The notes beneath the pieces are model-generated. The model saw only the letters and a list, made by a program, of their open reading frames with translations, had not been told where the DNA came from and searched no databases. The position numbers were made by a program, and so were the translations under genes. From Paraflavitalea sp. CAU 1676 (GTDB lineage: Bacteria; Bacteroidota; Bacteroidia; Chitinophagales; Chitinophagaceae), in contig NZ_JARHUJ010000007.1 in the NCBI RefSeq assembly GCF_029223285.1, forward strand, positions 496,001 through 560,000: a stretch of 64,000 nt of DNA. The letters are read 5' to 3'. Of this stretch, positions 1 to 64,000 are shown piece by piece (the first letter of the stretch is position 1; the number at the start of each line of letters is the position of its first letter).

Positions 1-146
1 CCGTGTCATATGTCCTCAACAATGGCAAATGGAATATTGAGATCGGGTTGCCGGCGAAAACCAGTGGTACGCTAGTATGGAAGGGCAAGCAATTTGCACT
101 GAAGGCAGGCAGTAATCGGATTATGATCAATAATGCCGGGCTATGA
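1..146 (+). CDS. C-terminal end of a large protein, probably a glycoside hydrolase (partial)
   Basis: An open frame enters from the left edge and ends at TGA 144-146, leaving about 47 codons. The fragment contains the pattern SGTLVWKGKQFALKAGSN, a beta-strand-rich tail like the C-terminal beta-sandwich of GH78/GH95-like six-hairpin glycosidases of Bacteroidota. The rest of the gene lies outside the window, so the family is only a suggestion. It points away from the minus-strand genes that follow (convergent). Confidence 0.5.
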   Translation, partial: VSYVLNNGKWNIEIGLPAKTSGTLVWKGKQFALKAGSNRIMINNAGL

Positions 147-227
147 GTAAGCAGGTGCATTTACCTTCGGTCAAAGTCATTTTACCATCTTTATTTTAAT
201 TGGCTCGAAATATACGTAAACCCATCC

Positions 228-677
228 TTACCATATTAAATGCAGATTGGTAATTTTATCCTGATCGCTTTGGAAGCTACTTTCAGGAATAGATGTATGT
301 ATAAACAACTGACTATTCTTCGATGTCTTAAAATGGAATAGAAGATTTTCATCGTAAGGGACAAAGCTCTTGGTATAAGGTCCAAACAATTCACCAAGTT
401 CCTTTACTGAAACATCAAAATCTCCAGAAATTAAGACAGACCCAATTAAAGAACCTTCGTAGTCTATGTCAACTCTTTTTACTACGGGTGTTTGAAACGG
501 TTCGAATGTCATTCTTTTTCCCGTATCCCTCAGTTCTCCCGAAACTCCGTCAAATATGCTCTTTACATCACCCCTATTATCAGTAAAGTAATCAACAAGT
601 TGGATAATGGAATCCTTGTCAATTTTAGTTGAAAAATCAATCACCGGGCTAAAGTATTCATTGGAGAATGTTTGCAC
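228..677 (-). CDS. Hypothetical protein, possible immunity protein
   Basis: A 149-codon frame with GTG as the most likely start; an in-frame TGA lies two codons upstream, so it cannot extend. No signal peptide or membrane segment is seen. The protein is acidic and mixed alpha/beta, with a Trp as last residue. I do not recognise the family. It is the last of five small minus-strand genes, one of which is SUKH-3-like. Small, acidic, unrelated cytosolic proteins in a row are typical of immunity-gene clusters of polymorphic toxin systems, but that role is inferred from context only. It begins 19 bp after the stop of the preceding gene. Confidence 0.55.
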   Translation of the reverse strand: MQTFSNEYFSPVIDFSTKIDKDSIIQLVDYFTDNRGDVKSIFDGVSGELRDTGKRMTFEPFQTPVVKRVDIDYEGSLIGSVLISGDFDVSVKELGELFGPYTKSFVPYDENLLFHFKTSKNSQLFIHTSIPESSFQSDQDKITNLHLIW

Positions 678-696
678 TATTCATCGAACTGCTCGT

Positions 697-1089
697 TTAC
701 CCATTCCAATCATCATCTGAAGGGGATGCTACAAAAAACGAACTAACTCCAAATTTGAAAGTCCAGGGGTCGATAACCGAAGTCGAAAAAATACGCACCC
801 GCAAACCATTGTCTATTACTAAAATAGGATCATAGCTTGGTTCTTCTTTTGATCTTTCAATTCGTATTATGCTACGGCCTATCATTTCCTTCAGATACAA
901 TTCAGCATCCGAATCATGACAGCCTTTAATCATGATCACGTCATTGACAACTACCCAATCTCCTAACGTGTTAAAGTGCCAATTATCGCCGCCCATGTAC
1001 AACGCTATGTTGTCCCATGATACTTCTTTAATTAAAAGAGGTACGCTGGCGTTGGCTACTTCTAAAAAATCATCAAAGTATGACTTCAT
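697..1089 (-). CDS. Hypothetical protein, possible immunity protein
   Basis: About 130 residues from the ATG at 1089; a TTG eight codons upstream (1113) is an alternative start. No signal peptide. It is rich in aromatic and acidic residues (DNWHFNTLGDWVV, DNGLRVRIFSTSVIDPW) and ends in an acidic tail, DDDWNG. This looks like a small soluble protein of the kind found among toxin-immunity proteins, but I recognise no named family. It is tightly spaced before the next small gene, consistent with co-transcription. Confidence 0.55.
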   Translation of the reverse strand: MKSYFDDFLEVANASVPLLIKEVSWDNIALYMGGDNWHFNTLGDWVVVNDVIMIKGCHDSDAELYLKEMIGRSIIRIERSKEEPSYDPILVIDNGLRVRIFSTSVIDPWTFKFGVSSFFVASPSDDDWNG

Positions 1090-1206
1090 ATTTTCGAGTT
1101 TGATGTCATTCAATTATAACCTCAGTGCAAATACAAAAGAACGGTCCTCTTCGGGAACTGTAGAAATGATTGGAACATTACCAAACATCATCTGCCAACA
1201 TTACCT

Positions 1207-1605
1207 TTACCAAGATGTAAGAACAGTATCTTTTGCCTTATGAACAGTGAATCTCTCTTCGACTTTATTAATGACAATATTATTGAACGATGTATCAAAA
1301 CCATCTATTTTAAACGCAGTATCACTGTTAATATTAATTATTATCTTCTTCGCTTTCAGTATAAAACTGCGTCCTTCACCCGTCAAAGCATTTGTGGTCA
1401 CCAATGCGGTAATTTCTTTTCTGCCTGCCATTATCTTCACGGTATCAGCGTTAAAATATTCAACAAAATATACAATTTTGGTATTGTCATAGCTTCTTTC
1501 AGCTGAAGTTTTTGCATTACGGCTATTATGACAGGAAAGCAAAAAAGCAATTGATGCACTTAATAACACTAAAAAAACAAACATTCCACTAATGCGTAAT
1601 TTCAT
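1207..1605 (-). CDS. Small hypothetical lipoprotein
   Basis: From the ATG at 1605 the protein starts MKLRISGMF, followed by a hydrophobic stretch ending in FLLSC. This is a good type II signal peptide, so the mature protein of about 110 residues should be a lipoprotein. The longer reading from 1644 would put 13 extra residues before the signal and is less likely. An AAAGGA-like ribosome site lies about 8 bases upstream of 1605. The mature part is beta-rich with no recognised domain. It sits inside the putative immunity cluster, where lipoprotein immunity proteins do occur. Confidence 0.6.
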   Translation of the reverse strand: MKLRISGMFVFLVLLSASIAFLLSCHNSRNAKTSAERSYDNTKIVYFVEYFNADTVKIMAGRKEITALVTTNALTGEGRSFILKAKKIIININSDTAFKIDGFDTSFNNIVINKVEERFTVHKAKDTVLTSW

Positions 1606-1735
1606 TCCATTATCCTTTAAAATATTGGCAGGAGCATTTACCATAAAATCTGCTATCAGGTGCTACAAGCCTGTGTTGTTTCCAATGCCACTCCATTGAT
1701 ATTCCGGTCTAATCGCAAACCAGGCAGAAATATAA

Positions 1736-2053
1736 CTACTGCTTTTCAGGAGGCCAGGCCCTGTCTTCCGGCCAAAACATAGGCTTAGGAACCTGCTTAG
1801 AATACGTCCTTTGCAAATGGGCAAAATCCTCGAATATCTCAACATTTTGGGCCAACAATTGCTCTATTAGCAATTCCACAATATCATAATCGTCAAACAT
1901 AAAGAAACTCTGCCTAAACTTATGGGTCACCGAATATTTGAATATTAGCCCCTCACCATCTTTACCGGTTTCCTTTATTAGAACCAGATTTCCGGAATTC
2001 TCCTGAATAATCTTTTCTACCTCCTCAACTACTCTTTTTGAATATTCTTTCAT
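1736..2053 (-). CDS. Small hypothetical protein next to a SUKH-3 gene
   Basis: About 105 residues from the ATG at 2053. A TTG at 2077 would overlap the stop of the upstream SUKH-3 gene by 4 bp and is also possible. The N-terminal half is an amphipathic helix (KEYSKRVVEEVEKII), followed by a beta segment and a proline- and tryptophan-rich tail (PKPMFWPEDRAWPPEK). No signal peptide. The family is not recognised. Overlap or near-overlap with the SUKH-3 gene implies co-transcription and perhaps a joint role, such as a cognate toxin-neutralising partner or a toxin C-terminal remnant; that is inference. Confidence 0.55.
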   Translation of the reverse strand: MKEYSKRVVEEVEKIIQENSGNLVLIKETGKDGEGLIFKYSVTHKFRQSFFMFDDYDIVELLIEQLLAQNVEIFEDFAHLQRTYSKQVPKPMFWPEDRAWPPEKQ

Positions 2054-2073
2054 TCCATTATTAATGTAATAAT

Positions 2074-2514
2074 TCAATAATTGTATTTGAGAATATCTTT
2101 CCTTCGAATTGTGTTGTCAAGAAATTCCTCAAACGAAGCGCCCAGCTGATAAACCCCTCCTTCCGCCACCATATAAAACGATAAGTCTAAGGCAATCAAA
2201 AGTAACCCTGTTTCAAAATGCAGCAACCCAGCTGGGACTAACTGTTTGCCCACAATAGCTTCCATCTTTTTGACATCATCAGGGTCGGTGCAGCGCCTGC
2301 CTCGGTCTACATTTAACACAATATCACTAAACTCCCCACTTGGCAAGGCAAATTCGATCCTCAGGTTCCAGAACTCTTTCCATAGTAAGATGACCTTCTC
2401 ATTCGGAAGGGAGAATCCTTCCCTTGATAAATCCTCTATTTCATATTCTATATTAATGCTTCTGTTCTCATACCATCCGGCGGAATCCAATAATTCCTTG
2501 ATTAAATCGTCCAT
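2074..2514 (-). CDS. SUKH-3-like immunity protein
   Basis: 146 residues from the ATG at 2514. The order of motifs fits the SUKH-3 family: an N-terminal helix followed by SAGWYENRSI, then a Gly-containing turn (SREGFSLP), a central strand region, KQLVPAGLLHFETG, and a C-terminal LGASFEEFLDNTI helix. SUKH proteins are cytosolic immunity proteins that bind and neutralise nuclease or deaminase toxins of polymorphic toxin systems. No toxin gene is visible in the window, so this would be an orphan immunity gene, perhaps protecting against neighbours' toxins. It is the first gene of the five-gene minus-strand group. Confidence 0.75.
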   Translation of the reverse strand: MDDLIKELLDSAGWYENRSINIEYEIEDLSREGFSLPNEKVILLWKEFWNLRIEFALPSGEFSDIVLNVDRGRRCTDPDDVKKMEAIVGKQLVPAGLLHFETGLLLIALDLSFYMVAEGGVYQLGASFEEFLDNTIRRKDILKYNY

Positions 2515-2608
2515 CTCTGTTTTTTGTATTAATACCTAAACAATTCACTGCATCACACGCCCTTCCACTTTTAGTGAAAGTGGCTTGTTTTCGAAACTTG
2601 CGCTATTT

Positions 2609-2652
2609 GTACGAGACCGGTACGGGTGCGGTACGGATCGGGTACGGGAGCG
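2609..2652. repeat. Short 11-bp tandem repeat, four units
   Basis: Four consecutive 11-mers share the frame GTACG: GTACGAGACCG, GTACGGGTGCG, GTACGGATCGG, GTACGGGAGCG. A weaker fifth unit (CCTGGGAGCGG) follows at 2653-2663. The period is exact while the last bases of each unit vary. The GC-rich array stands in an AT-richer intergenic region. The sequence differs from the longer array at 28379-28565 but the period is the same. Confidence 0.75.
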
Positions 2653-3006
2653 CCTGGGAGCGGGTGCCTCCGGAAGATTTGGGAGCAGATCCAATTCTAT
2701 TACTCCGGCCCTTGGGCATAATTTCGGGAAGCTTCCCTTATTCCGCATTGCAAACTTAAGGTAGACAGCAAGGCTTTAAAAGTTTTTAAGAAGAAAATCT
2801 ATATGGCGTACAGGTAATGTCAGGTTATGTCATGACACTATATGACATGCGAGGAAAGAGCTATGCCAGGGGAGTCAACAAGGCTTGCCTGCAATCCTGC
2901 TGATGGAGCTAATGCCCATGCCTTCCTTAATCAAGCAGCCGTACCTGTCACTATAGACACGATTGGAACATCATAATAAAAATACCAAGTATTACGGGGC
3001 GTCCTT

Positions 3007-3200
3007 TTATTGTGGCAGTTGATCCAGCGAAGCAATCTTTTCCAAACACAGCGGACCGGCCACCGACTGCAGCTTTTCTACCCGTTCGACCAAAGTACTT
3101 ATCTCTTCCCGGGTTATGTTGTAACACCAGCCAGCCAGTCACCCGCAACCATCCGCGCATTTATTCCGCATTCCTTTTTGGCCTGGCGCAAATGCCGCAT
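3007..3200 (-). pseudogene. Possible small gene broken by a 4-bp repeat slip
   Basis: On the minus strand a frame starting at ATG 3200 reads like protein (MRHLRQAKKECGINARMVAG) up to a CTGG x3 run (CCAG at 3127-3138 on the plus strand). It then stops, while another frame continues as YNITREEISTLVERVEKL and so on to TAA at 3007-3009. One extra CTGG unit would join the two parts into one protein of about 65 residues. I do not recognise the product. This could be a slippage pseudogene, a phase-variable gene, or chance. Confidence 0.25.
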
Positions 3201-3570
3201 GGAAGCTGCGGGCAGCTTTTGCTGTTATTTTTTAAATCTTAAATGTTTTGTTTATGAAGTATTATCTGGTGGCTTCCTCTACTTGCTGTATGGTAGGCAT
3301 TGAGCAATGCGTGGTCTACATCGTCTGCCGGTCGCGGCAGGCAGCCTTCACTAAGCAGTTCGCCGGCCACATCCTCCTGTCGGCAGCCAGCCGAGAAGCG
3401 CTGCCGGCAGCACCGTTGCGCATGTTTAATGAAGGGCTCCGGCCCTTAATCCATCTTCCGGCAAATACTATATTGCCCGCTTGGGGGATGGTGTCACGCG
3501 AATGACACTTTAACCATGTGTTGTGGGTAGTTTATAATTTTAGACCATTTACTTCGGTTGTATACGCATG

Positions 3571-5310
3571 TCAGGGAACCTGAACATCATTGGCCGATGT
3601 AGCATACAAACCAATCAGCGCACCGGTAAAACCACCCGCCACATCGGTCGACAGGATATCACCCGAAACGACTCCTCCAATGGTTTTGAATTGCTTGCCA
3701 TCCGTTGAATACGCGAAGATATAAGCATCGCCCTGAGCGGCCACCTTCAACTGCACCGCGGATCCGGCCACCAGCTTTTCGCTGCCTGCAATGGTAGACT
3801 TTCCATTCTCTGTTCTCTCGAGCACCACAAACAGATCGTTTCCCTTTTTAGTGATACCGAATACATAATGAAAGGTCTCCTTTTGGTAGCAGACCAGGCC
3901 AGCCAGGTCTTTGTCAGTTGCGGGAGTATAATTCAATTGTACCGTAGCCTCGAAATGAGCATGCTGCTGACGGTAAAACAAGGTCGACGTAGGCGCTGTA
4001 GCCTTAATGCTAACCGGGAAAGGATTGATCCGCACGCCCTCCTTAGTACTGGTGATGAATTGCTCGCGGGCCCCGCGTACGCCAATCCATTTATGATCCA
4101 GCCTGGAAGCCGTCAGTTCGTCTGTAAAAGAGAAATTGCCATTGGGCAAAAATCCATTGCGCCCCGCCTGGTTGCTCACTCCCGCCGGCATATTCGTTCT
4201 CACCTTCAAAGGCACCAGCCCGTTTTCAAATACCGGAAACTCGCCACTCCAGTCCACCGGCAAAATAAAAGTCTCACGGCCCGTATTCACGCGGCCCTTT
4301 TCATTGGGACGCACCGCCAGGAACACACCGTAGTATTTTCCCACGGGACCTTCTACCAAATCGGCATGCCCCGCCCAATCCACTTTATTGCCCCTGTCTT
4401 TAGGAAAATAACGCTGTGTTAAAATTGGATTGTTATTGGCCGGCTTAAAAGGCCCCTTGGGACTATCCCCCACAAAGATCACCTCACTATGCCAGCCACC
4501 AGTGCCGCCTTCTGCACACATCAGGTAATAGCGCCCATTTCTCTTGTACAGGTGCGGCCCCTCGATCCAGATAGGCTTTTGCGTAATATCCACGCCGCCA
4601 TCAACGATAATCTGATCAGTCCCTTCTATTACCGCGTCATTCGCCACATCGTATTCCCATATCTTGATCACCCGGTGACCGTTGTACAACGCTTTACCCC
4701 GCGGCGGCGCATCATTGTGCACTACATACGCCTTACCGTTGTCATCGAAAAACAAGGAAGGGTCGATACCATCAAATTTCAATTTCACAGGATCACTCCA
4801 CCCTTTGGCAGGGTCCTGCGTTTTTACCACCATGTTACCGATCCCCCCGGCGATCTGCGTGGTGATCATATAGAAAGTATTGTTGTGCGGATTGTATTTG
4901 ATATCGGGCGCGTAAATACCGGCCGAGATCCCTGCTTTCTCCACCTTTAGTTGCGACGGCCTGTCCAGCACGTGACCGAGCTGCTTCCAGTTTACAAGAT
5001 CGGTCGAATGAAAGATGGGTACACCGGGCACCATGGAGAAAGAAGAGTTAACCAGGTAATAGTCATTTCCTTTCCGGGTAATGCTCGGGTCGGGATAACA
5101 TCCCTGCAGGATCGGACTGTAAAACTCCCCCTCCCGCAACGGATTATCCGCATATACACGGTCATTACCCTGGTAATTGAACCTGGTAAACAGGGGCTGA
5201 TTTTTAAGGGGTACGGCTTTTTGTGAAAAAGCAGGAGCGCCCGCCAACAGGCTCATGGCAGTCCAGATCATCGATGGCATCGCAACGTTCTTAACAGTGA
5301 ATAGCTTCAT
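3571..5310 (-). CDS. GH43 beta-xylosidase / alpha-L-arabinofuranosidase, exported
   Basis: 579 residues from the ATG at 5310; the longer frame to 5370 has no signal peptide at its start and is rejected. Signal peptide about residues 1-29 (cut near AFS-Q). The five-bladed GH43 propeller follows, with the general base Asp in YPDPS (D74), the pKa-modulating Asp in GIDPSL (D183) and the acid Glu in WIEGPHL (E250). A C-terminal beta-sandwich (about 390-579) matches the beta-xylosidase C-terminal ConA-like domain. It should remove xylosyl or arabinosyl residues from xylo-oligosaccharides in the periplasm. It is the last gene of the minus-strand unit AraC - CE1/CE1 - CE6 - GH43. Substrate preference cannot be read from sequence. 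Confidence 0.9.
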   Translation of the reverse strand: MKLFTVKNVAMPSMIWTAMSLLAGAPAFSQKAVPLKNQPLFTRFNYQGNDRVYADNPLREGEFYSPILQGCYPDPSITRKGNDYYLVNSSFSMVPGVPIFHSTDLVNWKQLGHVLDRPSQLKVEKAGISAGIYAPDIKYNPHNNTFYMITTQIAGGIGNMVVKTQDPAKGWSDPVKLKFDGIDPSLFFDDNGKAYVVHNDAPPRGKALYNGHRVIKIWEYDVANDAVIEGTDQIIVDGGVDITQKPIWIEGPHLYKRNGRYYLMCAEGGTGGWHSEVIFVGDSPKGPFKPANNNPILTQRYFPKDRGNKVDWAGHADLVEGPVGKYYGVFLAVRPNEKGRVNTGRETFILPVDWSGEFPVFENGLVPLKVRTNMPAGVSNQAGRNGFLPNGNFSFTDELTASRLDHKWIGVRGAREQFITSTKEGVRINPFPVSIKATAPTSTLFYRQQHAHFEATVQLNYTPATDKDLAGLVCYQKETFHYVFGITKKGNDLFVVLERTENGKSTIAGSEKLVAGSAVQLKVAAQGDAYIFAYSTDGKQFKTIGGVVSGDILSTDVAGGFTGALIGLYATSANDVQVP

Positions 5311-5370
5311 TATTGAGTGCTGATTTTTGAGTAATATAATAGGGTACACGCCACTTCCGGCCATCTTCAT

Positions 5371-8951
<3,581 letters not shown>

Positions 8952-9050
8952 GGCAATATCGTTTTAGGGAAACTTCACTTTTTTGAGACGGAAAAACGAA
9001 AAATAATTGTCAATTTCACGTCATCACAAAAATAGCTGGCAAGTAGACCA

Positions 9051-9094
9051 GGAGAATGCTTCATTTGTTGAAATCAATGGCACAAATGTTCTCC
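9051..9094. promoter_or_regulatory. Composite inverted repeat between divergent regulators
   Basis: In the 174-bp divergent region, GGAGAA (9051-9056) pairs with TTCTCC (9089-9094), CATTTGT (9062-9068) pairs with ACAAATG (9082-9088), and TTGAAATCAA (9068-9077) lies in the middle. The nested dyad is a plausible operator for one or both of the divergently transcribed regulators. No experimental link is known to me. Confidence 0.4.
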
Positions 9095-9125
9095 AACTAT
9101 TCTGTTTCAGTGTTTTAACGATCGC

Positions 9126-12100
9126 ATGCTTATGTGGAACTATAGATACACACTATTGTTGCTTTCCCTGCTGCTTACGCTGGCCGGCCGGTCACAAACG
9201 GCTCCCCTTAATTTTACCTCGCTTTCAACCAAAGACGGCCTTTTGTCCAATTCGGTCAACGCCATCATCAAAGATCAGTACGGCATGATGTGGTTTGCCA
9301 CCGATGACGGACTGAACAAGTTCGATGGAACCAATTTCACGGTTTACCGGCACCTGCCAGGAGATTCCACCAGCCTCCGCGCCAATGAGATCCTGGCCCT
9401 GCATGAAGACCCTTCCGGCAATTTATGGATCGGTACCAGCGGTGGCGGCCTCAGCCGGTACGATCGGAAAAGCAACGCATTTATACACTACCCCACCACC
9501 GGTCAAACCGGCGAACTGCCCTCCCACGCAGTGATCCGCGGCATCTCCAGCGACCCAACGGGTAAACTGTGGGTGGCACAATACGAAAACCTGTTCCTCC
9601 TCGACCCTGCCACCAATACCCTGTCCAGGGTCGATCTTTCGAAAGCTGATAATAACCAGCCCAATAGCAGGGTCCTGACCTGTGTATTTGCCGACAGCAA
9701 AAAACGGATCTGGATAGGCACCCAACAAGGCATTTACCTGTATGATAGCAATACCGGCCGTGTGCGCCGGTACCAAAGCAACCCCGACCAGCCCGGCAGC
9801 CTCCTGCACAACGAGATCAGGGCCATTGTTGAAGATGAGAACGGCGTAGTCTGGATAGGCACACCAGCCGGCCTGTGTACCTTCCGCACAAACGGCGCAG
9901 GCTTCGACAACCATAGTTACCTCAGCGGCCCGTCGAGCGGCCTCAGCAGCCATGAGATCACCTGCCTGGCGCCCGACGAAGCTGGCCGCCTATGGGTTGG
10001 CACTTCCGAAGGCCTTAATATCGCCGATACACGGGCGCACCGGGTAACCACCTACCTGCCACGGGAAGGCAATATTTACAGCCTTACCAGCAAATGGGTA
10101 AGATGCGTTTACATCGATCAGCAAGGGATATACTGGCTGGGCACTTTCCGCGGAGGCATCAACAAATACGACCGGAACCTCAACCTGTTCGACCTCAAAC
10201 TGAGCAAAGCACTATTTCCACAAACACGGTCAGCGGCCATCATCAGCGCAATGGCCGAGGCCCCGAACGGAGACGTATTCATTGGTTCCGACGGCGGCGG
10301 CCTGTACCGCTACAACCGGAAAACCGATCAGGTTAGTGAGATCGAACTTGGTTTGCCGGTTCACAAAAGCCATCCCCTGTCAGTATTGGCCCTGCTGGTA
10401 GCCAGCGACAACAAATTATATATCGGCACCTATGCCTGGGGCCTCATCACCATAGACCTCCATACAGGCAGACGCTCGTATATGCACCAGGGCCCCGGCC
10501 AGGAACAGCTCAACTCCAACAATATATTCTCGATCAAAGAAGACCGTAAAAAACAGATCTGGATCGGCACCAACGGAGAGGGAATCAATATAGTGAAGGA
10601 AGGACGGGTGGTCAGGAAGTTTACACCTCATCCACGCGCAAATATGGCCAACGAGGCACTGCTGCCCAGAAATGGCTTTGTGCGCGCCATTGAAGAAGAT
10701 ACGGCCGGCAATATCTGGATCGGCTCACATGGCGGCGGCATCAACGTGTACCATCCGGGCACCGGCACCTGGACCACCTACGCTCAAAATAACAGCCTGC
10801 TGCCCAGTGATAAGGTACAGACGCTGCATTGCGACAGCCAGGGACGCATTTGGATAGGCACATTTGGAGAAGGGCTCAGCCTGTACAACCCGGCACAGAA
10901 AAACTTTATTACCTACTCCGAAAAAGACGGTTTGCAAAATACCACCGTGTACCACATACTGGAAGATTTCAACGGGCTGTTGTGGTGTAGCACCAATGCC
11001 GGCATCACCAGTTTTGAGGCAGAGAAAAAAACTTTCCGTAACTATAGCTATCACAATGGCGTTCAAAACAACAATTTTGCACGCGCATCCGGCATTCGTT
11101 TATCCAATGGCAATCTCATGTTCGGCGGACTGGAAGGATTTAATTATTTTGACCCGGCCGCTCTCACCATCAACCGCAATGTGCCGCAGGTCAGGCTCAC
11201 CGACCTCAAAATATCGAATAAGTCTGTCGTTCCGGGAGAAGATGGCCCCATCCGATCGCATATTGCAGTCGCCGATCAGGTGCATTTAGCGTACAGACAA
11301 AACTTCGTCCTCAGTTTTGTAGCACTCAACTATACACTCCCCCAGCAAAATCAATACGCCTACAAGCTCGAAGGTTTTGATAAAGATTGGAACTACACAG
11401 GCACCGTGAACACGGCATCCTATACCAACCTCGACCCCGGCGAATACACCTTCTACGTTAAAGCCGGTAATAATGACGGCGTATGGAGCAGCGATCAACA
11501 GATGATCCGCATCTACGTACACCCCCCCTACTGGCGCACCACCTGGGCCTTCATTGTTTACGCGCTCGCCGCCTGCGGAATTTTATTGTATAGCCGGCAC
11601 ATAGGCATCCTGCGCATCCGGAAAAAGTTCCTGCTCGAACAGGAACGGCAGGAAGCCAAACGCATCCAGGAGCTCGACCGTCTCAAGATCAGGTTCCTGA
11701 CCAACCTCAGCCACGATTTCAGAACGCCGATCTCCCTCATCATGGGTCCGGTAGATCAATTGATCGTTCAGGAACAAACCGAGAACCGCCTCGACAAACT
11801 GAGCATGATCAAACGCAACGCGCGAAGGTTGTTGAACCTGGTAAACCAGTTACTCGATTTCCGGAGGATGGAAGAACATGAATTGAGCCTGCAATTATCG
11901 CAGGGCGATCTCGTAAACTTCCTCAAAGAGGTAACGGATGCCTTTATGGACTTTGCCGAAAGAAAGCATATCCATTTCCTGTTCCATAGCAACAAGCCGG
12001 CCTTTCACGCTTTTTTTGATCACGACAAAATGGAGCGCATTCTTTTCAATCTGCTGGCCAACGCATTCAAGTTCACCCTGGAAGGAGGAAACGTACGGGT

Positions 12101-13280
12101 CGAATTACAGGTACTCGATAAGCCAGCCGATCCGCAACACCAATGGGTCTCCATCCAGGTCAAAGACTCCGGCATTGGCATTGCCAAAGACAAACAGGAA
12201 CAGATATTCGAACGCTTTTTTCAAACCAACAGCAGCACTGCAATATTAAACCAGGGCACCGGAATTGGCCTCTCCATTACCAGGGAATTCATCAAATTGC
12301 AGGGGGGCACCATCGCCGTCGACAGCGAACCCGGACAAGGAGCTACCTTCACGATCGAATTGCCATTACAAACTGTTGTACCTATACCGGAAGCAGAACC
12401 GGCCCTGCTCCCCCACATAACACCTGCCGTGCAGGAAGAAGCACCCCTGAATACAATTACAACTACAACCGGCAATGCCCCGCTGCTCAACCCGGCCGAT
12501 TTGCCGCTGCTGTTGCTGGTCGAAGACAATGAAGACTTCCGTTTCTACCTCAAAGACAATCTTTGTAACAGCTATAAGGTCATCGAAGCGGTGAACGGAA
12601 AAGAAGGTTGGCAAAAAGCCCTTGCGCATCATCCGCAATTGATCGTAAGCGATATCACCATGCCCGAAATGGATGGTATTCAGCTCGTCCAAAAGCTGAA
12701 GGCCGACAAACGTACGAACCACATCCCCGTTATCCTGCTCACAGCGCTAACAGCCGAAGAGCAACAATTGGCCGGACTCGAAACAGGGGCCAACGATTAT
12801 ATCACCAAACCATTCAATGTCGAATTGCTGCATGCGAAGATCAGGAACCTGTTGCTGCTCAATAACACCTTGAAATCAACCTATTCCAAACAGATCAAGG
12901 TCATGTCGCCGGAAATAGGCGTACAGTCGGCCGACGAGCAACTGCTCCAAAAGATCGTTCACTACCTCGAAGAGAACCTCACCAATCCTCAGGTCTCTGT
13001 AGAAAACCTGAGTAAGGAGGTAGGCATGAGCCGCAGTTCACTCTATAGTAAACTGCTCGAACTCACAGGACAAACGCCGGTAGAATACATTCGCTCCTAC
13101 CGCCTCGACAAAGCAGCTGCCCTGATGGAAAAAAGTGATAGGTCGATTGCAGAGATCGCCTACCTGGTTGGATTTTCCACACCAAATTATTTTGCCAAAT
13201 CCTTTAAGACAAAATTCAACATGCTCCCATCCGAGTTCATAGCCCGGATGCGAAAAGGCGCAAACAACAATGACTTGTAA
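9126..13280 (+). CDS. Hybrid two-component system sensor/regulator (HTCS), xylan locus
   Basis: 1384 residues. A signal peptide (about 1-24) leads to a periplasmic sensor of two beta-propellers made of repeated WIGT/WVGT blades (about 30-700) and a Y_Y_Y domain (about 720-795). One membrane helix follows (about 808-826), then HisKA (SHDFRTP, His863), HATPase (NLLANAFKFT, DSGIGI, GTGIGL), a receiver with acidic residues VEDNED and phospho-acceptor Asp1176 (SDITMPEMDG), and a C-terminal AraC-type DNA-binding domain (about 1280-1380). All signalling residues appear intact. Such HTCS proteins bind oligosaccharides in the periplasm and activate their polysaccharide locus. Here the ligand is expected to be xylo-oligosaccharide because a GH10 follows 45 bp downstream and a Xus operon faces it. 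Confidence 0.95.
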   Translation: MLMWNYRYTLLLLSLLLTLAGRSQTAPLNFTSLSTKDGLLSNSVNAIIKDQYGMMWFATDDGLNKFDGTNFTVYRHLPGDSTSLRANEILALHEDPSGNLWIGTSGGGLSRYDRKSNAFIHYPTTGQTGELPSHAVIRGISSDPTGKLWVAQYENLFLLDPATNTLSRVDLSKADNNQPNSRVLTCVFADSKKRIWIGTQQGIYLYDSNTGRVRRYQSNPDQPGSLLHNEIRAIVEDENGVVWIGTPAGLCTFRTNGAGFDNHSYLSGPSSGLSSHEITCLAPDEAGRLWVGTSEGLNIADTRAHRVTTYLPREGNIYSLTSKWVRCVYIDQQGIYWLGTFRGGINKYDRNLNLFDLKLSKALFPQTRSAAIISAMAEAPNGDVFIGSDGGGLYRYNRKTDQVSEIELGLPVHKSHPLSVLALLVASDNKLYIGTYAWGLITIDLHTGRRSYMHQGPGQEQLNSNNIFSIKEDRKKQIWIGTNGEGINIVKEGRVVRKFTPHPRANMANEALLPRNGFVRAIEEDTAGNIWIGSHGGGINVYHPGTGTWTTYAQNNSLLPSDKVQTLHCDSQGRIWIGTFGEGLSLYNPAQKNFITYSEKDGLQNTTVYHILEDFNGLLWCSTNAGITSFEAEKKTFRNYSYHNGVQNNNFARASGIRLSNGNLMFGGLEGFNYFDPAALTINRNVPQVRLTDLKISNKSVVPGEDGPIRSHIAVADQVHLAYRQNFVLSFVALNYTLPQQNQYAYKLEGFDKDWNYTGTVNTASYTNLDPGEYTFYVKAGNNDGVWSSDQQMIRIYVHPPYWRTTWAFIVYALAACGILLYSRHIGILRIRKKFLLEQERQEAKRIQELDRLKIRFLTNLSHDFRTPISLIMGPVDQLIVQEQTENRLDKLSMIKRNARRLLNLVNQLLDFRRMEEHELSLQLSQGDLVNFLKEVTDAFMDFAERKHIHFLFHSNKPAFHAFFDHDKMERILFNLLANAFKFTLEGGNVRVELQVLDKPADPQHQWVSIQVKDSGIGIAKDKQEQIFERFFQTNSSTAILNQGTGIGLSITREFIKLQGGTIAVDSEPGQGATFTIELPLQTVVPIPEAEPALLPHITPAVQEEAPLNTITTTTGNAPLLNPADLPLLLLVEDNEDFRFYLKDNLCNSYKVIEAVNGKEGWQKALAHHPQLIVSDITMPEMDGIQLVQKLKADKRTNHIPVILLTALTAEEQQLAGLETGANDYITKPFNVELLHAKIRNLLLLNNTLKSTYSKQIKVMSPEIGVQSADEQLLQKIVHYLEENLTNPQVSVENLSKEVGMSRSSLYSKLLELTGQTPVEYIRSYRLDKAAALMEKSDRSIAEIAYLVGFSTPNYFAKSFKTKFNMLPSEFIARMRKGANNNDL

Positions 13281-13325
13281 AAACAGGATCCTTTTAGTTC
13301 AATCGTCTCACCAATTCATCTACAC

Positions 13326-14507
13326 ATGAAAAGCTATTTATCATGGGCATGCGGTACTTGCCTGCTTGGCCTTCACCTGTCGGGTTGCAATACCCGCCAC
13401 ACCACGGCATCAAAGGCATCCGGAACGCCAGCGTCTGCTACAGCCACGGTCGTTCCTTCCCTGAAGGAGACCTTTCAGAAGGATTTCCGCATAGGCACCG
13501 CTTTCGACTTTACCCAGGCAGCAGGCAGGGATACCAACACCAGCCGGTTGATCAGCCGGCATTTCAATGCGGTTACGCCCGAAAACACCATGAAGGCGAT
13601 GCATCTTCATCCTGAATGGGACCGCTACAACTTCGGGCCTGCCGATCGTCTCGTTGCCTACGCGCAACAAAACAACATGCCACTCAACGGACACACGCTT
13701 GTGTGGCATAGCCAGCTGCCCGGATTTATGAGACGGATGAAGAATGCCGACTCCGTACGTCATTTCTTTACCGATCATATCACTACGGTAGCTTCACGGT
13801 ACAAAGGGAAAGTGTATTCGTGGGATGTCGTTAATGAAGCCTTGAATGAAGATGGATCGTTACGCAGATCAGTGTTTCTCCAGCACCTGGGGGAAGGTTA
13901 TATTGTAGAAGCGTTTCGGCTCGCCAACCAGGCGGCGCCGGATGCCGAACTGTATTACAACGATTACAACATCGAGCAGCCGAAAAAAAGGGCCGGCACC
14001 ATGGCCCTCATCAAAAAGCTGCAGTCGGCTGGAGTCCGTATCGATGGTGTAGGCATACAAGGGCACTGGCATATCGACAACCTTCCGCTGGCAGCCATCG
14101 AAGAAAGCATTCTGGCATATGCGGCGCTCGGCGTAAAAGTGATGTTCACCGAACTCGACCTCACAGTACTCCCTAATCCCTGGCAGAATAACACAGCCGA
14201 TATCGGCAGAACAGCCGAAGGAAGCGCAGCCATGAATCCCTACACGCAGGGATTGCCCGACTCGGTACAGGTAAAACTGGCAAAGGCCTACCAGGACCTG
14301 TTCACTCTTTTCCTGAAGCACGCCGACAAAATAACCCGTGTTACCTTTTGGGGTGTCAACGACGGTCATTCCTGGTTGAACAACTTTCCGATCCGGGGAA
14401 GAACGAATTATCCTTTATTGTTCGATCGGAACAACCAGCCCAAGCCGGCATTCTATGCAGTCATCAATACCAAAAGCAACAACAGCATTGAAAAGCTCAA
14501 TGAATAA
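13326..14507 (+). CDS. GH10 endo-1,4-beta-xylanase, lipoprotein
   Basis: 393 residues. The signal peptide ends in a lipobox, LHLSGC (Cys21), so the enzyme is lipid-anchored. One compact GH10 barrel occupies about 45-385. Family signatures are NAVTPENTMK, the subsite motif GHTLVWHSQ, the acid/base Glu171 in DVVNEAL and the nucleophile Glu276 in FTELDL. It hydrolyses internal beta-1,4-xylosyl bonds. Being co-transcribed with the sensor (45-bp gap) is compatible with a low-level scout enzyme that produces the inducer. It ends before a plus-strand terminator. The second GH10, convergent at 14676-16829, is larger and carries binding modules. Confidence 0.95.
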   Translation: MKSYLSWACGTCLLGLHLSGCNTRHTTASKASGTPASATATVVPSLKETFQKDFRIGTAFDFTQAAGRDTNTSRLISRHFNAVTPENTMKAMHLHPEWDRYNFGPADRLVAYAQQNNMPLNGHTLVWHSQLPGFMRRMKNADSVRHFFTDHITTVASRYKGKVYSWDVVNEALNEDGSLRRSVFLQHLGEGYIVEAFRLANQAAPDAELYYNDYNIEQPKKRAGTMALIKKLQSAGVRIDGVGIQGHWHIDNLPLAAIEESILAYAALGVKVMFTELDLTVLPNPWQNNTADIGRTAEGSAAMNPYTQGLPDSVQVKLAKAYQDLFTLFLKHADKITRVTFWGVNDGHSWLNNFPIRGRTNYPLLFDRNNQPKPAFYAVINTKSNNSIEKLNE

Positions 14508-14552
14508 AAGCTTGTTCACGTAGCAACTCTACCCTATCGATCATTGGCAGCT

Positions 14553-14597
14553 AAACCGGTCCCGCGTTTCCACGCCTGGGGCCGGTTTTATTTTTAT
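14553..14597 (+). terminator. Rho-independent terminator of the HTCS-GH10 unit
   Basis: AAACCGGtCCC pairs with GGGgCCGGTTT across a 14-base loop and is followed by a T-rich run (TTTTATTTTTAT). It lies about 45 bp after the GH10 stop. Confidence 0.7.
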
Positions 14598-14616
14598 CCG
14601 CCCCTCCATCTGTAAA

Positions 14617-14649
14617 CAAAAAAATCCCCGGCCACGAAAAGCCAGGGAC
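14617..14649 (-). terminator. Rho-independent terminator of the Xus operon
   Basis: Read on the minus strand, TCCCTGGC, loop TTTTCGTG, GCCGGGGA and then seven T. It lies just past the stop of the minus-strand GH10. With the plus-strand hairpin it separates the two convergent units. Confidence 0.75.
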
Positions 14650-14675
14650 AATTGCTATATGAGAGATACGGATGC

Positions 14676-16829
14676 TTATTTCAAATTTGCCTTGATGCCT
14701 TCTGCCACCAGTCCGTAGGCTGGTTTGCGTACGTAGGTCTCCGTCCAGATACCGATGGGTTCTCCGGCACGCCAATTGGAACTGGCCGGACTATCGAGCG
14801 GACTCCAGATCGTGATGCCATAGCGCTGTTTTGCGGGAATCAATTCAAAGTATTTATCGATCACATATTTATACAGTTCGGCCTGCGCCTTGTAATGAGC
14901 AGCGGTTGCCTCCGGCGTCTTGATCCCTACGCCAATATCGAGTTCGGATATTTTGATCAGTTTGCCGGTAGCAGCCAGCAATTTGAACATCTCTGTAATA
15001 TTCTCCTTATTGGCAGTAATGCTGATGTGCATTTGCGTGCCGATGCCATCCACCTTTGCGCCCTGGCTTTCTATGTATTTAACATACTCGATCAATCCAC
15101 GGCATTTGTCGAGGCTATACTCGAGATTGTAATCATTGATGAATAGTATATCGGATGCATTGCCGTATTGGCGCGCCAGTTTGAAGGCGGTGACCCCGTA
15201 ATCTTTGCCCAGGTAATCCTGCCAGTAAAACTCATCGGTTGCCAGCGTTCTGCCCACACCTGTTTTAAGCTCATACGGTTTACCATCATCCATCGGCTCG
15301 TTAACGACATCCCAGGCCTTTACCAACGGTTTCGCCACGTCGAGCATGCCCTTCATCCATTTATCGAGTGCTGCACCAATCAGGATCGATTTTTCCAGTG
15401 GGGTCTTTTCGGTAACGGTCGTTGAACCTCCGGTTGCCTTACTGCTTTTCAATACTACATCATCTATATACACTGTTCCGGCATACTCACCATAGCTGAA
15501 GATCAGCCGGCTTCTATCGGCCGCTGTTGCGGTGGTAGCGACGGTTACCTGTTTCCAGTCGGTGGTTACCTGTACCTGGCCAAAACCATTCGAAGAGTAG
15601 TTGGCGCTTTGCAATTCAGGGCGGATAACGCCGGTGGCCGTCCCCTTCACCCAAAAGCTCAATTCGTACGTTTCGCCGTTGGTAAGATTGGCTGCAAAAG
15701 GGTAACTGGTTTGTACATCCCAGTAGTTAGCTGCTTTGGCAGGGTTGGTGACAAAAAATGCCTTCCCTTTATTGCCAACACCCATACCATCGGTGGTAAC
15801 ACCACGCGTACTGCTGCCACCCCAGCCGCCCCAACCAGACCCGCTTTCAAAATCGCCACCGGTTACCAGGTTTACGACAGCAGGGGCCCCCTGCGTATCA
15901 TACACATAAAAATTGTTGACATCTACCGTGTAGGTTACACCGGGTTTATAACCCAGATCGAGGTGCAGTTTGATATTGCCTCCCGCAAAATCGCTTACCT
16001 GGAATCGTATCTCTTTCCAGGAGATACCGGTCGTAAAGGTCTCGGTAGCCTTGCCCGATTTTGTCCAATCGATCGCCGGTGTGTTATTATTCAACCCTTC
16101 AAAAGCGATCCGCCCTTCACCGGGTTTATCTGACTTAATGTACAGGACGACCTCGTACTTATGTGCCGGGTTCACGGCGATCGAAGGGGATATCAGCTGC
16201 AGGTCGGCAGCAGCGGAAGAGCCACCACTTGATATCAGCTTCAATGCCTTATTACCGGTACCCATTCCTTCGTTGTCGGACACCGTGATGCCCCCGCCAG
16301 GGTGACTCCGATCCCAGGCTGTAAAACTTTTATCCTGTAGGCCAGCCAGGTTGAGGTCGTTCGCATAGGCCGGCGCAGTCACCACCATCGGCGACAGCAG
16401 TCCGTTCAGGTAAGCCGCTTTCTGGTTCGCATGCCACACCAGGGTATGTCCATATACAGTCGTACCGCCAGCTTTGGCGGTTTCCAGCAGGACCTTTACC
16501 TTCGCGAGGTCCAGGCTTCCATCGGCCTGCACCACCGCGCCATGTTTCATTTCATAGCCCAGTACGATCTCGTCGAAGTTCTTGTTGGCAAGCCGGTATT
16601 TTACACCCTTATCAAGATACTCCTGCAACCCCAATGCTACGCCCCATTTAAAGTTTGGATGTGCACCGCGATTGATGAAGCTCTTCAAGGCCTCATAGGT
16701 GTCGAGATCTTCCTGTGCGGTTACCGTAGCGGGCTTTTCGGTCCCGAAAGCCGGCGATTCATATTTGTTGCAGGCCGGCATCAACGCCAACACCGAGAGT
16801 CCTGCTGCGATCGTTAGTATCTTTTGCAT
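14676..16829 (-). CDS. GH10 xylanase interrupted by two CBM insertions, lipoprotein
   Basis: 717 residues from the ATG at 16829, with a lipoprotein signal ending LALMPAC. The barrel begins at about residue 45 and reaches GHTLVWHANQ. It is then interrupted by two beta-sandwich carbohydrate-binding modules (about 160-475; each has the GGDFESG or DRSHPGGG entry and an F-x-W-KE/WKQV strand of CBM4/9/22 type). It resumes at ILIGAALDKWM. Catalytic Glu511 (DVVNEPM) and Glu629 (ISELDI) are both after the insertion. This split architecture is that of the surface xylanase at the end of Xus operons in Bacteroides and Prevotella. It is the last gene of the operon and is followed by a terminator. It likely makes the first cuts in xylan at the cell surface. 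Confidence 0.93.
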   Translation of the reverse strand: MQKILTIAAGLSVLALMPACNKYESPAFGTEKPATVTAQEDLDTYEALKSFINRGAHPNFKWGVALGLQEYLDKGVKYRLANKNFDEIVLGYEMKHGAVVQADGSLDLAKVKVLLETAKAGGTTVYGHTLVWHANQKAAYLNGLLSPMVVTAPAYANDLNLAGLQDKSFTAWDRSHPGGGITVSDNEGMGTGNKALKLISSGGSSAAADLQLISPSIAVNPAHKYEVVLYIKSDKPGEGRIAFEGLNNNTPAIDWTKSGKATETFTTGISWKEIRFQVSDFAGGNIKLHLDLGYKPGVTYTVDVNNFYVYDTQGAPAVVNLVTGGDFESGSGWGGWGGSSTRGVTTDGMGVGNKGKAFFVTNPAKAANYWDVQTSYPFAANLTNGETYELSFWVKGTATGVIRPELQSANYSSNGFGQVQVTTDWKQVTVATTATAADRSRLIFSYGEYAGTVYIDDVVLKSSKATGGSTTVTEKTPLEKSILIGAALDKWMKGMLDVAKPLVKAWDVVNEPMDDGKPYELKTGVGRTLATDEFYWQDYLGKDYGVTAFKLARQYGNASDILFINDYNLEYSLDKCRGLIEYVKYIESQGAKVDGIGTQMHISITANKENITEMFKLLAATGKLIKISELDIGVGIKTPEATAAHYKAQAELYKYVIDKYFELIPAKQRYGITIWSPLDSPASSNWRAGEPIGIWTETYVRKPAYGLVAEGIKANLK

Positions 16830-16856
16830 AACAATGTTTGAAAATGGCACAATAGG

Positions 16857-17810
16857 TTATTTCGCTACCGGGTTAAAGGTTTCCATGGTTACGGCACGGT
16901 CACGTATCACCAGTGTATCTGTCGTCGTGACTTGCATATCCGGTAAATTCACCGTATAGTTCAGGTACAGGGCGTCCCGATCCTTACCACCAAAGCTGTT
17001 CTTTTCACCGCGCTTTACAAACTGGCCCGTACCGGTGGCGGTCATATTCGCCGATCCGCCTGTGACTGTACATTTACCGGCATCATCAAAGCGCAACAAT
17101 AGTGTACAGTTCACATTGACCCCGTTCTTATCCTTATACACCAACGGAAACTCAAGATCTTTCATGGTCTTCGTATTCAGCTTATTCACTTCATCGTCCT
17201 CTACATACGGTTTATGACGTACGAGGGTGTTGTTGACGCTCCCCGTGATCACGTCTTTTCCCCGGCGCAAATAATTACCATGCCAGGGGTTGACATATTT
17301 AACGGCATACAAAACATAGCCCTTCCCATCGAGGATGGAGTCGGCGCCCGACTTGCCGGTCATACGAACCGGGATCACGTAGGTATTTTTGATCGATTTG
17401 GGATCATTGAAAAAGGCGTCTGTCAACTGAACACCCACTGAACCGGTGAGGCCGCCTTCCTTGATCACGATGTTGTTGGCGGCCAGCTGGAAATAGTTGT
17501 TCGGCATCGGTAACACTTCGTCTTTACCGGTACCAAACAACATACCACTACCCAGCAAGCTATTGTCGACGGCAATCGGTATCGTTACATCCCGCTTACT
17601 GTAATAAACGCCACCGGTCGTAGCTACGATCTGGCATTTTCCCTGGTTATCCAGGTCGGTATTGAATACATCTTCCCCAAACGTGATGGTACGTACCGGA
17701 GATTGATAGGCGAAATACACCGTTTGGAAAGCATAGTCCGGAAACTCCGCCTTTTTGTTACAGGACATCAGGGCGAACAGGCCAATCAATGGTAAAAGCA
17801 GTTTTTTCAT
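16857..17810 (-). CDS. xusE: XusE-like surface glycan-binding lipoprotein (DUF1735/DUF5627 type)
   Basis: 317 residues from the ATG at 17810. The lipobox is FALMSC. The N-terminal half fits DUF1735 (FPDYAFQTVYFAYQSPVRT, then an Ig-like stretch with PNNYFQL and TYVIPVRM), and the C-terminal half is a beta-rich domain. Proteins of this kind occupy the SusE/F position and bind polysaccharide at the cell surface. Its place between a SusD and the split GH10 is the one held by XusE in xylan loci. The symbol is given by gene order rather than by sequence search. Confidence 0.8.
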   Translation of the reverse strand: MKKLLLPLIGLFALMSCNKKAEFPDYAFQTVYFAYQSPVRTITFGEDVFNTDLDNQGKCQIVATTGGVYYSKRDVTIPIAVDNSLLGSGMLFGTGKDEVLPMPNNYFQLAANNIVIKEGGLTGSVGVQLTDAFFNDPKSIKNTYVIPVRMTGKSGADSILDGKGYVLYAVKYVNPWHGNYLRRGKDVITGSVNNTLVRHKPYVEDDEVNKLNTKTMKDLEFPLVYKDKNGVNVNCTLLLRFDDAGKCTVTGGSANMTATGTGQFVKRGEKNSFGGKDRDALYLNYTVNLPDMQVTTTDTLVIRDRAVTMETFNPVAK

Positions 17811-17837
17811 TATTACTAATTTCAAGGTCAAAAGAAT

Positions 17838-19607
17838 TTAACGCCATCCCTGGTTTTGTTCCAGTGCCCCAAACTTGAGGATCTCTCCATAGGGAATCGG
17901 GCCATAGATCATGAATGGCTGAAACTGTCTCGGCTCTACATCGAAGGCCGTCGGCACATTGTTACGGATACTTACTCCTTTAGCCGTCTCGGTCATCGGC
18001 GCCTTCCACCGGCGAAGGTCCCAGAAGCGGAATCCTTCGAAACAGAGTTCCAGCCGTCGTTCATTGCGGATCAGCTCGCGCATTTGCTCCTTGCTGCCTT
18101 TTACCAGCTCCAGGTAAGCATCTCCATTGGTGAGGCCGATACCAGCACGTTTGCGGATGGCCTTGATCACATCATACGCCGAGAATCCCTGATTTCCTGT
18201 TCCCATCGGGCCCCACGCCTCATTGGCCGCTTCGGCATAATTGAGGTAGATCTCCGTGTACCGGATATGCGGTTTATAATGCCGTTGGTTATTGGCCGAA
18301 TTGGGATTCAGGTTCACATCCTGACGCAGCAACTTGCGCAGGTAATATCCGGTACGGGTAGAGGTTTCTACTTTATTGAGGGCGTCGTTGGTGGTACCGT
18401 CTGCTGCCGTGTTGATGGTAGCACTGGCCGGACCGGCCGTACCGCCATTTACCAATATATAAGTTTTCAATCGCGGATCGCGGTTGTTATAGGGATTGCC
18501 GGCGTCGTATCCGCTGGCTGCGTCGGTGATAGGATAGCCGGTCAGTGTAGGAAAAGCATTCACCAGGTTCTGCGTGGGGTTGATGCGGCCGCTGCCAAAC
18601 AGGCTGGGTGGAAAATTCTGCTGTTCCAGGTCACGGTTATCACCATGATTGTTACGCCACAGGATCTCCGGTGGATTGGCTCCATCGGCCAATGCGGCAA
18701 TCTCGCTGGTGTTGGCATACCAGGTGAGCCCATTGGTAGCCAAGGTGCCGATACCACCTTTCAGTGTCAATACATCTCCGGCGTAGTTAGCCGCCTCCAC
18801 CCAGGTGGTGCTATTGCCCGCTGCAAAGGCCGGACTGGCAGCCAGCAGCGCTACCTTCGAGCGGATGGCCTTTACGATACGCGCTGAAATCAAACCACGA
18901 AAATTGATGCCCAGTGCGCGGTTATACTGTTCCGGACTTACGGCGCCAAACTTTACCGGTACCTGGGCGGGAGCGTTTACATTCTCGTAGTCGAGCGGCA
19001 ACAATCCCTCCGCATCGCTGAGGTCGCTGTAGATCTGCTTCATACATTGATCCAACGTGGCCCGCGGCTGATTGAAATTGGCATCGGTTTTCTGCGGCTG
19101 TACGATCAAAGGCACACCCAGCAGTGCTCCGCCCTCGCTCATACCAGCATGCGTTTGCAACAGGTGATAATAAAAGAGCGCACGCAATCCATAGGCCTCC
19201 CCTTTTACGCGCATGCCGAACAACCTGCTCACAGCCCCGTCGGCGGCCCATTTAACCGTATCAACGTCCTTCAAAAGAATGTTGATATATTGAATGGCCG
19301 CATAGGCATTCGTCCATTGACTGGCCGGATTGTTGTTGGCCGTCCATTGTCCGTTTGCCATTTTCAGGTAGCCGTTCGCCTGGTCGTTCGTAACGGCATC
19401 ATCGGTGGCTACATCATTGAATGACCAACCGTTCGTGGGAATACGGTTGTAACCGTTCAGCAGGATGCCGAATGGAAAACGCGCATCATTGGGCACATAT
19501 TGATCCGGGTTTAGATCCCGGTTATTCTCTATCGCCGGTTCCAGCAGGTCCTTACAGCTGCTTAGCAGGACTACCGGCAACACCAGCATCATAATACTTC
19601 TTTTCAT
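17838..19607 (-). CDS. xusD: SusD/RagB-family surface glycan-binding protein (XusD position)
   Basis: 589 residues from the ATG at 19607. The lipobox is VVLLSSC, followed by the typical KDLLEP start of mature SusD proteins. TPR-like helices make up the N-terminal half. The C-terminal part carries the family motif RELIRNERRLELCFEGFRFWDLRRW. It forms the lid on the paired SusC-type transporter encoded just upstream and captures xylan fragments on the cell surface. It is the fourth gene of the Xus-type operon. Confidence 0.93.
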   Translation of the reverse strand: MKRSIMMLVLPVVLLSSCKDLLEPAIENNRDLNPDQYVPNDARFPFGILLNGYNRIPTNGWSFNDVATDDAVTNDQANGYLKMANGQWTANNNPASQWTNAYAAIQYINILLKDVDTVKWAADGAVSRLFGMRVKGEAYGLRALFYYHLLQTHAGMSEGGALLGVPLIVQPQKTDANFNQPRATLDQCMKQIYSDLSDAEGLLPLDYENVNAPAQVPVKFGAVSPEQYNRALGINFRGLISARIVKAIRSKVALLAASPAFAAGNSTTWVEAANYAGDVLTLKGGIGTLATNGLTWYANTSEIAALADGANPPEILWRNNHGDNRDLEQQNFPPSLFGSGRINPTQNLVNAFPTLTGYPITDAASGYDAGNPYNNRDPRLKTYILVNGGTAGPASATINTAADGTTNDALNKVETSTRTGYYLRKLLRQDVNLNPNSANNQRHYKPHIRYTEIYLNYAEAANEAWGPMGTGNQGFSAYDVIKAIRKRAGIGLTNGDAYLELVKGSKEQMRELIRNERRLELCFEGFRFWDLRRWKAPMTETAKGVSIRNNVPTAFDVEPRQFQPFMIYGPIPYGEILKFGALEQNQGWR

Positions 19608-19640
19608 ATGCATTTGCTTGATTAGGCCGCCAGGTCCTGA

Positions 19641-22457
19641 TTAGAACGAAGCGGTCACTCCGAGGTTAAACAAACGGGTTTGCGGCGCACTGCCAACATT
19701 GGTTTCAAGAACTTTTCGTTCTCCCGATATCGTCAGCAGGTTAAACCCACTGACATATACACCGAGTTCTTTCACAAACTTCTTGTTCCTGAGTACACCA
19801 CTCAGGTTATAAGACACCTGCACCTTGGCCAGGTCGAACCGGTTCGTGCTATACAACCAGAAATCGGAAGCCCGGAAATTGTTGTCGCTGTTGAAAGTGG
19901 TGAGGCGTGGATACTTGGCTGTTGCGGCCGTCGCCGGCGTCCAGCGGTCACGTACCACGATGGAATATTTATCTTCGCCGTCGACCCAGAAATAACTATT
20001 GTTTTTCAGATCATAGGCACCAAAGCGACCGATACCAATGGCAAGGAATGACAGGTTCTTCCACTGTGCGCTAAGGTTTACTCCAAGCGTAAAGGGAGCC
20101 CCAAACCAACCGCCACGGCCCAGGTACACTTCGTCGCGCAAGTCGATGACACCATCACCGTTTTGATCCCTGTATTTGATATCGCCAGGTTTCACAGCGC
20201 CGAATGTTTGTGCAGGCGAGTTTTTGATATCGTCTGCATCCTTGAAAAAGCCAAGGCTTTGCAGTCCCCAGATGCCATCGATGGGTTTGCCTTCACGATA
20301 CTGGTACGCATCCTGGAACACTTCGGCCCTTTGCGTGGCTTTGGTGCGGTAGTACGTTCCTGTAACACCCAGTGTCCAGCTTACATCGCCCAGTTTTTGA
20401 TGCAGGCGTGCATTGAAGTCGAAACCCACCCGCTGATCATTGTTGTAGTTTACATAGGGGATGAATGAGGAAACAGGAAATCCGGTCGTGAAATAGGAAG
20501 GGAACAAAACACCCGCCTGGATAATGTTGCCGGTGATGCGATTGGCAAAAACATTGGCTTCTACCTGCACGGCTCCCTTCAGCAAGGAACTTTCTAAACC
20601 AATGCTTACCTCTTCTCTTTTGGGGAAGCTCATCTCATCGTTATTACCTCTTCGCGATTCCGTAGCCTGGATTCCACTACCATCCTTCCAGCCATACCAA
20701 CTGCCCAATACGGTATATACTCCCTGGTACAGGTAATAACCGGTAATATCCAGGTCTGTGTGCAGGATGCCAGCCGATGCCGTGAGGCGCAGATCGTCCA
20801 CCACCCTGCTGCCACGAAGGAAAGGTTCGTTGCTAAGGCGCCAGCCAAGCGAAACGGTCGGTGAAACAGCCTGGCGTTTCCCTTCCGGCAGCCGGGCGCT
20901 ATGCACCAGCGCACTGCTGAGGTCTATATAATAGATTTGTTTGTAATTGTACCCCAACTGCAAACCCAGGTTCGCATTACTGGTCGCATGGTACATGGCC
21001 GACTCCTTTTGCTGCCAGCCGTTCACCAGCAATACGGCAGAGACATTATGCAATCCTTTGAAGCTGTTGACATAGTTGAACTGCCCCGTAGCCCAGATCG
21101 TTTGCCGGTACCAGCTATTGCTCACAGTTTGAATACCGCTGCTGGCATCCTGACTATACTGCGTCAGGTTGCTTACAAGATCCTTACCCGAATAACTGTT
21201 CCAGGCAGGAGCATAGACTGCATAAGAATTATTGAAAGCCAGGTTGTACGACGCATTGTAATCCACGGCAAAAGCACCGCGAAAACTCAGCCCCTTCAAC
21301 ACATTGCGCAAATCGGCATTCACGCCTGTATTGAACTGAAACTGGCGGCTCGTGTATTTGTTGTTGCCACCCGCATAGATGGCCGCGATAGGATTCGTTT
21401 GATCGAGCTGCGTGCCGCCCAGCAGGTATTTACCATTGATGATATGGTTGCTGTTCTTTACATAGATCTGCGAAGCCTCATCTTCAGGCTCTATCATATC
21501 CAGGGGGATCAGCGGCGTATACCGGTGCGGACGCAAGGTGGCGGCGCCTTGCCAGTAGTTGGTATTTACCCCCTTGCCGGTATAGAAGATGGCTGTAGCA
21601 TCAACATTGCAGGATATATATTCGTTGAGGTTGATGTCCACATTGCCACGAAGGTTCAGCCGGTCCACGCGGTCGTTCCGGATCGCTTCGCCGAAGTTCA
21701 ATAGGGAGCCGGCCGTAATGTATCCCACATTAGTGTAATAACGTGCCTTATCATTGCCTCCTGTTATTTCGGCTGTTGCATCATAACGGCCGAACGTCTT
21801 TTTAAGATATTGGTCCGAATAATAATCGACACTTGGATAGCGATAGGGGTTTTTACCCGACGCATAATTATAGATCGTTTCAGGAGTATACAACTCGGCG
21901 AGTCCTTCATTCCGGCGCGCCTCGTTGTACAAGGTCATGTACTCGGCCGAACCCAGGTATTCGGGGTACTCTTTCGGTACATGCATCCCGGCATTCACCC
22001 GGATATCGACCTTTTGAGCGCCGGCCGATCCCCGCTTGGTAGTGATGTACACCACACCCTTGGCGGCACGGCTACCATACAGGGCCACGGCATTCACCCC
22101 CTTCATAAAAGTTATCCTGTCGATCTCGGTAGGTAATACGTTGGTCGCCTCGCGCGGTACGCCGTCGATAATAAGCAGGTAACCGCCCATGCCCCATAGG
22201 CTGTTGCCATTGAAGCCAGCTGCCCAGGCATCCATGTTCTCCAGGCTATAGGCCATATAGTTTTTTTTCATTTGCCCGGCAACATCTACAAACGACACGC
22301 CGCCCAACGCATCTTTTTTATCCAAGCGTCTAAACGCCACCTGCACCCGTTGATCCGGAGCGGCCTGCGCACTCACTTCGCTGCTGTCCTGTGCCATGCC
22401 GGCCGGCCCCATTGCCGCCAACACGCCCAGCATCAGTATATTTTTTATTTGCTTCAT
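19641..22457 (-). CDS. xusC: SusC/RagA-family TonB-dependent transporter lacking the N-terminal extension (XusC position)
   Basis: 938 residues from the ATG at 22457. The longer frame to 22562 overlaps the upstream susD and is rejected. After the signal peptide (ending GMAQ) the protein goes almost directly into the plug domain (YLLIIDGVPR, GVNAVALYGSRAAKGVVYITTKRG). There is no carboxypeptidase-D-like beta-sandwich and no clear TonB-box linker of the usual SusC length. The C-terminal 22-strand barrel appears complete, ending FNLGVTASF. It pairs with the following SusD and should import xylo-oligosaccharides. The shorter N-terminus contrasts with the full-length SusC earlier in the same operon. 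Confidence 0.92.
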   Translation of the reverse strand: MKQIKNILMLGVLAAMGPAGMAQDSSEVSAQAAPDQRVQVAFRRLDKKDALGGVSFVDVAGQMKKNYMAYSLENMDAWAAGFNGNSLWGMGGYLLIIDGVPREATNVLPTEIDRITFMKGVNAVALYGSRAAKGVVYITTKRGSAGAQKVDIRVNAGMHVPKEYPEYLGSAEYMTLYNEARRNEGLAELYTPETIYNYASGKNPYRYPSVDYYSDQYLKKTFGRYDATAEITGGNDKARYYTNVGYITAGSLLNFGEAIRNDRVDRLNLRGNVDINLNEYISCNVDATAIFYTGKGVNTNYWQGAATLRPHRYTPLIPLDMIEPEDEASQIYVKNSNHIINGKYLLGGTQLDQTNPIAAIYAGGNNKYTSRQFQFNTGVNADLRNVLKGLSFRGAFAVDYNASYNLAFNNSYAVYAPAWNSYSGKDLVSNLTQYSQDASSGIQTVSNSWYRQTIWATGQFNYVNSFKGLHNVSAVLLVNGWQQKESAMYHATSNANLGLQLGYNYKQIYYIDLSSALVHSARLPEGKRQAVSPTVSLGWRLSNEPFLRGSRVVDDLRLTASAGILHTDLDITGYYLYQGVYTVLGSWYGWKDGSGIQATESRRGNNDEMSFPKREEVSIGLESSLLKGAVQVEANVFANRITGNIIQAGVLFPSYFTTGFPVSSFIPYVNYNNDQRVGFDFNARLHQKLGDVSWTLGVTGTYYRTKATQRAEVFQDAYQYREGKPIDGIWGLQSLGFFKDADDIKNSPAQTFGAVKPGDIKYRDQNGDGVIDLRDEVYLGRGGWFGAPFTLGVNLSAQWKNLSFLAIGIGRFGAYDLKNNSYFWVDGEDKYSIVVRDRWTPATAATAKYPRLTTFNSDNNFRASDFWLYSTNRFDLAKVQVSYNLSGVLRNKKFVKELGVYVSGFNLLTISGERKVLETNVGSAPQTRLFNLGVTASF

Positions 22458-22495
22458 GAAATGGTTGATTAAAATTTGATAAAGAATGCCGCACA

Positions 22496-24376
22496 CTACC
22501 AACCCGGATTTTGCGGAAACTCGAGGTACAGGCTGGCATCCGAGTTCTTTAACGGAAACCAATAATGCTTTTCGGTATACTTGCGCTCCAGGATGGTAAC
22601 TTCCCGCAGGTTCAGCACGCGGTTATTTTTCGGATCTGCCGCGTTGAAACCCGGTGCACGGTCAAACTCCAACGATTTTTTGAGTGTATAGGGGGCATCG
22701 ATGAACAGCATCCAGCGGCGCAGGTCATTGAACCGGTGTCCTTCGAAGGAAAGCTCCACCGCACGCTCGCGCCTTACCTCGGGCATAAAGGCAGCCAGCG
22801 AACCGGTAAACTGTGCCGCTACATGGCCGGCGCCTGCACGATCGCGCAGCACGTCGATGGCCTCTACCGCCGTTTTGCCATAGTTACCCGATTTACCGGC
22901 CGGCGTACCGAAGCCCTGTGCTGCTGCTTCCGCATACATCAGGTACACATCGGCCAGCCGCATATACGGCAAGTGAATATTGAGACCTTTATCGTATGAA
23001 AAGCCCTGGTCATGCTTATTGGAAGTAATAGGTATGAACTTGTACAGCAGGTAACCGGTGCGGCTTCCTGTACTTACATCCCGGTAACTGCCTCCGGTGA
23101 AAAGATTGGCATACCGGTTGGATTCCACAGGTGCAGCACCCTGAATGCACTTCACCCCATCGTACACGAAATCATTATAAAAGCGCGGATCGCGGTTGCG
23201 CCAGGGATATTGCGGATCATAGCCCGATTCTGCATCGGCTTTGGTAATATCCTTGATCGGCAAACCATTTGCCATTCCATAATAATCAACATAATTGGCT
23301 GTAGGTGAAAAGGTGATCGATTCGTCGACGAGAATACCGGCCGGGCCGTATTGCGCAGCCGTATTGTACGTAGAGCCATGCGCTCCGTAATAAGGGCCGC
23401 GGAAGATGGCTTCCGTGCCACCCGGCATTGCGAAATTTTGTCCTGTCGTGTAGAAATTATTGTAGTATTTCGAAAACTCGAGCAGCTTATAAGGCGCCTC
23501 TCCCACCTCGCACAATTGCAGTACCTCGCCGAATGCTTCCGCAGCTTTCTTGCAATAATCAGTATTGTAGCTCTTATTCCCTTTCGACACGTAGTTCATG
23601 AGCGGACTTCCTGCCCACAGGTAATTCTTGCCCAGGTAGCTCAACGCCATGATCTTGTTGATGCGCAGTTGATTCTTACCCAATGTGCGCTTGCCTGCAT
23701 TGGTATTATCCCAGTTCAGGGGGAGCAGTTTTGCTGCCTCCGCGAAATCAGCCCCGGCTTTATCGGCACACTCCTGGTACTTCAGGCGGGGAAGGGTCAG
23801 CTTCTCATCACCCGGTAATACTTTATCGATATAGGGAAGGCCGCCGAAGTACTGGATGAACATAAAATGAAACCAACCGCGGAAAAACAGGAGTTGCCCT
23901 TTGATGAGATCCTTCTCTTCCTGGGTAGCCTCCGTCAGCTTATCCATATTGGCCAGTCCCATGTTGCACTTGCGGATGCCATACCAGCCCAGCTTCCAAA
24001 GCGACTTCGCAAAACGGTCATCGTTGGTACTGGTATTGTTACGGTCCATCCACCCGGCTTGCCAGCCGTCATACTGCGCTTGCCAGCCCCAGAAATCACC
24101 ATTGTCGATCTTAAAGACGAAATGAAAATCACGTACCGTGCCCTGTATCTCGTCTTCGCCCCAGTTCCAGCAATTGGTCCAGTAAGCGTTGCTGAAATCA
24201 GGGATACAATGATAGAGTTCTTCGGTAAAGCCCTGGAAATTCGTAAAGTTTTTAAAAGCATTCTCTTCCGATACGATCGATTGCGGCTCACGGTCCAGGA
24301 AACGCTTGCACGAAGCCAGGCCCGATACAGCGCCTAAAAACGCCAGCAGCAATAACGACTTGATATGTTTTTTCAT
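22496..24376 (-). CDS. xusB: SusD/RagB-family surface glycan-binding protein (XusB position)
   Basis: 626 residues from the ATG at 24376. The lipobox is SGLASC, followed by KRFLDREPQS, the classic SusD mature start. The C-terminal region contains PEVRRERAVELSFEGHRFNDLRRW and ends with FPQNPGW, as SusD proteins typically do. It is rich in aromatic residues, consistent with polysaccharide stacking. It is partnered with the long SusC encoded 11 bp upstream. In Bacteroides the XusB equivalent is the main xylan-binding protein; that function is carried over from the family. Confidence 0.93.
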   Translation of the reverse strand: MKKHIKSLLLLAFLGAVSGLASCKRFLDREPQSIVSEENAFKNFTNFQGFTEELYHCIPDFSNAYWTNCWNWGEDEIQGTVRDFHFVFKIDNGDFWGWQAQYDGWQAGWMDRNNTSTNDDRFAKSLWKLGWYGIRKCNMGLANMDKLTEATQEEKDLIKGQLLFFRGWFHFMFIQYFGGLPYIDKVLPGDEKLTLPRLKYQECADKAGADFAEAAKLLPLNWDNTNAGKRTLGKNQLRINKIMALSYLGKNYLWAGSPLMNYVSKGNKSYNTDYCKKAAEAFGEVLQLCEVGEAPYKLLEFSKYYNNFYTTGQNFAMPGGTEAIFRGPYYGAHGSTYNTAAQYGPAGILVDESITFSPTANYVDYYGMANGLPIKDITKADAESGYDPQYPWRNRDPRFYNDFVYDGVKCIQGAAPVESNRYANLFTGGSYRDVSTGSRTGYLLYKFIPITSNKHDQGFSYDKGLNIHLPYMRLADVYLMYAEAAAQGFGTPAGKSGNYGKTAVEAIDVLRDRAGAGHVAAQFTGSLAAFMPEVRRERAVELSFEGHRFNDLRRWMLFIDAPYTLKKSLEFDRAPGFNAADPKNNRVLNLREVTILERKYTEKHYWFPLKNSDASLYLEFPQNPGW

Positions 24377-24387
24377 GATGGTCACGT

Positions 24388-27300
24388 TTAGAAAGTAATA
24401 TTGGCACCGAGGTTATAGCGCTTAACGGTAGGATAGGCGCCCTGCGAAGCCCAGCCCGTACCGGCAAAATTCGACTCGCGGTCGTCGGGCATCTTGCTCC
24501 ACGCCGCCAGGTTATTTCCGTTCAGGTATATACGCAGCGAGGCAAGGCCTATTCGCTTTACCAGCCCGTTGCCGAACGTGTAGGCGAGTTCCGCATTCTT
24601 CAACCGTACATACGAACCGTCAAACATGTATTGAGTGCCGCGGTAATAACCGGCGGGAGTAGAGAGCCAGCGCGGCATGGGTACGTCGGCATTGAAATTA
24701 TCCTTCGACCAATAACTCCCTTCGTCGTACACCACATGATTCTGCGATCCCAGGCTGTTGAAGACTACCTGCCTCGTCACATTGTTGACGGCATAGAACT
24801 GCACAAAGAAGGTGAGCCCCTTCCAATCCAGTCCAAGTGTTGCATTGTAGGTGTTCTCCGGCCAGTTGCTGTGCCCGTAAGGGATATTGTCCCGCGTATC
24901 GATGATCCCGTCACCGTTGTAATCGACGATATGATAATTGCCCGGCAGCTTCTGGTTATCGTTCGCATTGTGAATAGTACTGCCATACAGCTCATCCCAG
25001 GTATTGTAAGTACCCTGGCTCACGTACGAATAAGTTTGGCCGATCTGCATATTATCCGACTTCTGGTAGTCGGGCAACAGCTCGGGATTGTCTCCATTGA
25101 TGACCTTATTCTGCGTGTGGGTCATGTTGAGGTCGGCCCAGAGGCGAAGGTTGCGTGTGGCGAGGTAGTTCACATGCAGTTCCAATTCATACCCTCTCGA
25201 CCGGGCGCTCCCCAGGTTGGCCACCGGTGGGTTGGCCCCGTAATACGATGGCACCGAAGTGCGGGTACCCATCAAAATTTTACTGCGGTTGTCCTGGAAG
25301 AAATCTGCCTTGGCTCTGATAAGGCCTTTGAACATTTCAACGTCTGCACCTATATTGTATTTCTCCGACTGCTCCCATTGAACGTTTGGATTGCCCACGG
25401 CTGTTTCACGATACCAGTTGAAGGGGCTTTGTTCGGCGCCTTCACCGGTCATGCCAAGGCGCGAGCGGCCGCCGTAGGCCCACTCCGTCAGGTAGAGGAA
25501 GCGGCCTCCCACGTTATCAAAACCGGTTTGTCCGTAAGACGCACGCAATTTCAGCAGGTCGAGAAACCCAATGCGTTTCATGAAGTTTTCCCGGGTCACG
25601 ATCCAGTTCAACCCGCCCGACGAAAAGAAAGCAAAACGATATTCGGGCGCAAACTTTTCCGAACCGTTGTAGGCGCCGTTGTATTCGATCGTATACTTAC
25701 CATCATAGGTATAAGTAGTACGGAACACCCAGTCCTCCCGGTAAGAAGGTATCTCGCTGCCATTTGAGGTAACATTCCTGTTCAACAGGCCCATAGCCGT
25801 AACGGCATGCTTGCGCGCAATGGTCTTGGCATAATTCAATTGAAGCTGATAGAACAGGCGGCGTTGATTGCCCGTTACAGAGCCTGCGGCCGGCGACCAT
25901 TTGGCGCCTTCCTGAAAATCAAAGCCGGTGGGCGGGTCCTTGGTTTCCTTATAAGAAACAAAACCGGTTTCGGGATCGATCCACTTCCGCTGTACGCCAT
26001 TAAAAAGATCGTTGACCCCACGGTCGCTTTCAATAAAAGTGTTGTCCATCGAAACGGTACCGTTAAAACGCAGCCCTTTTACCAGCATATCCAGGTTCTG
26101 TTCCAGCGCAAAATCGGTCGTAATACGGGTAGTGGTCTGGTACTGGATGCCTCCCACCGCCACACTGCGGGCCGAGTTCTCCGCACGGCCTTCATTCGGC
26201 GCAAAATAACCCCAGCTGCCATCCGAATACTTTGGCAGGAATACGTCGGGCGCCGTAGTATAAGCATCGATCCAAGGACCATATTGGTTACCGGTAAAAC
26301 CCCAGGGACTCTTTCTTACACCGTATGAACCACTCAGGTTCACTTTGAAGAGTGTAGACGGCGAGAGGTTGAAGTCAAGGTTGGTACGCACGTTCGCACG
26401 CGTAAAACCAAAACCGGGCTCGTAACCACGGTTGTTGTCCGGCACCTTGAAAAGATCGCCCTCATAGAGGAAGTCGGCGCTGGTGAAGTATTTGACGAAA
26501 CGGGTACCGCCGCTGATGTTAAGGTTCGCATTTTGCGACATCGCATAGTCCTTGAACAAAGTCTTGGCCCAATCCACATTGGGATAGCGCTCGGCCTCTT
26601 CAAGATTGGCCGGATTCCTGTATTTATTAATAATGTCGAGCGGGGTATGTTGATTCCAGCTTTCGGGCTTAAGGGCCACCTCGTACTCGATCGCATCATT
26701 AATGGTACGCAGCGACTCATAAGAATCCGCCTTACCCGGCAGTTTGGAAGGTGATTTCACCACCGTGTTCACCGTAGCCCGGATAGACGCTTTTCCCGTT
26801 TTGCCGCGCTTGGTGGTAATAAGAATAACGCCGTTGGCGCCGCGCGAACCAAATACGGCCGTAGCCGAGGCGTCTTTTAAAACAGTTATCGATTCTACCG
26901 AACCGATATCCACGCTGGTCATGGGACGTTCTACGCCGTCTACCAATACCAACGGGCTGCTGCTATTCCACGTGCTCCGGCCGCGAATAATGATCTGCGG
27001 ATCTTCTTCGCCGGGGAGGCCGGTACTTTGTGCCGTGATGAGGCCAGGTACATTGCCCGTCAGGGCCGCCCCGATGTTCGACACACCGCCCGCCCTTTCC
27101 AGTACGGCGCCGGTAGTCTGCGACACGGCAGCCACCACACTTTCTCTTTTTTGCCGGCCATATCCTACTACGATCACATCTTCCAGGCCAATGACGCTGT
27201 CTTTTAGTATCACCGACACATTGGGCTGATTACCGACATTCACTTCCTGGGCAATCTTGCCCACATAGGTAAACACCAGGACCTGCTTGCCGGCCGGCAC

Positions 27301-27525
27301 ACGGATCGAAAACCGGCCTTCGTGGGTGGTACTGGTGGAAATATCCGTCTGTTTCACCGATACGGTCGTGCCGGGAACAGGCAGTTTCTTTTCATCCAGC
27401 ACCACGCCCTGTACCACACGGGCGTCCTGCGCTCGCAGTGGCGACCAGGCGAATAGGTTCGGCAGCGTTAGGGCTACCAGTAGCAGCCATTTCCATGACT
27501 TTTGGCTAAAGATCATTTTGAACAT
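24388..27525 (-). CDS. xusA: SusC/RagA-family TonB-dependent transporter, full length (XusA position)
   Basis: 1045 residues from the ATG at 27525; the upstream extension to 27594 lacks signal-peptide character. Signal peptide ends about SPLRAQ. A carboxypeptidase-D regulatory-like domain (VQGVVLDEKKLPVPGTTVSVK, about 35-110) is followed by the SusC linker IGLEDVIVVGYGRQKR, the plug (VLKDASATAVFGSRGANGVILITTKRGK) and a full beta-barrel ending VKRYNLGANITF. It imports oligosaccharides through the outer membrane using TonB energy, with the downstream SusD as lid. It is the first gene of the operon, so the operon promoter should lie in 27526-27750. No clear TAnnTTTG box was recognised there. Confidence 0.95.
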   Translation of the reverse strand: MFKMIFSQKSWKWLLLVALTLPNLFAWSPLRAQDARVVQGVVLDEKKLPVPGTTVSVKQTDISTSTTHEGRFSIRVPAGKQVLVFTYVGKIAQEVNVGNQPNVSVILKDSVIGLEDVIVVGYGRQKRESVVAAVSQTTGAVLERAGGVSNIGAALTGNVPGLITAQSTGLPGEEDPQIIIRGRSTWNSSSPLVLVDGVERPMTSVDIGSVESITVLKDASATAVFGSRGANGVILITTKRGKTGKASIRATVNTVVKSPSKLPGKADSYESLRTINDAIEYEVALKPESWNQHTPLDIINKYRNPANLEEAERYPNVDWAKTLFKDYAMSQNANLNISGGTRFVKYFTSADFLYEGDLFKVPDNNRGYEPGFGFTRANVRTNLDFNLSPSTLFKVNLSGSYGVRKSPWGFTGNQYGPWIDAYTTAPDVFLPKYSDGSWGYFAPNEGRAENSARSVAVGGIQYQTTTRITTDFALEQNLDMLVKGLRFNGTVSMDNTFIESDRGVNDLFNGVQRKWIDPETGFVSYKETKDPPTGFDFQEGAKWSPAAGSVTGNQRRLFYQLQLNYAKTIARKHAVTAMGLLNRNVTSNGSEIPSYREDWVFRTTYTYDGKYTIEYNGAYNGSEKFAPEYRFAFFSSGGLNWIVTRENFMKRIGFLDLLKLRASYGQTGFDNVGGRFLYLTEWAYGGRSRLGMTGEGAEQSPFNWYRETAVGNPNVQWEQSEKYNIGADVEMFKGLIRAKADFFQDNRSKILMGTRTSVPSYYGANPPVANLGSARSRGYELELHVNYLATRNLRLWADLNMTHTQNKVINGDNPELLPDYQKSDNMQIGQTYSYVSQGTYNTWDELYGSTIHNANDNQKLPGNYHIVDYNGDGIIDTRDNIPYGHSNWPENTYNATLGLDWKGLTFFVQFYAVNNVTRQVVFNSLGSQNHVVYDEGSYWSKDNFNADVPMPRWLSTPAGYYRGTQYMFDGSYVRLKNAELAYTFGNGLVKRIGLASLRIYLNGNNLAAWSKMPDDRESNFAGTGWASQGAYPTVKRYNLGANITF

Positions 27526-28071
27526 TGTAAAAGTGGATAAATTAGGTGAGGGCAATAAGCGTCCCGGCAGCCTATACAGCCGCCTGTCTGCCACAAGCGC
27601 CGGCGGGCAGCAGGTTGCAGAGCAATAAAAAAAGCCGCTAGCTTATTGAAAAACTACTGGCTGCTGGCTATTAAAGATGTTTGAAAAAGGAGGCGTCCGG
27701 AAGTTGGCGGACCCGAGAGGAGTTGGAGGATCATAAGCAATCATTTAGAGTTTATAAAGCAATTTTAGTAAGGCATAAAGCAGTAAGCCGATCACATGGC
27801 ACGGAGCACAAAATTCAACAGATTAAAACTACAATGGTGAAACCGGCATACATGGCACGAATCGCCAAAAGGAGAGTAAGAATGTTTTAACGCACTTCGA
27901 AATAGTAGGCAACCCACTCACAACGCATTCATTTTCAAAAACCCAGCCGCTATACAGGCAATATCCGCCCCTGGCGGATAAAAAGAGTTGTACAAACGAA
28001 ATTGTAAGCAACCTGTACAGGATCGCCGATAAATTGTCAAATTAACAGTTATATAGGTGTTAGGAGGATTA

Positions 28072-28227
28072 CTACCTGATCAGGAACTGAATGCGTGTTT
28101 GGAAGATCTGTGTAGATCCTTTTAGGTTAAACCGGTCCAGCTTGCCATAGCCGTAGGCCATTTCAAAACGAAGAAACTCCGCCAGATACCAGTTGATCAT
28201 TGGGGTAAATCGCCAGAATTTTCCCCT
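28072..28227 (-). pseudogene. C-terminal fragment of an OprO/OprP-like porin
   Basis: On the minus strand an open stretch of about 52 codons reads KFWRFTPMINWYLAEFLRF, then EMAYGYGKLDRFNLKG, then QIFQTRIQFLIR and TAG. This is the last beta-strand pair of the phosphate-selective-porin (OprO/P) fold, including the terminal QTRIQF strand. Upstream the frame closes at a TAG (28252-28254) and nothing else of the porin is present. A remnant of a deleted gene is the simplest reading. Confidence 0.65.
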
Positions 28228-28378
28228 TCCTTGGTGCGACCCACAAAAAAGCTACCCCATAAATCCAAACACAACACCTCTCACTATATACAACACAAAA
28301 CACACCAAAACCTAACCGCCTCGGGCAATATTTATTTTTTACACAACAACAGCTGCCACATTTTGAAACCTCGTTTGC

Positions 28379-28565
28379 CTGATCATTCCCTGATCATTGC
28401 CTGATCGTTCCTTGATGATCGGCTGATAAAGGCCTGATCAAGTCCTGATCACCTTCTGATGCTATTCTGATCAACCTGTGAGTAGGTCCTGAGTACTTCC
28501 CGACCAACTCCCGGGTAACTCCCGGTCAAGTCTTGATAACACTTTGAACGAACCCTGATGCCGAC
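28379..28565. repeat. Seventeen-unit tandem array with exact 11-bp period
   Basis: Cutting the sequence every 11 bases from 28379 gives CTGATCATTCC, CTGATCATTGC, CTGATCGTTCC, TTGATGATCGG, CTGATAAAGGC, CTGATCAAGTC, CTGATCACCTT, CTGATGCTATT, CTGATCAACCT, then weaker GTGAGTAGGTC, CTGAGTACTTC, CCGACCAACTC, CCGGGTAACTC, CCGGTCAAGTC, TTGATAACACT, TTGAACGAACC, CTGATGCCGAC. No insertion or deletion breaks the period over 187 bp. The core is the palindrome TGATCA. TGA stops occur in all frames on both strands, so it is not a coding repeat. The units differ by substitutions only. Confidence 0.9.
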
Positions 28566-28710
28566 CGATCCTTCACCCAATTCCAACTGAATGTACCATT
28601 TTAGGAACGATGTTCCGAAATACGACAAGGTGGCTGTATCAACATCGTAACCTTGCATCAAGCGCTCGTCATGACACCGATTATTCATTCACGTTTAAAA
28701 ACTTAAAATT

Positions 28711-28860
28711 ATGGCACGTCAAAAATATCACCACCGGATCATCGGAACCACCGGCAACATATCCTATCAAATAACAGCCAACGGGTACAAGAAGGACCAC
28801 ACCTCGCCCAACATAAACGCACGGTCATCGAATTGCCCCTGTGCGGGCTCACCCCTTAAC
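28711..28860 (+). pseudogene. Start of a decayed MARQK-type Bacteroidota gene
   Basis: From the ATG at 28711 the frame reads MARQKYHHRIIGTTGNISYQ, then an ITANGYKK segment. This resembles the N-terminus of a small Bacteroidota protein family that begins MARQKG and has GTIGNISFYK and DGY-type motifs. I know it from annotations of uncharacterised, often element-associated genes. After about 35 codons the resemblance fades. Beyond 28860 the frame is only the antisense shadow of the AraC gene. Probably a remnant; a short real gene is possible. Confidence 0.35.
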
Positions 28861-29736
28861 TCACCCGCCCACAGCCAGTTTTTCATACACCTGGCTCATA
28901 TACGTCGTAAAGTTCGTACCGCAGAAGCTCTTGAAGTATTTACTGAAATGCCCCGAATCATTGAACCCAAGATCATAAGCGATCTCCTTCATGCCCGCCT
29001 CGGAATAATGCCCCATGCGCTTCGCTTCCAGGATCACCCGCTTCCGGATATGATACCCCGCCGGATACCCCGTGCTGCGCTTCACGATCCCGTTCAGGTA
29101 GTTGGGCGTCACCGACAACATAGAAGCATAAGCAGTCACCAGCTTGGTTTCCCGGTACCGCTTTTCCAGCAACTCCATAAACCGACGCACCACCACCGCC
29201 TCGGGCGAGGGTGCCTGCTCCTGCTGCCCACCCCACAAGCGAGACAAATAAATGAGCAGTATCCGGAAGTATTTCAACAACAGCAACAATCGAAATTCAT
29301 CGCGCGCTGCAAACTCCTTCAGCAGCTTACCAACCACATCCCGCATATCTCCCACATACGCCGCCTGCAGCGGCATCACAGGCCTGTCCGCAAAAATGGC
29401 CTTCAACCCCGCAATAGAGATCCAGTCCGACTCACTCTCACTGGCCGCAAAAAACGCATCCGTAAAACAGATCGAATAAACTTCCTGCACATCATCCAGC
29501 AAAAACCGGTGCACCTGACCGGGCCTTATAAAACAAAGACTATTGGGCTTGATCACATATTGCTTGAAATCCACTTCATACTTGCCATCCCCCTCCACGA
29601 TCCATACAAGTTCAAAGTATTGGTGCGTGTGCACCCCGCACAACAATTCTGGAGCCGTCGCATCCAATCGTTCAACATGAAAATCAATATCTGTACGCTG
29701 CAGCTGTTGTATCGGAATAATAGTGGCGGATTTCAT
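28861..29736 (-). CDS. AraC-family transcriptional regulator with cupin sensor
   Basis: 291 residues. The N-terminal AraC-type cupin (about 20-110) has HTHQYFELVWIVEGDGKYEVD and PGQVHRF, typical of sugar-sensing AraC regulators. The C-terminal pair of helix-turn-helix motifs (about 190-285) has YASMLSVTPNYLNGIVKRSTG and KEIAYDLGFNDSGHFSKYFK. It probably responds to a small ligand. It is divergent from the sigma-54 activator at 29907 and sits between the two glycan loci, so its targets are unclear. Confidence 0.9.
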   Translation of the reverse strand: MKSATIIPIQQLQRTDIDFHVERLDATAPELLCGVHTHQYFELVWIVEGDGKYEVDFKQYVIKPNSLCFIRPGQVHRFLLDDVQEVYSICFTDAFFAASESESDWISIAGLKAIFADRPVMPLQAAYVGDMRDVVGKLLKEFAARDEFRLLLLLKYFRILLIYLSRLWGGQQEQAPSPEAVVVRRFMELLEKRYRETKLVTAYASMLSVTPNYLNGIVKRSTGYPAGYHIRKRVILEAKRMGHYSEAGMKEIAYDLGFNDSGHFSKYFKSFCGTNFTTYMSQVYEKLAVGG

Positions 29737-29906
29737 GACAGGCGTTTTGGGTTATTGTGCAAGATTGATCCAACGGCATGCCCAACTACAGTATCTTAAT
29801 AACCAAATCTTTATAACAAATTCACCCAATTAACGGCGACGACATTTCGCCTTTCGGCGAACGCCGAAGATGAAATATCGTACCTTGTATTGACTTACGA
29901 CTGCAT

Positions 29907-31508
<1,602 letters not shown>

Positions 31509-31577
31509 GTACTTTGTAAATTATACAATGGAACCTTACTTATAGCCATTGAAGTCCCTGTTCCGCAGGGATAATTT

Positions 31578-31620
31578 CGTACTGTAATTACACCAACAGA
31601 AAAATCAACTAAACAGTACG
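31578..31620. promoter_or_regulatory. Inverted repeat in the leader of the peroxidase gene
   Basis: CGTACTGT (31578-31585) and ACAGTACG (31613-31620) form a perfect 8-bp dyad with a 27-base spacer, ending three bases before the ATG at 31624. A TAATTTCG sequence at 31572-31579, one mismatch from the TAnnTTTG box, overlaps its left arm. It could be an operator or an RNA hairpin masking the start. A separate hairpin TCCCTG/CAGGGA (31555-31571) lies just upstream. Confidence 0.4.
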
Positions 31621-31623
31621 AAC

Positions 31624-32604
31624 ATGAAAAGCAAACTCATCGTCATGCAGGCGCTGGTCGCGGGCATGATGACCATGCATGCAGCAGCGCAAACACCACC
31701 CTTACAGCACACGCCCGCCGACCTGGTAGACGCGTTGCACACCACCTTCGGCAAACACCAGGCCCGGGCAGTACACACCAAAGGGATCATATTGGAAGGA
31801 ACTTTTACACCAGCGAAGGAAGCCGCTTCGGTCACTAAGGCATTTCACTTGCAGCATACCAACAGCAAGGTAACGATCCGCTTCTCCGATTTTACCGGTA
31901 TACCCGACATACCAGATAATGCCGGCCCCGCCAATCCAAGAGGACTTGCCATACGATTCACCACACCAGATGGTAATTTTACAGATATCGTTGGCCATAG
32001 TTTCAACGGATTCCCGACAGCCAACTCCGATCAGTTTCGCGAACTGCTCCTGTCCATAGCAGCCAGTGGTCCCGGAGCAGCAAAGCCGACGGCGCTGGAG
32101 AGTTTTCTGGCTACCCATCCGTTGGCCAAAACCTTCCTCACCACACAGCGAACACCCGCCAGTTATGCCACCATCACCTATTTCGGCGTCAACAGTTTCA
32201 AGTTCACCAACAGTAAAGACAAGTCTTTTTTTGTTCGATACCAATTTATACCGGAAGGAGGAGAATCGATACTAACACCAGAGCAGATTGCGAAGGCCGA
32301 TAGCAACTACCTGACAAAAGAGATCACCGAGCGGGTAAAAAAACACCCCTTCCGTTTCAAACTATACGCAGTGATTGCCGCGCCGGAAGATAAGATAGAA
32401 GATCCCTCCATCGCCTGGCCCAACACAAGGAAGCGCGTATTCCTGGGCACCATCGAGGTCAACCGCCTGGCAGCGAATACGACTACAGAAGACAAAGCCC
32501 TCGCATTTAATCCGCGCAATATACCCGATGGTATAGAGACCGCCGATCCCATGCTCGACTTCAGGGCAAAAGCATATCCGATATCGGTAAAAGAGAGACA
32601 ATAA
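31624..32604 (+). CDS. Catalase-related haem peroxidase, exported (SrpA-like)
   Basis: 326 residues with a signal peptide (1-22, HAAAQ). It is much shorter than classical catalases (about 480) but has the catalase core: an N-terminal HTKGIILEGTF segment with the distal His, RFSDFTGIPDIPDN, PRGLAIRF, a mid region (FVRYQFIPEGG), and a C-terminal RAKAYPIS that supplies the proximal Tyr. Such periplasmic catalase-like peroxidases use peroxide with organic donors. It follows a sigma-54 activator on the same strand and has an inverted repeat in its leader, so it is probably inducible. The downstream neighbour is convergent. Confidence 0.88.
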   Translation: MKSKLIVMQALVAGMMTMHAAAQTPPLQHTPADLVDALHTTFGKHQARAVHTKGIILEGTFTPAKEAASVTKAFHLQHTNSKVTIRFSDFTGIPDIPDNAGPANPRGLAIRFTTPDGNFTDIVGHSFNGFPTANSDQFRELLLSIAASGPGAAKPTALESFLATHPLAKTFLTTQRTPASYATITYFGVNSFKFTNSKDKSFFVRYQFIPEGGESILTPEQIAKADSNYLTKEITERVKKHPFRFKLYAVIAAPEDKIEDPSIAWPNTRKRVFLGTIEVNRLAANTTTEDKALAFNPRNIPDGIETADPMLDFRAKAYPISVKERQ

Positions 32605-32636
32605 TAACCGTGCACTTAAAGCCTGTCATGTCAGTA

Positions 32637-35390
32637 CTACCGTACCCCTTGAACAACTACACTCCCCACCTTCAACCCATCGGCAACAGCTTTTATACGG
32701 ATAGCACCTGGCGCACCTTTCTTCGCCCGCACGATGGCCAGCGCCAGCCCGCTAAAGGCTGCGCGCTCAGGCGAAGCAAACGAAACCAGGTCCGCAGCAT
32801 TGCCGTTATCCGTAGCCACCAGCTCGCCCGCACCTTCCACGCTAAAGCGGATGAGGTGCGCAGCATCCGGCACAATATTACCCGCGGCATCGGTCACACG
32901 AACTGTAATGAAAGCCAGGTCGTCTCCATCAGCTTTGATCGAAGAGCGGTCGGCCACCAGTTGCAAAGCCACCGCCGCACCCGCTGTACGCACCGTTTCA
33001 CTGGCCCAGGGTTTTCCGCGCTTATAGGTCACCACTTTCAATACACCAGGCGCATACACGACACTGTCCCAGCGGAAGCGGTATTCATAAGCGCCGCGTT
33101 TGCGGCGTCCCTGTGAGCGACCATTCACAAACAACTCCGCCTCATCACCCGAAGAGAACACATGCACCGGCGTCACTTGCCCTACCCTATTGGGCCAGGT
33201 CCAATGCGGCAGGATATGCGCGATGGGTAAATCCGGCCGCCACCGCGCCTGGTACAGCCAAAACCGGTCTTTCTTAAAGCCCGCCAGGTCAATGATACCC
33301 GAGTACGAACTCCTGGCCCCATAGTATGGCGTAGGCTCACCGAGATAATCCCAGCCCGACCATACGAACTCACCAGCCACATAAGGATGCTTGTCCTGCG
33401 AAGCAAATACTTTATCAGGCGACGCACCAAAAGCCGCCGTATACAGCTCATACGCACTTACAAACTGGTTGCGTGGATCACCACCCGTCGAATCGCTTAC
33501 CGGCGCACTCACACCACCCGTAACCGGGAATATATACGTACCCCGGCTGCTCAGCGCCGACGAGGTCTCACTGCTGAAGATCATTTTATCGGGGAACTGT
33601 TGTTGGAAAGCAGGATACAAAGGCGTGGTGCGGATGCCTTTCAGGTGAGCATAGGCCGGCGCATCGCGGATACCCTCACCCTGGTAGTTTAAACTTATGA
33701 TGTCCATCACCCGTGGGAAAGGCATCTGCGGTTTGGCATAGTTCATCGATGCCGTAGCCGGCCTTGTAGGATCTTCTTCTTTAACAATATCATACAGTAT
33801 TTTGGCCACCGCAGCACCGGAATCGGCCGTATACTGCTCGCCTACTTCATTGCCAAAGCTCCAGGCAATTACGGAAGGATGATTGCGGTCGCGCCGCATA
33901 AAAGAACGCGTATCGGCTTCATACCAGTCAGAGAAGATCAAATGAAAATCCAACGGATTCTTGCCCTTCTCCCAGCAATCGAAGATCTCATCGATCACGA
34001 GAAAGCCCATCCGGTCGCAAAGGTCCAGCAATTCCGCCGCAGGCGGATTATGCGCCAGCCGGATAGCATTGCAGCCCAACTCGGCCAGCATTTCCAGTTG
34101 CCGCTCCGCAGCCCGCACGTTGAACGCACCACCCAGCGCACCCAGGTCATGGTGTTGGTTCACGCCCTGCATACGCACCGGCATCCCATTCACCAACATG
34201 CCCTTAAGCGCATCGAACACAATGGAGCGCACACCAAAAGGCGTTTCATATTCGTCGATCAGTTTACTACCGTCGTACAACCGCGATACCGCCACATACA
34301 GAGCAGGCTTTTTAGCTGGCAACGGCTTCCACAACAAAGGATTCTGCAGTACTACCGAACCGCTCACCTTCGTACGCTGTCCCGCAGCCGCCTGCACAGG
34401 CACTCGTTTAAACGCACCCACCTTATTGCCCACACGTCCTTTCAGCGCATCATACGTATATATTTCCGTTGCCAGTTCCAACGCCGCTGCACTGCTTGCC
34501 TGATTCGCTATCTCCACATCAAGCTCGATCGTCGCCGACTTCGCCGACACCTCTCGCGTCCGCACAAAACTCCCCCACTGCGCCACATGCACCGGCTGCA
34601 CTTTCGTGAGCCACACACTACGGTACAAACCCGCACCCGGATACCAGCGCGATGACTGCGCCGGGTTATCGATCCGTATCGCCAGTTGATTGTTGCCGCC
34701 ATAGTTCACATAAGGCGTCAGATCAAGTCGAAAAGAATTATAACCATAAGGCCATCCGCCCACCAGGTGTCCATTCAGCCACACCATGGCATACGACATG
34801 GCCCCGTCTATATCGAGGTAAATAACTTTGCCTTTATCCGCAGCGGGCACGCTCAGTGCCCTTCGATACCAGGCCACGCCCTGTATCGGCAGCCTGCCCA
34901 TACCACCACCCACGATCGCATTGGCCTCTTTGTAAAAAGGTTTGTTGATCGCCCAGTCATGCGGCAGGTTCACCAGCTCCCAGGTCCGGTCATTGAAATC
35001 ATGTTGTACAAAAGGAAAATCACGGCCCGGGTCACCCGCCGGTCGGTGATGACGCTTCGCGGGATCCTTGATGAAAACATTCGCCGTAGGCAGTATCCAT
35101 GGCTTCAGCACCCGGTCGGATGAAACTACCCGCCCCGATTCCGTCGCCCGCGTGTCCGCCACAATATTATCATTCCGGTAACCCGTTACCGGCCTTTCAT
35201 CATAGATGAGTTGATCCGTTGTATCGGCATACCGGATAAAGCGCCAGCCATCGTTGAGGCGGATGCGTTCCCGCACCGGTAACGCAGCAGACTGACCAAT
35301 TGGAGTTTGCCCAAAGCAGGCACCCGCGCCAACCAGCAGCAACAAAAGAGCGGCAGGAAGCAGTCGAAGCAAGTAAGTGGAAGCAATCAT
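32637..35390 (-). CDS. GH2 glycoside hydrolase (beta-galactosidase-like), exported
   Basis: 917 residues from the ATG at 35390; an in-frame start eight codons upstream (35414) is possible. Signal peptide ends ACFGQ. Order: sugar-binding jelly roll (about 40-260; PHDWAI, GVAWYRR, AGLYRSVWL), Ig-like domain, TIM barrel (about 390-670) with acid/base Glu515 in FGNEVGE and nucleophile Glu608 in FSSETSS, then a DUF4982-like and a terminal Ig-like domain. This architecture is common to beta-galactosidases of Bacteroidota glycan loci, though beta-glucuronidase or mannosidase activity cannot be excluded. It lies 71 bp downstream of the GH71/99-like gene on the same strand and convergent to the peroxidase. 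Confidence 0.9.
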   Translation of the reverse strand: MIASTYLLRLLPAALLLLLVGAGACFGQTPIGQSAALPVRERIRLNDGWRFIRYADTTDQLIYDERPVTGYRNDNIVADTRATESGRVVSSDRVLKPWILPTANVFIKDPAKRHHRPAGDPGRDFPFVQHDFNDRTWELVNLPHDWAINKPFYKEANAIVGGGMGRLPIQGVAWYRRALSVPAADKGKVIYLDIDGAMSYAMVWLNGHLVGGWPYGYNSFRLDLTPYVNYGGNNQLAIRIDNPAQSSRWYPGAGLYRSVWLTKVQPVHVAQWGSFVRTREVSAKSATIELDVEIANQASSAAALELATEIYTYDALKGRVGNKVGAFKRVPVQAAAGQRTKVSGSVVLQNPLLWKPLPAKKPALYVAVSRLYDGSKLIDEYETPFGVRSIVFDALKGMLVNGMPVRMQGVNQHHDLGALGGAFNVRAAERQLEMLAELGCNAIRLAHNPPAAELLDLCDRMGFLVIDEIFDCWEKGKNPLDFHLIFSDWYEADTRSFMRRDRNHPSVIAWSFGNEVGEQYTADSGAAVAKILYDIVKEEDPTRPATASMNYAKPQMPFPRVMDIISLNYQGEGIRDAPAYAHLKGIRTTPLYPAFQQQFPDKMIFSSETSSALSSRGTYIFPVTGGVSAPVSDSTGGDPRNQFVSAYELYTAAFGASPDKVFASQDKHPYVAGEFVWSGWDYLGEPTPYYGARSSYSGIIDLAGFKKDRFWLYQARWRPDLPIAHILPHWTWPNRVGQVTPVHVFSSGDEAELFVNGRSQGRRKRGAYEYRFRWDSVVYAPGVLKVVTYKRGKPWASETVRTAGAAVALQLVADRSSIKADGDDLAFITVRVTDAAGNIVPDAAHLIRFSVEGAGELVATDNGNAADLVSFASPERAAFSGLALAIVRAKKGAPGAIRIKAVADGLKVGSVVVQGVR

Positions 35391-35461
35391 ACCACGCAAT
35401 ATAACCCATTTCAAACAGCACCCATCCTACTGCATCCTGCCGCAAATCAACAGCAGTAACC

Positions 35462-37195
35462 CTATGGCACGATCTCGATCCGGTCTACCCGCGTGGTAAC
35501 ACTACCTGTCTTGGCATGATAGATCCTGAACCAGTTGATCGCACTTAAATTGGGCACACCACCCGTATTGCCGGCCGTGGCAAAAGTTTTGGTGATGAGG
35601 TTCCACCCGTTCACCAGCGTACCGATATTCCAGTTGTACTCACTCACATCCGGGGCACCACCACTGCCCAGCTCGATCTGGTTCGATGCACTGAACTTAG
35701 TTATATCAGATACATAATACCAGAACCGGATATACCCCGTAGCCGGCACGGCCCCGGTATTGTACACAGGCAGCACCTTCTTGAATTCGTCCGTACCACT
35801 GCCCACCGATTGCAGCGAACCGGCGCCCTCTTTAAAGTCGGTAGTATTCACCGACAACGTATTGGCCGATACCCAGCCCGTCGTAGCATCGCAGCGATCG
35901 GGAGAGATCATATACTTCGTGGTATGTGTAGCCTGGTAGGGAATAACACCCTTCATCATCTTCTGTCCGTTATTGACGAGCCGCAGGTAAAAGTCCGAAG
36001 ACACCTGCACCCCATCTGCATCCAGCGTCAGGAAATACTTGCCGGCCGGTATATCGGCAGCCGTTTCCGCACTCTTGCAAATATTGGTAGCCTCCTGCGC
36101 CTCATCGAACATCGCCACATAAGCGCTTTGCACACCCGCATTGCGGATGCCCGCAAACATCTGCCACATGAAATTGCCATACATCCGCTTGATCTGGTTA
36201 CGCGGCGACACAGCCTGTCCATTCGTATTGGCGAAAGCCGTACCCGGATACACACAACCCTGGTAATCGATATTGCGCGCATCGCACCAGGCCAGGTCAC
36301 TCGTATAAGAGGTTTGGAAGTTCGATTGCTTGCCCACCCACCAGGGCATGATCATATCCAGCGCTTCATACACGGCCACATTGGCGGCATCCGTCGTAAA
36401 GTTCCCCATCGTACCCCCGATCACATAACAGCCCTGCGCCTTGAACCAGTTGATCTTCGCCAACCAGTCGGCCGCAGCGCCCCTGTCTGATTTGCCTACA
36501 CCCCAAAAACATACCACCGGTTTGCCGTTCTGTTTGGCATAGGCCGGCGACGCAGTCAGGTTCAGTGTGCCCGTGATCGTGTTCGACCAGTCCGTATCGA
36601 TAGGATCGGTGGCCTTGCAATCGTACATCATGTAGAACTTGCGGCCATAGGTCTGCGCAGCGTTCTTCATCATCGTGGCAATACCGTCAAACTGCGCCTT
36701 CTTCACACTACCCACCACGATCGCACTGCCAAAGCGCTGCAAAGCCATACAATCGATACCATGCTGCTGCATCCACAGGCTATGCGTATTGGCCACCTGC
36801 TGATCATAAGAAGAGAACATTCTGGCAGGGCGCCCATTACCCAGGTTACCCGTAAAACCCGTTTGCACCACCCCATCCTGGTTAAAGGTGATGTTGGAAT
36901 AGGTAGTAGTATACTCACTACACTCCGGCCACGACTCCAGGTTCATGTGTTGCCAGCTATTGTAGGGCGAGCCATCGCCGGCCGCCGCAAACCATCCCTG
37001 GTAACCCGTGGTCAGTTTGCCCACTACATCACCCGCCGCAGAGCGCAGGCTTTTAGAAACAGGCTGGGAAGCCACAGGGTTTGGAGCAGAAATTACTTCA
37101 GTAACGATTTGTTTGCGGGAGCAGGAACTTACGACGAAAAGTAAGGAGCAGCAGGATACCTTTACGATACCACGGCTGATGAAAGCGTGATTCAT
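35462..37195 (-). CDS. GH71/GH99-like lipoprotein with C-terminal beta-sandwich
   Basis: 577 residues with lipobox VVSSC (Cys25). The catalytic-type barrel (about 60-390) shows the pattern of the GH71/99-like family: GYQGWFAAAGDGS near the start, NLGNGRPARMF, KFYMMYDC, KPVVCFWGVGKSDRG, DMIMPWWVGK and AYVAMFDEAQEATN. The last about 150 residues form a carbohydrate-binding-type beta-sandwich (GYIRFWYYVSD, INWFRIYH, RVDRIEIVP). GH99 enzymes are endo-alpha-mannosidases or mannanases and GH71 are alpha-1,3-glucanases; the actual substrate here is unknown. It is upstream of the GH2 gene in a two-gene minus-strand unit. Confidence 0.85.
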   Translation of the reverse strand: MNHAFISRGIVKVSCCSLLFVVSSCSRKQIVTEVISAPNPVASQPVSKSLRSAAGDVVGKLTTGYQGWFAAAGDGSPYNSWQHMNLESWPECSEYTTTYSNITFNQDGVVQTGFTGNLGNGRPARMFSSYDQQVANTHSLWMQQHGIDCMALQRFGSAIVVGSVKKAQFDGIATMMKNAAQTYGRKFYMMYDCKATDPIDTDWSNTITGTLNLTASPAYAKQNGKPVVCFWGVGKSDRGAAADWLAKINWFKAQGCYVIGGTMGNFTTDAANVAVYEALDMIMPWWVGKQSNFQTSYTSDLAWCDARNIDYQGCVYPGTAFANTNGQAVSPRNQIKRMYGNFMWQMFAGIRNAGVQSAYVAMFDEAQEATNICKSAETAADIPAGKYFLTLDADGVQVSSDFYLRLVNNGQKMMKGVIPYQATHTTKYMISPDRCDATTGWVSANTLSVNTTDFKEGAGSLQSVGSGTDEFKKVLPVYNTGAVPATGYIRFWYYVSDITKFSASNQIELGSGGAPDVSEYNWNIGTLVNGWNLITKTFATAGNTGGVPNLSAINWFRIYHAKTGSVTTRVDRIEIVP

Positions 37196-37234
37196 ACGAC
37201 AAGTTTTTGATGATTAAGAATGTGCGATCGTGCC

Positions 37235-37252
37235 AACGCAGTATGCTGCGTT
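37235..37252. promoter_or_regulatory. Inverted repeat in a divergent promoter region
   Basis: AACGCAG (37235-37241) and CTGCGTT (37246-37252) form a 7-bp perfect dyad with a 4-base spacer, 40 bp upstream of the GH71/99-like gene and 200 bp from the divergent BACON lipoprotein gene. A TACGTTTA sequence at 37423-37430, close to the TAnnTTTG box, lies 18 bp upstream of the latter. Candidate operator only. Confidence 0.3.
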
Positions 37253-37448
37253 CAACAAACAGAAGATACTTGGGTGGGAATAATAAAAGATTAATAAACG
37301 ATTAACCGGCACCTTTGCAGCCTGACAGAGGCCAATTAAACCACGCTTAACCCACCGATTTATACAGTCGGCGCTGAACGCCTTACGTTCTGCCCACTCA
37401 ACCCGCAGTTTACGCAGAACAATACGTTTATGGGGCTAAACAAGTTCA

Positions 37449-38822
37449 ATGAAACCATCTATCGTACCATCCTGGAAGCTGGGATTGCTCCTCACTGCAG
37501 TAGGCGCCTTCACAGCCTGTAAAAAAAACAACGACGAGCCCAGCTCAAAGTACAACCTGAGTGTAAACCTACTCAGCCTTGAAACGATTACATCCGGCGG
37601 AGAACAGGAACTTGTCATCACGAGTAATACAGACTGGAAATTAAGTGGCCTGCCCGAATGGCTCACAACGCCCACTACAGAAGGCAATGGAAACGCAACC
37701 ATCAAACTAACCGTGGCCATGAATGCGGGAGAGACTGCACGCACGGCTGCCCTCGCACTCAAAGCCACCGATGTGCAGGACGTGGCGATAAACATCACGC
37801 AGAAAGGATTGGTAGAGAAAGTGCAGCAGATCAATGCCGCCAACGTGCAAAGGATGCTGTTACTCAACGACGGTTACCTGTTTGTAACACGTACAGACGA
37901 CAAATACAACCTGATCAAAATAGCCAAAGACGGCCAATCGGTCGTGGCACAGAAAACCCTGGAACTGGCGGGCATGGAAATCACCAACCTGTCGGATATC
38001 GATACCATCCCAGGCGGCGGCTTTGCACTGGCACTCAACATCAAAACGATCGAAACCGGACTTTCCAACTGGAGCGCTTATTTGGCCAGGCTATCACCCA
38101 CTTTTGAGATCGTAAAAGGTATGAAAATAGATCACGGTATCGATTACACCGAATCAACGCAGGCAGTGGCCGGTGCAAAAGACGGTATCGTGCTGGTGTA
38201 CAGCCGTTCTACCACCGGTAGCTTCCAAAACAGCATGCTTAAATATGACTTCGATCTGAATAAAGTGAACGATGTCCCCTATATCTTCAATCAGGTAAAC
38301 GACCTGTACATTGCACCCGACGAATCCGTCATAGTTGCCGGAGTGAGCAATAGTGAGACTACACTGTACAAGCTTACCAACGACCTGTCGTTTGCGGCAG
38401 CTTATGAGGGTAAAAATGGAAGTGCTTCTCGCGTGCTGGCTATCAATGGAGGTTACCTGGTGGTAGGCCAGATCAACAAAGGTGGAACAGACAGTGATAT
38501 TTATTGCACGATGCTCGACAATAACCTGGAAGCAGTCGGTAAAGAATGGCTGTTTGACAGAACCAAAGGTGATCGTGCTACCAGCATCATTGCCTTGAGC
38601 GGTGGCGGCTACGCACTGTCCGGCACTATTACCGGCACAAGTGGCAGCAAGGCTTTTACAGTTCGCCTGGATAATAACCTCACCCCCATACCCGGTAAAG
38701 AACTCGTGTTTGATGTCAACACTATCAGCGCTATTGCCGCATCAACGCCTATGGCCGGCAATAAATACAGTGTATTCGGCGCAGCGCCTGGCAAGGTCGT
38801 GCTGGTTGAGATGAACCCATAA
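37449..38822 (+). CDS. BACON-domain lipoprotein with propeller-like repeats
   Basis: 457 residues with lipobox AFTAC (Cys24). Residues about 35-120 form a BACON domain (ITSNTDWKLSGLPEWLT, GNATIKLTVAMNAG, TARTAALALKA, INITQKG). The remaining about 330 residues are short strands with repeated GG-Y/F-A/L and LDNNL patterns (IPGGGFALAL, INGGYLVVG, LSGGGYALSG), consistent with a beta-propeller. BACON domains occur in surface glycan-binding and glycanase proteins. It is the only plus-strand gene between two blocks of minus-strand glycoside hydrolases. Probably a surface glycan-binding protein; no catalytic signature is seen. Confidence 0.85.
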   Translation: MKPSIVPSWKLGLLLTAVGAFTACKKNNDEPSSKYNLSVNLLSLETITSGGEQELVITSNTDWKLSGLPEWLTTPTTEGNGNATIKLTVAMNAGETARTAALALKATDVQDVAINITQKGLVEKVQQINAANVQRMLLLNDGYLFVTRTDDKYNLIKIAKDGQSVVAQKTLELAGMEITNLSDIDTIPGGGFALALNIKTIETGLSNWSAYLARLSPTFEIVKGMKIDHGIDYTESTQAVAGAKDGIVLVYSRSTTGSFQNSMLKYDFDLNKVNDVPYIFNQVNDLYIAPDESVIVAGVSNSETTLYKLTNDLSFAAAYEGKNGSASRVLAINGGYLVVGQINKGGTDSDIYCTMLDNNLEAVGKEWLFDRTKGDRATSIIALSGGGYALSGTITGTSGSKAFTVRLDNNLTPIPGKELVFDVNTISAIAASTPMAGNKYSVFGAAPGKVVLVEMNP

Positions 38823-38857
38823 CCTTATTTCAACTAACCCAAGTAATTTCTAAAATA

Positions 38858-38888
38858 CATCAGCCACCGGATCGTTCGGTGGTTGATG
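38858..38888. terminator. Bidirectional hairpin terminator
   Basis: CATCAGCCACCG and CGGTGGTTGATG form a 12-bp stem (one G-T pair) with a 7-base loop between two convergent genes, followed on the plus strand by GTGTTTTAT. It should end both the BACON gene and the GH116 operon. Confidence 0.65.
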
Positions 38889-38898
38889 TGTCGGTGTT

Positions 38899-41613
38899 TT
38901 ATCCAACTGTCACCACCAGCATTTCCCCGGCCTGTAATTGCACCGGTGTTTCCAGGGCCACAACAATATCGTCTGTGAGGTAAGTAAACCTGGCAACCAA
39001 TACTTTTTTACCGACAGTTACAGACACCAACCCGGTTTTCGGCAGTCCTTTGCGTTCAAAGGACAGGCTTTTAAGTTGAAGGGTTCCATACTTAAGAGCA
39101 ATGGTACATTGTTGCTTATTGCCCTTGATCGATTGACTGTAACTGCCCCAGCCTTCAGCAGCAGTAAAGGCAGCTTTAAAGTGCTCCTTATTCCAGCGGG
39201 GAGCAAACCGGATATACCCCTTCGGACCATGATACTCAAACCCGCAAGCGGTGATAAATGTACCATAGCTGGCCATCGCCCGGGCATAATGATCACTGCA
39301 TTCGATCTCATTGAACGGATTCCTTTTCGAAGCATGGTGCCGGTCATGAATAGCCCGCGTAAGCACCATCGCCTCGTCCGTCATTCCTTCTGCCATCATA
39401 TGGCTCGCCACCTGGTGCTCAAACCCACTCATGCACTCATGAAAATAACCCAATTGCCAGGTCACATCCTCGCCATAGGGAGCTGGTTCGTTGTGCGGAT
39501 TGGTATTCATGACCATACCGCCTTCACCAGCCACGGCATAGGGCCTGCCCCCCATATGCGTTTTAATGTACGGCCCCACATCAGTCGTAAAATTATACTT
39601 CCACAAAGACCGCAGCGCCGATAATGTCTTTTCTTTCTCCCAAAGCCGGCCCAGACCAACCTGCCAGGCCCAGCTTTGACCATACACCTGGTCGATATGA
39701 CAGGTATTGTAAGACCCCAGTTTTTTTCTGCCCGATACCGGATCGGGGCGATGAATAAAGTATTCACCATTGAATAACTCACTACCCATATGCCTGCACC
39801 CCTTCTCGACATAAGTTGCACACACTTTTGAAAAGGCAACATCACCCACCTCATCAGCCATGAGTTGCGCAGCCTTCGCAGCAGCAATGCAAAGCCCTAC
39901 GATCCAGGCGACCTCTCCTTCCCAAACAGCATCCAGCGTATTTTCCATCGGGGTATCGGTCATGCCATCCCCGTTCTTATCCTGTGTCAGCATAAACACA
40001 GTCGCCTTTTTGATGCCGGGCCAATTGGCGGTAAGAAAACGATTATCAACGCTCATCTGGTGTTCCCGGTAAATACGAAGAATGCTACCGGCCTGACCGT
40101 CGATAGCCGGCCGGTTTTCATACTCCGCCCGGAAAAGGATGCCGCCGTCTTCCTGCAACGCAATGCCCAGGTCTGTTCGCGCCCGCGTATCCCGTTCCAG
40201 CGAAGGGAAGATCCTGCCCATCGCTTGCGCATATTGCCACACGTGGGTACAGGTACCCTCGCAGGCATTCACCCCTTCCCAACTCCAAAAACGGCCATTG
40301 GCAAACCGGTAGGTATTGGCCGTAGCCAGGGTGCCGATATTCAGGAAAGTCCGTTCCAGGAACCAGTGAGGCAGGGTAGAATCATAGAAAGTATGTTGCC
40401 ACAACAGCGTTTGCTGGTGCAATGAATCAAAGTTCGGGGCAATATAAGCAGCCACGGAAGCCGCATCCCTGAACCGCTTTCCGTAGTAATAACCATCCCT
40501 CGCTTCAGCAAGTTTATTGGTTTTGCTAAGCGGGTGGTTGAAATGCCAGCTTAACACAAAGTTCGCTACCATCGTTTCACCACCACCGATAACGCCGGCA
40601 GCGGCTGTGCTGCCCACCAATTTATCCGAAGGTAGTTTCTCGGCAGTAGTTTCGTCCTGTTGGTCAAACAAAGAACGATCCACCGGCCAGGGTTCAGCAT
40701 TCGTTCTAACGGTGCCTCCGTTGCCAACATATATGATACAGGTGCTGCCGGCATCGCGTTGTGCCGCAGCCTCCTCTTTAGTAGCCTTAAAATCGGCAAA
40801 CACACCACAGTAATGTTCGTGCCGGATGGCAGTATTTCTTCGCATACCATCACCATCACGGGCAGTGACCTTATGCGCACCGTTTTCAAACCAGCCAACC
40901 ACCGCAGCATTCACCAGTTGCTGGCCCTTATTGATAAGTGTAATGGAATAAACAGTAGCGGGCAGCGAAGAGTTTTCCGCATCCAGGGGAATGAATAGCC
41001 CCCCAGCCTGCACCACCACCTCCAGCGGAAAGTTTTTATCGATATACCGGATCGTAGCAACCGGATAACTGGCTTCAAACTGGATATCCTCCCAGTCCTC
41101 TTCTTTTAATTCCTTGATGATCGTTTTGCCCTGCAGCAGTATTTTTATGGCAAACCCTTGTTCCAGCACTCTCTTATTGGCGGCAATGGTGGGCTCTATA
41201 TAATTGGCGCCGTCCCGGTTCCGGATCTTTCTTTCAGCAGTCCCATCGTTCCACAAAACGGTCTTGGGGTCAACACCTTCTCGTTCATCATTGTAAATGC
41301 CCCACAACCACAGGCGGCCATCGCCACCCAGGTAAACCGTGCCGGCGTGCAGACCACCCGCCGGCATACCAATGAAGGCCAGTTCGTTTTTCGATTTACG
41401 ATAGGTCGTAACCTGTCCCCGCTGATACAGCGATTTCACCCAGCGTGGGTCCAGCTTTTTATCTGCCGGAATATTGTGCAAAGGCGGCAACAGCCCCGTA
41501 GTCCTATTCCAAAAAATCCTGGCCCACACCGGGCTGTTGGCGAAGAGCATAGCGGCAGCGGCAAGGCCCGACTGCTTAAAAAATGCTCTCCTGGTCTCAT
41601 TGTTTCGATTCAT
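38899..41613 (-). CDS. GH116-family glycosidase with Tat-type signal
   Basis: 904 residues from the ATG at 41613; the longer frame to 41718 overlaps the GH95 gene and is rejected. The N-terminus NETRRAFFKQSG plus a hydrophobic stretch is a twin-arginine-type signal. An N-terminal beta-sandwich (FIGMPAGGLHAGTVYLGGDGRLWLW) precedes the (alpha/alpha)6 barrel. The likely nucleophile Glu452 is in ACEGTCTHVW, and the likely acid/base Asp is in MENTLDAVWEG. GH116 members are retaining beta-glucosidases, beta-xylosidases or N-acetylglucosaminidases related to human GBA2. It is the last gene of GH20-GH20-GH95-GH116. Confidence 0.85.
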   Translation of the reverse strand: MNRNNETRRAFFKQSGLAAAAMLFANSPVWARIFWNRTTGLLPPLHNIPADKKLDPRWVKSLYQRGQVTTYRKSKNELAFIGMPAGGLHAGTVYLGGDGRLWLWGIYNDEREGVDPKTVLWNDGTAERKIRNRDGANYIEPTIAANKRVLEQGFAIKILLQGKTIIKELKEEDWEDIQFEASYPVATIRYIDKNFPLEVVVQAGGLFIPLDAENSSLPATVYSITLINKGQQLVNAAVVGWFENGAHKVTARDGDGMRRNTAIRHEHYCGVFADFKATKEEAAAQRDAGSTCIIYVGNGGTVRTNAEPWPVDRSLFDQQDETTAEKLPSDKLVGSTAAAGVIGGGETMVANFVLSWHFNHPLSKTNKLAEARDGYYYGKRFRDAASVAAYIAPNFDSLHQQTLLWQHTFYDSTLPHWFLERTFLNIGTLATANTYRFANGRFWSWEGVNACEGTCTHVWQYAQAMGRIFPSLERDTRARTDLGIALQEDGGILFRAEYENRPAIDGQAGSILRIYREHQMSVDNRFLTANWPGIKKATVFMLTQDKNGDGMTDTPMENTLDAVWEGEVAWIVGLCIAAAKAAQLMADEVGDVAFSKVCATYVEKGCRHMGSELFNGEYFIHRPDPVSGRKKLGSYNTCHIDQVYGQSWAWQVGLGRLWEKEKTLSALRSLWKYNFTTDVGPYIKTHMGGRPYAVAGEGGMVMNTNPHNEPAPYGEDVTWQLGYFHECMSGFEHQVASHMMAEGMTDEAMVLTRAIHDRHHASKRNPFNEIECSDHYARAMASYGTFITACGFEYHGPKGYIRFAPRWNKEHFKAAFTAAEGWGSYSQSIKGNKQQCTIALKYGTLQLKSLSFERKGLPKTGLVSVTVGKKVLVARFTYLTDDIVVALETPVQLQAGEMLVVTVG

Positions 41614-41663
41614 GATGGCAACCTTGGATTGTATTAACTTACCTGGAAGGCAACTGGGCACGA

Positions 41664-43901
41664 TCAATTCAGTCGGACAGTTAGCACTTCTTTCTTCTCT
41701 CCATTCACCCGCACCCACACTTTGCGCGGCTGCACAGAACGGATCGAATAGGAAACTACTTTGCCATCCTTCCAGGTACAGTCAACCCTAATACCGCCCC
41801 AGGCTTTCAGGCCCTTAAACGAGCCCTGCTTCGCCCAGGCAACCGGAATGGCCGGCAGCAGACTGATCTCTCCCGCATGGGTTTGCAACAGCATCTCAGC
41901 CATACCGGCACTGATGCCAAAGTTGCCGTCTATCTGAAAGGGAGGATGATTCGTAAACAGATTGGGCAGTGTATTGTACGTGAGCAAACCACGCACCATC
42001 AAACCGGCTTTATCCCCCTCGCCCAGCCTGGCCCACAAAGCACAACGCCAGGCCCAGGTCCACGAACGACGGCTATCGCCTACTGTTGAAGAAACAGTAA
42101 AAGGCGTATTGATGTTCTTGCCATAATTGCCGCTGCGGCTGCGCAAGGATATAGTAGCCGCTGCCGCCAGTTCAGGCGTTTGCGCCACACTGATCTGCCG
42201 CCCCGGGAATACCGCAAACAAATGCGAAGTATGCCGGTGTTGATCATCCGGATCATCACGATCCTCCTGCCATTCCTGCAACTGCCCCCACTTACCGATC
42301 TTGTTGGGCGCCAGTTTCGCTTGCATATCCGTTACCATGGCAACATAATCCTGATCGATCTTCAACACCCTTGCGGCCTCGATATAGTTCTGAAACAGGT
42401 CCCACACCATCTGCTGATCGTGCATCACACCATCTTCCCGCGGCCCATGTTCCGGCGACCATCCTTCCGGCACTACCAATAAGCCATTGGGAAGTTTCTT
42501 CAAGCGGTCTTCCCAATATTCGCAGATCTCTTTGATCATGGGGTACGCCGTCTTGCGCAAGTAGTTCGTATCCGCCGTATACGCCCAATGCTCAAACAAA
42601 TGCTGCGCATACCAGGCACTCGCAGGGATATTCCATTCCCAGCCATTGCCGCCGAATATACTCTGACTGGTGCGCGCCGTCCAGCCCCGTACATTGGCGC
42701 CAAACGCCTTCCGCGTGGCAATGCGACAAGGCTCGGCCTGCGCCACCACATAGTCGATCAGGGGTAAATGGCAGTCCGACAGGTTGGTGCGCTCGGCCAG
42801 CCAGTAGTTCATTTGAATATTGATGTTGTTATGATAATCACTGGACCAGGCCGGCGAATTACTATTGTTCCATAGCCCCTGCAGGTTGGCCGGTAAACCA
42901 CCCGGTCTCGAACAACTCACCAACAGGTAACGGCCATATTGGAACAACAATTCTTCAAGGTCCGGATCAACGCCACCCGCTGCATATTTCACCAACCGCT
43001 CATTCGTAGGGAGCCTGGCAATGGAGTCAGGTGTCTTACCGATATCGATCGAAGCGGCACCCATCAAGCGGGCAACATCTTCTTTATGAGTAGCTGGCAG
43101 GTGGTTCAACCCACTCAGGGTGGCCTTCGCGAAATCACGCGCAATCTGTTTCTCCGGCGCCTCCCCTCTCCAGTTCGCTAAAAAATCTTGCTTGTAATCC
43201 GTACGCGCATCCAAGTAAATGACAATCTCCTTACAATGATCAAATACCAGTTGATCACCGGAAGCACGGACCGTACCGCCGGTATGCATCACCAGCAATC
43301 GTGCTGCATAGGCCAGTTGGTTCGGCATCACCCCTTCAAAGGATAAAGTATTACGGTCGGCTTTAGGGACAGCCCCCTGCGCCGAAGTCATCGAAATAGC
43401 GCCCGACAACACCTTACCGCTGGCACTATAGGCAAACACCATCAGTTCGCCGGGATGGCTCGCAAACGCCTCCCGTCTATATTGCACTTTACCGCGCTGA
43501 AACGTCGTGGTATGCACACCGGTACCGATATCAAGACTACGCTTGTAATTGGTCACCGCACTGCTGTCATTAAACTCCACCCACAGGTCGCCGAAGTTCC
43601 GGTACGAACCAAAACCACGATCACCCGTTTCATACTTTCCATCCCAGTTATTATCACCACTCCACAAGCTTTGCTCGTTGAACTGGATATGATCTTTACC
43701 CACTCCGCCAAACAACATAGCGCCCATCCGGCCATTACCGATCGGCAATGCCTCCCGCTCCCAATGACTCGCCGGCTTTGCAAACCAGATCTGCTGCGCG
43801 GCCGCTTCAAGCGCTCCGCCTACAAAACAGGCAACGAATAATAACCATGAAAGGGAAATCCTTCTACCAACTAAACCAGGTACCAGCAAAGCAGTCCTCA
43901 T
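41664..43901 (-). CDS. GH95 alpha-L-fucosidase / alpha-L-galactosidase-type enzyme, exported
   Basis: 745 residues from the ATG at 43901, with a signal peptide ending LEAAAQ. The N-terminal super-sandwich begins with the family hallmark [14 protein letters not shown]. The (alpha/alpha)6 barrel has [13 protein letters not shown], the paired Asn in NINIQMNYW, the catalytic Glu484 in SPEHGP and [17 protein letters not shown]95 enzymes invert alpha-1,2-fucosyl or alpha-L-galactosyl linkages. It is third in the four-gene minus-strand operon, 50 bp before GH116 and 75 bp after a GH20. The substrate is expected to be a capped glycan side chain. Confidence 0.9.
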
Positions 43902-43975
43902 ATGCAAGGGGTGTTTAAATATGTTCGATCTATGAAGCCGTAATATATTCAAATATCAGAAAGCAACTGTACTAC

Positions 43976-46057
43976 TCACTTCGTTCCTGTCACACCTGAA
44001 GCACCATCAGCTGCAAGCGCAGCAATAGTAGCCTCCGCCAGTTCACGCGCATACACCGTCAACCCGCGCAACGAAGCCTTGCCCGCATGGCGGCGATCAC
44101 CAATATATTCAAGCGGAAAGAAAAGTGTTTGCACTTTCGCCATCTCTTTACCATTCGCAAAGACCTTTTTGGCACCTTCCAGCTTCTCTACCAGCTTGCC
44201 GTTCACAAACAAACTCGTGCCCTTGTGATTGCCCACAATAGCCACGTGCGTCCACACATTGGCCGGCAATGAATAGTTGAAGGAGTAATGATAACCCTCG
44301 CGCGAAAAACCCAACCGGCCCGTGCCCTGCTGGTTCAACGTCACCACCGCATCGGCCGATCCAAACAACACCGCATTCGCCGCTTGCCGATCCGCCGCCT
44401 TGATATGGAAACTTACCGTATAGCCATAACCAACACCATCGATACCCGTCTTCAAATAACTATTGCCGCCCTTCAGTTTGATCACGCCTTCCTTAACATA
44501 CACCACCGAATCTCTCCCCTTCCACTTACCAAGCATATTGAGGCCCGGCCCTTCGCCAATATGTTTCGCCTGCTTGTCAAAATCCGCATACGCCAGCTGC
44601 GTCTTACTGCCACCCCACATCTTCTGCGACAATACCTGCATCGCCGGGAACACCCGGTGGTGCACATCTTTCTCAGTGATGCCATTGCCCACATGATCGT
44701 TCCATACGGCAAACGACCCGCCGCGCAAGGGTGCATAAGGTTCAGTAAATACTTCCTTGCCGATCTTATTGGGCGCCCACTCGGCATACAGCTTTTTCAC
44801 ATTGAGGTAATCATAATAATAACCCGCCGCCGGCACAATGTACAGCCAGCCATCCGGCGTGCTGATGCCCTGGTACCCTTGCTCAAACATATCCTTTGGT
44901 TCTGCATAACCATTGTACCACAGGTTCATCGTCACCCCTTTCGCTTTCACCGGTATGCTACCCTTCGCATGCGTCAGCGCACCCCACATCCGCACCTGTT
45001 TACCATAACTTTCTACCAGGCGTATATAATGGTCCGTAAACATCCTGAACTTCTCCGCTTCCTTCTTGGCGTATTCATCAGTACCGATATGCACTTCCTT
45101 ACCAATAAAAACCGGCTTCGGCCCTTGCAGGTATTCCTCAAACACATTATCGATGACCGTATAGGTTAACGGGTTATCCAGGTCAAGGTGATCCTGCCCA
45201 TAGGGCACACTGCCGATGCCCGGCACCGCCCGGCTGAACGCCAGCGAATGCGCCGGCACATCGATCTCAGGAATGATCGTCACACCATACCGCTGCGCCA
45301 GCAATTGCAGGTCGATGAACTCCTGCTTGGTATAATGACCATCCTTCGACGTCAGTTGCGGGTAAGTAGTACTCTCCAATCTGAAAGCGGCATATGTACT
45401 ATCCCAATTGCCGTTGAAGAAATCCTTAAAGCCGTTATCGTTGAGGTGAATATGAAAATCATTCATCTTGTAATACGACATGAACTTTACATAGTGCTGC
45501 AGGAACTGCAGGCTGAAGAACTTCCTGCCTACATCCAGCACAAACCCACGCACAGCATATTGCGGAAAGTCGCGCGCTACCCCCTTCGCCAGGTGCTTGT
45601 GCACCTCATCCTGTTCCAGCATTTGCAGCAGGCTGCGCGTAGCCCAGATGGCCCCTTGCCCGTCTTTGGCTTTGATCGTCACTTGGTCACCAATCTCGAG
45701 CACATAGCCTTCTGCTGGCAGACTGCTATCTCCCGGCAGCATCGTAAAATAAACATCGCCCGCGGCAGCCTTACCCGAACGCACCACCGGTTTACTCCGC
45801 TGCCACAACAAGGCCAGGTCATCTGCCAGCAGCCCCGCAACTGGGTTCAACTCCTCAATAAACACAGGATCCACCACCAGCCTGGTGGTAGCCTGCCATT
45901 CAAATTGCCCGGCACCACCCTTCCACTCGCGCAACGCAGGTATCACAAAGGGAGCGCCATTAATAACAGTCGTCTGCGCCGAAACAACATGGCACTGGAT
46001 ACACAAACCTGCAACGATCAGCCAGGCAATAAACAATCGAAAGGCTGTAGCCTTCAT
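43976..46057 (-). CDS. GH20 enzyme with C-terminal LamG/ConA-like domain, exported
   Basis: 693 residues with a signal peptide (HVVSAQ). A GH20b N-terminal domain (about 30-160) leads into the barrel (RGFVLDVGRKFF, DFHIHLND). The catalytic Asp-Glu pair is in HIGTDEY (D327/E328) instead of the more usual HIGGDE. The C-terminal about 190 residues resemble a LamG/ConA-like binding module (YTVSFHIKAADRQ, WTHVAIVGNHKGTSLFVNG). GH20 enzymes release GlcNAc, GalNAc or lacto-N-biose by substrate assistance. The HIGTDE variant and the LamG tail set it apart from the neighbouring GH20 and suggest a different hexosaminide. Confidence 0.88.
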   Translation of the reverse strand: MKATAFRLFIAWLIVAGLCIQCHVVSAQTTVINGAPFVIPALREWKGGAGQFEWQATTRLVVDPVFIEELNPVAGLLADDLALLWQRSKPVVRSGKAAAGDVYFTMLPGDSSLPAEGYVLEIGDQVTIKAKDGQGAIWATRSLLQMLEQDEVHKHLAKGVARDFPQYAVRGFVLDVGRKFFSLQFLQHYVKFMSYYKMNDFHIHLNDNGFKDFFNGNWDSTYAAFRLESTTYPQLTSKDGHYTKQEFIDLQLLAQRYGVTIIPEIDVPAHSLAFSRAVPGIGSVPYGQDHLDLDNPLTYTVIDNVFEEYLQGPKPVFIGKEVHIGTDEYAKKEAEKFRMFTDHYIRLVESYGKQVRMWGALTHAKGSIPVKAKGVTMNLWYNGYAEPKDMFEQGYQGISTPDGWLYIVPAAGYYYDYLNVKKLYAEWAPNKIGKEVFTEPYAPLRGGSFAVWNDHVGNGITEKDVHHRVFPAMQVLSQKMWGGSKTQLAYADFDKQAKHIGEGPGLNMLGKWKGRDSVVYVKEGVIKLKGGNSYLKTGIDGVGYGYTVSFHIKAADRQAANAVLFGSADAVVTLNQQGTGRLGFSREGYHYSFNYSLPANVWTHVAIVGNHKGTSLFVNGKLVEKLEGAKKVFANGKEMAKVQTLFFPLEYIGDRRHAGKASLRGLTVYARELAEATIAALAADGASGVTGTK

Positions 46058-46110
46058 AAGAAATCATTTTAAGTTGAAAGGAAACGTTTGTTGAAGTCAA
46101 TATGCGTTCA

Positions 46111-48432
46111 TTACTCTACAACGATCTCATCGCAGAACAACCAGGCATTTTGCAGCGCACCGGGATGCCCTGGCGGACAAACACCCAGGTTCTTCGCCGT
46201 CACCCGCAGGTACCGGAAGGTAGCCGGCGCAAAACGGGCACTGAAGTCCTTCGTCTGCCCCGACCGGTCACTAACGGGTACCGTATTATCGACAGTCGCA
46301 ATAGTAGTATAAGTAATCCCGTCGGTCGAAGTTTCAAACTTCACCCACTGCGGAAAGAAGATCCATTGATCGTAGTGCTGCAAACAACCCAGGCTGGCAG
46401 TTTGCGCCGTAACAGGCGCACCCAGGTCAACGGTAGCCACCAGGTCATTCCCATTGAAGCCATGCCACTGCTGCCCGATCTCCTTCGTGCCACGCAGCGC
46501 ATCGATCAAAGTGGCTGGCCCATTGGCTTGGTAATACCGGCTGTTGGGCGTAGCATACGCAACCTGCTTGCCCGTCGCTTTATTGAACGTGAAAGACTGC
46601 TGCGCCGGCTTGTTCGCCGCCATGCTATTGTTCACCGCGATGGCCGCCTTCAGGGTCGTTGACCGGTCTATCTCAAAAGGCGCTGTATAACGGTTACTGC
46701 CCGTACCGGGTTCCGAACCATCTGTAGTATAATAAATGGTGCCGTCTTCACGCTCCGTGCCCAACTGCACCAATACGCGTCCATTGTTCACCTGCGGCTT
46801 GATGTCCACCTTAAAGTTCCCTTTCGAATAACGCAGCCCCCGTTGCTCAAAGCCCACCATATGAGCCGCCAGTCGCTCGTTGAACCCTTTCCAGTTGCGC
46901 GCAGCACGCGGGCTCCACAGCACTTCCGCCAGCGCCGGCATCCGCGGCAATATCATGTATTCCACCTGTTCATTGCTGGGAATATACTCCGTCCATAAAT
47001 TGGCTTGCGCACCAAGCACATGCCGGGCGGCATTACTGTCGAGTGCCGCAGGCACTGGTTCGTAGTGATATACTTTCTTCAGCGTATTGAAACCGCCAAA
47101 AGCTTTCGGCTCCGTTTCAGGATCACCCTGGTAATGGTCGAAGTAACAGGGTGTGCCCGGACTCATCACCACATCATGGTTCATTTGCGCCGCCCTGATG
47201 CCGCCCTCTTCACCGCGCCAGCTCATCACCGTAGCCTGCGGCGCCAATCCACCTTCCAGTATCTCATCCCAGCCGATCATATGCCGTCCTTTCGATACCA
47301 GGTACTTTTCCATTCGGCGGATAAAATAGCTTTGCAGCTCCTCCTCATCTTTCAAACCTTCCACCTGCTTTCTCCGCTGGCATTTGGCACATTCTTTCCA
47401 GCTAGATTTATCGACCTCATCACCACCAATATGAATGTATTTGGAAGGGAACAGCGCCAGCACTTCTGCCAGCACATTTTGCAGGAAAACAAAAGCACTG
47501 TCGTTACCGGCGCAATAATTAGCTTGTACATCGCGGGCAGAGAAATTACCCGCTTGCGCAAACGTATTCTTCGGCGTACACGAGTATTGCGGATAGGCCG
47601 CCATCGCCGCCTCCGAATGCCCCGGCATCTCGATCTCAGGAACAACCGTAATATGTTTGGAAGCCGCATAGGCAACGATCTCTTTGATCTGTTGCTGCGT
47701 ATAGAAACCTCCGTAAGTAGCCTTGCTGCGATCGGCATTGAACTGCACATCGGCCCAGTTCCAGGTCTTGCCCCCGTCATCTACCCGCCAGGCGGCCTGC
47801 GTCGTCAGCAGCGGATATTGTTTGATCTCGATGCGCCAGCCTGCACCATCCACCAAATGCCAGTGAAATACATTCATCTTATAGGCAGCCAGCAGATCGA
47901 TAAACTCCTTCACCAGCTCAGGCGAAAAGAAATGCCTGCTCACATCCAGCATCATACCCCGCCATTTGAAACGCGGATAGTCAGTAACCTCCATACAGGG
48001 GATCTGCAACACCTGGTTGGTACGGATGGCCGGTAAGGTCTGTAGCAGAGACTGCACGCCATAGAACAGGCCCCGGGCTTCGTTCGCCTGCACCACCATA
48101 CCCGATGAAGTCACCGAAAGCTGATAGCCTTCTTCACCGACCCCTTTAGTCGGGGCCAATACAAAGCGGATCTGCCGCTTTTTGGCAGCGCCGCCGGTAA
48201 GCGGCAGCTTCACCCCACTTACCTGGTCTATATAATTACTGAAGTAACGCACCACATCGGCAGCCGCCTTGTTATTGGCGGGCGCCAGCAAACCCACTGC
48301 ACCATCAACGACAAACACCCCGCCGCTCGGTTGAATACTGACCGGTAAAGGAATGATCTGCACAGGTTGAGCCACGAGCTCCCCCATCATCAATAACATC
48401 AGGCCCAACAACAATCCGCTAATCCTGTTCAT
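46111..48432 (-). CDS. GH20 beta-N-acetylhexosaminidase with F5/8-type C-terminal domain, exported
   Basis: 773 residues with a signal peptide (GELVAQ). GH20b domain (about 25-150), then the barrel (about 155-510) with RGMMLDVSRHFF, NVFHWHLVDGAGWRIEI and catalytic HIGGDEVDKS (D338/E339). A chitobiase C-terminal-like domain (about 535-605, IYYTTDGSEP) and a discoidin/F5-8 type C domain (about 625-773) follow. It removes terminal beta-linked GlcNAc or GalNAc. It is the first gene of the four-gene GH operon, so the operon promoter should lie in the divergent region 48433-48658, which contains a perfect palindrome CAACCGGTTG at 48494-48503. Confidence 0.92.
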   Translation of the reverse strand: MNRISGLLLGLMLLMMGELVAQPVQIIPLPVSIQPSGGVFVVDGAVGLLAPANNKAAADVVRYFSNYIDQVSGVKLPLTGGAAKKRQIRFVLAPTKGVGEEGYQLSVTSSGMVVQANEARGLFYGVQSLLQTLPAIRTNQVLQIPCMEVTDYPRFKWRGMMLDVSRHFFSPELVKEFIDLLAAYKMNVFHWHLVDGAGWRIEIKQYPLLTTQAAWRVDDGGKTWNWADVQFNADRSKATYGGFYTQQQIKEIVAYAASKHITVVPEIEMPGHSEAAMAAYPQYSCTPKNTFAQAGNFSARDVQANYCAGNDSAFVFLQNVLAEVLALFPSKYIHIGGDEVDKSSWKECAKCQRRKQVEGLKDEEELQSYFIRRMEKYLVSKGRHMIGWDEILEGGLAPQATVMSWRGEEGGIRAAQMNHDVVMSPGTPCYFDHYQGDPETEPKAFGGFNTLKKVYHYEPVPAALDSNAARHVLGAQANLWTEYIPSNEQVEYMILPRMPALAEVLWSPRAARNWKGFNERLAAHMVGFEQRGLRYSKGNFKVDIKPQVNNGRVLVQLGTEREDGTIYYTTDGSEPGTGSNRYTAPFEIDRSTTLKAAIAVNNSMAANKPAQQSFTFNKATGKQVAYATPNSRYYQANGPATLIDALRGTKEIGQQWHGFNGNDLVATVDLGAPVTAQTASLGCLQHYDQWIFFPQWVKFETSTDGITYTTIATVDNTVPVSDRSGQTKDFSARFAPATFRYLRVTAKNLGVCPPGHPGALQNAWLFCDEIVVE

Positions 48433-48658
48433 TCGTTAAGTTTAGGCAATAAATATCCTATAAATCGGCCGCACATCCCATACCAGTTGAAAACAACCGG
48501 TTGCGCAATCTGTAAGGCCCTGCCCCTGAACTGCCATCCTCTCAACATCGAAACACCATCCCACGGGCGTCCCACCTTGCCCGCAATCGTACTATTTGGC
48601 AACAAAACCTCCTCCTCCTAGGCCCTCCCCCCGCTCGAAAAGTGTCGTTACTCCTGAT

Positions 48659-49714
48659 ATGAAAATAAGAAGCCGCCGGGCCCTACGGTCATTGATCTTT
48701 CTGTATTGCTGCAGCCTCCTGGCCTGGCAAACGGCCCGGGCAGAGGTGAAGGACACCGTATTCCTGAAGAACAAGTCAGTACTCATCGGGAAAATAAAAA
48801 GCATGTCGCTCGGCAAGCTCACCATCGATGCCGACGACGTAGGCGTGGTCAGTATCAAGGTCACCAAGATATTTACCGTAAGAGCCGCCACGCATTTCTA
48901 CCGGCTCGAATCCATCCACCGTGAAGTCTTCTTCACCCGCATCGAGCCCGATACAACAGCCGGCCATATACGCATCACAACGGGCGACAGCACCATATCC
49001 ATGCCGCTCGACGAAGTAGCCACCCTGTCCTCGTTCAAGGGCCCCAAATCGGCCCAATGGGAAGGCACCGTATCCGCCGGATACTCCTTTACCCGGTCCA
49101 GCACCATCGGTCGCCTCAATGGCGACGGCACCATCAAATGCATCACCCGCAAATGGGAAACGGTAGCGCAATATTCTGTCATCATTACCCAAACCGATAC
49201 CGGCTGGACCCGCGATAACGAGAGCGGCGGCCTCACAGGCTACTATTTCATCGATCCCCAATGGCAGGCTGTGGGTTACCTCAACTACCAGCGCAACCTC
49301 GAGCTCGGCCTCGCCCGCCGCTTCCAGGAAGGCGCGGGTATGGCCTATTCCCTCCTATCTTCCAGCCATATACGAGTTAGGACGGGTACCGGCATCGTCT
49401 TTAACCAGGAACTCAATATAGAAGGCGTTCAATCTCCTACCCAGGTTGAAATACCCTTTGTCAACTCCTTCAACTTCTTCAGCTTCAGCAAACCCGATAT
49501 GAGCCTCACCAGCACCCAGAACCTCTTTTTCAGTCTCACCCAAAAAGGTCGTATCCGGCACGACGGACAGATCAAACTAACCTGGAAGCCCATCACCGAC
49601 TTCAGCATCAACCTCACCCTCTATGATAACTACGATTCCCAACCGCCCGGCGAGGATGCCGCCACCATCGACTACGGAATAGTGTTCAGTCTTGGCTACA
49701 CTTTTTCCCAATAA
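48659..49714 (+). CDS. DUF481 (YdiY-like) outer-membrane beta-barrel protein
   Basis: 351 residues from the ATG at 48659; the longer frame from 48596 adds a Pro-rich leader with no signal character. Signal peptide ends TARA. A short N-terminal domain (about 30-140; DTVFLKNKSVLIGKI, SMPLDEVATL) precedes a predicted barrel of DUF481 type (WEGTVSAGYSFTRSST, then alternating strands to the terminal SLGYTFSQ). The final aromatic-x-Gln end is usual for outer-membrane barrels. Function unknown. It is divergent from the GH20 operon and alone on its strand. Confidence 0.8.
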   Translation: MKIRSRRALRSLIFLYCCSLLAWQTARAEVKDTVFLKNKSVLIGKIKSMSLGKLTIDADDVGVVSIKVTKIFTVRAATHFYRLESIHREVFFTRIEPDTTAGHIRITTGDSTISMPLDEVATLSSFKGPKSAQWEGTVSAGYSFTRSSTIGRLNGDGTIKCITRKWETVAQYSVIITQTDTGWTRDNESGGLTGYYFIDPQWQAVGYLNYQRNLELGLARRFQEGAGMAYSLLSSSHIRVRTGTGIVFNQELNIEGVQSPTQVEIPFVNSFNFFSFSKPDMSLTSTQNLFFSLTQKGRIRHDGQIKLTWKPITDFSINLTLYDNYDSQPPGEDAATIDYGIVFSLGYTFSQ

Positions 49715-49748
49715 GTTCTTACGCAAGCGATTGCGCGCTCTAAATAAC

Positions 49749-49762
49749 TTGATATAGATCAA
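49749..49762. promoter_or_regulatory. Perfect FNR/CRP-type site TTGAT-N4-ATCAA
   Basis: TTGATATAGATCAA matches exactly the palindromic consensus bound by FNR/Anr-class Crp-family regulators. It lies about 35 bp after the DUF481 gene and about 190 bp before the membrane-bound AraC gene at 49951. A TATTTTTC sequence is 17 bp downstream. Distance to the gene is long, so a role depends on where transcription starts. Confidence 0.4.
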
Positions 49763-49950
49763 AACTTTGAGGACATAGTATTTTTCCCATTCCCAGTTTG
49801 GGATATCTACTAACTTAGTGGACCAGCAAACCACACTGGAAACCTGCTATCACTTACTGCTTTTCGATTGAATGTCCATGCGTAACCAACAGATCCTGTA
49901 AGGAATACTGTTGCGGCAAACCTGATACCTGAAATCACTAATCACAGCCT

Positions 49951-51099
49951 ATGTCATTGCTCTTGCTGCAGCCTACCCTGCTGTCTTGCATGTCGCTTAT
50001 CTTGTGCCTCACCACCGGCATCATCCTGTTGACGTTTTCGAGAACGGTCAGCCTTAGCCGCGCCCTGTTGGCATCTTCCTTCATCACCATGGCCATCAGT
50101 TTTTTGGTCGGATTGCTCCTGATGCTCGATTGGCCACCCGTGAATACGCGCTGGCAAAAGCTTCCCCACCTGATATGGTTACTGAGCATCCCGCTGCCCT
50201 TCTGTTACGTACGCAGTTTCACCGTTCCGAAGCTCTCCTGGAAAGACCTCATACACCTCCTCCCGTTTGCCATATTCCTGGTAGATTACCTGCCCTTCTT
50301 TTCCGCACCCATCGATGCGCTTAGCCTCACGCCCGCCATGGGTTGGGAACGTGTGCACGACATCATCCCCCACGAACGGGGCCTCTTCCTGCCTGCCTCC
50401 TTTCACATTCCCATGATCACGGTGATCATGACCTTGTATTGGATATTGCAGGTACACAGGCTCGTAATTTATTCCGAACAGCAGCCGCGCCCCTCCAAAG
50501 ACCGGCTCTGGTGGCTTTCACTATACACTATCCTCCAATCACTGGTATTTCTGCCTTCGCTCATTGCCATGATCATAAACCGTCCCAACGATTGGGTACT
50601 GGTAGTGCCGCCCACAGCCGTGTCCATCCTCTCTTGTTTCATCTTATTTTTATGCCCCGGCATCCTGTACGATTTCGCCTTAAAAACGACTGTAAAGGAA
50701 GATCCGCCCCGCCACAAGCCTTTGTTCGACGACGAGTCGGCCGAGACCCTGTCGAACCGCCTCACCCAACTGATGTCCGATAAAAAGCCCTATTTAAATG
50801 GGAATTATAGCTTGCAGGAACTCGCCGCCGAACTCGACATGCAGCCACACCGGCTCTCCTCATTTATCAACAATGTAACAGGAAAGAATTTTAACGAATA
50901 CCTCAATCACCAACGCATCGCCTTTTGCCTGGAGCTGATCGCAAAGGAAGAAACAGACCATCTCAACATTAACGGACTCGCCGCCCTCTGCGGCTTCAAC
51001 AACAGGAACACCTTTTCCACCGCCTTCAAAAAAGTGACAGGACAAAACCCTTCTGAATTTTTACGCAACAGAAGCGATGGACCCCGCTTAACGAGTTGA
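49951..51099 (+). CDS. Membrane-bound AraC-family regulator
   Basis: 382 residues. The first about 245 contain six or seven hydrophobic helices (for example SCMSLILCLTTGIILL, FITMAISFLVGLLLML, HLIWLLSIPLPF, ITVIMTLYWIL, AVSILSCFILFLCPGI). A cytosolic linker and an AraC-type DNA-binding domain follow (about 285-375; LQELAAELDMQPHRLSSFINN and LAALCGFNNRNTFSTAFKKV). Such integral-membrane AraC proteins occur often in Bacteroidota and presumably sense a membrane or envelope signal. Targets are not evident; the downstream small gene and DJ-1 gene are candidates. Hairpin at 51120-51138 follows. Confidence 0.88.
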   Translation: MSLLLLQPTLLSCMSLILCLTTGIILLTFSRTVSLSRALLASSFITMAISFLVGLLLMLDWPPVNTRWQKLPHLIWLLSIPLPFCYVRSFTVPKLSWKDLIHLLPFAIFLVDYLPFFSAPIDALSLTPAMGWERVHDIIPHERGLFLPASFHIPMITVIMTLYWILQVHRLVIYSEQQPRPSKDRLWWLSLYTILQSLVFLPSLIAMIINRPNDWVLVVPPTAVSILSCFILFLCPGILYDFALKTTVKEDPPRHKPLFDDESAETLSNRLTQLMSDKKPYLNGNYSLQELAAELDMQPHRLSSFINNVTGKNFNEYLNHQRIAFCLELIAKEETDHLNINGLAALCGFNNRNTFSTAFKKVTGQNPSEFLRNRSDGPRLTS

Positions 51100-51119
51100 T
51101 AATCCGCCTTTACAGACCT

Positions 51120-51138
51120 GCTCCGCTGTCTACGGAGC
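51120..51138 (+). terminator. Hairpin after the membrane AraC gene
   Basis: GCTCCG and CGGAGC form a 6-bp GC-rich stem with a 7-base loop, 20 bp after the stop codon. No strong T-run follows, so termination is uncertain. Confidence 0.35.
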
Positions 51139-51175
51139 AAGTCCCGAAACGTGACAGCTGCGGACTCTTTTCATC

Positions 51176-51199
51176 ATTATACCACTAATACGGTATAAT
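51176..51199. promoter_or_regulatory. AT-rich inverted repeat upstream of a small gene
   Basis: ATTATACC and GGTATAAT form an 8-bp perfect dyad with an 8-base spacer, followed by TACCTTTA (close to the TAnnTTTG promoter box) a few bases downstream. It lies about 100 bp before the small ORF at 51299. Candidate operator-promoter. Confidence 0.35.
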
Positions 51200-51298
51200 A
51201 AGACTACCTTTAGCCGGTTCAGCCCATCATGGTCGCCTGCTAATTGGTAGTTTGGGGCTGTAGGAAGGCCAACAATGTCATCTAAATAATCAAGAATA

Positions 51299-51520
51299 AT
51301 GAGAAGTGCAGGAAGGCCCCCCGTATCACCGGTACAATTGAAGAATGGATTTTACATCGAAGTTTGTGACAAAGGCAGCAACAAAGGAATGAAGATATGG
51401 AGCGTCGATGAAAAGGCCATGCAAGCCGCTGCCCGACTTTATGCCGGCTATAAGAACGTGATCCTGCTGGGCGAATACAAAGACGGCAAATTCACAGTCA
51501 GTCCTGTTACCTATAAATAA
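51299..51520 (+). CDS. Small conserved-looking hypothetical protein
   Basis: 73 residues from the ATG at 51299. The sequence reads like a compact alpha/beta domain (LKNGFYIEVCDKGSNKGMKI, then MQAAARLYAGYKNVILLGEY), with a basic Arg/Pro N-terminus. No signal peptide. I recall similar short uncharacterised proteins in Bacteroidota but no function. It stands alone, with an inverted repeat and promoter-like box upstream and the DJ-1 gene 134 bp downstream on the same strand. Confidence 0.6.
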   Translation: MRSAGRPPVSPVQLKNGFYIEVCDKGSNKGMKIWSVDEKAMQAAARLYAGYKNVILLGEYKDGKFTVSPVTYK

Positions 51521-51654
51521 GTCAGTTCATTTTCCCTCCCTGTAGTCGTACACCAGATCCTGGTTGACAGGCTTTGCCGTGAGCATATACCGCATCTTAT
51601 TTAATCAAAAGAAGGCATTGACCTACCTGGTGCCTGGTAAAATCATTTCTAGTT

Positions 51655-52368
51655 ATGACAAAGCCTATTAAAGTTCTTTTCATTAGTACTTCAAACGATA
51701 AAATGGGAGACAGTGCTGAAAAAACCGGGTTGTGGATGGAAGAACTGGCAGCACCCTACTACATATTCAAGGAAGCAGGCGCATACCTTACCATCGCTTC
51801 ACCCCTGGGTGGACCGGTACCTGTCGATCCCAAAAGCGAATCGATCATTACCGTAACCCGGAGCTCGAAACGTTTCAGGAATGATATAGAGGCCATGAAC
51901 CATTTGTCACGGTCCATCCCCCTGCTCGATGTGAGGAGCGATCAGTACGACCTGTTGTTCATTGCCGGCGGCCATGGCGCCATGTGGGACCTTACCGCCA
52001 ATCCCTTACTGAAACAGCTGGTGGAACATTTCAATGCAAAGAATAAACCCGTTGGCGTAATATGCCACGGCGTGGCAGCCTTGTTGAACGTCATGGAAGG
52101 CAAAGACAAACTTTGGTTAAAAGGAAAAACCATCACGGCTTTTAGCAATAGCGAAGAAGAATCGGCCGGCATGGCACAGCTGCTGCCTTTCTTATTAGAG
52201 ACCCGTTTGAAGGAACTCGGCGCCACGTATACCAGCGGAGCCAATTACACGAAACACGTTGTGGAAACCGGCAATGTGATCACCGGCCAAAATCCCGCCT
52301 CCGCCGAAGAAGTAGCGAAGTTGACGCTCAATCTCATCAGGCCCACCTTTACCGTGATCCGGAAATAA
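51655..52368 (+). CDS. DJ-1/PfpI-family protein (Hsp31-like)
   Basis: 237 residues, cytosolic. The core has KVLFISTSNDKMG, TGLWMEELAAPYYIF with the conserved Glu near the active site, DLLFIAGGHGAMWDL, and the nucleophile elbow GVICHGVAALL (Cys137-His). Length and the N-terminal TGLWMEE motif match the Hsp31-like branch, whose members act as glyoxalase III, deglycase-type or holdase proteins in carbonyl stress. The chemistry cannot be assigned further. It is convergent to a porin gene, with a 14-bp palindrome between. Confidence 0.88.
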   Translation: MTKPIKVLFISTSNDKMGDSAEKTGLWMEELAAPYYIFKEAGAYLTIASPLGGPVPVDPKSESIITVTRSSKRFRNDIEAMNHLSRSIPLLDVRSDQYDLLFIAGGHGAMWDLTANPLLKQLVEHFNAKNKPVGVICHGVAALLNVMEGKDKLWLKGKTITAFSNSEEESAGMAQLLPFLLETRLKELGATYTSGANYTKHVVETGNVITGQNPASAEEVAKLTLNLIRPTFTVIRK

Positions 52369-52377
52369 GCACAGCAT

Positions 52378-52391
52378 GCAGCGATCGCTGC
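52378..52391. terminator. Perfect 14-bp palindrome between convergent genes
   Basis: GCAGCGATCGCTGC lies in the 30-bp gap between the DJ-1 and porin stops. It could fold as a short shared terminator or be a protein site (it contains GCGATCGC). Stem length without a loop makes a terminator role doubtful. Confidence 0.3.
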
Positions 52392-52398
52392 CTGGCCT

Positions 52399-53688
52399 TT
52401 AGTAAAACAACTCTATATTGATCATATAGACAGTTCCCTTTGCGCCTACCACCGTCGGAAAACTAAAATAACCGACAGGCGACTGATTGGCGAATATAAC
52501 TTCCGGGTTCAACCGCAATATTTTGTTCTTAAGCGGATACCAGTTAAGCCCGAAATTCAATTCGGAAGGATTGCCATACTCTCCTTTTATATAAGAACCG
52601 ATGCCGTATAGCTGCAACGTCTTATTGACAAGCATGGTGGAAGCCTGTAAGGTGCCGCCCTGGTCGCTCAATTTGGAAACCGGAATGGACCCGCTCGTGG
52701 TAAAGTCATCAACCCTCCGGATAAAATACTCCGCATCCAGCGAAAAGCCCCTGTATTTAAGACCGCCATTGAAAGAGGTCATCCGGTATCGCGCCTTTTG
52801 CACCTGGGTACCGGGCTCAAAGGCGCCCACGTTGAAAATAGCCGTACCATCAGATATCCTGATCTGTGAATTCTCGGGGGCATCCGTACCAGGCTGCGAT
52901 TGCGGTGTTTCATTACTTCGGGTAAAAGAACCACCAACGATCGTCGCCACTTGTTCGTGCCGTTCGAAATCACCATACGCCCCCAGGCGGCCATAGTCGC
53001 GCGTTACCCACCACAAGGCATTGCTCCAGGTATTGAACCCATCATCGAGTTGTCCGGCATCTACGCCCAGCTGGCTCAGGTTATTACCCAGCATCGACTT
53101 GTAATAAAAGTTCTTCACGATCTCACCCTGCGCCCACACACCGGTAGTGAATGATCCGCGAAAATATTCTTCGGCCATCGAGCGTGCATCCTGGCGCAAC
53201 CAGGAAGGCCATTGACCATACAGCGACCGGTTGGTAGGCAAAGCGCCAATGCCGGCGCCTATATCGAAGTGTTTATTGATCTCGTATTGCAGGTTACCGG
53301 CCACCACCACCTGGGCGCCCTGCCCCTGGTTGGCGTTGGACGTCCACACATAAGCGAAATACCTGAACTTAGGCGTAGCGATCCAGCCTTTGAAGTACAG
53401 GGTTACTTTCTGAAATTGGATATCATTGCGCTTGGGCACCTCACGAACCTGCCCCTTCGCATCGGTATAGGTATCGTCCGTAGCTACCGAATTGAGGTAG
53501 CGGATCGTAGCATAGGTGGCAAAGTTCAACGTGGCATATTTACTTTTCACCAACGTAAAACCTGCGCCGGCCTTATGCTCGGCGGAGCTGTCGGCATCTA
53601 CCGGATTGGTGGCAAACTGTGCCGCCACCGGCATAGCCGCACCCAGCCCGGCGATCAACACAAGTATAGAAAAGGCTTGCTTCATCAT
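52399..53688 (-). CDS. OprO/P-like or related outer-membrane porin
   Basis: 429 residues from the ATG at 53688 (an adjacent ATG at 53685 is equivalent). The upstream extension overlaps the neighbouring gene's end and lacks a signal. Signal peptide ends MPVAAQ. The rest is alternating amphipathic strands with aromatic girdles: KVTLYFKGWIATPKFRYFAYVW, a short periplasmic-turn region, FSLDAEYFIRRVDDF, LNFGLNWYPLKNKILRLNPE, and a terminal YMINIELFY. This is a 16-strand porin pattern. It is the last gene of a four-gene minus-strand unit with an outer-membrane protein and two DUF1254-family proteins. The cargo is unknown. Confidence 0.8.
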   Translation of the reverse strand: MMKQAFSILVLIAGLGAAMPVAAQFATNPVDADSSAEHKAGAGFTLVKSKYATLNFATYATIRYLNSVATDDTYTDAKGQVREVPKRNDIQFQKVTLYFKGWIATPKFRYFAYVWTSNANQGQGAQVVVAGNLQYEINKHFDIGAGIGALPTNRSLYGQWPSWLRQDARSMAEEYFRGSFTTGVWAQGEIVKNFYYKSMLGNNLSQLGVDAGQLDDGFNTWSNALWWVTRDYGRLGAYGDFERHEQVATIVGGSFTRSNETPQSQPGTDAPENSQIRISDGTAIFNVGAFEPGTQVQKARYRMTSFNGGLKYRGFSLDAEYFIRRVDDFTTSGSIPVSKLSDQGGTLQASTMLVNKTLQLYGIGSYIKGEYGNPSELNFGLNWYPLKNKILRLNPEVIFANQSPVGYFSFPTVVGAKGTVYMINIELFY

Positions 53689-53743
53689 GCAGTACTTAAT
53701 GATTGGGAATAAACATCTGTGGCGAAACGCACACGTGGTTTTA

Positions 53744-54547
53744 TTAAAATTGCGTATTGAACCCAACGAAGGTTTGGTATTTAGGTTGCCCCACTCCTTC
53801 GGCCAGTACCGTGAACTGCGGTTCGGCAAACAGGTTGAACACTACTTTGCCCACCTTCATCACCTTACCCACACCAAGACCAATGGGTACACTATAATCG
53901 CCGTTCCTTAAATTGAACGTCCAGACACCGGTGCTCCGCAAACAGTACCCATTCCCGATCTGCCAGATGAAGAATGCCTGTGGTATCAGCAGGTTCACGT
54001 CTTCCCGGTCACCATCACCGGCAAATGAAGCCTGCCATTGCAACAAGCTGCCCCATTGTATCAGTTTGCTCTTCGCCATAAAGGCCAGCACCGCCACCCC
54101 CGCCTGCCACTTGCCGGCCCCCAGGTTATGCGTACCCGTAGGTGCTACGAGAACAGGGCCAATGCCAATCTTATTACCGGATTTGGAAGCTGGCGTATAG
54201 ATCGCAAACATGTTGAAATCACCCAGTCCCGTCGTGGGAGCCTTGGTAGCCTCGGATGAAACGATAAATGGCATGGTGGCCCGCAGGAGCACTTTCCCCA
54301 GTGGTTGAGAATAACGCGCCAGCAATTGATTCATGGAATTGTCCGGCAAGCCGTACAACTTCGACACGATATAGTTCTGAATATTGAAAGCTTTTACATT
54401 GGCCATCGGGTCATTGGCCCGCTTCAACTCCTCTTCACTGACACCCGTCTTCACATCCGGATGATCTTGCTGGGCATATAGGAGTGGCGATACGCCCATC
54501 GATAAAACCATAGACAATATAATGCAACGAACAAGAGGTGTTTTCAT
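53744..54547 (-). CDS. Outer-membrane protein, MetA-pathway-like barrel
   Basis: 267 residues with a signal peptide (SPLLYAQ). A short helical segment (about 35-75; MANVKAFNIQNYIVSKLYGLP) precedes a barrel-like strand region (LLRATMPFIVS, GLGDFNMFAIYTP, GIGPVLVAPTGT, WQAGVAVLAFMAK) ending in FVGFNTQF. The GLGD and NKIGIGPVLVAPTG patterns resemble the family annotated as MetA-pathway-of-phenol-degradation or putative outer-membrane transporters. It lies 55 bp from the porin and about 108 bp from a DUF1254-family gene, same strand. Probably helps small-molecule passage. Confidence 0.7.
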   Translation of the reverse strand: MKTPLVRCIILSMVLSMGVSPLLYAQQDHPDVKTGVSEEELKRANDPMANVKAFNIQNYIVSKLYGLPDNSMNQLLARYSQPLGKVLLRATMPFIVSSEATKAPTTGLGDFNMFAIYTPASKSGNKIGIGPVLVAPTGTHNLGAGKWQAGVAVLAFMAKSKLIQWGSLLQWQASFAGDGDREDVNLLIPQAFFIWQIGNGYCLRSTGVWTFNLRNGDYSVPIGLGVGKVMKVGKVVFNLFAEPQFTVLAEGVGQPKYQTFVGFNTQF

Positions 54548-54655
54548 ACAGTAATAGTTTGATCAATAGACAGATGCCGGCGTTAAGAGACACGCCGCAT
54601 CACATCAAACCGCCACCCCATGAAAACAGGACTGCCTGATTTTGTAAAACACAAC

Positions 54656-55681
54656 CTATTTAACAGGAACAATGACCGGGAATGCCTGACTGCTATCCTG
54701 CCATACGGGCAATGGCTGATAAAGCCTTACCACATACCGCCAGCCGGGAAATATGGCCAGACAATTGATAGCCACGCCGCGGCAATCACCAAACTGAATC
54801 GTAATGCTACCATCGGCCCCTCGATGAGCTGTGGCATTGTTGATCGTGTACAGATCATTATTTCCGGACGGTATATTTCCCAGCGAATCGACCACACTCA
54901 CCGACCAGAAGCCCCGCGCAGGCGATTCGGATAAGTGTAATTGAAAAACACCGGATCCATCATCGGGAATAGGTATTCGTTGAAGGAACAAAGCCTCATC
55001 ACTACCTGGCATACCCCAATCTACCGCTGTAGCGATCAGGTGCTTTTCGGGATCCACCTGTTCTTTCCTTCCCGCCGCCCGCCGCATATCGGGCAGGGAA
55101 GCAGCAAGCGCCGAAAGACGTTCCCTTAACCGCGCCTGGCTCCCCTTGTCCCAATGGATTAATTCTATATGCCCCACGGAGGCCTGCTTTACCACGATCG
55201 CATCCTGCAGGTCATGCACGATCTGGCTATCGACCTCCGGCGGCCCGTCCACAAAGAACCGCACAATAGCCAGCATATAACGGGTACCCACCACCTGCCG
55301 GTTGTAGACGTACTCTCCAGGCGCATTCACCATCGCCACGGTATGATTTTCTTCATCGATAATGTTCATGGAAAAGAATCGCTCGCCGGGATCCGGCAAT
55401 ATGATCGTAACAGGCCCCGCATCCAGGTCAAATACTCCTACTGAATGGTAGGCATCTATATTGGGCCGCATGCCGGGTTGATCCGTAATACCCAGTCCGC
55501 GGTAATGATAGAACTTCCCGAAGGCGCCCTGCTCCACAAACTGGCGCATATGCCAATGCGTTTCCGCCCGGGGAAAATTATCCCTCGTTACGGATGCGGA
55601 GTGATGGCATACCTGCAACACGATCAGCCCCATCACAACCGGCACAAGCCAACGGAATCTTCGCTTGATGTTTTTTTCCAT
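54656..55681 (-). CDS. DUF1254/DUF1214-family protein, short form
   Basis: 341 residues. An N-terminal hydrophobic stretch (about 10-25) is a signal anchor or signal peptide. The middle (about 60-150) fits DUF1254 (DAYHSVGVFDLDAGPVTIILPD, RFFSMNIIDEENHTVAM), and the C-terminal part (about 240-335) fits DUF1214 (FQLHLSESPARGFWSVSVVDSLGN, DLYTINNA, ITIQFGD). These paired folds are widespread and of unknown function; the family is often exported. It lies 23 bp after a longer paralogue. Confidence 0.82.
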   Translation of the reverse strand: MEKNIKRRFRWLVPVVMGLIVLQVCHHSASVTRDNFPRAETHWHMRQFVEQGAFGKFYHYRGLGITDQPGMRPNIDAYHSVGVFDLDAGPVTIILPDPGERFFSMNIIDEENHTVAMVNAPGEYVYNRQVVGTRYMLAIVRFFVDGPPEVDSQIVHDLQDAIVVKQASVGHIELIHWDKGSQARLRERLSALAASLPDMRRAAGRKEQVDPEKHLIATAVDWGMPGSDEALFLQRIPIPDDGSGVFQLHLSESPARGFWSVSVVDSLGNIPSGNNDLYTINNATAHRGADGSITIQFGDCRGVAINCLAIFPGWRYVVRLYQPLPVWQDSSQAFPVIVPVK

Positions 55682-55704
55682 GGACAGCTATTTGAGCACA
55701 CCAC

Positions 55705-57165
55705 TTATTTCACCTCCTCTACATCGTTCAGCTGCCATTCCTTTTTAAAGAACACTTGCTCTATGCCATAGAAACGAGCCAACAATTCAAACTTCCCGGC
55801 CGGATCAGTAGGCACCCAGTTGGCTTCCTTGCCCGCTGGCGGCTTCGGACCAAAATAGATATCGACCGAACCATCGCCATTCTTCTGCAACCCCGGCGAC
55901 TGCGACGATCGGCCCTGCCGGTCAAGGTTACGGATAAATGCGTGAGTAGCCCGGTCGTACACCGTGATCGACCAATATTGTTTCACCGGTACATTGCCGG
56001 GTACGTTTACTTTATACGTCTTACTGCCGTCCAGTGCATGTCCATCTTTATCTTTCGTATTGAGCAAATAAAATTGAGCTTCTCCCACATGTTTGGCACT
56101 AAAGAAAGCAATTGAATAGATTAAACCCCGGTTATCGACCGGGTAGGTATCGGGTACTTTGAAATCCCGGGCAATATTGTCATGATAATCCTTTGTTACC
56201 GGAAAAAACCACCGTTTACCGGGATAATAAGTTTCGAAATGATCATACATATCGTCCAGGTAAACCTTTGCGTCCTGTAGCGCGCTCACCATCAGTTCCT
56301 GTTTGCGGGCATCGGGATTGAAAGCCTGCCCGCGGTAGATGCCAATACTCCGCAACTGCTCGACCATCACCCGGTCACGTTCCAGAAATGGCTCCGACTG
56401 CACCATGGCATCCAACGCTTCAAAGAATCGCTTATCATAAGGGATTGTCGCGTCATATAGAATATTCTGCGCATCCAGGAAAACGGTTGCCGGTGGATGG
56501 TTTGCCTGCGATAACGGATACACTTTGATCCGCCTGGCATATGCCACCGCCTGCCGCACGCCTTCCGCACTTCCATCTTTCAGCACCGATCGCAGCAACG
56601 CATACCCCTGGTAAGTATAGGAAGGCATCGGAATATAGCCTGCCGGCACTTTCTCTTTGGCATAACCAGGAGGCAATATCAGGTAACGGCCACCCCGGCC
56701 CTTGTCCACACCGCCCGGCCCCACATCTTCAATGGCCGCCTGCCAGTAATCCATCACACTGCCATTGAAGATACCGCTGTCTGCCGGAGGTATCTCCAAC
56801 ACTACAGGACCCACGTCTTTCGTATTGAAAAAAGGCATCAGGTAGATCACATCCGGGTTGGGCGTCAACGTTTGGTTTTGCCAGTTCAGCAGGCCCGACC
56901 AATACACCACCTGGTTATAGCCGCCCTTTACCTTGTCGACCATCTCTTTGTACATGAGGTAATAATTCACTGCCGGCATACCCCAGATGGCTGATTGGAA
57001 AGCGCGCTGATAGATCACCTCCTCTGCCACGGAGGATGGTTTACTGCTTTTCGCTTCGGTAACCCTCGTCGAATCGCCGCTTGTCGCATTACCTGCTCCG
57101 CCAGGATCCTTGCAGGCAACGAAATAGTTCAGCGACATAGCTATCAGTAATACAATTCTTTTCAT
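55705..57165 (-). CDS. DUF1254/DUF1214-family lipoprotein, long form
   Basis: 486 residues from the ATG at 57165. Lipobox NYFVAC. DUF1254 (about 60-190; WGMPAVNYYLMYKEM, NPDVIYLMPFFNTKDVGPVVLEIPP) and DUF1214 (about 350-470; AQFYLLNTKDKDGHALDGS, YWSITVYDRATHAFIRNLDR, SVDIYFGPKPP, NWVPTDPAGKFELLARFYG) are both complete. It is the first gene of the unit DUF1254-DUF1254-OMP-porin and divergent from the ChrB_C-AraC gene. The family has no established reaction; the genomic setting with two outer-membrane barrels suggests envelope work on an imported compound. Confidence 0.85.
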   Translation of the reverse strand: MKRIVLLIAMSLNYFVACKDPGGAGNATSGDSTRVTEAKSSKPSSVAEEVIYQRAFQSAIWGMPAVNYYLMYKEMVDKVKGGYNQVVYWSGLLNWQNQTLTPNPDVIYLMPFFNTKDVGPVVLEIPPADSGIFNGSVMDYWQAAIEDVGPGGVDKGRGGRYLILPPGYAKEKVPAGYIPMPSYTYQGYALLRSVLKDGSAEGVRQAVAYARRIKVYPLSQANHPPATVFLDAQNILYDATIPYDKRFFEALDAMVQSEPFLERDRVMVEQLRSIGIYRGQAFNPDARKQELMVSALQDAKVYLDDMYDHFETYYPGKRWFFPVTKDYHDNIARDFKVPDTYPVDNRGLIYSIAFFSAKHVGEAQFYLLNTKDKDGHALDGSKTYKVNVPGNVPVKQYWSITVYDRATHAFIRNLDRQGRSSQSPGLQKNGDGSVDIYFGPKPPAGKEANWVPTDPAGKFELLARFYGIEQVFFKKEWQLNDVEEVK

Positions 57166-57342
57166 AGCGCATAAGGCCGCCATTTCAGCGGGCAGCCTTG
57201 ACTATGACACCAACCATCGCACCAGTTAGCCAGGGATTTATGAATCCGGGCCATTTTCGGCAAAAGGGAGCACACAAGGGTGAAAAGTAAGCACGCAGCT
57301 TTAAAAATGAAGCCATCTTACGGCTCCATAGGCCCATTCGAT

Positions 57343-57350
57343 TATTTTTG
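57343..57350 (+). promoter_or_regulatory. TAnnTTTG promoter box of the ChrB_C-AraC gene
   Basis: TATTTTTG matches the Bacteroidota -7 element. The ATG at 57356 is only six bases after it, so the transcript is probably leaderless or nearly so. Confidence 0.5.
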
Positions 57351-57355
57351 TTGGT

Positions 57356-58195
57356 ATGAAATGGATCACCCGCGAACGGCCCAAGATCGATCGCCTGGCC
57401 TGCCCCTGGCTGATAAGGCGCTTTATCGACAAAGAAGCCGAGATCATCTATGTACCCTTTGATCAGGTAGTAACCCAGGCCACCGCACTCGGCGCCACTC
57501 CATTCGATATACCGGGCGTCGAGTTCACGCACTATGGAGACCAATGCACCTTCGACTATTTTATTAAGAAATACAAGATCAAAGACAAAGCGGTCCATAC
57601 CCTCGCCCCCATCGTGCGCGGTGCCGATACTGACCGGCACGATCTCGCCTTCCAGTCTTCCGGACTCTGGGCCATCTCGGCGGGGCTCGCCCACAATTAC
57701 ACCAACGACCAGGAGCTGCTCGAAAAAGGGATGCTCCTGTATGACGCGCTCTATAGTTGGGCTGCACATCTTCAAAATGTGCAGCATACGCAGCAGCCCT
57801 TCGAAAACCTGCTGTTGCGGGTATTCAATGATTACCTCACCACGAAACGCGGCGGCGGCAAAAAGATACCCGCCTGGGCCAACGAACTAAAAGCCATCAT
57901 CCAGGATCAGATAGACACCAACCTTACCCTGAAGGAACTGTCCAAGGGGCTCGACATCAATCCCTCTTACCTCTCCCGGGAATTCTCCAAACACTTCAAC
58001 AACCTCTCCTTTGGCGAATACATTCGCCAGGAACGCATCGGAAAGGCCAAGGAACTGATGCAGGAAGGAACGTATAAGCTGACGGAGATCGCTTACCTCA
58101 CCGGCTTTTCGGATCAAAGCCATTTCACCCGCGTCTTTAAACAACATACCGGCGAGAGTCCATCGGAATACCGGAGAAAATCGAAGAAAAAGTAA
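57356..58195 (+). CDS. ChrB C-terminal domain fused to an AraC DNA-binding domain
   Basis: 279 residues, no signal peptide. Residues about 1-140 match the ChrB_C domain of chromate-resistance proteins: WITRERPKIDRLACPWLIRRF, then EIIYVP, THYGDQCTFDYFIKKY, VRGADTDRHDLAFQSSGLWAI. Residues about 180-275 are an AraC-type double helix-turn-helix (LTLKELSKGLDINPSYLSREFSKHF and LTEIAYLTGFSDQSHFTRVFKQH). In typical chr loci this domain is a separate protein or lies behind the ChrB regulator domain, next to the transporter ChrA; no chrA is visible here. The fusion implies that the ChrB_C part serves as the ligand sensor of a regulator. It opens the metal island and is followed by a small exported protein. 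Confidence 0.88.
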   Translation: MKWITRERPKIDRLACPWLIRRFIDKEAEIIYVPFDQVVTQATALGATPFDIPGVEFTHYGDQCTFDYFIKKYKIKDKAVHTLAPIVRGADTDRHDLAFQSSGLWAISAGLAHNYTNDQELLEKGMLLYDALYSWAAHLQNVQHTQQPFENLLLRVFNDYLTTKRGGGKKIPAWANELKAIIQDQIDTNLTLKELSKGLDINPSYLSREFSKHFNNLSFGEYIRQERIGKAKELMQEGTYKLTEIAYLTGFSDQSHFTRVFKQHTGESPSEYRRKSKKK

Positions 58196-58278
58196 TCCCT
58201 GTACCAAAAGTGCAGGAACGTTCTATTTCAGGCAGCAGCGCACCTGTAGTATTGCAGCCAAAACACCCTGCCATTACC

Positions 58279-58794
58279 ATGAACAAAGCTGCTGTCCTTG
58301 TCTGTCTGTTATTTTCCGTTTTCAGCCTCCGCATCCTTGCCCAAAACGCACCAGCGACCGTTACCTATCCACGCATAACAGGTTATGTAGGCATCGTTCA
58401 CCCGATCGTTACCTATAGCAGCGATGTACCCCACTACAATTTCGATGGCGCTTATACGGTCGGCATGCCTACCGGTATCAATATCTGGAAGAGTTCGACA
58501 ATCGGATTCTCCATGGAGTTCGTTCCGCATGTACGCACTACCAAAGGGGTGAGTAAGATGAGCAATTTCCTGTTCCATCCAGGCGTGCTCGCAGCACTGG
58601 GAAAAGGATTTGTATTCGCCGGCCGGGCGGCTTTTGAAACCAGCGGCCGTTTTGGCTTCACGCCCGTCCTCAACAAAACGATCATCAAAAACAAGAACAG
58701 CAGTTACTTCCTCGCCATGCCTTTCCCCGTGCGCTTCGGCAACGACCTGCCCGCCACCTTCACGATAGGCTTCCAGTTTGGGATCGCGTTTTAG
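58279..58794 (+). CDS. Small exported beta-rich protein
   Basis: 171 residues from the ATG at 58279; the GTG-started extension from 58210 is unlikely. Signal peptide ends RILAQ. The mature part consists of strands (ITGYVGIVHPIVTY, FEFD-like turns, TIGFSMEFVPHV, SNFLFHPGVLAALGKGFVFAGRAAFE, PATFTIGFQFGIAF). It ends in Phe like outer-membrane barrels; about eight strands would fit. Family not recognised. It lies 83 bp after the ChrB_C-AraC gene on the same strand, so the two may be co-transcribed. Confidence 0.7.
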   Translation: MNKAAVLVCLLFSVFSLRILAQNAPATVTYPRITGYVGIVHPIVTYSSDVPHYNFDGAYTVGMPTGINIWKSSTIGFSMEFVPHVRTTKGVSKMSNFLFHPGVLAALGKGFVFAGRAAFETSGRFGFTPVLNKTIIKNKNSSYFLAMPFPVRFGNDLPATFTIGFQFGIAF

Positions 58795-58873
58795 GTTCAG
58801 CTACGCAAACCGTACCAGGTTTTACGATCGCATTCCGCCAGGCCTCCCGGATAGCCATTTCACCCCGGCGTTG

Positions 58874-58881
58874 TACCTTTG
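58874..58881 (+). promoter_or_regulatory. TAnnTTTG promoter box of the HMA-AraC gene
   Basis: TACCTTTG, 13 bases before the ATG at 58895. A very short leader is predicted. Confidence 0.5.
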
Positions 58882-58894
58882 GCCAAATTCCGTC

Positions 58895-59458
58895 ATGCAA
58901 CTCTACATCAAGAATATGGTTTGTGACCGCTGTGTACTGGTAGTACAACAGCAATTGGATAAACAGGGAATCGCTTACACCAACATACAATTGGGAGAAG
59001 TAGAGCTGCCACAGGTCCCGCCCGAAGATCAGTTGCAATCATTGAGAACCAGCCTCCAGTCGCTGGGTTTCGAACTGCTCGACAATAAAAAAAGCACGAC
59101 GGTCGAGAAGATCAAGAACACCATCATCCAGCTCATTCACCACAGTGATGGCGAAGAGGCTGTCAAGAAACTCTCTGTAATACTGGAAGAGAAACTGCAG
59201 CTGGATTATCATTACCTCACTACCCTCTTTTCATCGGTAGAAGGCGTAACGATCGAGAAATATGCCATCCTGCAGCGGGTAGAGAAAGCCAAAGAATTGT
59301 TAATGTATGATGAGCTCAGCCTCGGCCAGATCGCCGACCAGCTTGGCTACAGCAGCGTACAACACCTGTCGCAACAATTCAAAAAGATCACCGGCCTCAC
59401 GCCTTCTCATTTCAAACAACTTCGCGAAAACAAACGCAAACCACTCGACAAAGTTTGA
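58895..59458 (+). CDS. AraC-type regulator with N-terminal HMA-like metal-binding domain
   Basis: 187 residues from the ATG at 58895; the longer frame reads through the promoter box. Residues 1-70 have an HMA-like beta-alpha-beta fold with MVCDRCV (Cys10, Cys13) in the position of the copper-binding CxxC loop and a C-terminal SLGFELLD strand. The C-terminal AraC-type DNA-binding half (about 90-180) has the recognition helix LGQIADQLGYSSVQHLSQQFKKI. It lies 131 bp upstream of copA on the same strand. A copper(I)-sensing regulator that controls copA and the chaperone is the natural inference; repression or activation cannot be told. Confidence 0.85.
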   Translation: MQLYIKNMVCDRCVLVVQQQLDKQGIAYTNIQLGEVELPQVPPEDQLQSLRTSLQSLGFELLDNKKSTTVEKIKNTIIQLIHHSDGEEAVKKLSVILEEKLQLDYHYLTTLFSSVEGVTIEKYAILQRVEKAKELLMYDELSLGQIADQLGYSSVQHLSQQFKKITGLTPSHFKQLRENKRKPLDKV

Positions 59459-59480
59459 TGCCGTCTCCCCTTCCCTCGTC

Positions 59481-59511
59481 GCCTCGTTGCCTCAGTTGCC
59501 TCGCTGCCTCA
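59481..59511. repeat. GCCTC short tandem repeat upstream of copA
   Basis: Four copies of GCCTC spaced 8, 9 and 8 bases apart (GCCTCGTT, GCCTCAGTT, GCCTCGCT, GCCTCA), directly before AATTATATAACTCC. It lies between the regulator stop and the copA promoter element. Confidence 0.6.
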
Positions 59512-59532
59512 TAATTATATAACTCCTCCCCC

Positions 59533-59573
59533 TAATCCTGTAACAGATCCGGCAGCCAGGCAAAGTAGCTTTG
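59533..59573 (+). promoter_or_regulatory. copA promoter with element shared with copZ
   Basis: TAATCCTGTAA (59533-59543), GGCAGCCAGG (59551-59560) and the box TAGCTTTG (59566-59573), 16 bases before the copA ATG. The same 11-mer and 10-mer occur upstream of the CopZ-like gene, with the 11-mer again exactly 33 bp from its promoter box. The 11-mer sits in the -33 region, fitting an activator or sensor site. Confidence 0.6.
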
Positions 59574-59589
59574 TACAAATGTTCGGATT

Positions 59590-61851
59590 ATGTCAACAGC
59601 AATAGCCACCAAAGCACCAAAGCACACTACCAACACCCAATACATTAAAGAAACCTTCCCGGTACTCGAGATGACTTGTGCCGCCTGTGCCGTCAGCGTC
59701 GAGTCGATGCTGCAATCAGTGCCCGGCGTACAGCAGGCCGGCGTCAACTTCGCCAACCAAACCGCCTGGGTTGAATATGACCCGACGCTGGCTACTCCCC
59801 AACAATTACAAAGCACTATACGTTCCATCGGGTACGACCTCGTTATCGATAAGGAAAACCAGGACGAAGTAAAGGAGGAAGCCCAGCAGCGCCATTACCG
59901 AAATGTTAAGCAACGTACCATCTGGTCCATCGGGCTTTCACTGCCCATCGTTGTGATCGGTATGTTCTTTATGAACATGCCCTACGGCAACTGGATCATG
60001 ATGATACTCTCCACACCGGTCGTATTCTACTTTGGCCGTAGCTTTTTCGTCAACGCCTGGAAGCAGGCTACCCATCGCAAAGCCAATATGGATACGCTGG
60101 TAGCGTTGAGCACCGGCATCGCCTGGCTCTTCAGCGCCTTCAATACCATCTACCCGGCATTCTGGCACCAGCGGGGAATGCATCCACACGTGTATTTCGA
60201 AGCCGCCGCCGTGGTCATTGCCTTTATCTCGTTAGGAAAGCTCCTCGAAGAAAAAGCCAAATCCAATACTTCCTCCGCCATCAAAAAACTGATCGGGCTG
60301 CAACCGAAAACGGTATTACTGGTGCAACCCGATGGCAACACCATCGAAGTACCGGTAACGCAGGTTCAAGTGAACGATATACTACTGGTAAAACCCGGCG
60401 AAAAGATCCCGGTCGACGGCGCCCTCACCGAAGGCACCTCGTTTGTTGATGAAAGTATGATCACCGGTGAGCCCTTACCCGCTGGCAAACAATCCGGCGA
60501 CCTTGTATACGCAGGCACCATCAACCAAAAAGGCAGCTTCCGCTTCCGCGCCGCTAAAGTAGGCGGCGATACCCTGTTGGCACAGATCATCAAAATGGTA
60601 CAGGAAGCGCAGGGCAGCAAAGCGCCCGTACAAAAACTGGTCGATAAGATCGCCGGCATCTTTGTACCCATCGTCATTGGCATATCCATCCTCACCTTCA
60701 TCACCTGGATGATCCTTGGCGGCGACAATGCCTTTACCCACGCCCTGCTCACCGCCGTAACGGTATTGGTCATAGCCTGTCCCTGTGCCCTTGGCCTGGC
60801 CACCCCTACCGCCATCATGGTCGGTGTAGGCAAGGGAGCCGAAAACAATATCCTCATCAAGGATGCCGAAAGCCTTGAACTGGCGCACCAGGTCAACGCC
60901 CTCATCCTCGATAAAACCGGCACCATCACCGAAGGCAAGCCTTCCGTTACCACCATCATCTGGAATGATGAAGTGGCACAACGCACCAAACACGAATCGA
61001 TACTCTACACACTCGAACAACATTCCGAGCACCCCCTTTCGCAGGCAGTAATGCATTACCTGCAGGCGCCTGTTGAATCTATTACCTACAGCCAGGTGGA
61101 AAGCATCACCGGCATGGGCATAAAAGGCAGCTTGAAAGGCACCACCTGGTTAGTCGGAAACCCGCAACTGATGCAACAAGCCGGCATCACCATTGCACCC
61201 TCCCTGGCAGCTACAGCAACAAGCCTGCAGGAAGCCGCTCAAACCGTTGTCTATTTTGCCGGCAATCAACAACTGATCGCCATCATCGCGATAGCAGACA
61301 AGATCAAGGCCACGTCGCAGCAGGCCATTAACACACTGCAGCAAAAAGGAATAGAAGTGTACATGCTCACCGGCGACAATGAACATACGGCTGCCGCAGT
61401 AGCCCGCGAAACCGGCATCAAACATTATAAAGCCTCAGTAATGCCGGCCGGCAAGGCAGCCTTTGTAAAAGAACTGCAGCAAGCGGGTAAAATAGTAGCC
61501 ATGGTGGGCGATGGTATCAACGACTCGCAGGCACTGGCGCAGGCCGATGTAAGCATCGCCATGGGCAAAGGAACCGATATCGCGATGGATGTGGCGAAGA
61601 TGACGCTCATCACTTCCGATCTCAACAGTATACCCAAAGCATTGGCCCTTTCCACGAAAACGGTACGCACTATCCGCCAAAACCTGTTCTGGGCCTTTAT
61701 CTATAACCTAATCGGCATACCCATCGCAGCCGGTTTGCTCTACCCCATCAACGGCTTCCTGCTCGATCCCATGATCGCTGGCGCCGCTATGGCCCTGAGC
61801 TCCGTAAGTGTCGTCACCAATAGCCTAAGACTGAAAGCAGCTAAACTGTAA
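59590..61851 (+). CDS. copA: Copper-exporting P1B-type ATPase
   Basis: 753 residues. One N-terminal HMA domain with MTCAAC (Cys30, Cys33). Transmembrane helices follow, with CPC (Cys397-Pro-Cys399) in the transport helix, the phosphorylated Asp441 in DKTGT, the SEHPLSQA His-Pro motif, the hinge [12 protein letters not shown] and final helices with [11 protein letters not shown] and [14 protein letters not shown]. This set is diagnostic of P1B-1 Cu(I)-exporting ATPases. It moves Cu(I) from cytosol to periplasm and should protect from copper excess. It is preceded by an HMA-AraC regulator and followed 27 bp later by a flavoprotein reductase. Confidence 0.97.
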
Positions 61852-61878
61852 CCAAACCCTATCCGATAGCATCAACTA

Positions 61879-62910
61879 ATGAACAACGCCTATACCTGGA
61901 GAGCAGCCGCCGTTATCCGCGAAACCCACGACACCGTCACCGTGGTCTTCGATACCGGCGGCGCTTTCTTTACTTATCACCCCGGACAATACATCAGCCT
62001 CACCCTGCTCATCGACGGCGAACCGGTAACGAGGGCCTACTCCCTCAGCTCTTCGCCCAACTCGGCACAGCCCCCGGCCATCACCGTGAAAAAAATTACC
62101 GGCGGCATCATGAGTACGCACATCGTAGAGCAGGCACACAGTATCCGGCATTGGCGGGTGGAGGGACCTTTCGGATCCTTTACACCGCCACCCGGTAAGC
62201 ATTTTGTATTGATGGCCGGCGGGAGCGGCATCACACCGCTTTATTCGATCGCCAACCACCTGCTGCGACAATCCCCTGCCATCAACATCACCCTGCTGTA
62301 TAGCTGCCGGTCACAAGCCGATATCATATTCGCCAGGCAGCTGGAACAATGGCAACACCTGTATCCGGGTCGCACCCAAACCTTTATCGCCCTCTCTGCC
62401 GGTCAGGATACGGACCACCCACACTTACCAGGCAGAATGAACAAATTGCTGGTAAAGAAACTGCTGCGCAAAGCAGAAGCCCTGCCAACGCCGGCTACGC
62501 ATTACTTTCTCTGCGGACCAGATGGCCTTATGGAGCAATACGAAGCAGCCCTGGCCGCTATCGAAGTACCCGCCACTAATATCTTCCGCGAAAGGTTCAA
62601 TCCTGAAACCATCGCTACGGCACAACTGCCGCAGCAGGTACATGAAGTAATGCTGCACTATTACGAGCGCTCAAACCTGCTCGAAGTGCAGCCGGGCAAC
62701 ACAATATTGACAACCGCTCTCGGCGAAGGAGTCCCCATTCCCTATTCCTGCAAAACAGGCACCTGTGGTAAATGCGCCGGTAAACTAGTGGCCGGCCACA
62801 TCACCATGCCCGCCAACTATGCCCTCGGGGCCGAACAGCTACAGGAAGGCATGATCCTGCTGTGCCAAAGCTATCCGCTCAACGACGATGTGACCATCGA
62901 GATCGGTTAA
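61879..62910 (+). CDS. PaaE-like ferredoxin-type flavin reductase (FAD-NAD-2Fe2S)
   Basis: 343 residues in three domains: FAD-binding (about 1-105; RAYSLSSSP), NAD(P)-binding (about 110-235; MAGGSGITPLYSI, FLCGPDGLM) and a C-terminal plant-type [2Fe-2S] domain (about 250-343) with Cys291, Cys296, Cys299 and Cys329. It should pass electrons from NAD(P)H through FAD to the iron-sulphur cluster and on to an unknown acceptor. It is co-transcribed with copA (27-bp gap). No partner oxygenase is present. A role in reducing Cu(II) or repairing copper-damaged clusters is inference from position only. Confidence 0.92.
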   Translation: MNNAYTWRAAAVIRETHDTVTVVFDTGGAFFTYHPGQYISLTLLIDGEPVTRAYSLSSSPNSAQPPAITVKKITGGIMSTHIVEQAHSIRHWRVEGPFGSFTPPPGKHFVLMAGGSGITPLYSIANHLLRQSPAINITLLYSCRSQADIIFARQLEQWQHLYPGRTQTFIALSAGQDTDHPHLPGRMNKLLVKKLLRKAEALPTPATHYFLCGPDGLMEQYEAALAAIEVPATNIFRERFNPETIATAQLPQQVHEVMLHYYERSNLLEVQPGNTILTTALGEGVPIPYSCKTGTCGKCAGKLVAGHITMPANYALGAEQLQEGMILLCQSYPLNDDVTIEIG

Positions 62911-62935
62911 CTGAAAATTATGTACAAAACGACCT

Positions 62936-62976
62936 TAATCCTGTAAAAGGGAGGCCAGGCAGCCAGGGTAACTTTA
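62936..62976 (+). promoter_or_regulatory. copZ promoter with element shared with copA
   Basis: TAATCCTGTAA (62936-62946), GGCAGCCAGG (62958-62967) and a promoter box TAACTTTA (62969-62976), 41 bases before the ATG. The 11-mer is 33 bp from the box, as for copA. The 10-mer is shifted by 4 bp relative to copA. Confidence 0.6.
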
Positions 62977-63017
62977 CATCAGCAAACAAAGCAATTAATA
63001 ACATTAATAGATAGAAC

Positions 63018-63230
63018 ATGAAAACAGTACAATTCAAAACGAATATCAAATGCACCGGCTGTTTGGGTAAAGTAACACCCGGACTCAATGAAACAGCCGG
63101 AGAAGACAATTGGGAAGTAGATCTTCAATCACTTGATAAAGTATTGACCATATCGGCAGATGATATCAATGAAACGAAGATCCGGGAAGCAGTCGAGAAA
63201 GCAGGCTACAAAGCAGAAAAGCTCCATTAA
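63018..63230 (+). CDS. copZ: CopZ-like copper chaperone (HMA domain)
   Basis: 70 residues forming one HMA domain. The metal loop is IKCTGCLGKV (Cys12, Cys15), and the strand-helix end is IREAVEKAGYKAEKL. The conserved Met before the first Cys of classical CopZ (MxCxxC) is Ile-Lys here, and the linker EDNWEVDLQS is acidic. It should carry Cu(I) to CopA or to the regulator. Transcription probably starts at its own promoter, which shares an element with copA. Confidence 0.88.
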   Translation: MKTVQFKTNIKCTGCLGKVTPGLNETAGEDNWEVDLQSLDKVLTISADDINETKIREAVEKAGYKAEKLH

Positions 63231-63264
63231 GGCACTCAGTAAGGTTTAGTTAACAGTATCAATG

Positions 63265-63291
63265 ATAAATGGCCGCATAGCGGCCATTTAT
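63265..63291. terminator. Strong hairpin after copZ
   Basis: ATAAATGGCCGC and GCGGCCATTTAT form a perfect 12-bp stem with a 3-base loop, about 35 bp after the copZ stop. A classic T-run is missing, but the stem is strong enough to end or stabilise the transcript. Confidence 0.6.
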
Positions 63292-63351
63292 GGCTCATTA
63301 AAATATAAAACACCCTGAAAATTATATAACCCGGGCTTAACTCCTTAGGAC

Positions 63352-63359
63352 TACATTTG
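63352..63359 (+). promoter_or_regulatory. TAnnTTTG box of the HYC_CC_PP gene
   Basis: TACATTTG, 8 bases before the ATG at 63368. At 63320 there is AATTATATAACCC, close to AATTATATAACTCC found upstream of copA. Confidence 0.5.
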
Positions 63360-63367
63360 TAACTGGA

Positions 63368-63775
63368 ATGAAAAAATTCATCGTTGCTATATTATCCATC
63401 CTCTACATCAGCTCGGCTGCGGGCGCTACCGTGCACCTGCACTATTGCATGGGTAAGCTCGTAGACATGGGCCTCTGGCACGGAAAGGCACCCAAATGCA
63501 GCAACTGTGAATCGAAGAAAAAGATGGCCGCCACCTGCAGCAAAAAATGCTGCAAGGATAAACACCAGCAGGTAAAAGTTCCCAAAGACCAGAAAACGGC
63601 GGCAACTGTTGCCTTCGAAGGGATGCACCTCAGCGCCATTGCGCTGCCGGCAAAATACCCTGTACTGCCCGAGGCCATCGTACTGGCCGAAAAATTCGCC
63701 TACCCACCTTCGAATGCTCCCCCGCAAGAAGGAACCGGCAAGCTATACCTGCTCCACAGCATCTTCCTTATTTGA
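63368..63775 (+). CDS. HYC_CC_PP-family exported cysteine-rich protein
   Basis: 135 residues with a signal peptide (about 1-20, AAGA). The mature protein starts with HLHYC (Cys27) and has Cys44, Cys47, Cys57 and the pair Cys61-Cys62, followed by a His/Lys segment and a PP-containing tail (YPPSNAPP). This matches the small Bacteroidota family named after its HYC, CC and PP motifs, often found near metal-transport genes. Six cysteines plus histidines suggest periplasmic copper or other soft-metal binding. It lies in the copper island with its own promoter box. Confidence 0.85.
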   Translation: MKKFIVAILSILYISSAAGATVHLHYCMGKLVDMGLWHGKAPKCSNCESKKKMAATCSKKCCKDKHQQVKVPKDQKTAATVAFEGMHLSAIALPAKYPVLPEAIVLAEKFAYPPSNAPPQEGTGKLYLLHSIFLI

Positions 63776-63798
63776 TACAGCCTCCTCTCCGGCATTGC

Positions 63799-63841
63799 CT
63801 TCAGCAATATAGCTGAAGCGCCTCTGTGGGTTTCACCCACA
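63799..63841 (+). terminator. Two successive hairpins after the HYC_CC_PP gene
   Basis: CTTCAGC/GCTGAAG (63799-63818, loop AATATA) and TGTGGGT/ACCCACA (63825-63841, loop TTC), the latter followed by a weak CTCCTTTTA run. They lie in the leader of the next gene, so attenuation is an alternative. Confidence 0.4.
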
Positions 63842-63878
63842 CCATCTCCTTTTACAGTACAATAAAACATGTTGTTTT

Positions 63879-64000
63879 ATGCAATTCAACCTGCGCACAG
63901 TAGCCATGGCTACCGGCTTTGCTATACTTATTGCTACCATCGCCATTTCATGCCGTCAGCATAAAATGGATGATAGGAAGATGACGGAAAAGAACATCAA
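63879..64000 (+). CDS. Start of a lipoprotein gene (partial)
   Basis: From the ATG at 63879 the frame reads MQFNLRTVAM, a hydrophobic stretch and IAISC (a lipobox), then RQHKMDDRKMTEKN to the window edge with no stop. A lipoprotein in the metal island; function cannot be told from 40 residues. A small dyad AAAACA/TGTTTT (63864-63878) directly precedes the ATG. Confidence 0.7.
   Translation, partial: MQFNLRTVAMATGFAILIATIAISCRQHKMDDRKMTEKNI

Follow-up and report, generated by a model that had tools for sequence, protein, structure and literature searches.

Arrays with an 11-bp period in Bacteroidota, often upstream of an unannotated gene family, as candidate helically phased operator tracts

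The stretch of DNA analysed here (the window, 64,000 nucleotides, G000:C21:496001-560000) carries an array of 17 direct repeats of 11 bp at positions 28379–28565 (no strand assigned), and related arrays with the same period but other letters were found at many loci, often upstream of A1, an unannotated Bacteroidota gene family of ~250 aa. Directly observed are the period, the existence of a family, the retention of register across the sets that were compared, and promoter-like elements beside some members. The best explanation, which we hold at a probability of about 0.5, casts the array as a cis-regulatory tract, a run of direct-repeat operators set 11 bp, or one helical turn, apart. Along this tract a small sequence-specific DNA-binding protein would bind head-to-tail and cooperatively, with one protomer per 11-bp unit and all protomers on one face of the DNA, and the occupied tract would control a nearby promoter. 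We infer the protein binding, the cooperativity and the regulation from the anatomy of the arrays and from comparison with known systems; phased protein binding was among the roles suggested by the initial annotation, and in this qualified form it remains the best reading. The tract would belong to a large Bacteroidota family, many members of which lie upstream of A1, with a core of its own in each class. A candidate reader is A3, a protein encoded divergently from A1, with A1 itself or an unlinked factor as alternatives, and the window tract, which lies beside an A1 remnant, may be idle.

The division of the array into seventeen consecutive 11-mers was confirmed in the sequence and is far beyond chance. 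Most of units 1–9 carry a CTGATCA-N4 core, and units 10–17 are drifting variants of it. Self-identity at lag 11 across the array is 0.608. When lags of 5–59 were compared over the whole 64 kb, each by its best 176-position stretch, lag 11 at this array ranked first (0.619), followed by lags 22, 44, 55 and 33, all at the same array, with lag 57 elsewhere in sixth place (0.449). The pattern TGATC-N6-TGATC-N6-TGATC, searched with up to three mismatches, had 17 matches in the 64 kb, 16 of them inside the array, against 1.47 expected and a maximum of 5 in shuffles. Because TGA occurs in the array units, a coding function was rejected, the same conclusion as in the initial annotation. No Rfam RNA family matched in the 64-kb window, and a known RNA family was rejected as the identity of the array.

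The genome that contains the window holds two close copies of the array (which we call A), namely B at G000:C17:942103 (locus L013) and C at G000:C17:120 in reverse orientation (L012). The three correspond unit for unit, and their ungapped identities, taken across 16 units, are 0.81, 0.80 and 0.87. Three more arrays with the TG(A/G)TCA core were found, one in the same genome (L186) and two in the genome G003 (L016 and L017), and, with the gap-opening penalty raised, all six arrays from these two Niastella genomes aligned over 16 units free of indels. The flanks of L186, L016 and L017 showed no clear alignment by eye. The earlier description of the units as differing by substitution only stands for the first 15–16 units but fails beyond them, where the window array differs by 10 bp in length from its two closest paralogues. 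The drift ascribed to units 10–17 also needs amending, since units 10–14 are not random and unit variants much like one another occur at the same positions in copies B and C. An insertion with a GAATG repeat of 5 bp seems to interrupt copy C, whose leader resumes at the start of contig C5. Copy B (L013 5965–9199) has on one side a broken gene for a tyrosine recombinase (pieces of Phage_int_SAM_4 and Phage_integrase) and on the other, downstream, an SSB gene.

The TGATCA-type pattern, with up to two mismatches, was present in 2 of 99 genomes, both Niastella, so this core is narrow. The window array contains TGATCA five times and GATC seven times; per 187 bp, GATC occurs 7 times in A, 8 in both B and C, 5 in E, 4 in F, and not at all in D (L186) or in any of five orthologous arrays with a TTTACTT core. 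GATC was therefore rejected as a conserved property, and the emphasis placed on it as a functional unit was not borne out.

Around the array, a block at 28262–28378 (no strand assigned) is partly conserved in alignment with the same-genome paralogues B and C. A leader on the plus strand at 28586–28736 has 73% identity to the start of contig C5 (G000:C5:120-272), and copy B matches it too. The stretches 28644–28776 and 28637–28776 match, at 71–73%, the sequence preceding an intact 251-aa A1 gene in G003 and G002, the gene through which the A1 family was reached; the array before that gene has a CATAT core and again a period of 11 bp. The -7 element of Bacteroidota promoters has the consensus TAnnTTTG. 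A putative -7 element, TAACCTTG, lies on the plus strand at 28648–28655 with one mismatch from this consensus, where L023 and L053 carry TATGTTTG and TACGTTTG, respectively, and is possibly a decayed promoter element. It is followed by an A1-family N-terminal remnant of 26 codons at 28711–28788 on the plus strand, which shares 14 of 26 residues with the intact L053 protein from Niastella. To the left, the nearest gene is a minus-strand TonB-plug/CarbopepD_reg_2 (SusC-like) gene whose start is ~0.8–0.9 kb from the array, and to the right a minus-strand AraC-type gene ends ~0.3 kb away.

The window also contains a second, shorter 11-bp array on the minus strand at 2599–2664, followed by AAATAGCG on that strand. 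This array is nearly identical to the one upstream of the A1 gene at G000:C23:280829 (L046), yet it precedes a SUKH-3 (PF14433) immunity-like gene at 2074–2514 on the minus strand, and so the array module seems to have been copied in front of different genes. A SUKH C-terminal domain was also found in one of the 14 A1-family proteins run against Pfam (L233, E 8.9e-6).

Searched with the A1 query protein, Pfam gave nothing at E up to 1, NCBIfam nothing and PHROGs nothing significant, and the A1 protein of L046 had two NCBIfam matches, both below cut-offs. A fold search returned weak matches, many of them to beta-sandwich proteins (best E 6.2e-3, low TM). A possible resemblance to DUF6266 was not confirmed in Pfam, where A1 had no match. 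A1 matched in 50 of 147 genomes of the bacterial family, with 30, 50, 21, 22 and 18 places in five Niastella genomes, and in at least 582 stretches of the genome collection, from which 80 loci were kept; Flavobacterium, Chryseobacterium, Chitinophaga, Cecembia and Marivirga are among the genera of the listed matches. No relative was confirmed in 61 candidate IMG/VR stretches or in phage records, and one was found in one plasmid record; A1 as a phage gene was rejected on the former result. Across 20 A1 neighbourhoods, no ORF cluster apart from A1 itself was present in more than five.

Upstream of A1, the 11-bp period is widespread. Of 164 upstream regions (170 minus those with identical last 200 bases), 90 had a lag-11 signal above every one of 40 dinucleotide shuffles, where 4.0 would be expected, compared with 60 for lag 22, 31 for lag 10 and at most 24 for every other lag of 6–26. 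For a set of 110 upstream regions that excludes L010, L015, L018 and the window, 11 was the top lag (of 5–29) in 41, 43 and 40 at three window sizes, against at most 5 of 108 downstream control regions. It was also the top lag in 41 of 60 Niastella upstream regions (26 in G000, 17 in G003 and 17 spread over the other three genomes, out of 141 A1 matches). All lag-11 tests were made after the period was known, and the controls are the other lags, the downstream regions and an unselected 1.2 Mb. Over 359 kb, comprising the window and 26 loci (20 of them A1-centred), there were 19 strong lag-11 runs and none at lags 10 or 12 at window 55; each of the two remaining window sizes gave a single lag-10 run. 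The 11 lag-11 runs inside the 20 A1-centred loci have midpoints 88–560 bp from the start of the A1 match (partly extrapolated). The initial annotation had proposed a search for arrays of this period in related genomes, and that search proved positive.

Cores differ from class to class. A weak common core around TAC was nevertheless measurable over 66 arrays, at 3.67 bits; 30 randomisations that permuted the columns inside each unit gave 2.55 ± 0.12, with a maximum of 2.87. Unit numbers also differ between classes, with estimates of 5–24 in these 66 arrays. One array, at L258 4206–4274, was observed ~0.4 kb upstream of an mraZ-like gene (named by reading the protein) that heads a cell-division cluster.

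The unselected 1.2 Mb of G003 held 12 strong lag-11 arrays, compared with none at lag 10 or 13 and two at lag 12. These arrays count against a strict link to A1: 10 of the 12 had no A1 match within 600 bp, the other two belong to one gene, and a strong array was found at only one of the ten A1 matches in this sequence. Taken with the counts at A1 loci, this means that many A1 genes carry an array, and that other arrays stand alone or before other genes. Heptad repeats, which are distinct from the 11-bp arrays, were common in G003:C1 at 7.30–8.10 Mb and 2.14–2.54 Mb, with run counts in the 1.2 Mb of 25, 21, 10 and 7 at lags 7, 14, 21 and 28.

Selection for a spacing near one helical turn, as first suggested from the window array, is supported by the finding that related arrays keep the period with different letters. 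Further support comes from five A1 loci in five Niastella species, apparent orthologues with a TTTACTTnnGG array, in which 23 of 55 array columns are identical without a gap, compared with 8 of 120 columns in the left flank and 23 of 240 in the right. The arrays were already known when these loci were chosen, and the comparison is therefore not blind; neighbours in common were observed at two of the loci, L235 and L252, both of which adjoin the same ribosomal genes (names by reading). The view that the arrays are unlike slippage-made repeats was upheld, with 16 units gap-free in six copies and 55 columns gap-free in five orthologues. Two facts count against rejecting slippage, namely the window copy's change in length by 10 bp beyond unit 15/16 and the class-dependent unit numbers.

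A3 is a small HTH-like protein encoded in 91 of 113 A1 loci (some overlapping), mostly divergently and within ~140–500 bp; its loci (L054–L132, e.g. L114:5613-5810) show the divergent arrangement in many Bacteroidota genera. The predicted structure is a small helical fold (pLDDT 93), HTH/excisionase matches were sub-threshold, and no PDB fold match was significant. Two members searched singly had no Pfam or NCBIfam match above curated cut-offs. In 57 A3–A1 gaps, the motif TAnnTTTG was found 32 times toward A3 (expected 7.4 ± 2.7) and 19 times toward A1 (expected 15.0 ± 4.1), and 22 of the 32 A3-directed motifs lie 62–87 bp from the A3 start. A short array adjoins the A3 start in 10 of 14 gaps inspected by eye and was unseen in L060, L064, L065 and L069; a Flavobacterium A3, for instance, has its own CATACTTTATC array. 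Where A3 is not a plain divergent neighbour (14 loci), an array was present at A1 in nine (L015, L054, L074, L078, L081, L083, L088, L098 and L116), and an 11-bp signal of at least 0.59 was present upstream of A3 in two (L082 and L015), which weakens A3 as the sole owner of the arrays. Niastella genomes have 1–3 A3 matches each, compared with 18–50 A1 matches and many array classes, and A3 had no match in the 64-kb window at E 1e-3. Because arrays often remain with A1 where A3 is elsewhere, a reader other than A3 is possible.

Promoter-like elements were observed on either side of the arrays, which counts against a single regulatory geometry. In Niastella, where the patterns were listed as distinct sites, TTG-N18-22-TAnnTTTG precedes the best array stretch, ending 22–99 bp from it, in L046, L200, L216, L217, L218, L220 and L224; it separates array from gene in L023, L053, L196, L231 and L232, and precedes the array by 438 bp in L211.

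These positions bear on whether the arrays act in DNA or in RNA. Arrays in transcribed 5' leaders could offer their 11-nt repeats as multiple sites for a small RNA or an RNA-binding protein, in concert with hairpins downstream, a proposal that we regard as rather unlikely. It draws on a class of seven loci (L173, L199, L216, L217, L218, L220 and L224) with a leader between array and start codon, five of which (L216, L217, L218, L220 and L224) have the promoter pattern ahead of the array. Predicted hairpins follow the array in these seven sequences, for which RNAalifold gave 22 pairs, 11 with two-sided changes, and a covariance model of the leader (R1) matched 22 places in five Niastella genomes, some of them away from the listed A1 matches, as well as a stand-alone array at L289 (E 0.0056). 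By eye, 8 of the 14 inspected A3–A1 gaps also have the short array between the -7 motif of A3 and the A3 start, with the sense of the core relative to the A3 transcript the same as in the Niastella leader class. On the sequence evidence, some members are therefore probably transcribed, which leaves room for a role in RNA. However, the five loci given above with the promoter pattern between array and gene count against it. For the array class to which the window belongs, the R1 model had only a chance-level match, at one place (L186/L242, E 0.83), and nothing at the window array; 54 loci from other genera yielded a single weak match (E 0.66). Elsewhere in the window, R1 matched weakly at 2555–2608 (E 0.47), on the second array's leader.

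For the window copy only, there is an appreciable, though less than even, chance that the array is an inert relic left after A1 decayed, in a class that was once functional, and this would be compatible with the operator reading. The A1 gene in the window is down to 26 recognisable codons, the promoter-like sequence is degraded by reading, tblastn with an A1 consensus as query detected the gene neither at copies B and C (L013 and L012) nor at L016 and L017, and many arrays stand alone in the 1.2 Mb of G003; against this, six copies keep both register and unit-specific identity over 16 units. Another suggestion is that the period serves intrinsic bending or flexibility of the DNA, for which any repeated 11-mer would suffice. 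Such a role would account for a period kept despite class-specific cores, but it is improbable given that the TTTACTT core is itself conserved over five species in one orthologue group and that 66 arrays share a weak core. We consider it very unlikely that the array is a mobile-element end or attachment region, comparable to the Xis-binding arms at att sites. Excisionases do bind one-turn repeats (PMC7498355), A1 matches are numerous and dispersed, and copy B adjoins the broken recombinase gene with the SSB gene downstream. Yet no ORF cluster accompanies A1 in more than 5 of 20 neighbourhoods, A1 relatives were limited to one plasmid record in the searches of mobile elements described above, and no element boundaries were found for the array itself. 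The earlier suggestion of a replication site or mobile-element end found no support beyond the recombinase gene beside copy B.

If the operator reading holds, Bacteroidota carry widespread helically phased operator tracts that are unnamed in the family libraries searched and tied to A1, a family without a significant Pfam, NCBIfam or PHROGs match, and the 17-unit array would be a direct handle for finding its reader. With a constant pitch and class-specific cores, the arrays would also offer a natural series in which filament spacing is kept as specificity changes. More tentatively, and with the odds against it, the arrays may be chromosomal cassettes, in which a tract of fixed 11-bp pitch is copied before A1, SUKH immunity-like and other genes, its letters diversify with the reader family, and each reader polymerises on its own tract. 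Many insulated regulatory channels would then coexist in one genome. Literature searches on 11-bp direct or tandem repeats in Bacteroidetes, Flavobacterium and bacterial intergenic regions, and on tandem repeats in Niastella, the last judged by titles and opening lines of abstracts, turned up nothing on such arrays.

Several known systems use repeats of this spacing, as described in passages of the cited papers. CarH and CarA bind tandem 11-bp direct repeats on one DNA face (PMC9304148); the repeats are alike, but CarH sites have about three to five of them with TnnACA, the cores here differ by inspection, and nothing here implicates a CarH gene. The PHO boxes of Streptomyces PhoP consist of two 11-nt direct repeat units (PMC7866108), likewise upstream of a gene, and follow one consensus across targets, whereas the arrays here have many class-specific cores and share only a weak one. 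ParR of plasmid R1 needs at least two of the 11-bp direct repeats of parC (PMC9426499), and ten direct repeats flank a promoter there, going by the title of a reference cited in that paper. The repeats are again similar, but parC is a plasmid partition site with parM and parR, whereas the present arrays are chromosomal and multi-copy, and the Pfam matches of the nearest large ORFs, for those ORFs only, were SusD, TonB plug, AraC and sigma-54 activator. A further likeness is to the operators of recombination directionality factors (lambda Xis and phage 186 Apl) and of RdfS and BldC. Phage 186 Apl has five and seven sites at 10–11 bp spacing and represses two promoters (PMC7498355), and RdfS and BldC form winged-HTH oligomers head-to-tail on one-turn direct repeats (PMC11963761). 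Like the arrays here with their 11-bp period, these operators consist of several direct repeats about one helical turn apart, with weak single sites. The present arrays differ in having up to 17 units of 11 bp and a private core per class, and in being dispersed over the chromosome, often with one gene family, rather than belonging to one phage or ICE. One-turn direct repeats with weak single sites mark proteins that bind head-to-tail, such as Apl, RdfS, BldC and CarH and, in other ways, PhoP and ParR; the anatomy of the arrays fits this mode of binding best.
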